A stretch of DNA of 34,776 bases from Candidatus Zymogenus saltonus (GTDB taxonomy: Bacteria > Desulfobacterota > Zymogenia > Zymogenales > Zymogenaceae), in the NCBI GenBank assembly GCA_016929395.1, contig JAFGIX010000063.1, positions 1 through 34,776 of the forward strand, in the 5' to 3' direction. The notes below the pieces were generated by a model. It was not told the DNA's origin. It saw only the letters and a program-made list of their open reading frames with translations, and searched no databases. Each line of letters opens with the position of its first letter. The first letter of the stretch is position 1. The translations under genes and the position numbers were made by a program. This document shows positions 1-34,776 of the stretch, piece by piece.

Positions 1-78
1 ACTCCGGCTATGGCGGCTGGAATCACCGATCATCTTTGGGAAATCGAAGATATTTTGAATCTTTTAAAATCAAACTGA
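1..78 (+). pseudogene. C-terminal end of a transposase, cut by the window edge
   Basis: The frame beginning at base 1 is open for 25 codons and stops at TGA 76-78. It reads TPAMAAGITDHLW followed by an acidic and leucine-rich tail. That 'TPAMAAG.TDH.W' ending is, from memory, a common C-terminus of DDE transposases found as multicopy insertion elements in Deltaproteobacteria and other bacteria. Only the tail is inside the window, so family, completeness and copy number cannot be judged. A Rho-independent terminator lies about 100 bases downstream on the same strand. The residue pattern is seen directly; the transposase assignment is recall of the family tail and moderately secure. Confidence 0.5.
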
Positions 79-175
79 CCCACTACCGAAAATTCAGCAA
101 ATAGGAGACGGCGGTCATTTATCAGATATTTGTCGAAGGGCGTTCGAGGCTCCCGAAAAAATGAGGGTCGATTTC

Positions 176-197
176 CCCGCTGTAAGCGGGTTTTTTT
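176..197 (+). terminator. Rho-independent terminator
   Basis: CCCGC (176-180) pairs with GCGGG (186-190) around the loop TGTAA and is followed by seven T residues (191-197). It is placed to end transcription of the transposase remnant at the left edge. Confidence 0.7.
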
Positions 198-318
198 ATG
201 AGAAGATGTTGAATTGATATACTTCGTTAATACGATGATTTCGTACTTGAGATAAAAGGCAAGAAACACATCAATATACTTCTGCTTCTTAAAAGTGAAT
301 TTGTGGAAAGCAGAATTC

Positions 319-382
319 GAATTTTGTCAAGGGCGGCCCAAGGGGCCGTCACCCTTGGCGATCAAAACCCTTGACAAAATTC
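319..382. repeat. Nested inverted repeat overlapping a promoter
   Basis: Outer arms of 15 bp are perfect: GAATTTTGTCAAGGG at 319-333 and its reverse complement at 368-382. Inside lies a second perfect dyad, CGGCCC (334-339) and GGGCCG (343-348), with a 3-nt centre. The right outer arm contains TTGACA (371-376), the -35 element proposed for the downstream vWA gene; the left arm carries the same hexamer facing the other way. It could be a regulator site, a bidirectional promoter element or a mobile-element remnant. Confidence 0.7.
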
Positions 383-402
383 TTTAGAAATCCTGCTATA
401 AT
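371..402 (+). promoter_or_regulatory. Sigma70-like promoter with extended -10
   Basis: TTGACA at 371-376 and TATAAT at 397-402 are both consensus hexamers, but the spacer is 20 bp, longer than the ideal 17. The -10 is preceded by TGC (394-396), an extended -10 that could compensate. The predicted start near 409 would give a leader of about 240 nt before the vWA gene at 652. Confidence 0.55.
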
Positions 403-651
403 AGAGATAATACCGAAGAAAATGATTTATATTAAACATCGGAGGAGTTTGAATATTTTTAGATATTGAATGTCTTTACACTTAAAAAAGATAGAAAGTC
501 ATTTTCCCCCGTTAAGAAACATTTTTTTCAAATCTAAAATCCCGAAGAATCGGAGACCAAAATAATTTGGGGAAAAGATTTTTTTAGCGATTCGGAAAAT
601 GGAACAACCCTATCCCCATCCTTGTCATAAAGAAAAAATTGGAGGATAACC

Positions 652-1911
652 ATGAAAAAGAATAAGGTACTGTTTTTGCTTTTTTCCATCTTCTTTGTCT
701 TGATCGCCGTAACGCCACAAGCCTGGGCGAAAAAGGCGCCCAGGATGGACGTCGTATTTCTTATCGATACGACGGGCTCCATGGACGACGAGATAGCTGT
801 GGTGAAAGAGAGCCTTGTCGACATGATCTCCGAGATCGAGAGCGGAACCCCCGAGCCGGATGTCAGGTTCGGGCTTGTCCTTTACCGGGACAGGGGCGAC
901 GAATACGTCACAATGATCTTTAAGCTCACCGACGACACCGACACCATATTAAGAGAGGTCAGGCAGATAAGGGCGACCGGCGGCGGCGACTTGCCGGAGA
1001 GCGTCAACGAGGCGCTGCACGTCGCAATCCACGAGATCAACTGGGACAGGAACAAAGACACTGAAAAGACGATCTATCTTATCGGCGACGCAAAGCCCCA
1101 TTTCTACGAGCAGGACTACCGTTGGGAGGACGAGATCGAGGAGGCCCTCGACAGGTACATCGTAATAAACAGCATCGGCTGCAGCGGCCTGTCGTCCGAG
1201 GGTGTCGACATATTCACAAAGATAGCCAAGGGATCGGAGGGAACGTTCCGCTACCTCACATACAGACAGGAATATGTAAAGGCGGACGGAACCAGGGAGA
1301 AGGTCATGGTGGCGGGCGGGAGCTACTACGAGATGGACGAGGAGGCGGACGAGAGCCACTGGAAGCTCGGGGCGGACAGGGCAAAGACCAAGGGTATCGC
1401 CAAGGAGATGAAGGCTGCGCCCTCATCGGGGTCCGGTTTGAAGGATGGGGGAGGCCTTGAAGGAGCCGTAATCGGGCCGAAGGAGAACAACCTCGATTCC
1501 ATCTTGACGTCCGACATCAAAAAACGGATGATCGAAAAGGGCGTGAAGTACGGCGACGCCGTGGAATTCGACCTCATCTATTCCGGAACGGCCTCGGCTG
1601 TGAAGGAGGAGAAGGAGATCAGCGCGAAAGACAGGGGCGAGCTGAAAAAGCTCCTTAAAGACTACGGTATGGAGAAGGCAAAGATCTCGGGGCTGGATTT
1701 CAAGAAGTACAAGGTCTTCGGCTTCATAACAAAAGCGGATGGCGGTTTTACGGATATAAGGATTAAGGAAGTGACCGTCGAGGACGACACCGTAAACGTG
1801 ACGCTTTTGGGTACTTCAAATAAGGGGGGCGCAAAGGACACGTCCAGGGCAATCCTTATAGCAGTTCCTGTCTCGGAAAAGGCGATAGCGAACTACTACT
1901 TCGCCAAGTAG
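652..1911 (+). CDS. Secreted von Willebrand factor A domain protein
   Basis: The 419-residue product starts with a Sec signal peptide (basic MKKNK, hydrophobic run to about residue 20, AWA cleavage site at 24-26). The mature protein opens straight into a vWA domain: strand MDVVFLID followed by the metal-ion-dependent adhesion site D39-T-T-G-S-M44. Such domains bind protein ligands through a divalent cation; the role here is unknown. The fold probably spans residues 32-215, including an acidic stretch and an 'SIGCSGLSSEG' segment. The C-terminal half has no motif I recognise. The start is supported by GGAGG at 641-645, six bases before the ATG. It is preceded by its own probable promoter and followed by a strong hairpin, so it looks monocistronic. 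Export to the periplasm or surface is inferred from the signal peptide. Confidence 0.85.
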   Translation: MKKNKVLFLLFSIFFVLIAVTPQAWAKKAPRMDVVFLIDTTGSMDDEIAVVKESLVDMISEIESGTPEPDVRFGLVLYRDRGDEYVTMIFKLTDDTDTILREVRQIRATGGGDLPESVNEALHVAIHEINWDRNKDTEKTIYLIGDAKPHFYEQDYRWEDEIEEALDRYIVINSIGCSGLSSEGVDIFTKIAKGSEGTFRYLTYRQEYVKADGTREKVMVAGGSYYEMDEEADESHWKLGADRAKTKGIAKEMKAAPSSGSGLKDGGGLEGAVIGPKENNLDSILTSDIKKRMIEKGVKYGDAVEFDLIYSGTASAVKEEKEISAKDRGELKKLLKDYGMEKAKISGLDFKKYKVFGFITKADGGFTDIRIKEVTVEDDTVNVTLLGTSNKGGAKDTSRAILIAVPVSEKAIANYYFAK

Positions 1912-1935
1912 GAGACAATTTCCCCAAAAATCGTC

Positions 1936-1964
1936 GGGGCGGCGGGATAATATTCCGCCGCCCC
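1936..1964. terminator. Hairpin after the vWA gene
   Basis: A perfect 10-bp GC stem (1936-1945 with 1955-1964) surrounds a 9-nt loop, 24 bases after the stop codon. There is no good T tract on the plus strand; the minus strand has five T residues. It may act as a weak terminator or an mRNA 3'-end stabiliser. Confidence 0.5.
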
Positions 1965-2231
1965 TCCCTCTAATATATGCCAATTTCAAGGCTGCCGTAA
2001 TAAACAACATCAAATAAAAGAATATACGGCACTTCATTTCGAGTCTTTAGACACATTTTTTCTTTTTATATTGACTTTGCCCATAAAGTCTAATATAATA
2101 TTTTATTTTAGTAATGGAAAATGTCTGCGTTTTGGAGACCTGATTCCATTAGCTCCTGTTTTATAAGAATAATAAAATCTATCTGATTTGAAAAAAAGTC
2201 GTTATATCTGATCCTTAGCCTTGGTTGGATA
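1965..2231. other. AT-rich intergenic leader with small dyad
   Basis: This stretch has no gene. It contains a good promoter (2071-2099) and, just after its predicted start, the dyad TAATGGAA (2112-2119) / TTCCATTA (2144-2151). The dyad could fold as a leader hairpin before the PH-like gene. It matches no RNA family I know. Confidence 0.5.
2071..2099 (+). promoter_or_regulatory. Sigma70-like promoter
   Basis: TTGACT (2071-2076) and TATAAT (2094-2099) are separated by exactly 17 bp. The predicted start near 2106 would transcribe the membrane protein at 2232 and possibly dksA and the bactofilin beyond it. Confidence 0.7.
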
Positions 2232-2846
2232 TTGCAGCTTCAAAAAATGAAAGACAAAAAGGGAAAAAAGAAGGGAGATGAGGAAGAGAAGGGATTAAAG
2301 GAAGACAAGGACGCCAAGAAAGAAGACACACAGTTGGAATTCAACATAAAGGGCATCCTTGTATACCCCTATTTTATTGCGATTCTCCTTTCGTTTTTAC
2401 TTATCTATTTATGTATCCTGAAAAGCGATCCAAGCATAAAGATATTTGTTCTTGTGGCGGTGTTGACCCCTTTTTATTACTTCTTTTTGGAGTTGGTTTC
2501 CCGTAAAATCGTTATCTCTAAAGATAGCATCCTTATCAGGAAGCTATTAAGGAAAAAGACGATATTGATTAAAGATATTGTACAGGCGGGGACGGCGAGC
2601 TTTAAGAGCAAGACATATGTCTTCTTAGATCTCAAGAGGGGTGGTCCCGTTATCATTTCAAATACTTACGGGCGGTTCAGAGAACTCTTAAATACATTAT
2701 CTGTACTATTAGGAGAGAGGAGGCTGGCGGAAAACTTCAAAAAGCTTCCCGAATCGAGCTATACAAGGTATTCTGATGTCATAAGCACATGGGTAGCGAT
2801 TTTGGTCTTTATCTCAATAATTATTCTAAGATTATTAGATAACTAG
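2232..2846 (+). CDS. Membrane protein with charged N-terminus and PH-like segment, unknown function
   Basis: The 204-residue product has a lysine/glutamate-rich cytoplasmic-looking head (residues 1-35), two adjacent transmembrane segments (about 43-63 and 70-90), a soluble middle with the alternating strands of a bacterial PH-like domain (about 91-160), and a final transmembrane segment (about 184-202). I do not recognise a specific family. The longest frame begins with TTG at 2232; ATG at 2247 is an alternative. Neither has a clear Shine-Dalgarno sequence, so the start is uncertain. A strong promoter lies 130 bases upstream and dksA follows 36 bases downstream, suggesting possible cotranscription. 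Nothing catalytic is visible. Confidence 0.65.
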   Translation: MQLQKMKDKKGKKKGDEEEKGLKEDKDAKKEDTQLEFNIKGILVYPYFIAILLSFLLIYLCILKSDPSIKIFVLVAVLTPFYYFFLELVSRKIVISKDSILIRKLLRKKTILIKDIVQAGTASFKSKTYVFLDLKRGGPVIISNTYGRFRELLNTLSVLLGERRLAENFKKLPESSYTRYSDVISTWVAILVFISIIILRLLDN

Positions 2847-2882
2847 AGCACAATAGCATTTTTAAAGAGGTTTTAACTCCCC

Positions 2883-3245
2883 ATGGATAAAAAGACCGCC
2901 CAAAAATTCAAGAAATTACTGGAGGCCAGGCTCGAGGAGCTCCTGGCCGAGGCCACCGATACAGTTTCAGAGATGACCCGCACAAAAGAGGACTTTCCGG
3001 ACCCGACCGACAGGGCCTCCCACGAATCGGATAGAAACTTCGTGCTGCGTATCCGCGACAGAGAGAGAAAACTGATTGTGAAGATACAAGAAGCCCTGGC
3101 GAGGATAGAGAACGGCACTTTTGGAATATGTGATGAGTGTGGAGAGCCGATCAGCGAGAAGAGGCTCAGGGCCAGGCCCGTAACCACCCTTTGCATTCAT
3201 TGCAAGACCGAGGCGGAAAACAAGGAGAAACAGGGAAATTCCTAA
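2883..3245 (+). CDS. dksA: DksA/TraR-family zinc finger transcription factor
   Basis: The 120-residue protein has the DksA layout: an N-terminal coiled coil (about 3-78) with the tip motif D40-P-T-D43-R-A45, matching the DxxDxA tip that enters the RNA polymerase secondary channel, then a C4 zinc finger with C83, C86, C104 and C107. DksA proteins act with ppGpp to redirect transcription in the stringent response. Length is slightly shorter than the E. coli protein, typical of the shorter DksA/TraR relatives. AAAGAGG at about 2864-2870 lies upstream of the ATG. The stop codon is immediately followed by the bactofilin ATG with no spacer, so the two genes are almost certainly cotranscribed and perhaps translationally coupled. 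Family assignment is firm; orthology to dksA rather than a paralogue is inferred. Confidence 0.88.
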   Translation: MDKKTAQKFKKLLEARLEELLAEATDTVSEMTRTKEDFPDPTDRASHESDRNFVLRIRDRERKLIVKIQEALARIENGTFGICDECGEPISEKRLRARPVTTLCIHCKTEAENKEKQGNS

Positions 3246-3638
3246 ATGAGTAAAAAAAGAGAGAATCACACTACGGACGAAGAATCGAAAGGTTATGTAG
3301 AAGAATCCATCAATTACCTCGGCCCCGGTAACATCATTGACGGAAAGATTGTACTTAAAGGGAGGACCATCGTCGAAGGCTCCGTCATCAAAGGCAAGAT
3401 ATATTCAACCGAGAAGGACTCCGAGCTGGTCATCGGCCCCGGATCGGAGATCACCGGTGAGATAAAATCGGAATCGATTATCCTGAACGGAACGATGGAT
3501 GGTAAAATCTCTTCGCGAAAAGTTCTGATACAGGGAAATGGAGTGCTTGTCGGGGAGGTAATAACAAACCGTGGTCTCGAAGTCGAAGTGGGCGCCAAGA
3601 TGTCCGCGACGGTCAGAATGAAAAAGAAAAAACAATAA
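3246..3638 (+). CDS. Bactofilin (polymer-forming cytoskeletal protein)
   Basis: The 130-residue protein has the bactofilin (DUF583) pattern: a short polar N-terminal tail, a core of about residues 25-115 made of repeating strands with glycine turns (for example 'IVLKGRTIVEGSVIKGKI' and 'GPGSEITGEI'), and a lysine-rich C-terminal tail. Bactofilins polymerise without nucleotide into filaments of stacked right-handed beta-helices, at the membrane or as scaffolds for cell-wall enzymes, motility or chromosome-segregation proteins. No transmembrane segment is seen. The gene begins directly after the dksA stop codon. No peptidase or wall enzyme accompanies it here, so its cellular role cannot be narrowed. 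Confidence 0.88.
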   Translation: MSKKRENHTTDEESKGYVEESINYLGPGNIIDGKIVLKGRTIVEGSVIKGKIYSTEKDSELVIGPGSEITGEIKSESIILNGTMDGKISSRKVLIQGNGVLVGEVITNRGLEVEVGAKMSATVRMKKKKQ

Positions 3639-4024
3639 CCCGATCCTTTTCACCTACCAAATCTTTCCCGCATATAATATAATACGCTTACAAATCGGTC
3701 TGCTAAAAAAGATTGCGATCATGGATTAGAGACGCCATTTCACGCAGATAACAGCCTGTTTGCGGAAGGGGAGATAATCCATATTCTCCACGACGGGGCC
3801 TTCAGTGATGAAGTGAATCTCAAACGCCACCCGCCGATGCGCCTTGAAAAAGATCGATTTTGTATTCAAACCAATAGACCTTTTATTTGACCTCTTGATT
3901 AAAAAAGCAGGTCATGGATGGTGCCGGGCATATAAGATCGCCTCGCCGAATGCGGGCATAGAGGTCTTCACCGTTTTTTTCCCCCCGTTTTAGGGAGGAA
4001 CATCCCCGATCAGGGGATCAGCCT
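3639..4024. other. Intergenic region before the antiporter pair
   Basis: No open frame of interest is seen in 386 bases. Notable elements are a T7C6 run (about 3974-3986) and an SD-like GGGAGG (3993-3998), followed by a hairpin (4002-4018) right before the start codon at 4025. Confidence 0.55.
4002..4018 (+). promoter_or_regulatory. Hairpin between two SD-like sequences and the antiporter start
   Basis: ATCCCC (4002-4007) and GGGGAT (4013-4018) form a perfect 6-bp stem with loop GATCA. The upstream GGGAGG (3993-3998) is about 26 nt from the ATG, too far to act unless this hairpin brings it closer. The GGGG of the 3' arm is 8 nt from the ATG and would be masked by the stem. Either way the fold could set translation efficiency. 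Confidence 0.5.
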
Positions 4025-5260
4025 ATGAAAGAGATTTTCGGTCTTGCCCTCGTGGTAATCCTGTCCCTCGTCGGATACAGGTGGATCTACACCAACACGA
4101 GGAGGGCAAAATACATCTCGCCGATCATATTTTCGGAATTCCTCTACATCCTTCTGGGCCTCCTTGTCGGCCCGACCTTTCTGAACTTCCTCGATGCCGG
4201 GATACTGAAGGCCCTAACACCTCTGGTTTTCCTCGGACTTGGCTGGATAGGGATCCTCTTCGGGATACAGCTTAAATTCAAGGATATCGTCAAGTTCCCG
4301 AAAAGCTTCTTGGGGATAACGGTACTCCAGTCGATCGTTTCGGCCGTTCTTGTCTTTCTCGCCCTAATGCTCTATCTGACCTTAAGTGGCCGGACAGAAT
4401 TTTATCCCAAGGGGCTAATAACCGCCTCTCTCTTTGTGTTTGCCTCCATGGCGGCGTGCACCTCCCAGGCCTCTCTCGCCACCGTAAGCAGGGAGGTGAA
4501 GGGAAGCAAAAATAGAAACGTCATAAACCTTATGAGATACATCTCGTCGCTGGATGACATGGTCGCAATACCGCTGGTCGGAATCGCCTTCGCATACGAG
4601 GGCTTTCACACGATCGGAGGGGAAATCTATTTCAGATGGTGGGATATGCTCCTCTCGACCGTTCTCTTGGGCCTCCTCTCCGGCTTCATCTTAAATCTCA
4701 TTATTCGCATGACCGGAGACAGGAGGGAGCTCCTTCTCGTTATCATCGGGATGATTATACTCTCGGTCGGGGGCGCCGGTTATCTCAACGTCTCCCCGCT
4801 CCTTATGACCGCAATCTCGGGAATGGTTCTTGCGAATCTAAACCCGAAGCGGGACGAGATCATGGAGATACTCCTTCTCGGTGAAAAGCCGATCTTTCTC
4901 ATCTTTCTGATAATCGTGGGCGCCCTCCTCGAGTTTTCAGGACTTGTGCTGATAGTGGTCCCCATATACATAGGGATGCGGCTTTTTGGAAAGGTCTTCG
5001 GGGGATTCGGGTCATCACTTGTATTTAAAACCTATTTCAAGATACCGAGAAATATCGGCCTCGGGTTGATCCCCCAGGGATCGATGGCCGTGGCGATCGC
5101 ACTGTGCTTCTACCAAGCCGTTCCCGATCCCCTGGGGGGGCTGATCGTCTTTTCGGCGGCGGCGTCGGTCCTCTTCAACGAGGCCCTGGCCCCCGGGGCG
5201 ATCTGGTTTGTCCTTGAAGACGCCCAAAAAGACAACCGGATAACGGCGGGCACAAAATGA
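4025..5260 (+). CDS. CPA2-type cation/proton antiporter, first subunit or paralogue
   Basis: The 411-residue integral membrane protein has about a dozen hydrophobic segments and the Na_H_Exchanger (CPA) architecture. The unwound-helix region reads A-C-T-S-Q-A-S (about 144-150) instead of a canonical S-P-A/S-T. The core ion-binding motif is D177-D178 in 'SSLDDMVAIP', the DD form associated with electrogenic exchangers such as NapA. 'GIQLKFKD' at 80-87 corresponds to the usual 'GLELD' motif. No cytoplasmic TrkA-type domain is attached. The stop overlaps the next gene's start as ATGA (5257-5260), so the two paralogues are translationally coupled and may form a heteromer. The exchanged cation (Na+ or K+) cannot be told from sequence. 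Translation may be influenced by the hairpin upstream. Confidence 0.82.
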   Translation: MKEIFGLALVVILSLVGYRWIYTNTRRAKYISPIIFSEFLYILLGLLVGPTFLNFLDAGILKALTPLVFLGLGWIGILFGIQLKFKDIVKFPKSFLGITVLQSIVSAVLVFLALMLYLTLSGRTEFYPKGLITASLFVFASMAACTSQASLATVSREVKGSKNRNVINLMRYISSLDDMVAIPLVGIAFAYEGFHTIGGEIYFRWWDMLLSTVLLGLLSGFILNLIIRMTGDRRELLLVIIGMIILSVGGAGYLNVSPLLMTAISGMVLANLNPKRDEIMEILLLGEKPIFLIFLIIVGALLEFSGLVLIVVPIYIGMRLFGKVFGGFGSSLVFKTYFKIPRNIGLGLIPQGSMAVAIALCFYQAVPDPLGGLIVFSAAASVLFNEALAPGAIWFVLEDAQKDNRITAGTK

Positions 5261-6630
5261 GATACCTTTTCCCGTTGATGGCAATAACAGTCGTTTTCTA
5301 CGGGCTGGTCTCGCTCCCCTTCGACGGGGCCATGGAGAGGGGTGGAGTTGCGATAAGCATCGGCTTTCTTATGCTCTCCTCATACTTCATGGGGGGTATA
5401 GCCGAAAAGGCCAAGCTTCCCAGGATAACCGGTTATCTCGCCTGTGGAATTCTTTTCGGGCCCCATCTCCTGGGGCTGGTGGATTCGGAAACGGTCGTCG
5501 AGATGAGGTTCATAGACGGCCTGGCTCTTACCTTTATCGCCCTTGCCGCCGGGGGCGAGTTGAAGATCCCGGGACTGAAAGAGAGGATTAAGGTAATCGC
5601 CTTAAACATCCTTTTTCAGGTTACGGCGATCTTCTTCGGCTGCGTTGTCATACTCTTTTTTCTCGGCCCGATATACGGCGTCATCCCCCCAAACAACATC
5701 TCGATAGCGGTAACGGCAGGTCTCGTAACGGCATCCGTCATGGCGTCCCTCTCCCCGTCGACAATGATGGCCGTGATAAGCGAGACGAGGGCGGCCGGGC
5801 CCTTCACGGAGAGCATCATGGGGATCACCGTTGCGATGGATGTGGTTGTGTTGATCCTCTTTACGCTGTCGGTCACCTTCGGGGGGCTTTTCGTCAATCC
5901 GGGGGGCGATTTGAACTCCAATATAGTTTTCATCCTCGTATTCGAGATAGTCGGAAATATCGGGGTCGGGGCCCTCTTGGGAATTGGCCTCATCAACTAT
6001 ATCAAGTACGTCAACAGGGATCTCTCTGTGATTCTCCTCCTCTTTGCCCTTCTTATTACGAGCCTCGCCCAATTCTTCTCGGAATACCTCACGGGGATAT
6101 GGGGGTTCAACATCGTCATCGAGCCACTGCTGATCGCAATCACGGCGGGATTTGTGGTGGAAAATCTGTCGCCCAAGGGCGACGAGCTTTTAAAGACGAT
6201 CGATGAAAGCTCGCTTCCCATATACGTGATCTTTTTTGCCGTGGCCGGGGCATCCCTGGATCTCAAGATCGTATCCAATGTTTGGGCCTTGACGCTTATC
6301 ATAATGGGCTATCGTCTCTTCGCCCTCTTCACCGGGAGTCTTGCCGCCGGACGAATCCTGAAAGAGCCGAAAATCGAGAGCCGATGGATGGGAATATCGT
6401 ACACGGCCCAGGCGGGAGTCTCCATAGGACTTGCGGTCAAGCTGGGAGCTATTTTTCCCGACTGGGGCGTTCCCGTGGCCTCTTTGATCCTCTCCGTTGT
6501 GACCTTAAACCAGATAGTCGGACCCGTATTTCTAAAGCTGGCCCTTGAAAGGGTTGGAGAGACAAAAAAGAGGGGAAAAAATCCTTTACATTATCGAAAG
6601 AATCGAGGCAAGATCGAAGTTACAGGCTGA
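5257..6630 (+). CDS. CPA2-type cation/proton antiporter, second subunit or paralogue
   Basis: The 457-residue membrane protein is a full-length CPA exchanger, with 'LPRITGYLACGILFGPHLLG' (54-73) typical of the first helices, G-G-E-L-K (99-103), a canonical unwound-helix motif S166-P-S-T169 followed by 'SETRAAGPFTES', and a core site reading M194-D195. The first acidic position of the usual DD/ND/QD pair is thus methionine, while its upstream partner keeps DD. The C-terminus is a short basic tail, with no nucleotide-binding domain. It starts within the stop codon of the preceding paralogue, so the two should be made in fixed ratio. A strong double-palindrome terminator follows. Ion specificity is unknown; family membership is firm. 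Confidence 0.82.
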   Translation: MRYLFPLMAITVVFYGLVSLPFDGAMERGGVAISIGFLMLSSYFMGGIAEKAKLPRITGYLACGILFGPHLLGLVDSETVVEMRFIDGLALTFIALAAGGELKIPGLKERIKVIALNILFQVTAIFFGCVVILFFLGPIYGVIPPNNISIAVTAGLVTASVMASLSPSTMMAVISETRAAGPFTESIMGITVAMDVVVLILFTLSVTFGGLFVNPGGDLNSNIVFILVFEIVGNIGVGALLGIGLINYIKYVNRDLSVILLLFALLITSLAQFFSEYLTGIWGFNIVIEPLLIAITAGFVVENLSPKGDELLKTIDESSLPIYVIFFAVAGASLDLKIVSNVWALTLIIMGYRLFALFTGSLAAGRILKEPKIESRWMGISYTAQAGVSIGLAVKLGAIFPDWGVPVASLILSVVTLNQIVGPVFLKLALERVGETKKRGKNPLHYRKNRGKIEVTG

Positions 6631-6774
6631 CCAAGGGATTTAAGACTCTTTCGGAAAAGCGGATGATGAGGGGACGGTTCCGATCCCGGCATAAAGCGAA
6701 AAGGATTGGAGACGATTGTTCGCCGGAAATTGAGCAAATGTCTTCCGTGGCTTCCAATTTTGGGGGTCGAGTTT

Positions 6775-6809
6775 ATCCCCGGGGATGTGCAATCAGAATC
6801 CCCGGGGAT
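6775..6809. terminator. Bidirectional terminator built from two copies of a 12-bp palindrome
   Basis: ATCCCCGGGGAT occurs at 6775-6786 and again at 6798-6809, 11 bp apart. Each copy is self-complementary, and the copies also pair with each other to give a 12-bp stem and 11-nt loop. T-rich sequence follows on the plus side (TTCTATCTTT, then a T6 run near 6828-6833). It lies between the convergent antiporter and atpE genes and fits a shared terminator. Confidence 0.75.
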
Positions 6810-6849
6810 TTCTATCTTTAAGAAAAGTTTTTTCCCTGATAAATCAACT

Positions 6850-7233
6850 TTAGCCTAAAATGGCCCCGAATAAACGCAGGAACGGATTCGCAAATATCAA
6901 AACAAGGGCAACGATAAGCGCGTATATCGCCAGAGACTCAATCATGGCGAGTCCGATCATCATTGTGGTAAGTATCCTACCGAATGCGTCCGGATTACGG
7001 GATACACCGTCAACGGCGCCCCTAACGGCGTTACCCATGCCAATTCCTGTCCCGAAGGAGCCTAAACCCATGGCAGCAGCCGCGGCAAAAACCACGGCTA
7101 CGAAGAACGGAACGTACTCTGCGGCAAGGAGTTTTACCTCAACGGCCTCTTCGGCGTGATCCTGCGCGAACGCGAGCGCGGCGGTTGCTACCATCAATAC
7201 AAAAAACAGGGTTACAATTAACTTCTTAGACAT
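6850..7233 (-). CDS. atpE: F0F1 ATP synthase subunit c with signal-peptide-like N-terminus
   Basis: This is the proteolipid that forms the rotor ring of the F0 motor. The 127-residue product is longer than the usual 75-90 residues because of an N-terminal leader (MSKKL, hydrophobic stretch, AFAQ near 21-24) before the two-helix hairpin. Helix 1 has the glycine-rich run around 56-67, the polar loop is R79-N-P-D82, and helix 2 carries the ion-binding carboxylate E99 in 'MIESLAIY'. The position equivalent to the Na+-ligand glutamine of Ilyobacter-type rings is methionine (M66), which suggests H+ coupling; this is inference. I chose ATG 7233 because GGAG sits just upstream and the frame before it reads through atpB. 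It is the last gene of the atpZ-I-B-E run and ends at a convergent terminator. Confidence 0.92.
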   Translation of the reverse strand: MSKKLIVTLFFVLMVATAALAFAQDHAEEAVEVKLLAAEYVPFFVAVVFAAAAAMGLGSFGTGIGMGNAVRGAVDGVSRNPDAFGRILTTMMIGLAMIESLAIYALIVALVLIFANPFLRLFGAILG

Positions 7234-7280
7234 AAGATATCTCCTTTTCTTTCTACATCTTCTATAAAACAAGTCTATCT

Positions 7281-7955
7281 TTAATGAGCCTCCTCCATCG
7301 CCCCGCTTATGTAAAGCATCGTCAACAGGACGAACACAAAGGTCTGAAGGGCACTCGTTAACAACATAAGAAACATTATCGGAAGGGGCATAATATAAGG
7401 CATCAGAAAAAGCAGAATCAAAAGCACCAGGTCTTCGCCCTGGATGTTCCCGAAAAGCCTCACTGAAAGGGAAAGAGGCCTCGAGAGATGGCTTATCACC
7501 TCGATAGGCAGCATCAATGGAATAAGCCACCAGACCGGCCCGATAAACTGCTTTATATATTTGAAGCCGTGCATCTTGGCCCCAACGAAGTGTGTAATGA
7601 AAAAGACCACCACCGCCATGGCCGCGTTTGTGTTCAGGTTTGCCGTGGGAGAGTTAAATCCGGGGATAACGCCCACGAGGTTCGCCGTGAATATGAACAG
7701 GGCCTCGGCCACCAGAAGGGGCATAAAGGCCATTCCCTTCTCGCCCATAGTCTCCCTGACGAGGTTCCCGAGTGCCAGGATGATAAGTTCTATGACGTTT
7801 TGCACCGGATTCGGCACTATGGACGCCCTTTTCATGTAGAAATAGGCCAGAAAAGAGAGAAAAATCATTATCAGCCAGGTATAGGTTACGTGCGGATATT
7901 CTTCCAGCCCTAAAAATTTGTCTAAATATCCGAGAAACAGTATTGGATGTTCCAT
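7281..7955 (-). CDS. atpB: F0F1 ATP synthase subunit a
   Basis: Subunit a is the F0 stator protein that provides the two half-channels for ion flow past the c-ring. The 224-residue protein has five to six membrane segments and the hallmark 'SRPLSLSVRLFGN' (158-170), where R166 is the essential arginine facing the c-ring carboxylate. The N-terminal 'MEHPILFL' opening is typical of deltaproteobacterial forms. AGGAG lies about 10 bases before the ATG. It sits 12 bases after atpI and 47 bases before atpE, in the usual order. No subunit b, delta or F1 genes are present in the window, so the F1 sector must be encoded elsewhere, as in many Deltaproteobacteria with split ATP synthase operons. Confidence 0.95.
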   Translation of the reverse strand: MEHPILFLGYLDKFLGLEEYPHVTYTWLIMIFLSFLAYFYMKRASIVPNPVQNVIELIILALGNLVRETMGEKGMAFMPLLVAEALFIFTANLVGVIPGFNSPTANLNTNAAMAVVVFFITHFVGAKMHGFKYIKQFIGPVWWLIPLMLPIEVISHLSRPLSLSVRLFGNIQGEDLVLLILLFLMPYIMPLPIMFLMLLTSALQTFVFVLLTMLYISGAMEEAH

Positions 7956-7967
7956 GAACTTGAGCTC

Positions 7968-8402
7968 CTAATTAGTCTTGGACAGCAGTAATGCAACTAT
8001 AAAGCTGTTTATCGCAACAACGGACGCCCCCACGAAGATGGCCAGTGGACTCGCCCAACCGCCCTTCAATGGGAAGTAGATAATAAGGCCGGAGAGTATG
8101 ATCCTTATATAAAATCCAAAGACGGTAGATGAGGTGCCCCTCTTTATTTGCCTTTCCTCATCGGGATTTCCGATATCCCTTCTGGATGCGGCCAAGAGGA
8201 GGCCATTAAGAGACCTGTAAAGCCCCACATGGTTTAAAACCGCCACCACCCCCCCCACAATGACCCCGAGGGCGAATTCCATGGAAAAGGCGAGCAGCCC
8301 TATCAGAGAGAAGAGGATCATTACGACCATACTTCCAGCTATGACGATCCAAAACGAATTCGTCTCAATCCTCTTGATCGTCTCCCTCTTCATCCTCATC
8401 AT
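7968..8402 (-). CDS. atpI: ATP synthase subunit I (assembly/accessory membrane protein)
   Basis: The 144-residue protein has four hydrophobic segments (about 16-36, 40-60, 94-112 and 120-140), matching the ATP-synt_I family by size, topology and position immediately before atpB. AtpI helps assemble the c-ring and may take part in Mg2+ or Ca2+ supply in some bacteria. The predicted start at 8402 overlaps the end of atpZ by 38 bases; an in-frame ATG three codons later (8393) would shorten the overlap. The overlap indicates coupled translation with atpZ. Sequence conservation in this family is low, so the assignment leans on synteny as well as topology. Confidence 0.8.
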   Translation of the reverse strand: MMRMKRETIKRIETNSFWIVIAGSMVVMILFSLIGLLAFSMEFALGVIVGGVVAVLNHVGLYRSLNGLLLAASRRDIGNPDEERQIKRGTSSTVFGFYIRIILSGLIIYFPLKGGWASPLAIFVGASVVAINSFIVALLLSKTN

Positions 8403-8622
8403 CGTATTCGAGTCCGTACTTCTTGAAGATATAAAACATATTTCTGAAACCGGCTATTATCCCAAATGCCAGAAAAATCAGCGTAAACCACGGTTCAGTG
8501 TCGAATTTTCGGTCAATAAAAATTCCAATAGCGAGGCCCATGACGATGGCCAAGACAAGGGAAAACCCGATACTGCTTAGATGCAAAACCTGTTTAAGAA
8601 GTTTTTTGTCTTTCTCTTTCAC
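8365..8622 (-). CDS. atpZ: AtpZ/AtpI-type small membrane protein of the ATP synthase operon
   Basis: The 85-residue protein has two transmembrane helices (about 17-36 and 44-63), with 'GLAIGIFIDRKFDTEPWFTL' across the turn, and a very acidic C-terminal tail. This pattern is that of the F0F1-ATPase gene-1 family (AtpZ), which starts F0 operons and is proposed to form a Mg2+/Ca2+ transporter with AtpI. The initiation codon is GTG (bases 8622-8620); GAGGTGA lies rather far upstream (about 16 nt), so initiation may be weak. Upstream on the same strand is a G-rich leader tract of about 90 bases and then the PII-like gene. Confidence 0.82.
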   Translation of the reverse strand: MKEKDKKLLKQVLHLSSIGFSLVLAIVMGLAIGIFIDRKFDTEPWFTLIFLAFGIIAGFRNMFYIFKKYGLEYDDEDEEGDDQED

Positions 8623-8669
8623 TGCTTTTTATTGAATCACCTCTTATTCCTGTCATACCCCGCATTTAC

Positions 8670-8757
8670 ATCCCCCCTCCCCCTCTCATTCCCCCCATCC
8701 CTCACCCCCTCCATCCCTCATCCCCTATCCTCTTACCACTCATCCCTCGACCCCCCG
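8670..8757 (-). repeat. G-rich (minus strand) low-complexity leader tract
   Basis: On the plus strand this is almost all C, T and A with repeated CATCCCTC and CCCCCT motifs; on the minus, transcribed strand it is runs of G separated by GAT or GAG, directly upstream of atpZ. It has many G-runs of three or more, so a G-quadruplex is possible. A very similar tract lies on the plus strand at 29946-30165 before the AsmA-like gene. Confidence 0.6.
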
Positions 8758-9132
8758 TCAATCATCCAGCCCTTTTGTAAGCCCCCAGACTTGATCCAGG
8801 GACAAAGTGAAGTATATCCCCATACCGGTTTCGGTGAAATCCCCTATCGATTTTTCTATCCCGTCCACTATTTCGGCTATCAAATCCTCTCTCACAATGG
8901 TTAGAATGGTTTTGTTGCTCGGCCTCGAGCTGGAGAGGAGGTCGCTGAAGCTGGCGAATATCGGGATATCTTTTGATACAATCCTTCCCATTCCGACGGA
9001 GTCAATTATCGTGGCGCCGCTCACTCCCAGCTCCAAGAAAAGGGTCAGGATATCATCCAAGTACTCCGTTCTATTTAGAATAATGATGAAAAGCTTGAGA
9101 TTTTCATTCACTTGCGGTTTTCCTTTGCCCAT
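8758..9132 (-). CDS. PII-like signalling protein, unknown ligand
   Basis: The 124-residue protein has the beta-alpha-beta pattern of PII/CutA-like ferredoxin folds: strand 'KLFIIILN', helix 'EYLDDILTLFLELGV', strand 'GATIIDSVGMGRIV', then a region matching the T-loop position, strand 'NKTILTIVRE', helix 'LIAEIVDGIEKSIG' and a final strand. The PII uridylylation tyrosine and ATP-loop motifs are not evident, so it is a PII-like rather than a classical GlnB/GlnK protein. Start is uncertain: ATG 9132 has no clear SD, while GTG at 9111 has AAAGGA about 9 bases upstream and would give MNENLKLF. It lies 135 bases upstream of atpZ on the same strand, so an energy-status role is possible but unproven. 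Confidence 0.62.
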   Translation of the reverse strand: MGKGKPQVNENLKLFIIILNRTEYLDDILTLFLELGVSGATIIDSVGMGRIVSKDIPIFASFSDLLSSSRPSNKTILTIVREDLIAEIVDGIEKSIGDFTETGMGIYFTLSLDQVWGLTKGLDD

Positions 9133-9312
9133 ATAAATTCTTTGTTATCACGAAAAGGCAAGGAAGTCAACCGCGTTCCGGTGGTTTTAAAAGAGCAAGG
9201 TTTGCGGAGGAAAACGGCGGCTATCTTACCACTCCATTTACCTTCGATGTCCTACCAAATATATGAATGAATGCTCATTCAAGGAAACAAAAATAACATA
9301 ACAGATAATTAG
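9133..9312. other. Intergenic region with TetR-like operator
   Basis: No gene is seen. The main feature is the palindrome at 9268-9281 described separately. Base composition becomes strongly AT-rich from here through 10075, which is unlike the neighbouring coding regions. Confidence 0.5.
9268..9281. promoter_or_regulatory. TetR-family-like operator palindrome
   Basis: TGAATG-CT-CATTCA is a perfect dyad with 6-bp arms, in the local context ATGAATGAATGCTCATTCA. Sites of the type TGAATGA..CATTCA are common targets of TetR-family repressors, including fatty-acid metabolism regulators. No intact gene starts close downstream; the nearest coding sequence is the decayed gene at 9313-9639. No tetR gene is in the window. 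Confidence 0.5.
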
Positions 9313-9639
9313 TGTCAAGAAAAATTTAGCTGTAAAAAATTTCCTTTTGAATCAAGCACTTCTTTAAAAACTTCCGAAAAATTCTACACTATCTCAGACG
9401 GCGCCGTAAATACTCCACTTTATGGAAATAGTAGTGTTAAGCTCTTGGCTCCAAAAGGAACGGTTTTTAAGATCACTTCACTCGGACATAATGAAGTCTA
9501 CTTCTGGGACGAAAACGGCGTGGTAAAATGCGAAGCCGTATATTCGGTACTATCTCCCGAGGTTACAGAGAGGCTTGAGAAGATGAATATCCCCAAGCTC
9601 AACAAGGCCTTGGAGATATACCTTAAAAACAAATGGTGA
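9313..9639 (+). pseudogene. Remnant of a protein-coding gene, start lost
   Basis: A frame is open from just after TAG 9310-9312 to TGA 9637-9639 (108 codons) and reads like real protein, but contains no ATG or GTG start; the only candidate, TTG at 9445, has no SD. The C-terminal part 'LAPKGTVFKITSLGHNEVYF' looks like an SH3-like strand set followed by an acidic and lysine-rich helical tail. I do not recognise the family. A truncated gene missing its 5' end is the simplest reading; a functional short protein from TTG 9445 (64 residues) is less likely. Confidence 0.45.
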
Positions 9640-9655
9640 TAAAAATCGGGTAAAT

Positions 9656-9865
9656 ATGACTTTCATATATAGATTATTTGAAATCGGAAAGAATAAACTT
9701 GAATTTTTACCCTCGGATATGGCGAAGCCTAATATTTGGGCGATGACTCAAAAATGTAAATACAAATTCAGCTATTAGGTAAACCACCCGGAGATTAAGG
9801 CAGGGTTTAAGGGATTTGAGAGCCCCGAAATTGATTACACCTTTGCGGCAAATATAAACGGGTAA
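9656..9865 (+). pseudogene. Short decayed reading frame with internal TAG and frameshift
   Basis: ATG 9656 opens a 40-codon frame (MTFIYRLFEIGKNKL...) ending at TAG 9776-9778; the same frame continues with protein-like sequence (VNHPEIKAGFKGFESPEID...) to TAA 9863-9865. One base further, the next frame continues as 'NGDSLKQNIGEEKRLPKGSQ', and coding-like sequence reaches about 10044. This pattern of an in-frame stop plus a one-base shift in sequence that still resembles protein indicates a degraded gene. I do not recognise it. Together with 9313-9639 it forms an AT-rich island of dead coding sequence between the PII-like/atp region and the thiolase operon. Confidence 0.4.
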
Positions 9866-10076
9866 CGGCGATAGTCTTAAACAAAATATCGGTGAAGAAA
9901 AGAGACTGCCGAAAGGATCTCAATCCCAATTTGAATACCATCAACTATCAAACCATCAGACAATTTGGAGGAGAGGACGATCCAATCCATACTATATCTT
10001 TTGGATATAAAGAATTACTCTCATCCAAAAACAGCTTGAGTTGATAATTTAATTTGCCGAGACAGACGGGTTAGGT

Positions 10077-10367
10077 TCAGGCGTTCTTTTTGAAAAGCTC
10101 TTCCAACTTCGCCTTGGCGTGTTCCACCTCGCCCCCGGAGTTCCCATCCCTCTTTTCCAACTTGAAGCGAAAGTAATCGCAGAAGTTGTTTCCACCCTTA
10201 TTCCCCACAAACTCGCTCTGGGGCTCCTTGCACTGGTTGTAACTCCCGGAATCGTAGAAGATACAATTGTAGCAGATGCGCAGGTCCATTCCGCAAGCGG
10301 GACAGGTGTCTCTGACGGAGATGTAGTCGGAGATTATCGGCTCTTTACATTGATGACAGAATTTCAT
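10077..10367 (-). CDS. Small cysteine-rich zinc-ribbon protein
   Basis: The 96-residue protein has eight cysteines: C4/C7 and C22/C25 (two CxxC pairs, a zinc ribbon), then C32/C35, C46 and C63, enough for a second metal site. A lysine/glutamate-rich helix closes the C-terminus ('EHAKAKLEELFKK'). Similar short cysteine proteins of unknown function are common in Deltaproteobacteria. It is transcribed away from the thiolase operon, with a 408-bp divergent intergenic region between them. No SD is obvious before the ATG. A role in nucleic-acid or protein binding is possible but not shown. Confidence 0.7.
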   Translation of the reverse strand: MKFCHQCKEPIISDYISVRDTCPACGMDLRICYNCIFYDSGSYNQCKEPQSEFVGNKGGNNFCDYFRFKLEKRDGNSGGEVEHAKAKLEELFKKNA

Positions 10368-10775
10368 TTTGTTTTCAAGTCGCTTTAAAATAGTGATTAA
10401 AAGTGTTTAAAGATTGATTGAAGGTTATACTAATTCAATTATCTTGTATTCTCAGAACGTTCAAGGACAGGGATTTTATAGATATTTTGGATATACTGAA
10501 CTATTGTCTAAGATATTCTCAAATCTTCAACTTGTGACGGGGTCTATCGTCGTTCCATTTAAAAGGTTATAGCTTTTTTATATGACAGGGCCGATAATGT
10601 CAATAAAAAAATTAAAAAAATTCGTATACCTTTATTTCTTGACTGATTAGTCAATCTATGATAAGGATTTTGTAATTTTATAAACCGATTTCTGTTGAAG
10701 GGGGGTGTTTTAAAACTGTACTGCAAAGCGGATTCCTGGAAGGATTTTCTCACTTAAAGAAAGGGAGGAATTTAT
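10368..10775. other. Divergent intergenic region upstream of the thiolase operon
   Basis: No gene is seen in 408 AT-rich bases. It must carry promoters for the zinc-ribbon gene (minus) and the thiolase operon (plus). The clearest element is a TetR-type palindrome at 10639-10654. The AGGGAGGA ribosome-binding site of the first thiolase is at about 10762-10769. Confidence 0.55.
10639..10654. promoter_or_regulatory. TetR-family-like operator upstream of the thiolase operon
   Basis: TTGACT-GATT-AGTCAA is a perfect dyad with 6-bp arms, matching the common TGACT..AGTCA type of TetR operator. Its left half reads as a good -35 (TTGACT), so binding would block transcription. No well-placed consensus -10 is evident (nearest are TATGAT 10657-10662 and GATAAG), so the promoter itself is less certain than the dyad. 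The operon at 10776 is the probable target. Confidence 0.62.
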
Positions 10776-11960
10776 ATGTTACGAAAAGTAGCCATTGTCA
10801 GCGCCCACCAGACGAAATTTGAAGAGAAGAAGGCGGACGAGCGCTTCCAGGAGATGTGCTACCCGCTGGTTAGAAAATGTCTTGACGACACGGGGCTCGT
10901 TTTTGTTCCGGGAAGGGGAATAGATTTTGCCATAACGTGCTCCGACGACTTTTTCGATCAGCGTACCATCTCCGACGGACCTATGGGCGACCTTGTGGGA
11001 ACTGGAAGGTGGGGAGGGGAGGAAAAGGTCGCCTGCGACGGTGCAGAGGCGATCCAATACGCCGCGGCGGGGATAGCCTCGGGACACTACGACATAGTCA
11101 TCGTCCTCGCCCACGCGAAGGAATCACAGGTAGATTCGAGGAACATAGTGACCTTCCACGCCTTCGAGCCTTTCTACACGAGATTTTTGGGCATGGACTA
11201 TACCCAAGCCCTGGGCCTCCAGGCCGAATCTTACATGAACAAATGGGGCGTCACGGAAAAACAGCTGGCGGCGATAGCCGTCAGGGCGGCCAAAAACGGG
11301 GCGAAGAATCCGAACGCCCAACGCACCGGGAGCATCAAGGTGGACGACGTCATGAAATCGAAGGTAGTGGTCTCGCCGATCAAGGAGCTCGACCTCTATC
11401 CCGTAAGCGATGGGGCGGTCTGCATGATCCTCGCCGAGGAGACGAAGGCCAGGGTACTGACCGACAAGCCGGTCTGGATTACCGGCTACGGAAACTGCTA
11501 CGATTCCTACTACCTCGGAGACAGGAACCTCTACGAGTCGACCAGCCTCCCTAAAGCGGCTTGGAGCGCTTACCGCATAGCCGGTATTATCGATCCGATG
11601 GAGGAGTTTGACATAGCCGAGATCAGCGTCCAGGCCACCTATCAGGAGCCGCTCTGGTACGAGGGACTTGGGCTCGCCGAACAGGGAAAGGGTATGGAGC
11701 TTTTCGAGTCGGGGAAGACCGATATGGGGGGGAAGCTCCCGGTCAACCCGTCGGGCGGCCAGCTTTGCGGAAATCCCCTTTTGCTCTCCGGCATCGTAAG
11801 GGGGGCGGAGGCCTTTCTCCAGCTCAGGGGTGAGGCCAACGGCTATCAGGTAAAGGGAGCCGGAAGGGCGCTGGTACACGGCACGGCCGGGCCTGCGGGA
11901 CAGTTCCACACGGTTTTGGTCCTTGAAAACGACAAGGCACAAGAGGGGGGGAAATCATGA
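10776..11960 (+). CDS. Thiolase-fold protein (SCP-2/lipid-transfer type), first of pair
   Basis: The 394-residue protein is a full-length thiolase-superfamily member: N-terminal 'KVAIVSAHQTKF', a nucleophile loop 'VACDGAEAIQYAAAGIASG' (85-103) and C-terminal 'LPVNPSGGQLCGNP' (321-334). In canonical thiolases the loop reads C-A-S-G; here the aligned position is A86, with C87 one residue late. The GHP motif with the catalytic histidine is replaced by G-N333-P334. H368 in 'ALVHGTAG' matches the conserved C-terminal histidine of SCP-x-type enzymes. A classical condensation mechanism is therefore doubtful. AGGGAGGA precedes the ATG, and the gene overlaps the next thiolase by 4 nt (ATGA). The DUF35 genes that follow point to a heteromeric complex acting on CoA thioesters; the substrate is unknown. 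Confidence 0.85.
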   Translation: MLRKVAIVSAHQTKFEEKKADERFQEMCYPLVRKCLDDTGLVFVPGRGIDFAITCSDDFFDQRTISDGPMGDLVGTGRWGGEEKVACDGAEAIQYAAAGIASGHYDIVIVLAHAKESQVDSRNIVTFHAFEPFYTRFLGMDYTQALGLQAESYMNKWGVTEKQLAAIAVRAAKNGAKNPNAQRTGSIKVDDVMKSKVVVSPIKELDLYPVSDGAVCMILAEETKARVLTDKPVWITGYGNCYDSYYLGDRNLYESTSLPKAAWSAYRIAGIIDPMEEFDIAEISVQATYQEPLWYEGLGLAEQGKGMELFESGKTDMGGKLPVNPSGGQLCGNPLLLSGIVRGAEAFLQLRGEANGYQVKGAGRALVHGTAGPAGQFHTVLVLENDKAQEGGKS

Positions 11961-13126
11961 CTAAGAGAATGAGAAACGTCGCCATCTCCGGGATCGGTCA
12001 GACCCGCCACCGCGGACACCGGGAGGACGTCAACATGGTGGAGCTCGTCGCCGAGGCCGTAGAGGAGGTCCTCGCCGATTCTAAGATGGATCTCAAAGAC
12101 ATCGACTGCATAGTGCACGGCAACATGGAGCTCTTCGAGGGGATCCACCAGCCGGACATGTGGCACGTCTTGGGTGACGGCGCCTACGGAAAGGCGGGCT
12201 TCAGGATTACCACGGGAGGCACCACGGGCGCCACGATAGCCTGTTCCGCCGACCACCTCGTCGCGTCCGGAATGTACGACTCGGTCCTGGCGATCGGGTG
12301 GGAAAAGCAGGAGGAGGGGATGACGACCACGGGAATCACCAACATGGCCGACCCACTCTGGGAGCGGGAGGTGCAGACCGGCGCCATAACCGGAACCCAC
12401 GGCGTTATGATGATGAACAAGTTCGGGGAGCCGGCAAACCAGGCCGCGGCGGAGCTGAGGGTCTTGATGGCGAACAACGCCAGGAAGAACTACAAGGCGC
12501 ATCTCAGGATCGAGATCACGAGGCAGGACGTCCTGGAGTCGAGGGTCCTGGCATGGCCGCTTCGGCTTCTTCACATGTGCCCGGAGTCGAACGGGGCCTG
12601 CGCAGTCCTGTTCGTCTCGGAGGAGCTGGCGAAGAAGCTTCCGCAAAAACCGGTCTGGATGCACGACCATGTAACGGTCCACCGCCAGGAGACCTTCGAT
12701 CTGGTAAACATGGGCGATCTCGACACCCACGGCGAGGCCGCAAGAACGCTCTATGCCAGAAACGGGATCGTAGATCCGATAAAGCAGATAGGGGTGTTCG
12801 AGATGTACGATCCCCAAAGCTGGTGGGCCCTCGACTGGATTGGGAAATTCCTGATGCTCGAAAACGGTGAGCAGATCGAAATGGTCTTGAACGGCGATTT
12901 CGCCATAGACGGCAAGTTTCCGCTTAATCCATCGGGGGGCGTGGTATCGTCGAACCCGATAGGCGCCACGGCAATCATAAGGGTTGCGGAAGCGGCCCTC
13001 CAGATCCGCGGAAACGCCGGCGACCACCAGGTTCCTAAAGACGTCAAGCTTGCCCTGTCCTCTGGATTCGGCGGGACTTTCTGGACGGTATTTCATCTTC
13101 TGGGAGCCGAAAAGCCGGACAAATAG
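11957..13126 (+). CDS. Thiolase-fold protein, second of pair, lacking the catalytic cysteine
   Basis: The 389-residue protein has the same overall thiolase layout as its neighbour, with 'NVAISGIGQT' at the start and 'LNPSGGVVSSNPIGAT' (323-338) near the end. The nucleophile loop reads G88-T-T-G91, so the canonical cysteine is glycine. The GHP histidine is absent (S-N333-P334), and the C-terminal catalytic residue corresponds to serine (S368) in 'ALSSGFGG'. It therefore appears catalytically altered or purely structural, or works by a different chemistry as in the Ltp2-type thiolase-like aldolases. Its ATG lies within the stop of the previous gene, indicating coupled synthesis. An AAAGGAGG site and the first DUF35 gene follow 17 bases after its stop. 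Confidence 0.84.
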   Translation: MTKRMRNVAISGIGQTRHRGHREDVNMVELVAEAVEEVLADSKMDLKDIDCIVHGNMELFEGIHQPDMWHVLGDGAYGKAGFRITTGGTTGATIACSADHLVASGMYDSVLAIGWEKQEEGMTTTGITNMADPLWEREVQTGAITGTHGVMMMNKFGEPANQAAAELRVLMANNARKNYKAHLRIEITRQDVLESRVLAWPLRLLHMCPESNGACAVLFVSEELAKKLPQKPVWMHDHVTVHRQETFDLVNMGDLDTHGEAARTLYARNGIVDPIKQIGVFEMYDPQSWWALDWIGKFLMLENGEQIEMVLNGDFAIDGKFPLNPSGGVVSSNPIGATAIIRVAEAALQIRGNAGDHQVPKDVKLALSSGFGGTFWTVFHLLGAEKPDK

Positions 13127-13143
13127 AAAAGGAGGTTTTACCT

Positions 13144-13620
13144 ATGGGTACCAAGACAGATAAAGAGGGAAGGGAGATCGTCGAGATCCGCTACGAGATG
13201 GCGATCCCGGGAACCTTTTCCACGGGGCCGATCATGGGACACATGCTCAACAAGCTCAAGGACAAGGAGCTGTGGGGAAACCGATGCGGCAAGTGCCGGA
13301 ACGTCCTCTTTCCTCCGAAGATCGTTTGTCCCAAGTGCTTCGAAGAGCCGACCGAGTGGGTGAAGCTGGACGAATGGGGCTACATCGCCACATTCGACGT
13401 GGTCCACTTCCCCACGGTAAATCCGCTTACCGGGATTATGAGGGAGGTCCCCTACACGACCCTTATCGTCGCCCTCCCCAACGGCGGCGGATTTTTCCAC
13501 TTCTGCCTCGAACACGACCCGGAAAAGCTCGCTCCGGGGAAGAGGGTCGTTCCGGTCTGGAAGGAAAAACGGGAGGCCCGCCCATCCGATCTTGAGGGTT
13601 GGGTGCTGGCGGAGGATTAA
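13144..13620 (+). CDS. DUF35 zinc-ribbon/OB-fold protein, first of pair
   Basis: The 158-residue protein has an N-terminal helical region (about 1-43), a rubredoxin-like zinc ribbon with C48-G-K-C51 and C62-P-K-C65, and an OB-fold (about 70-150) with 'ATFDVVHFPT' and 'PGKRVVPVW'. DUF35 proteins bind acyl-CoA substrates and bridge partner enzymes; known examples are BbsA of the benzoylsuccinyl-CoA thiolase, the archaeal thiolase/HMG-CoA synthase bridge, and ChsH2 with the aldolase Ltp2. All zinc ligands are intact. The ATG has AAAAGGAGG 12 bases upstream, a very strong site. It is the third gene of the thiolase operon, 17 bases after thiolase 2. Confidence 0.87.
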   Translation: MGTKTDKEGREIVEIRYEMAIPGTFSTGPIMGHMLNKLKDKELWGNRCGKCRNVLFPPKIVCPKCFEEPTEWVKLDEWGYIATFDVVHFPTVNPLTGIMREVPYTTLIVALPNGGGFFHFCLEHDPEKLAPGKRVVPVWKEKREARPSDLEGWVLAED

Positions 13621-13691
13621 TCATTTGGCAATAGTTTACAATGATCTGGCAATAATCGAGCGGATTGAAATGAAAACAAAGGGAGAAAGAT

Positions 13692-14174
13692 ATGTATACA
13701 ACAGATAAACTGCCGCTGGATCAGAAAGACTGCTTCGGCAAGAGGGGCCTGATGAGCATCCCCTACCGCTACTTCGCCGGAGTGTTTTTATCCAGGGCGC
13801 TGATCGCTCTCAGGGACGAAAAGAAGATCTTGGGTGCGAGGTGCGAAAAATGCGACAAGGTCTACTTTCCGCCGCGCTCCCGCTGCGAGAGGGACTTCTC
13901 GAAGATGACGGAGCTTGTGGAAGTCGGCCCCGAGGGAACCGTCGAGGAGTTCACAGTGGTCAACTACGAGGAAGAGTATTTCAAGAAGTTCTGCCCCATG
14001 CTCGACATCCCCTACACGATGGCCCTGATCAGGCTCGACGGGGCGTCGACGAAGATACTTCATCGAATCCCAGGGGACAAGGTCAAGAGGGGAGACCGCG
14101 TAAGGCCCAAGTGGCTTGATGACGACCAGAGGGAGGCGATGATCACCGATATCGAGTATTTCGAGAAGGTGTGA
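13692..14174 (+). CDS. DUF35 zinc-ribbon/OB-fold protein, second of pair
   Basis: The 160-residue protein has the same helix, zinc ribbon and OB-fold order as its neighbour. The metal site is incomplete: C51-E-K-C54 and C65-E-R-D68, so the fourth ligand is aspartate or zinc is lost. The OB part includes 'GPEGTVEEFTVVNY' and 'GDRVRPKW'. The N-terminal extension ('MSIPYRYFAGVFLSRALIALRDEKK') is helical and could contact a thiolase. A GGGAGAAAG site precedes ATG 13692, 71 bases after the previous stop, still in the operon. A strong terminator follows. Two thiolase-like proteins with two DUF35 proteins suggest two matched pairs, one of each normal and one altered, but pairing is inference. Confidence 0.85.
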   Translation: MYTTDKLPLDQKDCFGKRGLMSIPYRYFAGVFLSRALIALRDEKKILGARCEKCDKVYFPPRSRCERDFSKMTELVEVGPEGTVEEFTVVNYEEEYFKKFCPMLDIPYTMALIRLDGASTKILHRIPGDKVKRGDRVRPKWLDDDQREAMITDIEYFEKV

Positions 14175-14222
14175 CAACAAAACGGTATCAAGTTAAATCC
14201 CAAGAGTAATTTAAATAATCAA

Positions 14223-14256
14223 GGGCGCACGGGATATCTTCCCGTCGCCCTTTTTT
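14223..14256 (+). terminator. Rho-independent terminator of the thiolase operon
   Basis: GGGCG (14223-14227) and CGGGA (14230-14234) pair with TCCCG (14240-14244) and CGCCC (14246-14250) in one interrupted stem, followed by six T residues (14251-14256). It is 50 bases after the second DUF35 stop codon. Confidence 0.85.
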
Positions 14257-14275
14257 AAGCGGGATTTTTTTATCC

Positions 14276-14303
14276 TTGATAAAAACAGAAAATGTGATAT
14301 ATA
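14276..14303 (+). promoter_or_regulatory. Sigma70-like promoter
   Basis: TTGATA (14276-14281) and TATATA (14298-14303), 16 bp apart, lie between the terminator and the secreted protein gene at 14332. The AT-repeat around the -10 makes exact placement uncertain. Confidence 0.45.
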
Positions 14304-14331
14304 TATTTCTCGTTCCTTTAAGGTATACTTA

Positions 14332-14919
14332 ATGAAGAAAAGAAACCATTCGTTATCTTTCACGGCCGCTTTTGTGGTTGTCTTCTTTTTTGGGGCTTCG
14401 CTCTTCTTAACGGGGGCCCCTCCTGCCTCGGCGCGAACGGTCAAGGCAAAGGTCAAGGTTGTAAATATCAGCTACTTTGACAAAGGAGCCGATATAACCG
14501 ATGCAGATCTCATCCGACTTGCGATTGAGGAGACCGAGGGCAACGAAAACCTCTTTCCTAAAATCAACGGCTTGACGTTAAAGTCGGGGGGCGAAAAGCT
14601 GCCCTACAGCCCCGGGGTTGCAATACCCGCCGCACCCTTTTCCTTCTATGGAGGACCGGATCCCAAAAAGAGGCTCGAGTTCATCTCCATTTCCTCATCG
14701 AGACAGGCGGGGAAATATGACATTGCGGTTGTCGGCTCCGACGGCTCGATAAGAAAGTACGACAAAGAGATCGTGATCGACAACGTCAATAAGATAATTA
14801 GAACATACGAAACGATAGAAATAAAAGGGGAAGATGTAATTCTCCTGTTCATCCGGGACATTAAGGTAATCCAGTTCAAAGACGTCAGGCCCGAGGGCCA
14901 TGACCAAACGCCTGGGTGA
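14332..14919 (+). CDS. Secreted protein of unknown function
   Basis: The 195-residue product begins with a Sec-type signal peptide (MKKRNHS, hydrophobic run to about 27, cleavage after PASA near residue 34). The mature part is beta-rich, with an acidic 'DITDADLIRLAIEETEGNENL' stretch (positions about 54-75) and 'YDIAVVGSDGS' later. I do not recognise the family and see no catalytic motif. AAGG (14320-14323) lies 8 bases before the ATG. It has its own promoter and a long gene-poor region downstream, so it is probably monocistronic. Likely periplasmic; it is not a lipoprotein, since there is no lipobox cysteine. Confidence 0.7.
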   Translation: MKKRNHSLSFTAAFVVVFFFGASLFLTGAPPASARTVKAKVKVVNISYFDKGADITDADLIRLAIEETEGNENLFPKINGLTLKSGGEKLPYSPGVAIPAAPFSFYGGPDPKKRLEFISISSSRQAGKYDIAVVGSDGSIRKYDKEIVIDNVNKIIRTYETIEIKGEDVILLFIRDIKVIQFKDVRPEGHDQTPG

Positions 14920-15183
14920 AAAAAGGGGAGCTCCCTGAGGTACAGGGAAGTTTACGATGAAACAACGGGTACCTGGATAATAAGAGGAAAGAAGTGCGGA
15001 TCGGTTCGGGACAGCAATGACTGAGCTTTTATATCGGGAGACCGCCGTCCGTTGATTTGGGCTTTTGGGTTGGCCATGATTTGGTGTCGGTCGAACTCTA
15101 TTGTTTCCCAACACTGCCCCTCGATTGAATGACGCTGCCCCTTGATGGAAGTCTTTACGTATCATGTACTACACCGGGGACCG

Positions 15184-15234
15184 GATGTCGATAGGGATGG
15201 GATGTCGATGGGGATGGAAATGTCGATGTAAATG
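15184..15234 (+). repeat. 17-bp tandem repeat
   Basis: Two near-identical units, GATGTCGATAGGGATGG (15184-15200) and GATGTCGATGGGGATGG (15201-15217), are followed by a degenerate third copy keeping ATGTCGATG (15218-15234). It is not in a coding frame. It shares the GGGATGG core with the G-rich leader tracts elsewhere in the window. Confidence 0.75.
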
Positions 15235-15328
15235 CGAGCTCTTGTTTATTGTTTTTTCCTATCGCCACCTTTTGGGCCTTTCTCGGACGATACCCTCAAC
15301 CGCTAATGTTATCACTGTCTTTTAAAGG

Positions 15329-15344
15329 GGGATTTATAAATCCC
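15329..15344. repeat. 16-bp perfect palindrome
   Basis: GGGATTTATAAATCCC is fully self-complementary with no spacer. It lies in a gene-poor convergent region. It could be a protein-binding site or terminator-like; no T tract follows. Confidence 0.5.
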
Positions 15345-15555
15345 GACTCCTTCGGCAGCCTCCGTTACCTTATTTATTCAAGAAGTGCTTAAAATCCGTT
15401 ATCTTTGTTCCTGGGCGGTAGTTTGCAGGCTCTCATAAACGCCCCTTTAACCTGGTCGTCAAGACAGTCCTTCCCAGATCACCTTACCCCCTTTACGACT
15501 GAAAGTTTCCTTCGTGAGTTGAATTCACACCGTTTATTGCTTCAAATTCATCGAG

Positions 15556-16905
15556 CTATTCGCCGCTCAGCTCCACCTCGGAGATCAACAGAGACGGCGC
15601 CCCGATGTTTCCAAAGAACTTTAGGTCGGATCCCACCGCCGCAATCTTTGAGAAGAGGCCCATAAGGTCACCGGATACCGCCGCCTCCTTGAAGGGTTGG
15701 GAGCGCCTGCCGTCCTCGAATATGAAGCCGGAGGCCCCCACGGAGAACTCCCCTGTCACGGGATTCGCCGTGTGCACACCCATCAGCTCGGAGATGATTA
15801 TACCCCGCCCCGCCCTTTTAAGGAGTGAGTCCGCATCTTCCACCCCCGGGACGATATAGAAATTATTTACGCCGGAAGAGGGGGGCGCCGTCACCCCGCC
15901 CCGAACGGAAGACCCGGTCGGATCCACCCCGGCCCTCCCCGCATTCAGGAGATCGTAGAGAAATCCCTCGACCACACCTTTGGCAACAAGCGAGTTTCTT
16001 CTCTGCGGCACGCCCTCCCCGTCCACGGGAAAGGTCCCGATCCCCCCCGGGAGGAGGCCGTCGTCGACAATCGTCAGCTCAGAAGAGATTATCTTTTTAC
16101 CGCCCTTTCCCTTAAAAATGGACTTCCCCTTCAGGACGTTTTCCCCCAGAAACGACGGCGCCAGCACATCTAAGAGGTCGGAAACGACCTCCCTCGTCAG
16201 GAGGGCCGTGAACCTTCCGGTGGGCGCCCTCTTTGCCCCGAGCATCGAGACCGCCTTAATCCCGGCCCCTCTCCCGACTTCCCGGGGGGCCAAATCCGCG
16301 TATTTAATGGAGGAATCGACATCCCACCCCATCTCCTGGTCGCCATTCTCCTGCGCCACCGCCATTAGCTGGGCGGTGACGTAGCTCTTTTTGTAGCCCA
16401 CGTCGACGCCGTTGGAGTTTCTCAAAAACACACGGGAAAGCGCCTCGGAGTACTGGGCGCTCCTCACCCTCTTGACCCTCTTGTCGACGGAGAGCGCCCC
16501 TGCCTCTACCTCCCTCGCCCGCTCGACCTTCTCCTCTATCGGGACCCCCTCTATTGAGTCGTCGAATATGAGCCCCGCATCCGGGACGGGAGAGGGGGCC
16601 GACAGCGCGTAATGCTCGTCCGGGGTCGAGTTCTTCGCGCTCGATATGGCGTCGTCGACCATATCGGCCAAGGCGCCGTTGTCCGGGTGGGTGGAGAACG
16701 AAAATCCCATCCCGCCGTTGACGATGACCCGAAGGCTTACGCCGTACGGCTCCGAGAACCTGAAGTCCTCCACCTCCCCCCCCTCGGAGGATATGGTGAG
16801 GAGTTTCGAGGCGCGATAGTAGACCTCGGATTCGGCTACGCCCTTCTTTTTGAGCAGGGCGAATATTCTTTCGGATATCTCGTTGAAGTTCCGTCCGTGA
16901 TTCAT
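15556..16905 (-). CDS. pmbA: TldE/PmbA-family metalloprotease subunit
   Basis: The 449-residue protein matches PmbA (TldE), the non-catalytic half of the TldD/TldE heterodimeric protease that processes peptides such as microcin B17 and CcdA in E. coli. Typical features are 'RFSEPYGVSLRVIVNGGMGF' (about 49-68), the central barrel with 'FLRNSNGVDVGY', 'GIGTFPVDGEGVPQRRN' and the C-terminal 'GASGFIFEDG'. No HExxxH zinc motif is present, as expected for TldE; the catalytic TldD is not in the window. AAAGG lies 7 bases before the ATG at 16905. The gene ends in a gene-poor region and heads a loose minus-strand cluster. Confidence 0.9.
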   Translation of the reverse strand: MNHGRNFNEISERIFALLKKKGVAESEVYYRASKLLTISSEGGEVEDFRFSEPYGVSLRVIVNGGMGFSFSTHPDNGALADMVDDAISSAKNSTPDEHYALSAPSPVPDAGLIFDDSIEGVPIEEKVERAREVEAGALSVDKRVKRVRSAQYSEALSRVFLRNSNGVDVGYKKSYVTAQLMAVAQENGDQEMGWDVDSSIKYADLAPREVGRGAGIKAVSMLGAKRAPTGRFTALLTREVVSDLLDVLAPSFLGENVLKGKSIFKGKGGKKIISSELTIVDDGLLPGGIGTFPVDGEGVPQRRNSLVAKGVVEGFLYDLLNAGRAGVDPTGSSVRGGVTAPPSSGVNNFYIVPGVEDADSLLKRAGRGIIISELMGVHTANPVTGEFSVGASGFIFEDGRRSQPFKEAAVSGDLMGLFSKIAAVGSDLKFFGNIGAPSLLISEVELSGE

Positions 16906-17099
16906 AGGGATACCTTTAATTTGGCTTTAAGTTAGCTTTGAGTTGGATATTTATTGTGGAGAGAATGATAGCAGAAAAACGTGAGGATGTCAAAGGTGAG
17001 GCAGTTGAAAAAATCAGTGCCGCAGTGCCGGGCCGACTACATTTTATCGACAAAAAATCGGACAACAAGAAATAAACTCTACCCCCCCCCACACAAGCC

Positions 17100-17561
17100 T
17101 CAGTGCAGCGGCCCTTCCGGGGGCTCATCCCAGTAGAAATCGGCCCTGGCCCGCTCTATCTTCTCCATCTCGGAGAGGACGAAAACCACCCGCTGAAAAA
17201 GCTCGATGTAGCCCTTGTTATCCTTTCCCTGAAGGTGCTGTCTCAACATCTTCAGGTCGTAAAGGTCTTTCTCCTGAAACTCCCACCTCTTGACCTGCCC
17301 TTCGATCTTGTTGAGGTACTTGTGTATCACATCTCGGTCGATCATCGGCCTTATGGCGATTGAGATGGGGATGAAAAACAGGATGAAGAAGAGGAAGAAG
17401 AGGAGTATCATGAAGATCAGCCTGGCGCTGGCCCCAACGATAAGCACGACCAAAAGGAAGGAGGCGACGACGGCGAGAAATGTCCCCAGGGTCATCATAA
17501 ACTGCCCGGAGACTTTGAGCTGGCTTTTGCTTACTCCTCTTGGACGCTTTTTTCGAGACAT
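17100..17561 (-). CDS. Membrane protein of unknown function
   Basis: The 153-residue protein has a basic N-terminus (MSRKKRPRG), two adjacent transmembrane helices (about 22-42 and 47-69) and a soluble, helix-rich C-terminal half with many charged residues ('YLNKIEGQVKRWEFQEKDLY'), likely a coiled coil. I do not recognise the family. GAGG lies 8 bases before the ATG. It stands alone between the pmbA and zinc-peptidase genes on the same strand; gaps of about 190 and 260 bases make cotranscription uncertain. Confidence 0.6.
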   Translation of the reverse strand: MSRKKRPRGVSKSQLKVSGQFMMTLGTFLAVVASFLLVVLIVGASARLIFMILLFFLFFILFFIPISIAIRPMIDRDVIHKYLNKIEGQVKRWEFQEKDLYDLKMLRQHLQGKDNKGYIELFQRVVFVLSEMEKIERARADFYWDEPPEGPLH

Positions 17562-17818
17562 GGGATATCCTCGAGATATGGAGGAGATTATCCTATCTTA
17601 TTTTTGGGCCTTTGTAAATCTTTTTATGTCGCTTTTTATCTCGATGTCAATAATCATATTTTTTGGATGAGCCGCCTCACCTCTTTCGTCCCTCACGCCG
17701 ATCCCTGCGGCAAATGGAGGCCGATCAAGCGACTACACCTGAAAGTATATGAAATCCCCCCTTCCCCCCAGCTGACCGGCAACCGCCTGCCCCGCCCCTG
17801 AATGAAATTGGGAAACCT

Positions 17819-18529
17819 CTAATCCCTTCCGCCCAGTAGGCCGAACCTCAGAAGGAAGTATAGAAGCTGCAGCACAGCCGCGGCGGCGGCGGCCACATAG
17901 GTCAGGGCGGCGGCGCTCAAGACCTTCCTCGCGCCGGACACCTCCTCCTCCATCAACATCCCGGAAGACGACAGGGCCGCAAGCGCCCTCCTGCTGGCGT
18001 TGAACTCCACCGGCAGGGTAATCAGCTGAAAGGCGACGGCGAGGGAAAACAGGATAATCCCCACCTTTACCATGACGAGTCCGAACACGGACCCCGCATA
18101 CATGATGATCCCGCCGATGATCAATAGCGGCCACGCTAACTTCGAGCCGATGCTCGCCATCGGGACTATCGCCGACCTGAACTTGAGGGGGGTGTAGCCG
18201 TGGGCGTCCTGCAGGGCGTGTCCCGCCTCGTGAGCGGCAACACCCACGGAGGCCACGGAGCGCCCGGAGTAGACATCGGGAGATAGCCTCAAGGTCTTTG
18301 TCCTCGGGTCGTAGTGATCGCTTAAGAAACCCTTGGTCTCCTCTATTTCAACATCGTTGAGGCCCTCTCTCCTCAACATATTGGCGGCCGCCTGCGCCCC
18401 GGTAAGCCCTGAAGCCGTGGCGACCTTGGAATACTTCCCGAACGCTCTCTTCACCTTTAAGGACGCGTAGACGGAAAGGAGCAGTGCGGGTCCCACCATA
18501 ATGAAGTAGATAGGATCAAAATAAAGCAT
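17819..18529 (-). CDS. YugP-type neutral zinc metallopeptidase
   Basis: The 236-residue membrane protein belongs to the Zn-peptidase_2 (YugP) family. It starts with a transmembrane segment (about 7-26), then a soluble peptidase region with 'YDPRTKTLRLSP' and the zinc motif H100-E-A-G-H104, followed by three or four membrane segments. E175 in 'PVEFNASRRA' is the likely third zinc ligand by family pattern. These enzymes are thought to cleave within or near the membrane in protein quality control; substrates are unknown. Length is normal for the family. GGAGG precedes the start at 18529. Neighbouring recO lies 125 bases upstream on the same strand. Confidence 0.9.
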   Translation of the reverse strand: MLYFDPIYFIMVGPALLLSVYASLKVKRAFGKYSKVATASGLTGAQAAANMLRREGLNDVEIEETKGFLSDHYDPRTKTLRLSPDVYSGRSVASVGVAAHEAGHALQDAHGYTPLKFRSAIVPMASIGSKLAWPLLIIGGIIMYAGSVFGLVMVKVGIILFSLAVAFQLITLPVEFNASRRALAALSSSGMLMEEEVSGARKVLSAAALTYVAAAAAAVLQLLYFLLRFGLLGGRD

Positions 18530-18654
18530 ACTTTTTAGCCTCCTTTGCTTCTTCTCCTAACTTATAATTTAGCTCTTTTTACAAAGATGTCAAGCGCCAT
18601 ATTGTTGGATTTGTGAAAATATCATCAGCAGTCTCACTTCGATCTCCCCTCCCG

Positions 18655-19479
18655 TCAATCGTCCCTGATATACCGCTCTATGAAGTCGGCCGATTTCAGG
18701 GATCGTCCTGCCTGATAACGGATAAAGGCCAAGAGCCCCTTCCTGATCTCCTTTAGGGAGCTAAACGTAAACTTGAGCGCCGAAGGCCTTCCAACTCCCT
18801 CTATCGGAACCTCAACCGCCTTGGCGAGGGCCATAATCGTCCCTCTGGAGAAGGGAACGCCCCCCTCCCTTGTGAGGAGGCACCTTGCGCACACCATCCC
18901 CCCGGCCGACGGGATAAAAAGGTCGGCGCCGTTTTCCGAAGCATAATCCCTAAACCCCTTTCCGCACCGGACGCATTGTTTGAGGAGGGGGGATATTCCC
19001 AGACCCTCCAAAAACTTCAGCGTGTATGACCAGAATAGACCTTCCGCCGACGGGATCGATGATCCGTTCCATCGCTCATTTTTCGCCCCTATTTCATTGA
19101 CGGCGGAGAGAAACGAGGAAACCCCGTCGAACAGTTCGGGATGGGGCACGCCCTCCGGCGCGAACTCCCTCAGGAGCTCCAGCGTAAACTCACAATAGGC
19201 CAGGAGGGAGATGGAGATCGACAGGTGGGGAAACGAGTCTATGAGGGAGGCGTCCTCGATGATAAAAAGCTCCCTCCCCTTGGGCCGATAGAATTTCGCC
19301 GTGATCAGGTTCGCCGTATCGAAGGTGTTGACAAAGCGCTTCCTGCTCTTCTTCGCCCCCTTGGCAACCCCGACGACAATACCTGACCTCCTCGTGAAGA
19401 GCTCCACCAAGAGGTCCGACTCCCCCATATCCCTCGTCCTAAGGAGTATGGCGGGGGTGATGATTCTTCTCGTTGCCAT
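18655..19479 (-). CDS. recO: DNA repair protein RecO
   Basis: The 274-residue protein has the RecO layout: an N-terminal OB-fold beginning 'TPAILLRTRDMGESDLLVEL', with 'GVAKGAKKSRKRF' binding DNA, a helical domain, and a zinc-binding pair C-V-R-C and C-A-R-C at about 170-200. RecO loads RecA onto SSB-coated single strands in the RecF pathway and anneals complementary strands. Its ATG is 10 bases after the mgtE stop, so the two are cotranscribed; mgtE-recO pairing looks accidental rather than functional. No RecR or RecF gene is in the window. Confidence 0.93.
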   Translation of the reverse strand: MATRRIITPAILLRTRDMGESDLLVELFTRRSGIVVGVAKGAKKSRKRFVNTFDTANLITAKFYRPKGRELFIIEDASLIDSFPHLSISISLLAYCEFTLELLREFAPEGVPHPELFDGVSSFLSAVNEIGAKNERWNGSSIPSAEGLFWSYTLKFLEGLGISPLLKQCVRCGKGFRDYASENGADLFIPSAGGMVCARCLLTREGGVPFSRGTIMALAKAVEVPIEGVGRPSALKFTFSSLKEIRKGLLAFIRYQAGRSLKSADFIERYIRDD

Positions 19480-19489
19480 GTTAAGACGG

Positions 19490-20830
19490 CTACAGGATAA
19501 TTACGGTGGCGAGGGTGAAATACATTAGTATGCTGATGATGTCCGTGGTGGTGCTGACAAAAGGCCCGGAGGCCACGGCCGGGTCGATCTTGAGCTTGGC
19601 GAGGATGATGGGCATCAACGTACCCATCGTGGCGGCAATGGTCATCGAGGCGAAGATACCAAGCCCCACCACCATCCAGAGCCTGATGACCTTCAAATAG
19701 AAAAAGCGGGCGAAGACCCCCAGGAGCACCCCGTAGGTGACGCCCAGTATTATCCCGACCCTGACCTCCCTCGAGACGACCTGCCAGAGCCTCTTTACGT
19801 CGATGCTCCCGATTGCGAGTCCCCTAACCACGATCGTGGAGGATTGGGAGGCCACGTTTCCCCCCATCCCGGCGATGACCGGCATAAACGCCGCCAGCAC
19901 GACCGCCTCGGAGAGGGTTTCCTTAAAAATGCCGATGACCATGGATGCGATAATTCCCCCCACCCAGCTGGCGAAGAGCCAGGGGAGCCTCGTGCCGGCG
20001 TTTTTGAATACCGACGACGACCAAGCGTACTCATCCACGGCACCGGTCAGCTTTATGATGTCCTCGGTGGCCTCTTCCTCGATAATGTCTACGATGTCGT
20101 CGATCGTTATGCGGCCGATAAGCCTCTTATGTTTGTCCAAAACCGGCATGGTTACGAGGTCGTACTTCTTGAACTTTCTGGCCACCTCCTCTTGATCCAG
20201 ATCGACTGTGACGCTTATTGGGTCTTTATCCATTACGTTAAAGACCTTGCTTTTAGGCGATGCGAGTATCAGCTTCCTCAAGGGGAGCACCCCCACCAAT
20301 CTGCCGTCGGCATCGACGACATAGACGTTGTGAATATCTTCCATCTCCTTAGACATGGAGCGGATCTCTTTGATGGCCCTGGAGACGTTGGCGTTATCCT
20401 TTACGCTTACGACCTCCGTCTGCATGATACCGCCCGCGGATTCCTCGTCGTAGCGCATCAAACGCTGGATTTCCTCGGCGTCCTCCTCGCTTATCTTCTC
20501 GAGGACCTCCTGGGCGATTTCGTCCGGCAGATCGTCTATGATGTCCGCTGCGTCGTCCGACTCGAGATCATCGACAATCTCCGTGATCCTTTTGCTCTGG
20601 GTTTCCTGAAGGATGAGCTGTTTCGTGTCCTCATCGAGCTCGACAATCACATCCGCGGCGGTCGCCGTATCGAGGAGAGAGAAGACGAACTTCTTCTCAT
20701 CGGGGAGGAGAAACTGCATGAACTCCGCAATGTCCGCGGGATGATAAATTTTCATCTCCGCCACCAGCTCACGGACATCGTCATCCATAAGCTTCAAGAG
20801 CTTTTTTGTCTTGTCTTCGGATGTGGACAT
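19490..20830 (-). CDS. mgtE: MgtE magnesium transporter
   Basis: MgtE is a homodimeric Mg2+ channel gated by cytoplasmic Mg2+. The 446-residue protein is full length, with an N-terminal superhelical domain rich in Asp/Glu (about 15-130), two CBS domains (about 135-195 and 200-258), the connecting helix and five transmembrane helices (about 283-446). The signature 'P317-VIAGMGGNVASQSST' (317-332) forms the pore region; D416 in 'KIDPAVASGP' and D430 in 'STTTD' are at positions expected for the Mg2+ selectivity site. It begins at ATG 20830 and runs into recO after 10 bases. No Mg2+-sensing riboswitch is evident upstream, where the leader is at most about 240 bases. Confidence 0.95.
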   Translation of the reverse strand: MSTSEDKTKKLLKLMDDDVRELVAEMKIYHPADIAEFMQFLLPDEKKFVFSLLDTATAADVIVELDEDTKQLILQETQSKRITEIVDDLESDDAADIIDDLPDEIAQEVLEKISEEDAEEIQRLMRYDEESAGGIMQTEVVSVKDNANVSRAIKEIRSMSKEMEDIHNVYVVDADGRLVGVLPLRKLILASPKSKVFNVMDKDPISVTVDLDQEEVARKFKKYDLVTMPVLDKHKRLIGRITIDDIVDIIEEEATEDIIKLTGAVDEYAWSSSVFKNAGTRLPWLFASWVGGIIASMVIGIFKETLSEAVVLAAFMPVIAGMGGNVASQSSTIVVRGLAIGSIDVKRLWQVVSREVRVGIILGVTYGVLLGVFARFFYLKVIRLWMVVGLGIFASMTIAATMGTLMPIILAKLKIDPAVASGPFVSTTTDIISILMYFTLATVIIL

Positions 20831-21074
20831 ATTAATATTAACCTGTTTTTAAATAAGGCCTCTCGCGGGAAATTACGCCTCAAAGCCTCATGGTTATAAT
20901 CGGTAGATTTTCACACAGGGGATGTATAAAGTCAAGCTATATATTGTTGACACTAAAAGCGATCTCCCACCTTTGCTCTTAAAATCCCCGAATAGCTCGG
21001 CCTCCCGGACCACCCTCGGCCGCTTGAGGCACACTTTCCGCCTCGCCCGTTTTTTCCCCTCTAAGTATCCCTGA

Positions 21075-21635
21075 CTACTTCAGCAGCTTGGATATCTCCT
21101 TGAACTCGCTTCCGCCGGCCGCCTTCAGAAGCTTGAAGAGTACCGTCTCCGTCGACGTCACCTCCCCGCCGCCCCTCCTGGCGAGGTCCATCGCGATCTC
21201 CCAGTCGAGCTTTTTCCTCGACGACACCGCATCTGCGGCGACATAGGGGACAATCCCGAAGTCAACGAGGTCCAGTCCGCTCTGCAGGACGCAGACGTGG
21301 GTCTCCATCCCGCAGAGCACGATATTTTTGACCTTAAGGCCGATAACCGCTTTTCTTATCTCCTCCTCTCCCATGATGGAAAACGAGAGTTTCTCAAACG
21401 GCCTGTAAGAATCCCCCAGCGCCTCGATTATTGGGGGGATCGTCTCGCCCAGCCCCCTGGGGTACTGCTCCGTAACCACGATGGGAAGCCCCAGGATCTT
21501 CGCCCCCTTTATGAGGATTACGCCGTTTTTGGTGATTTTGTCCGCAATCTTCTCCTTCATCGCCGAGAGGAGGGCCGTCTGAAAGTCTACGACGACAAGG
21601 CCTGTATCGTCAGCGGAGGGCATCAAAGGACTCAT
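21075..21635 (-). CDS. Isochorismatase-family cysteine hydrolase
   Basis: The 186-residue protein has the isochorismatase-like fold with the catalytic triad D17 (in 'VVVDFQ'), K82 ('EKLSFS') and C115 ('GMETHVCV'). It is closest in style to the ISOC1/YcaC-type hydrolases that act on small amides or esters; true isochorismate activity is not implied. Length is normal. AAAGGAG lies about 7 bases before the ATG. The gene faces away from the MFS transporter, with about 210 bp between. It is a paralogue-like partner of the second isochorismatase-family gene at 25579 but not obviously part of the same pathway. Confidence 0.88.
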   Translation of the reverse strand: MSPLMPSADDTGLVVVDFQTALLSAMKEKIADKITKNGVILIKGAKILGLPIVVTEQYPRGLGETIPPIIEALGDSYRPFEKLSFSIMGEEEIRKAVIGLKVKNIVLCGMETHVCVLQSGLDLVDFGIVPYVAADAVSSRKKLDWEIAMDLARRGGGEVTSTETVLFKLLKAAGGSEFKEISKLLK

Positions 21636-21782
21636 ATTGATCTCCTTTGCATAAATCAGATTAACGTTTCGGATTTACGTTACGAAGGCATTAAAAACAC
21701 TTGGGTACGATTGAGACTTTTAACACGATAAGGACCCTTTGTCAAGGAAAGCCCAAAGCCTGAAGCACGGTTCCCTTTTTAG

Positions 21783-21812
21783 TTGACAATATCAACAAAA
21801 CTGTGATAACTA
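21783..21812 (+). promoter_or_regulatory. Possible promoter of the MFS transporter gene
   Basis: TTGACA (21783-21788) with a weak TAACTA (21807-21812) at 18-bp spacing. The -35 lies within a small dyad GTTGA-CAATA-TCAAC (21782-21796). A second TATAAT at 21824-21829 lacks a recognisable -35. Placement is tentative. Confidence 0.4.
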
Positions 21813-21846
21813 AATTGAAATTGTATAATAAAAGAGGAATTTAACC

Positions 21847-23226
21847 ATGAAACTTGATTTTAAAAAGACCTTTCTAATCGGGTTCGGATTTTTCGGAGTA
21901 TCCATAATCTGGATGGTTTACAACACGCTTGTACCCTTAATACTTGAGAAATACATCGCATCGGCGACAATCATAGGGCTTTTCATGACATTTGACAACA
22001 TCCTTGCCGTCACCGTCCAGCCTATTATAGGCGCGGTCAGCGACAAGACGAAAACAAGAATAGGGAGGCGTATGCCCTATATACTTATCGGCGCGCCTAT
22101 TGCCGCCGTGTTCTTTGTCTATATCCCGGTTGCAGAGATTTTCTGGATACTGATAATGACCATCGTCATGATGAACCTCTTCATGGCGCTTTACCGCTCT
22201 CCCGTCATAGCGCTTATGCCGGACGTCATCCCATCGCCCCTGAGGAGCAAGGCGAACGGGATTATCAACTTCATGGGCGGTGTCGGGGCGATCATTGCCA
22301 CCCTAATCGGGGGCCGTCTGTTTGACGTCAATCACAATATCCCCTTTTCCGGCGCCGCGGTGATTCTGGTTATCGCCGTAATTCTCCTCTATTTCACGGT
22401 CAAGGAGCCTAAAGAAATTCCAAAAGAAGAAGGGGAAGACTTTTCATGGAAATTGGTTAGAATTTCCTCTATCGCCATTGCCTGCGGGCTTATCACCTTC
22501 TTCGTATTTAACTCATTAGGATTGATGAGTAGTCTCTTTACAAGGTTCTTTGATTCGGCATATCAAGGATATGTCCTTGTTTCCCTTGTTGTCTTTACCT
22601 GTATAGTATTCTTTTTCCTGTTCAGGATGGTCGAGAAAAGCGCGATCTTTATCTTCCTCGCCATCTTCTTCTGGTTTTTCGGCTACAACGGTGTCGAGAC
22701 CTTCTTTACCCTCTACGGCAAGCACACCCTCGGACTGTCAACCGGAACAACCACACAGATTCTCTCGGTTTTCATTGTATCCTTCATTATCTTTTCCATT
22801 CCCAGCGGATACTTCGCCACAAAGTTCGGGAGGAAAAAGACCATCATCGGGGGACTTGTCGGGATGACCGTCTTCATCGGGGCCCTGGCTTTTACAACGA
22901 ATGTTACTTTCGTGTATATCATAATGTTTCTTGGCGGTATCTCGTGGGCGGCCATAAATATCAACTCCATAGCGATGATCTGGGACATTTCAACAGAGGA
23001 GATGTTAGGTCTGTACACCGGCCTCTACTACTTTTTCTCCATGCTTGCGCAGACCGTCTCTCCACCCATTATAGGGATAGTAAAAGACAGGACGGGAGAC
23101 TTCCAGTCGATGTTTTATGTCGTCCCATTCTTCTTCTTGGCGGCCCTCATCATGATGATATTCGTCAAAAAGGGCGAGGCGAAGGAGATGACCACGGCCG
23201 AGATGATGGAGCAGATGGAGGTTTAG
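21847..23226 (+). CDS. MFS transporter (SLC45/GPH-like)
   Basis: The 459-residue protein has 12 predicted membrane segments and the major facilitator signature after helix 2, 'GAVSDKTKTRIGRRMPYILI' (about 62-81), which resembles the SLC45 and glycoside-pentoside-hexuronide sugar symporters; a related motif recurs at 'GYFATKFGRKKT'. Substrate is unknown; a sugar or other small solute by proton or sodium symport is the family expectation. Hydrophobicity is high throughout, with a charged central loop 'EPKEIPKEEGEDF'. AGAGGA precedes the ATG. gatC follows just 49 bases after its stop, so the transporter and gatC may share a transcript. Confidence 0.85.
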   Translation: MKLDFKKTFLIGFGFFGVSIIWMVYNTLVPLILEKYIASATIIGLFMTFDNILAVTVQPIIGAVSDKTKTRIGRRMPYILIGAPIAAVFFVYIPVAEIFWILIMTIVMMNLFMALYRSPVIALMPDVIPSPLRSKANGIINFMGGVGAIIATLIGGRLFDVNHNIPFSGAAVILVIAVILLYFTVKEPKEIPKEEGEDFSWKLVRISSIAIACGLITFFVFNSLGLMSSLFTRFFDSAYQGYVLVSLVVFTCIVFFFLFRMVEKSAIFIFLAIFFWFFGYNGVETFFTLYGKHTLGLSTGTTTQILSVFIVSFIIFSIPSGYFATKFGRKKTIIGGLVGMTVFIGALAFTTNVTFVYIIMFLGGISWAAININSIAMIWDISTEEMLGLYTGLYYFFSMLAQTVSPPIIGIVKDRTGDFQSMFYVVPFFFLAALIMMIFVKKGEAKEMTTAEMMEQMEV

Positions 23227-23311
23227 GGGTATGGCGGACAAGAGGGAGAAGATAACCACGGATAAGGTTTAGGATATGGCGGACAAAAATGAAAAGATAA
23301 CCACGGACGAG
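23220..23311 (+). repeat. Tandem duplication of the gatC start region
   Basis: Two direct repeats of about 45-46 bp lie side by side: 23220-23265 and 23266-23311. Both read GTTTAGG then ATGGCGGACAA and end with GATAACCACGGA. They differ at scattered positions and by one indel before the ATG. The second copy is the true gatC start; the first makes a 13-codon leader ORF. Confidence 0.85.
23231..23272 (+). CDS. 13-codon leader ORF, truncated copy of the gatC N-terminus
   Basis: ATG 23231 follows a good GGAGG (23217-23221) and encodes MADKREKITTDKV before TAG 23270-23272, three bases ahead of the gatC ATG. The real GatC begins MADKNEKITTDEV, so 11 of 13 residues match. It arises from the tandem duplication and has the stronger ribosome-binding site of the two. 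Translation could feed ribosomes to gatC by termination-reinitiation. It is real DNA sequence; whether the peptide is made is unknown. Confidence 0.5.
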   Translation: MADKREKITTDKV

Positions 23312-23578
23312 GTCCAGTACGTGGCCAAGCTCTCGAGGCTCATCATGACCGATGACGAGGCGAAAGAGATGACCAGGACCTTAAACGACATCCTGGTGTA
23401 CATGGAAAAGCTGGGAGAGCTTGACACGTCGGGCGTCGAGCCGATGACCCACGCCATACCGAACGAGAACGTGATGAGACAGGACGCCCTGAAGCCTTTT
23501 ACAGACACAAAAGATATACTGAAGAACGCCCCCGACTCGAAGGGGGCGTTCTTCCGGGTTCCAAAGGTGATCGAGTAA
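23276..23578 (+). CDS. gatC: Aspartyl/glutamyl-tRNA amidotransferase subunit C
   Basis: GatC is the small belt-like subunit that holds GatA and GatB together in the tRNA-dependent amidotransferase. The 100-residue protein has the family pattern: N-terminal 'ITTDEVQYVAKLSRL', helix 'TRTLNDILVYMEKLGELDT', the central 'GVEPMTHAIP', and the conserved end 'GAFFRVPKVIE'. Its own start has only AAGG (23264-23267) upstream, inside the leader ORF; translation may depend on the duplicated leader just before it. A perfect 13-bp inverted repeat is embedded near its 3' end. gatA follows after 169 bases. Confidence 0.95.
   Translation: MADKNEKITTDEVQYVAKLSRLIMTDDEAKEMTRTLNDILVYMEKLGELDTSGVEPMTHAIPNENVMRQDALKPFTDTKDILKNAPDSKGAFFRVPKVIE
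23521..23554 (+). repeat. 13-bp perfect inverted repeat inside gatC
   Basis: GAAGAACGCCCCC (23521-23533) pairs perfectly with GGGGGCGTTCTTC (23542-23554) around an 8-nt loop. It lies in the coding sequence for the conserved C-terminus. No T tract follows. It may pause or end part of the transcription or stabilise the mRNA. Confidence 0.75.
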
Positions 23579-23659
23579 GCAAGCTTTCACCGTTGCGCGG
23601 GAGGGGCTGAAAACATCACATTTAGGACGGATCAATATATATATAATTCTAAACTAATC

Positions 23660-23707
23660 GGCCCACCCCCCCACCCCCCTTCAAATCGTGGGCAGGGGGT
23701 GTGGGCC
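23660..23707 (+). repeat. GC-rich hairpin between gatC and gatA
   Basis: GGCCCAC followed by C-runs (23660 on) pairs with GGGGGTGTGGGCC (23695-23707). The stem has one bulge. It sits 40 bases before the gatA start and is not followed by a T tract. It could separate or attenuate gatA expression. Confidence 0.55.
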
Positions 23708-23747
23708 ATTCGAGTTGTTTGAAAAAAATCTGACTAAGGTATAAAGG

Positions 23748-25208
23748 ATGGATTATTTCCCCCTGACAATAAGCGAGACCACCGACCTCTACAAGAGCGG
23801 TAAGGCAAACGCCGAGGACGTGGTAAAGAGCGTCCTCGCAAGGATAGAGGAGTTGGACAAGAAGCTGAACGCCTACATCAGGGTCACGGGGGACCTGGCC
23901 CTTAAGAGGGCCGTCGAAGCGGATAAGAGGATCAAGTCGGGGGACATAACGCCGCTCACCGGCATCCCTATCGCCGTAAAAGATCTCATCTGCACCAAGG
24001 GGATCCCCACCACCTGCGGGTCGAAGATCCTCGAGAACTACACACCTCCATACAACGCAACCGTAATAGAGAGGCTCGACTCCCTGGGGGCGATAATCAT
24101 TGGCAAGACGAACATGGACGAGTTCGCCATGGGCTCCTCCACAGAGTCGTCCTTTTTCGGCATAACGAAAAATCCTCACAACCTGGAATACGTCCCGGGG
24201 GGCTCCAGCGGCGGAAGCGCCGCCGCGGTGGCGGCAGACCTCTGCATAACCGCCCTGGGCTCCGATACAGGGGGGTCGATAAGACAGCCCGCCTCCTACA
24301 CCGGGATCGTGGGGCTGAAGCCCACATACGGTAGGGTAAGCCGCTACGGCCTTGTGGCCTACGCCTCCTCCCTCGACCAGATCGGTCCCCTGACCAAGGA
24401 CGTCAGGGACACGGCTATCCTCCTTACCGCTATCTCCGGGCACGACCCGAGAGACTCCACCTCCCTTGACATCGAAGTCCCCAATTATACGGAGTTCCTG
24501 ACCGGGGAGGTCAAGGGCCTCAAGGTCGGGCTCCCCAAGGAGTACTTCGGGGAGGGACTGGATTCCGAGGTGGAAAAGAGGATCATGGAGGGGGTTGGCG
24601 TATTGGAGAAGGGGGGCGCCGAAGTAGTCGAGATGAGCCTCCCCCATACCGAGTACGCCCTGGCCTCCTACTACATTATCGCGCCGTCCGAGGCGAGCTC
24701 GAACCTAGCCAGATACGACGGAGTCAGGTACGGCCACCGGGAGTCTTCGCCGGATGACGGGATGATCGATATGTTCAGGAGGTCGAGGTCGTCCGGCTTC
24801 GGCTGGGAGGTCAAGAGGAGAATAATGCTGGGGACATACGCCCTCTCCTCCGGTTACTACGACGCTTACTATAGAAAGGCCCTCCAGGTAAGGAGGCTGA
24901 TCAGAAACGACTACGACGAGGCCTTCAAAAAGGTGGACGTCATCGCTGGCCCCGCCGCCCCCGCCCCGGCCTACAAGATCGGGGACAAGATCGAAGACCC
25001 CCTGTCCATGTACTTGGTGGATATATACACCGTAACGGCAAACCTCACCGGAATTCCGGGGATATGCGTCCCCGCGGGTGTAAGCACGGCGGGCCTCCCC
25101 ATCGGGCTTCAGCTCCTGTCAAAGCCGCTGAACGAGGGGGCCATCCTTCGGGCGGCCTACTACTTCGAGAAGAACCGGACGGCAGATACGCCGAAACCGA
25201 AGCTGTGA
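23748..25208 (+). CDS. gatA: Aspartyl/glutamyl-tRNA amidotransferase subunit A
   Basis: GatA is the glutaminase subunit that releases ammonia for amidation of Glu-tRNA(Gln) or Asp-tRNA(Asn). The 486-residue protein is full length and contains the amidase-signature Ser-cisSer-Lys triad: K78 ('IAVKDL'), S153 ('[15 protein letters not shown]') and S177 ('[11 protein letters not shown]'). The end '[23 protein letters not shown]' is typical. TAAGG lies about 10 bases before ATG 23748. It follows gatC on the same strand after 169 bases of hairpin-rich sequence. gatB is 3.2 kb downstream and separated by opposite-strand genes, so GatCAB is encoded in two transcripts. Confidence 0.96.
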
Positions 25209-25578
25209 TGCATTCTAAAAGCCTATAAATTTCTGGTTTGTTCGATCGTGTTAAACCCGCTCGACTTGAAAACTTTAGGGGTAGATTTGCTGTGGAATAG
25301 AAACTGAACTCCGACGCCTCTCTTCTTTCTTATTTATAACCGCCTCGTCAACCCGACTTAAGTAATCTCCTTGAGGCCCGCCCGAACATTAAAGGATTTT
25401 TCTATTCGGTGCGATCTCATAAAATAATCTTTTTGGAGAAAGAAGCGTCAAGACGATATTGAATCGGCCCCCTTATAAAAGCCGGTTCCCCGTGGAGTAA
25501 AAAGCTCTCCCGCGCCCCTTTCCCCAAAAAACCTATAGACCGGTCCTTTAAATCTCCGATACCGATCTATTATGTGTT
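25209..25578. other. Intergenic region between gatA and isochorismatase gene
   Basis: I see no gene, convincing terminator or repeat in these 370 bases. The genes on either side converge. Confidence 0.5.
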
Positions 25579-26139
25579 CTACGATGACAGCTCCGCGATC
25601 GCCTCATCGGTAGTAACCACACGGGAGAAATTGAATCCCTGAACGGCAAGGACAACCTCATGGATAGTATCGGCTGAAAGACCGCCGATGTCTATCGCCG
25701 CCGTCGCATCCCTTACGAAAAGGACGCTGTAGCCCCTGGCGTGTGCCTCCCTTGCCGTGGTATCGCAGCACATAAATGACATCAGCCCGGTGATGACTAC
25801 GGTTTCCACACCCTCCCTTAAAAGAATATCATCGAGCTCTGTCATATAGAAAGAGCCGGGCCTTGTTTTTGTGATTGCCGGCTCTCCGGCCTTCGGCTTA
25901 AGTTCGTCCGCAAATTTTACGAGGGGCGAGCCTGCCCCGAATACAAAGGCATCGGGATCTTTACCGATGTGCCTAATGTGCATCAACGGGATCTTTTTCA
26001 CCCGCGCCGCATCCACCAACCTTTTGATATTTTCAAGGACCTCTCCCCCCTTCGGGACCTTGAGGGGTGCCCCCTCCTCGAAATATTCTTTTTGCATATC
26101 AATTACAAGAAGTGCGACTTTGCTTTTGGCTTTCGACAT
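25579..26139 (-). CDS. Isochorismatase-family cysteine hydrolase, second copy
   Basis: The protein, 186 residues from the chosen start, has the isochorismatase triad D14 ('LLVIDMQ'), K91 ('AITKTRPGSF') and C124 ('GLMSFMCCDTTAREA'). It resembles nicotinamidase-like or N-carbamoylsarcosine-like hydrolases by the 'TAREAHARGY' region; the substrate cannot be fixed. I prefer ATG 26139 because GGAGG lies 5 bases before it; a further ATG four codons upstream (26151) has no ribosome-binding site, and that GGAGG falls inside its coding sequence. Its catalytic cysteine is followed by a second cysteine, a small oddity. It is divergent from its paralogue at 21075 in sequence. Confidence 0.87.
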   Translation of the reverse strand: MSKAKSKVALLVIDMQKEYFEEGAPLKVPKGGEVLENIKRLVDAARVKKIPLMHIRHIGKDPDAFVFGAGSPLVKFADELKPKAGEPAITKTRPGSFYMTELDDILLREGVETVVITGLMSFMCCDTTAREAHARGYSVLFVRDATAAIDIGGLSADTIHEVVLAVQGFNFSRVVTTDEAIAELSS

Positions 26140-26502
26140 CAGAGCCTCCATACAATGTGCTTCGTGCTATAATAGCAACCAGCATTTATCTTTACGATCC
26201 TCAAGAAGCCTGAATTAGTAACATTGCCGATCTACAGAGATATTTGGATATTAAAAAACAAATGGACCGGCTCGATTCGATAGATCGGCTTAGAATCTTG
26301 AATAATCCAAGGTTCAGCAATCTATCCTGTTTTGACAGCATGATCGATCTCAAAAAAAATAGATTTTATAACATCTGGGCCGTTTTATAATCCAATACCA
26401 ACAAAAAAGAAATAATTGCGTTGCGGCACAGAAATTGAATCTGTTCGGGAGGGGCGGCGTTTTTAACCGCTTTTACTAATACCATTCTTAAGGCATCACG
26501 GG
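26140..26502. other. Intergenic region, no gene seen
   Basis: About 360 AT-rich bases between two minus-strand genes. A TATTAT-like -10 for the isochorismatase gene lies near 26167-26174 (minus strand). Nothing else is evident. Confidence 0.45.
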
Positions 26503-26943
26503 CTATTCGATTATCGGTTTCACTTCCTTGTAGAACAGCTCCTTTTCGTACAAATCCCCGGATATCGAGACTCTTTTGTTTACATATCCCTGCAATACCG
26601 GGTCTTCCCTCCACAATGTGGCATTTTTAAACAGGTGTATCTCCTCTCCCCCGTCCGTCCTGAGATAATACTCTGGTCCTTCAGATTTCGTTCCCACCCT
26701 CTCAATTCGTGAAAACAGGAAGCCTACATAAGTCGCGACTTCGGATTCGCCGTTTTCGGCGGCGCTGCAAAAACCAACCGTTAATCCATCTCCCTTGATA
26801 AGGTCAAGAGTGCCGTCTCGACCGCTCAGGCCCTGTTTAATACCTCCGCCGTCATCCCCTCCCGTAAGGTCCAACGGGAGGCACAGGGCGGCAAGGATAA
26901 TCCATGCGGGCAAAAAAGGTGTGAAAAGTCTTTTTTTATCCAT
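26503..26943 (-). CDS. Secreted protein of unknown function
   Basis: The 146-residue product begins with a signal peptide or single membrane anchor (MDKKRLFTPFL, hydrophobic to about residue 28). The mature part starts with a glycine/aspartate-rich low-complexity stretch ('GGDDGGG') and continues as beta-rich sequence ('GEEIHLFKNATLW', 'GYVNKRVSISGDLY'), which looks like a small OB- or lipocalin-like barrel. I do not recognise it. AGGAG lies about 8 bases before the ATG. No lipobox is obvious. It is transcribed away from the frameshifted gene at 27194. Confidence 0.6.
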   Translation of the reverse strand: MDKKRLFTPFLPAWIILAALCLPLDLTGGDDGGGIKQGLSGRDGTLDLIKGDGLTVGFCSAAENGESEVATYVGFLFSRIERVGTKSEGPEYYLRTDGGEEIHLFKNATLWREDPVLQGYVNKRVSISGDLYEKELFYKEVKPIIE

Positions 26944-27193
26944 CAGCCTCTCCTAAATAGTTTTTAAGAAATTATAACATGAAATGCTTATCGCCACAAA
27001 AAATGTTTTTGAAGAACGGATGAATTTGTAGAAAAATACCCTTCACGCCATGACCTGTAACGGTCAAGTCCTTTTCGGCGGAATCGTCCGATGCCCGATT
27101 GAAATCATACCTAATCCGATTTTTTTACCATTCAAGAGTTTTTAATATGTAATATATTCTTAGTACATCCTTTTTCAAATGGAGCATAAAGAC

Positions 27194-27771
27194 ATGAGCA
27201 AAAGAGCCTTAAAAAAATTTCTCTATAATTGCCTTCGCCCTTGATGTCACCCTCTTCTTGACATCATCGGGAAGGTGCGCAGAATTCACGGCCGATGTCA
27301 CCGTGAACCGGTGACGGAACGGCGCTTTCTGGAACCGCGTACGTGAAAGATAAAAACGTCCGGTACGAATTAAAAACGGAGGCCGGAAAAGAGGTGGTCA
27401 TCTATCGCGGCGATTTCGGCGCCCAATGGACGATCTATCCGGGGAGTGGGCTCTACTCCGAGCTGTGGAATTACCTCAGCGAAGATTTCATCTTTATAGA
27501 GCTGATCAGAAATCTCGACGAGATCGCATCGAAGGAAAACATTGGGACCGAAACGGTCAACGAGATGTTGTGCGACGTCTATCTTTATACGTTTCACGAG
27601 CCTCTTTTGGACAAACTGGCCGTGTATCGCGCCGTGGAGCTGGACTGCCCGATAAAGATCGAGCTTGAGGCAAAGGGCCACCGCCTTACCAAGGAGTATA
27701 GTAAAATAAAAGGATGCGCTCTTGAGGATTCCCTGTTTACGCTTCCGCCCGGAAGCACGATGTTGAAATAA
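27194..27771 (+). pseudogene. Frameshifted periplasmic protein (DUF4412/LolA-like)
   Basis: ATG 27194 has GGAG at 27181-27184 and starts MSKRALK, then an A7 run (27211-27217). Dropping one A restores a frame that gives a signal peptide ending 'SGRCA' and mature 'EFTADVTVNR'; that frame hits TGA at about 27312. A second one-base shift there joins '(G)DGTALSGTAYV' to the intact frame, which continues 'KDKNVRYELK...' to the stop at 27771. The assembled protein matches the pattern of small periplasmic DUF4412/LolA-fold proteins: extended strands, 'TVNEMLCDVYLYTF', 'DSLFTLPPGS'. Only the C-terminal 142 codons (from GTG 27343) are open, without a ribosome-binding site or signal. Either a decaying gene or sequencing errors; the A7 could also allow slippage. 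Confidence 0.7.
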
Positions 27772-27792
27772 TGTAATAAGGGGCTGTCAAGC

Positions 27793-28170
27793 CTACACCC
27801 CCCGCTCATCGAAGACCTCTTTTGCGATAAAAAGCCCGTTCAATGCGGCCGGAAATCCCGCGTAAACGGCCATCTGTATCATCACCTCGATTATCTCCGT
27901 TCGGGTGCACCCCACGTTCAACGCCCCGTGGACATGGACCCTAAGCTGGGGGGCCGCCGTTCCCAAGGCGGTCAGGGCCGCCAAGGTGGCTATCTCTCTC
28001 GACTTAAGATCCAATCCCGGACGGCTGTATACGTCCCCAAAGGGAAATTCTATCAACAGGTCGGCGAAATCCGGGGCAATATTCTTGAGGGCCTCGACAA
28101 CCCTTCCTCCCTGCTCCCCGTCGATCTCCGCAAGTTTTTCCCAACCGATTTTATACCTATCCGATTTCAT
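27793..28170 (-). CDS. Carboxymuconolactone decarboxylase-family protein
   Basis: The 125-residue protein matches the CMD/AhpD-like all-helical fold with '[14 protein letters not shown]' (57-70) and '[20 protein letters not shown]' (79-98). There is a single cysteine (C88) rather than the CxxC of AhpD peroxidases, so a gamma-carboxymuconolactone-decarboxylase-like or unknown role is more likely. The longest frame starts at 28332, but ATG 28170 has AAGGAG nine bases upstream and gives the normal family length; I use it. The 300-bp divergent region to gatB holds the gatB promoter. Confidence 0.83.
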
Positions 28171-28417
28171 ATCTCTTAACTCCTTTGTTAAACCACCCGA
28201 GAAATGCTCCAAGCCCGGCTCCAAGCGCTGATTGGCCGCAATCAATTTATATGTAATCATTATACGAGCCGATAAATATCCGGTCAACAAAAAAGGGGGG
28301 GCCTTTATATCTGCATGATATTGTAATTTCATTTCAAATCACAAGTCTTTCTGTATCTCTAATTAAAAAGATTTAACTTGCAATAATGAAAAAAGGATAA
28401 CATTTATCTCATTTATC

Positions 28418-28426
28418 TGGTATAAT
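28418..28426 (+). promoter_or_regulatory. Extended -10 promoter of gatB
   Basis: TGG-TATAAT (28418-28426) is a consensus extended -10; no strong -35 is seen 17 bp upstream. The start near 28433 would give a leader of about 34 nt before the gatB ATG at 28467. Confidence 0.55.
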
Positions 28427-28466
28427 TCAAATCTAATTTTGTTCCATTTTCCTCGACATCTTAACC

Positions 28467-29897
28467 ATGAATTACAAAGCGGTAATCGGTCTTGAAGTGC
28501 ACGCTCAGCTCTTGACCACTTCAAAGATATTCTGCGGGTGCTCCACCGAGTTCGGGGCCGAGCCGAACACCCATATCTGTCCGGTATGCACCGCCCAGCC
28601 GGGCGTCCTTCCGGTCCTCAACAGGAGCGTGGTGGAGTTCGGCATAAGAGCGGCGCTTGCGACCCACAGCGAGATTGCCCCCTTCGGCCAGTTCGCCAGG
28701 AAGAACTACTTCTATCCCGACCTCCCGAAGGGCTACCAGATATCCCAGTTCGAGTTCCCCCTGTCCAAGGGGGGATATATCGAGATCGAGACGAACGGCA
28801 GCCTGAAGAGGATCGGCCTGACCCGTGTCCACATGGAGGAGGACGCCGGAAAGCTCCTGCATGACGAGACGGCACCCGTATCTTACGTCGATCTCAACCG
28901 CACGGGGGTTCCGCTCTTGGAGATCGTCTCGGAGCCGGACCTGAACACCCCGGAGGAGGCGGGGATGTACCTCAGGAAACTGAGGAGCATCCTGCGCTAC
29001 ATCGGTGTCTGCGACGGCAATATGGAGGAGGGGAGCTTTCGGTGCGACGCAAACATCTCCGTCATGCCGAAAAACGCGGTGGAGTTCGGAACGAGGACCG
29101 AGCTGAAAAACATGAACTCCTTCAGGAACGTCGAGCGAGCCCTCGAATACGAGATTAGAAGACAGATAGAGGTCCTCCAAGACGGGGGACACGTAATTCA
29201 GGAGACTCGCCTCTGGAACGACTCCTTAAACATAACGGAATCGATGCGGGGTAAGGAGGAGGCCCACGACTACCGCTACTTCCCCGATCCCGACCTCGTT
29301 TTCATGAAAATAGACGCGAACTGGATAAAGGAGGTCAAGGGGAGTCTTCCCGAGCTTCCGGACGATAAGGTCAAGAGGTTCATAGACGACTACAAGCTCC
29401 CAGCCTACGACGCGTCGGTCCTCACGGCGGAGCAGGCCACGGCGGACTACTTCGAGGACGTAGTAAAGGGCGGCGCAAACGCGAAGCTCGCCAGCAACTG
29501 GATCATGGTGGAGCTGATGAGGGAGCTCAAGGAAACCAAAACCGATATAGTAGACTCCCCCGTATCCCCAAAGGCCCTCTCCGAGCTGATCGGGCTTATC
29601 GAAGACAATACGATCAGCGGAAAAATAGCCAAGGAAGTCTTCATCGATATGTATAACACAAAGAAAGGCCCCGGCGTAATCGTAAAGGAAAAAAGCCTTG
29701 AGCAGATAACCGACACCGGAGAGATAGAGGAGATCGTAAAGAGGGTCATCTCCGAAAACCAGAAAGAGGCGGCCGATTACAGGGCGGGAAAGGAACAACT
29801 TCTGAAATTCTTTGTCGGTAGAATTATGAAGGAGACCGGAGGAAAGGCAAATCCCCAGATCGTGAACGAAATCCTGAAGGTACAGCTGAAAAAGTAG
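28467..29897 (+). CDS. gatB: Aspartyl/glutamyl-tRNA amidotransferase subunit B
   Basis: GatB phosphorylates and amidates the tRNA-bound Glu/Asp using ammonia from GatA. The 476-residue protein is full length. It starts '[13 protein letters not shown]' with the zinc cluster C23, C25, C38 and C41, and includes '[19 protein letters not shown]', '[12 protein letters not shown]' and '[16 protein letters not shown]', then helical and YqeY-like tail domains ending '[13 protein letters not shown]'. SD before the ATG is weak. It is separated from gatC-gatA by four opposite- or other-strand genes, an unusual but not unique arrangement. Confidence 0.96.
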
Positions 29898-29945
29898 CCC
29901 GCATCCGCTTGAACGAAAATTGCCGTTAACGATCCCTGATTTCAG

Positions 29946-30165
29946 CGGGTCGCCGATTGATGGGGGGGATGAGAGAAGGGATTGGGTAAAATCAGATAAT
30001 GGATGAGGGAGGATGGGAAAAGGGGTTTGGTGAGAAAAGCAGGAGATCGGGGCAATGGGATTGGGGGGAGTAAGGGATGGATGAAACAAGGGGATGGATG
30101 GAGCGTTTAGTTGGAGGGATCGAGGGGATGGATGGAGCGAGGGGGTGGATGGGACAAAAAAATTG
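29946..30165 (+). repeat. G-rich low-complexity tract before the AsmA-like gene
   Basis: About 220 bases dominated by G and A with repeated GGGATGGATGGAG and GGGATGAGAG motifs. It includes G-runs of up to seven. The tract resembles, in sequence and in relation to the coding strand, the minus-strand leader of atpZ (8670-8757). It fills almost all of the gap between gatB and the AsmA-like gene. Confidence 0.65.
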
Positions 30166-30182
30166 GATAAGAAATAAGTTTA

Positions 30183-31778
30183 ATGTATAAAACGGTAATC
30201 AAAAGAAACGCTGAGAAAGAGCCGAGTACCAAAAGGAAAAAGGTATTATTGTATCTTGTTATCTTCGTTATACTCGTTCTGTCATCTTTTTTTCTCACCG
30301 CCTTTTTCGTCCCCAAGATGCTGGACGTCAATGTCTACAGGGACAGCCTTGAGGAGTGGCTTTCATATGAATTTGCGCGGGATGTAACGGCAAGGGATAT
30401 TGACATCAAGCTGATTAATGGATCAAAAATCGTCCTTAAGGATGTGTCCATCGATGACGATCCCGCCTTCTCGAAGGAGCCTTTTCTGAAATCAGAAGAG
30501 GTCGTTCTCTCCATAAGGTTTTTCCCGCTGATAAAAGGGGAGCTTGTGGTCACCGGCATTACCTTTGCCGGAGCGGACTTGACCATCATCGAAAATGAGT
30601 CGGGAAAATACAACGTCTCGTCCCTCGGCAGCGGGACTTATAAGAGTCATCACAATGACAGCTTAACTTCATCCGACCTGTCGGGGACACCAAAATCCCC
30701 CTTCAAAAAGAAAAGCGCCGAGATCGAGAGAGTCGCCCTTACGGACACCACGATAAATTTTAATAGAACAGGAGCCGATGACGTCACCAATGAGGCTGTA
30801 AAATTGAAGGAAGCCGATATTATCCTAAGCGACCTTAGGCTTCAAGATAATGAAAACATTTCCGATATTATCTCGAAAAGCGGCGAGACGAGATTTGAGC
30901 GGTCAAGTATCTTCACACTTTTTCGATCTTCAACGCTGCCTCTATCCGGCAGGTTGAGTCTCGATATACCATTCGGGGTCTTCTTCGACTCCCCCTTCGA
31001 GGATCTAAAGCTGACAGCCACGATCAAAGATAACGTCTTCAAGGTGGACGAAATCGGCCTTAAGCTCTTCGGCGGCATAGTGAGGTCCAAGGGCTTCATC
31101 GACCTCTCCGGCAAAACTCCCGAGCTGGTCGTCAACAGCTCGATCTCGGGCGTGATGGCCAACAAGCTCATCGGGATCGTGTGCAAGGGCGATGAAACCT
31201 TTTTCGGTAAAACCACCTTCGAGGGCACGTTTACCGGCAAGGGAAAATCGATCGATGAGATGTCGTGTAGCCTTTCGGGAGAGGGCATATTCAGGATCGA
31301 GGACGGAATAATTCCGGCCTTCAGCATTCGCGCAGAGCTCCTCTCCCTGGGGCTCATACCCAGACCTGATCTGCCGGAGGATCTTGACACCCGTTTCACG
31401 ATAATCGGCGGGAGCTTCCTCCTCTCCGAAGGCGAGTTCAAGACCTCAACCATCATCCTTAAGTCACCGGAGTGGGACGCATTCGCCCGGGGAACTTTAA
31501 ATATGGACGGTGAAATAGATGTCAAGGGGAACATCTTCCTCACCGATTCGATGGCATTGGAATTGAAAACAGAGTATATCCCCTCCTTGATCCGGGATAC
31601 GGCGGGGAGACTCTCCATCCCGTTTAAAATCACGGGGAACCTGCAGAATCCCGAGTTCCTGCTTCGTCCCAAGTTCCTGATGAAAAAGAACGCCGACGAG
31701 ATATTTGAAGAATTCAAGAGGGAGCTTGAGAAACAAAACAAGGAAGAGTTCACAATAAAATTTATCAGATTCGAATAG
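30183..31778 (+). CDS. AsmA-like inner-membrane-anchored protein
   Basis: The 531-residue protein has a basic head, one N-terminal transmembrane helix (about 23-44) and a long periplasmic beta-rich region. The N-terminal part after the helix ('ITARDIDIKLINGSKIVLKDVSI'-like strands) and the C-terminal part ('GLIPRPDLPEDLDTRF' through 'GNLQNPEFLLRP') match the AsmA/YhdP-TamB superfamily, which builds lipid-transfer bridges between inner and outer membrane or affects outer-membrane assembly. It is shorter than E. coli AsmA (about 617). No clear SD is seen before ATG 30183, and the G-rich tract is directly upstream. mtnA follows 14 bases after its stop, implying one transcript. Confidence 0.8.
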   Translation: MYKTVIKRNAEKEPSTKRKKVLLYLVIFVILVLSSFFLTAFFVPKMLDVNVYRDSLEEWLSYEFARDVTARDIDIKLINGSKIVLKDVSIDDDPAFSKEPFLKSEEVVLSIRFFPLIKGELVVTGITFAGADLTIIENESGKYNVSSLGSGTYKSHHNDSLTSSDLSGTPKSPFKKKSAEIERVALTDTTINFNRTGADDVTNEAVKLKEADIILSDLRLQDNENISDIISKSGETRFERSSIFTLFRSSTLPLSGRLSLDIPFGVFFDSPFEDLKLTATIKDNVFKVDEIGLKLFGGIVRSKGFIDLSGKTPELVVNSSISGVMANKLIGIVCKGDETFFGKTTFEGTFTGKGKSIDEMSCSLSGEGIFRIEDGIIPAFSIRAELLSLGLIPRPDLPEDLDTRFTIIGGSFLLSEGEFKTSTIILKSPEWDAFARGTLNMDGEIDVKGNIFLTDSMALELKTEYIPSLIRDTAGRLSIPFKITGNLQNPEFLLRPKFLMKKNADEIFEEFKRELEKQNKEEFTIKFIRFE

Positions 31779-31792
31779 CCTTTCAAATCCCT

Positions 31793-32833
31793 ATGTCATT
31801 TCGGACGATAAGATGGCTCGGCAGCGCCGTGGAGATATTAGACCAGACCCTCCTCCCCCAGGAAGAGAGATACATCACCCTTAAAGATCCGAACGATGTT
31901 TTTGAGGCCATAAAAAAGCTTCGGATACGGGGCGCTCCCGCCATAGGCGTTGCGGCGGCGATGGGGATCGCCCTGGGCGCAAAGCAGATCAATTACTCCG
32001 ACGATAAAGATTTTGCCGCAAAACTGACCGGTGTCGCAGAGCTCCTTGCCTCCTCCCGCCCGACGGCCAAGAACCTCTTCTGGGCGGTAGATAGGATGAT
32101 GGCGGCTGCAAAAAAGACCGGGGAGAATCCGGACGAGATAACCGCGGAGCTCGAGAGGGAGGCCCTCAAAATATATCATGAGGATATTGAGATAAACAGA
32201 AAGATGGGGCAAAACGGCGCCTCCCTCTTGACGTCGGGAGAAACCGTTATGACCCACTGCAACGCCGGCGCGCTGGCCACGGCCGGATACGGCACGGCCC
32301 TCTCGGTTGTCAGAAGGGCGGTCGAGGAGGGCAAAGATATAAAGGTAATCGCAACGGAGACGAGGCCCCTCCTCCAGGGGAGCAGGCTTACCGTCTGGGA
32401 GCTGACCGCCGACAACATAGATGTAACGCTAATCACCGACAACATGTGCGGTTACGTCATGAGGGAGAAAAAGATAGACAAGGTGATCGTGGGCGCAGAC
32501 AGGATCGCGGCAAACGGCGATGTGGCAAATAAAATCGGCACCTATACCCTGGCCGTCGTCGCCCTGGAGAACGATGTGCCCTTCTTTGTGGCTGCCCCCA
32601 TCTCCACGATAGACATAGATACGAAGAGCGGTGAGGACATCCCCATCGAAGAGCGCGACCCCGATGAGGTGAGGGAGTTTATGGGAAAGGCCTCGACCTT
32701 AAAGGGGGTCAAGGTATTCAACCCCGCCTTTGACGTCACCCCCAATCACCTCGTTAGCGGCATAATCACCGAAAGGGGAATCCTCTACCCCCCCTACGAC
32801 GTGAGTATAAGCGGTATTGTAAAGGAAGTCTGA
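31793..32833 (+). CDS. mtnA: S-methyl-5-thioribose-1-phosphate isomerase
   Basis: MtnA converts methylthioribose-1-phosphate to methylthioribulose-1-phosphate in methionine salvage. The 346-residue protein is full length, with 'RIRGAPAIGVAAA' (44-56), catalytic C156 in 'MTHCNAGALAT' and D236 in 'VIVGADRIAANGDVANKIGT', consistent with C160/D240 of the B. subtilis enzyme. No other methionine-salvage genes are nearby; in many bacteria MtnA with a separate DHAP-shunt or methanethiol pathway handles 5'-deoxy or methylthio sugars. There is no SD before ATG 31793; translation probably couples to the AsmA-like gene, 14 bases upstream. Confidence 0.95.
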   Translation: MSFRTIRWLGSAVEILDQTLLPQEERYITLKDPNDVFEAIKKLRIRGAPAIGVAAAMGIALGAKQINYSDDKDFAAKLTGVAELLASSRPTAKNLFWAVDRMMAAAKKTGENPDEITAELEREALKIYHEDIEINRKMGQNGASLLTSGETVMTHCNAGALATAGYGTALSVVRRAVEEGKDIKVIATETRPLLQGSRLTVWELTADNIDVTLITDNMCGYVMREKKIDKVIVGADRIAANGDVANKIGTYTLAVVALENDVPFFVAAPISTIDIDTKSGEDIPIEERDPDEVREFMGKASTLKGVKVFNPAFDVTPNHLVSGIITERGILYPPYDVSISGIVKEV

Positions 32834-33144
32834 ACAAGAAAAGTATCTCGTTTATTGGACTTCTTTATCGCCATTTATTGTATTTATTAATACATTCGAC
32901 GGCATTTCGAGCAAATAGATAATTATCTTTTCGGGCATCCGTAGATGTTAAAAAAAGAGGCAACTTTAAATCAATATTCAGCATTTTGTGCTATTTTTTA
33001 AAGCAAAAATTACACCTTTTCGCCCTTTTAAAAAATAAAATTCAATAAATGTCTTGAAATTTTACTAAAAATCGCTTATTATATACACAAGTTGCGTATC
33101 TTTTTGTTTTTATTGCACTTAATGGATCTCTTTCAATTCTGCTT
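32834..33144. other. AT-rich intergenic region with pcnB promoter
   Basis: About 310 very AT-rich bases. The only feature I can support is the promoter at 33054-33082. No terminator for mtnA was recognised. Confidence 0.5.
33054..33082 (+). promoter_or_regulatory. Sigma70-like promoter of pcnB
   Basis: TTGAAA (33054-33059) and TATTAT (33077-33082) are 17 bp apart in AT-rich DNA. Predicted start near 33089, about 55 nt before the pcnB start. Confidence 0.65.
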
Positions 33145-34521
33145 TTGAGCTGGCTAAAAAAGAAAATATTGATGCGGCTTCCTTTTGCGAAGTCAAAAGA
33201 AACAAGGCCGACAACTGCACAATCGACCCCTCTGAATCGGGAGACCGTAATCCTCACGAGGGATAAACATCCCATTTCCAGAAAGAACATCGATCAGAAC
33301 GCCCTTAAGGTACTGTATCGGCTGCACAACCACGGGTATAAGGCCTACCTCGTCGGCGGAAGCGTCAGGGACCTCCTGATGGGAAGAAAGCCGAAGGACT
33401 TCGATATCGGGACCGATGCCACCCCCAGGGAGATAAAGCGTCTCTTTGCAAACAGCCTTATTATAGGGAGAAGGTTCAAGATCGTCCATGTGAGATTCAA
33501 GGGAAACGATATAGTCGAAGTCACTACGTTCAGAAAGAAGAGCGAAGAAGAAATATCGTCGAATGGACTCCCCACCTCAAAGGACAATACCTTCGGCACA
33601 CCCATAGAAGACGCCTTCAGAAGGGACCTGACCATCAACGGCCTTTTCTACAACATCGCGGACTTTACGGTCATAGATCATGTTGGAGGCATAAAGGATA
33701 TCGAGGAGGGAATAGTAAGGGTAATAGGCGACCCCGAGGAGCGATTTGCGGAAGATCCCGTCAGGATTACCCGCGCCATTCGCCACAGCGCCCGTACCGG
33801 CTTTACCATCGCTGAAGAGACGGAAAGGGCCATCAGGAAGATGTCCGAGAGTATCGCCCTCTGTTCCTCCCACAGGATTCAGGAAGAGATACTGAAAGAC
33901 CTGAGAAGCGGGTACTCCAGAGAGGCATTCAGGCTCTTTAGGGAGTATGGAATTCTGAATGTCTTATTTCCATATGTCTGCGAATCGATCGAAAAAACAG
34001 ACATTACCGAAGAAATGGTCTTAACGGCACTTGGCCTTCTTGATAACCTCGTTAAGTCCGGGGTTGAGCCCTCCGTTGCGTTTCTCCTTGCCGTCCCGAT
34101 GATACCGTCGACAATAACATATATCAACAAGACCGTTTCAGAAAACAACGGGGGCGGAATCGATATCCCGAGGTTGATTCAAAGACATCTCTCCGAATCG
34201 TTGAAGAGCCTCGAAATCTCGAAGGGCAACATAGATACTATGAAAAGCCTCCTTTACCTCAACTGGAAGCTGCTTCGCAACTTGGACAAGGGCTTCATAC
34301 CGCCCTATCTGACAAAGAAAAATCACTTTCACAAGGCCTTCAATCTCCTTGGTATCTCGGCCCGTGTATTTGGATATTTCACGGATTCCCAATACCCGCC
34401 GACCGATAACGACACCGATCCATTGAGAAGTATTCTGAAACCCCCAAGGAGGAAGTCGAGAAGGAAATCAAGTCCAAAAAAATCGAGTCCCCCCCTGCAG
34501 AAAGGAACAGATCACCGCTGA
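33145..34521 (+). CDS. pcnB: Poly(A) polymerase / CCA-adding nucleotidyltransferase family (PcnB)
   Basis: The 458-residue protein has the class II nucleotidyltransferase head: 'YLVGGSVRDLLMGRKPKDFDIGTDATP' region with G71-G72-S and the metal-binding D85-F-D87, then 'RRDLTINGLFYN' and an RNA-binding helical part. The N-terminal 'HPISRKNIDQNALKVLYRL' and strongly basic C-terminus (many K/R/S/P) are typical of PcnB, which polyadenylates RNA for decay, rather than of CCA enzymes. It starts with TTG at 33145 by longest frame; ATG 33172 (codon 10) is an alternative, and neither has a strong SD. A promoter is placed correctly upstream. tRNA-Pro follows 150 bases later. Confidence 0.88.
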   Translation: MSWLKKKILMRLPFAKSKETRPTTAQSTPLNRETVILTRDKHPISRKNIDQNALKVLYRLHNHGYKAYLVGGSVRDLLMGRKPKDFDIGTDATPREIKRLFANSLIIGRRFKIVHVRFKGNDIVEVTTFRKKSEEEISSNGLPTSKDNTFGTPIEDAFRRDLTINGLFYNIADFTVIDHVGGIKDIEEGIVRVIGDPEERFAEDPVRITRAIRHSARTGFTIAEETERAIRKMSESIALCSSHRIQEEILKDLRSGYSREAFRLFREYGILNVLFPYVCESIEKTDITEEMVLTALGLLDNLVKSGVEPSVAFLLAVPMIPSTITYINKTVSENNGGGIDIPRLIQRHLSESLKSLEISKGNIDTMKSLLYLNWKLLRNLDKGFIPPYLTKKNHFHKAFNLLGISARVFGYFTDSQYPPTDNDTDPLRSILKPPRRKSRRKSSPKKSSPPLQKGTDHR

Positions 34522-34673
34522 AGCTTAAAGCCCGATACACGTCCCCAGAGCAAATTTAAAAAATAGACAAAGACGTTCCCCCACTTGATATATACTCATA
34601 CCCGAAAGAGACCGTTGTGAAAAGATAATTATCCTTGCTTTTTCAAATTCGGGGTAGTAGAATTTCCCTTTAT

Positions 34674-34752
<79 letters not shown>

Positions 34753-34776
34753 TATTATCTAACAATATCAACTGCT

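Follow-up and report, generated by a model that had tools for sequence, protein, structure and literature searches.

A candidate Ltp4-Ltp3-type CoA-thioester aldolase, heteromeric and bridged by DUF35 proteins, in a four-gene operon of Candidatus Zymogenus saltonus

Beta-branched acyl-CoAs block ordinary beta-oxidation, and to our knowledge the way in which anaerobes get past a beta-branch is poorly understood. An operon of Candidatus Zymogenus saltonus, in which two thiolase-fold proteins are encoded beside two DUF35 proteins, raises the question of what chemistry such a set would perform. We analyzed it within a window of 34,776 nt, positions 1 to 34,776 of the forward strand of contig JAFGIX010000063.1 (assembly GCA_016929395.1). 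Our preferred reading, to which we give a probability of about 60%, is that the predicted product is an Ltp4-Ltp3-type aldolase acting on CoA thioesters, a heteromer bridged by DUF35 proteins, with a catalytic site around Tyr284 of the second thiolase-fold subunit and a beta-branched beta-hydroxyacyl-CoA as substrate.

The operon consists of T1, an Ltp4-type thiolase-fold subunit of 394 aa (10776..11960), T2, an Ltp3-type thiolase-fold subunit of 389 aa (11957..13126), and two DUF35 zinc-ribbon/OB proteins, D1 of 158 aa (13144..13620) and D2 of 160 aa (13692..14174), all on the forward strand. A hairpin of intrinsic-terminator type with a T run behind it (14221..14252, forward strand) closes the operon. 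The stretch 14200-14265 folds at -23.9 kcal/mol (z -3.7), and the hairpin was also picked up by a pattern scan that as a whole was not above shuffles; a promoter scan gave nothing above shuffles. Open reading frames and domain matches thus bear out the initial annotation, made from the letters alone, of two full-length thiolase-fold genes and two zinc-ribbon/OB genes in a row. Of the partial overlaps it described, only that of T1 and T2 (4 bases) stands, T2 and D1 being 17 bases and D1 and D2 71 bases apart. The observation is not due to chance, since orthologues of T1 and T2 occur in the same family at 80-94% identity and 177 relatives of T2 were found in the genome contigs searched. Very probably, the four genes encode one predicted enzyme complex.

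Domain scores and models agree on the folds. T1 scores above the cut-offs for both Thiolase_N and Thiolase_C_1, and T2 above that for Thiolase_C_1 and just below that for Thiolase_N (25.6 vs 26.4 bits). Both small proteins exceed the zf-ChsH2 cut-off, with an intact Cys4 zinc site in D1 (C48, C51, C62, C65) and a Cys3Asp site in D2 (C51, C54, C65, D68); OB_ChsH2_C is above its cut-off in D2 and just below it in D1 (25.6 vs 27.1). AF2 monomers reached a pLDDT of 86.7 and a pTM of 0.90 for T1, with low confidence in loops 59-69 and 123-139, and 83.8 and 0.89 for T2. The top PDB matches of T1 in Foldseek all belong to the thiolase superfamily; the T2 model was also run, and the window subunits show high structural similarity to BbsAB. 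At the subfamily level, the best NCBIfam match of T2 is PRK08313 with 306 bits (cut-off 514), while T1 reaches no NCBIfam cut-off and scores 169 bits against PRK07937 (cut-off 419). The window proteins are therefore relatives, and not members, of these two subfamily models.

Despite the fold, the two residues that define thiolase chemistry are lost from both subunits. In a family alignment whose nucleophile column was marked by 12 Cys-bearing thiolases, this column holds G89 in T1, within the loop A86-C87-D88-G89, and G88 in T2 (codon 12218..12220, forward strand). The GHP motif is replaced by N333-P334 in both, as the initial annotation had observed, and H368 of T1 is indeed S368 in T2. A change it had not seen affects the His of the HDCF motif, in whose place T1 has Ser284 and T2 has Tyr284 (codon 12806..12808, forward strand). 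With Gly at the Cys column and Asn333 at the GHP His in both subunits, the sites of classical and SCP2-type thiolases are missing, and neither T1 nor T2 is therefore a classical thiolase.

These residues bear directly on the version first put forward, in which T1 would be an active thiolase working through C87 and T2 a degenerate partner. The T1 fold is intact, and a phmmer pairwise alignment, using a one-residue gap, sets C87 on the Cys of 7yvy, which illustrates how the T1 loop can mislead. In the family alignment, however, C87 (codon 11034..11036, forward strand) lies off the canonical column, and the GHP His is absent. Among 75 T1 proteins of the clade, the C87 position is Gln in 67, Met in 4, and Thr, Ser and Ala in one each; the only Cys is that of the window itself, private to the Zymogenus saltonus genome, and two genomes of the same family (L043 and L044) carry Thr. 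On its conservation, we reject C87 as the nucleophile. Furthermore, the supposedly degenerate T2 is the more conserved subunit, with 115 near-invariant positions vs 69 in T1, and its G88, Y284 and N333 are invariant in 76/76 relatives. The two subunits also co-vary: a mirror tree of 72 T1-T2 pairs gave r = 0.89, the best of 999 permutations reaching 0.23. The notion of one degenerate subunit finds no support because the Cys is missing from both, both are conserved and their trees match so closely. Both subunits are strongly conserved, T1 is no inactive duplicate of a working T2, and we regard the C87 version as highly improbable.

The closest described system is the actinobacterial Ltp3-Ltp4 pair with its tandem-OB DUF35 protein (Rv3521-Rv3522-Rv3523 type), rather than BbsAB or the archaeal thiolase, both named for comparison in the initial annotation. 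BbsAB shares the fold and a DUF35 partner with the window, but its nucleophile and GHP His are lost here, and the BbsA/BbsB NCBIfam equivalog scores are 111.5 and 85.3 bits vs a cut-off of 750; NCBIfam cut-offs and residues rule out membership of both BbsAB and the archaeal thiolases. In a tree of 116 sequences, built by a quick method and rooted only at the midpoint, T1 falls into a 50-row clade with actinobacterial Ltp4 (SH-aLRT 100) and T2 into a 49-row clade with Ltp3 (SH-aLRT 96), a protein to which T2 of the window is only distantly related; both clades lie apart from the Cys-bearing SCP2/archaeal-type thiolases. Actinobacterial modules place a protein with two OB stretches, a PRK07937 (Ltp4-type) protein and a PRK08313 (Ltp3-type) protein in adjacent, co-directional genes, as in the window. 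The two systems have in common the DG loop with a one-residue deletion (Ltp4 type), the Gly-Tyr-Asn set (Ltp3 type) and two DUF35/OB domains, although these are on two proteins in the window and on one in the Ltp3-Ltp4 module. Other features differ: T1 has Ser at the HDCF position, where both Ltp4 proteins that we read have His; sterol genes are not nearby; the hosts are mostly anaerobic lineages; and, unlike the Ltp3-Ltp4 system, relatives of the window carry PHP, SCP2 and BKACE genes. Gene studies have led to the description of Ltp3-Ltp4 as a heteromer with aldol-lyase activity on sterol side chains branched at C24 (PMC6678751; PMC6593523). On these sequence comparisons, an aldol reaction that cleaves (or forms) carbon-carbon bonds is the most likely activity of the predicted window complex, which would be an anaerobic cousin of that pair.

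The residues of T2 point in the same direction. In Sal, the Cys column holds Gly and the catalytic Tyr belongs to a YDCY motif, while the catalytic Tyr of Ltp2 lies in YDHF (PMC12329534); the combination of Gly for Cys and Tyr for the HDCF His thus gives T2 an aldolase-like signature. Sal-Shy and Ltp2-ChsH2 also pair a thiolase fold with DUF35, and the Ltp2-ChsH2 comparison drawn in the initial annotation was of the right sort. Unlike the window, both are built from two copies of a single thiolase-fold protein, and their DUF35 domain is fused to a hydratase. Their second catalytic residue is not retained in T2, where Cys304 of Sal corresponds to Pro286 and Tyr344 of Ltp2 to Asn333, the latter an apparent match by spacing only. 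By analogy with these systems, T1 and T2 would come together as a thiolase-fold dimer with pseudo-symmetry, each side of which would bind one DUF35 protein. Tyr284 of T2 would accept the beta-hydroxyl proton of a beta-hydroxyacyl-CoA, the Gly88 loop may serve as an oxyanion hole in place of the Cys nucleophile, and Asn333 may stand in for the GHP His, while T1 would contribute loops and conserved residues to a shared cleft. A 3-hydroxyacyl-CoA, probably a beta-branched tertiary alcohol, would thereby yield a ketone and a shorter acyl-CoA by retro-aldol cleavage, or the reverse; such a step would carry beta-oxidation past a beta-branch with no need of a 3-ketoacyl intermediate.

Aldol reactions are reversible, and the structural matches to condensing and acyl-transferring systems are as good as those to Ltp2 and Sal. 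A Cys-independent enzyme working in the synthetic direction, by aldol or Claisen condensation or by PhlABC-like acyl transfer, has to be considered on these grounds. Acyl transfer in the superfamily, however, needs an acylated Cys, which both subunits lack, and the neighbors of relatives (acyl-CoA dehydrogenases, ligases, BKACE) look degradative; we consider a synthetic role unlikely. By sequence comparison, neither T1 nor T2 is closest to an HMG-CoA synthase. The archaeal thiolase complex resembles the window set in its fold, its DUF35 partner and its several subunits, but an alignment shows that its thiolase retains the Cys.

The substrate of the predicted aldolase has to be inferred from relatives because no pathway genes adjoin the window operon, BKACE included. 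Loci of relatives contain paired acyl-CoA dehydrogenases, a MaoC hydratase, an acyl-CoA ligase and SCP2 domains, a set that would be expected to produce a beta-hydroxyacyl-CoA. In the Zymogenus saltonus genome itself, a paralogous T1-T2 pair (G000:C8) lies beside a ligase, MaoC, an acyl-CoA dehydrogenase and BKACE. Neighborhoods of PHP homologues in this genome (G000:C35) and in G014 held no recognizable pathway genes.

A more specific form of the aldolase reading is an HMG-type reaction feeding BKACE. A carboxymethyl-branched 3-hydroxyacyl-CoA would be cleaved to a free beta-keto acid and an acyl-CoA, BKACE would transfer the acid's acetyl unit onto acetyl-CoA to form acetoacetate and the shortened acyl-CoA, and a CoA transferase would activate the acetoacetate. 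BKACE chemistry is described (PMC6365646), and C24-C25 cleavage after C28 carboxylation has been proposed for Ltp3-Ltp4 (PMC6678751); by our derivation, this cleavage would leave a beta-keto acid. In 59 genomes, 8/35 T1-T2 pairs have BKACE within 10 kb, against an expectation of 0.26; the eight include orthologous and shared cases. Among 82 window-clade loci, BKACE occurs in 31 and CoA-transferase subunits in 17 and 14. However, no carboxylase was recognized in the operons read, BKACE accompanies the paralogous pair and not the window operon, and it could act elsewhere in the pathway, so this form is possible but not probable. Equally tentative is a wider picture in which an anaerobic pathway, so far undescribed, would handle beta-branched carboxylic acids (isoprenoid- or sterol-like) in Desulfobacterota, Spirochaetes, Syntrophomonas and Bathyarchaeota, and the complex would perform its carbon-carbon cleavage. 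Retro-aldol cleavage of HMG type would there give a beta-keto acid for BKACE and acetyl-CoA; SCP2 domains would present the lipid, and a PHP metallohydrolase would be dedicated to the pathway.

In summary, our comparisons support, as a prediction, the initial proposal that thiolase-fold and DUF35 proteins form a heteromeric enzyme of non-canonical chemistry acting on carbon-carbon bonds of acyl-CoAs. We know of no activity, complex or substrate for any close relative, and a literature search found nothing on DUF35 with Desulfo- or on heteromeric thiolases. A widespread pair that is annotated as thiolase, cannot be one and bears an aldolase signature is a candidate for passing the beta-branch. 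Accordingly, the chemistry may in some cases be misstated where proteins of sulfate reducers and syntrophs are annotated as 'acetyl-CoA acetyltransferase' or 'thiolase', and the window pair would represent natural variants of the little-studied Ltp3-Ltp4 aldolase.

The window is one entire contig of a 3.76 Mb genome, and the four open reading frames of the initial annotation lie where it placed them, all on the forward strand: T1 (10776-11960) and T2 (11957-13126), with Pfam thiolase domains, and D1 (13144-13620) and D2 (13692-14174), with zf-ChsH2 and OB_ChsH2_C, two of these domain matches falling slightly below cut-off. T1 and T2 share 4 bases at their junction, gaps of 17 and 71 bases separate T2 from D1 and D1 from D2, and a strong hairpin followed by a run of T (14221-14252) lies 46 bases 3' of D2 (folding of 14200-14265, -23.9 kcal/mol, z -3.7). 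Upstream of T1, a small ORF of 96 amino acids is encoded divergently (10077-10367, minus strand); by eye, an apparently similar zinc-ribbon-like ORF precedes T1 in the compared locus L043 (10720-11004).

Active sites were compared in a 227-row alignment, whose nucleophile column was set by the Cys-bearing thiolases of relatives; the genomes compared included Candidatus Zymogenus sp. (same genus) and Candidatus Zymogenaceae (same family). C87 had been placed in the nucleophile loop of T1, and one of the two thiolase subunits had been proposed to be degenerate. However, the nucleophile column holds Gly in both proteins (G89 of T1, G88 of T2), and C87 lies outside it. Of 75 T1 relatives, 1 has this Cys and 67 have Gln, and both further family genomes that encode a complete T1 have Thr. 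Because the T1 loop is one residue shorter, pairwise alignment can shift C87 onto the thiolase Cys. The absence of the GHP histidine from both proteins was confirmed, its position being Asn333 in each (Asn in 63/75 T1 and 76/76 T2 relatives). Both subunits thus lack both thiolase residues.

At the HDCF histidine position, T1 has Ser284, one of the residues its clade shows there (S, C, M, N); T2 has Tyr284, conserved in 76/76 relatives. The aldolases Sal and Ltp2, which share the thiolase fold and have DUF35 partners, use Tyr at this place, and in Sal Gly replaces the nucleophilic Cys (PMC12329534). T2 shares both features with Sal and so bears an aldolase rather than a thiolase signature. In contrast, T2 differs at the second catalytic residue, with Pro286 in place of Cys304 of Sal and, apparently, Asn333 in place of Tyr344 of Ltp2. 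Four T2 histidines invariant among relatives (H54, H182, H238 and H242) are candidate proton donors. AF2 models of T1 (pLDDT 86.7, pTM 0.90) and T2 (83.8, 0.89) are confident, and weak loops (T1 59-69/123-139, T2 60-64/122-144) match by position, in our reading, Sal loops that shape the active-site cleft. The best 50 Foldseek matches of T1 and T2 in the PDB were all thiolase-superfamily chains, and this fold search did not separate thiolase from aldolase. The D2 zinc ribbon, C51-C54-C65-D68 (13842-13895), is Cys3Asp instead of Cys4, as in its Zymogenaceae orthologues; CC..CD occurs in 24 D2-type sequences altogether, the majority of the remainder being Cys4. A Cys3His variant is present in Sal-Shy.

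In a 116-sequence tree, T1-like and T2-like proteins form two clades, which include actinobacterial Ltp4 and Ltp3, respectively. The Streptomyces clavuligerus and Tsukamurella plasmid modules encode, in this order, an OB-fold protein (two OB stretches), a PRK07937 protein and a PRK08313 protein; from gene order, protein length and comparison with the Rv3521-Rv3523 locus, we take the PRK07937 protein as the probable Ltp4 and the PRK08313 protein as the probable Ltp3. The window's T1 and T2 score under the cut-offs of these models and are thus relatives, not subfamily members. T1 and T2 distances co-vary (72 pairs, r = 0.89, against a maximum of 0.23 in 999 permutations), which is consistent with obligate pairing, although shared species history adds to r and the correlation does not demonstrate contact. 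Reviews describe Ltp3-Ltp4 as a heteromeric aldol lyase acting on C24-branched sterol side chains (PMC6678751; PMC6593523).

The window operon stands alone, with no pathway genes next to it. The gene order of relatives, PHP-T1-T2-D1-D2, often continues with BKACE, acyl-CoA ligase, CoA-transferase subunits, a second pair and two acyl-CoA dehydrogenases; among 82 loci, PHP occurs in 60, BKACE in 31 and an ACAD1-type gene in 34. Many relatives, unlike the window, have a D1 with two SCP2 sterol-carrier domains joined to its N terminus (e.g. 6130-7296 of the compared locus L052). Of 59 genomes of the phylum, seven encode a close PHP homologue (E below 1e-40), and six of these seven carry a window-clade pair; the homologue of the window's genome lies on another contig (C35, 16817-17350). 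The PHP protein, which travels with the T1-T2 module (L052 3147-3725), has about 190 amino acids and metal-ligand motifs that look intact. BKACE lies within 10 kb of 8/35 T1-T2 pairs (expected 0.26; 59 genomes), amounting to about five independent cases since three are orthologues within a single family and two lie near the same BKACE gene. Contig C8 of the window's genome carries a paralogous D-T2-T1-D set (L040 4152-12684) whose neighbours, encoding acyl-CoA ligase, MaoC hydratase, acyl-CoA dehydrogenase and BKACE, make up a more complete pathway than that of the window operon.

We propose a complex in which one DUF35 protein would sit on each side of T1-T2, with T2 Tyr284 as the putative base in a retro-aldol cleavage of a probably beta-branched substrate. 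The association with BKACE suggests a beta-keto acid as a cleavage product; by our own derivation from the Ltp3-Ltp4 proposal, C24-C25 cleavage after C28 carboxylation would yield such an acid. As the operons read contained no recognised carboxylase, this beta-keto-acid route remains a proposal. A second, deeply branching T1-T2-DUF35-DUF35 set within the L052 operon (12619-15898) suggests two successive cleavages in one pathway.
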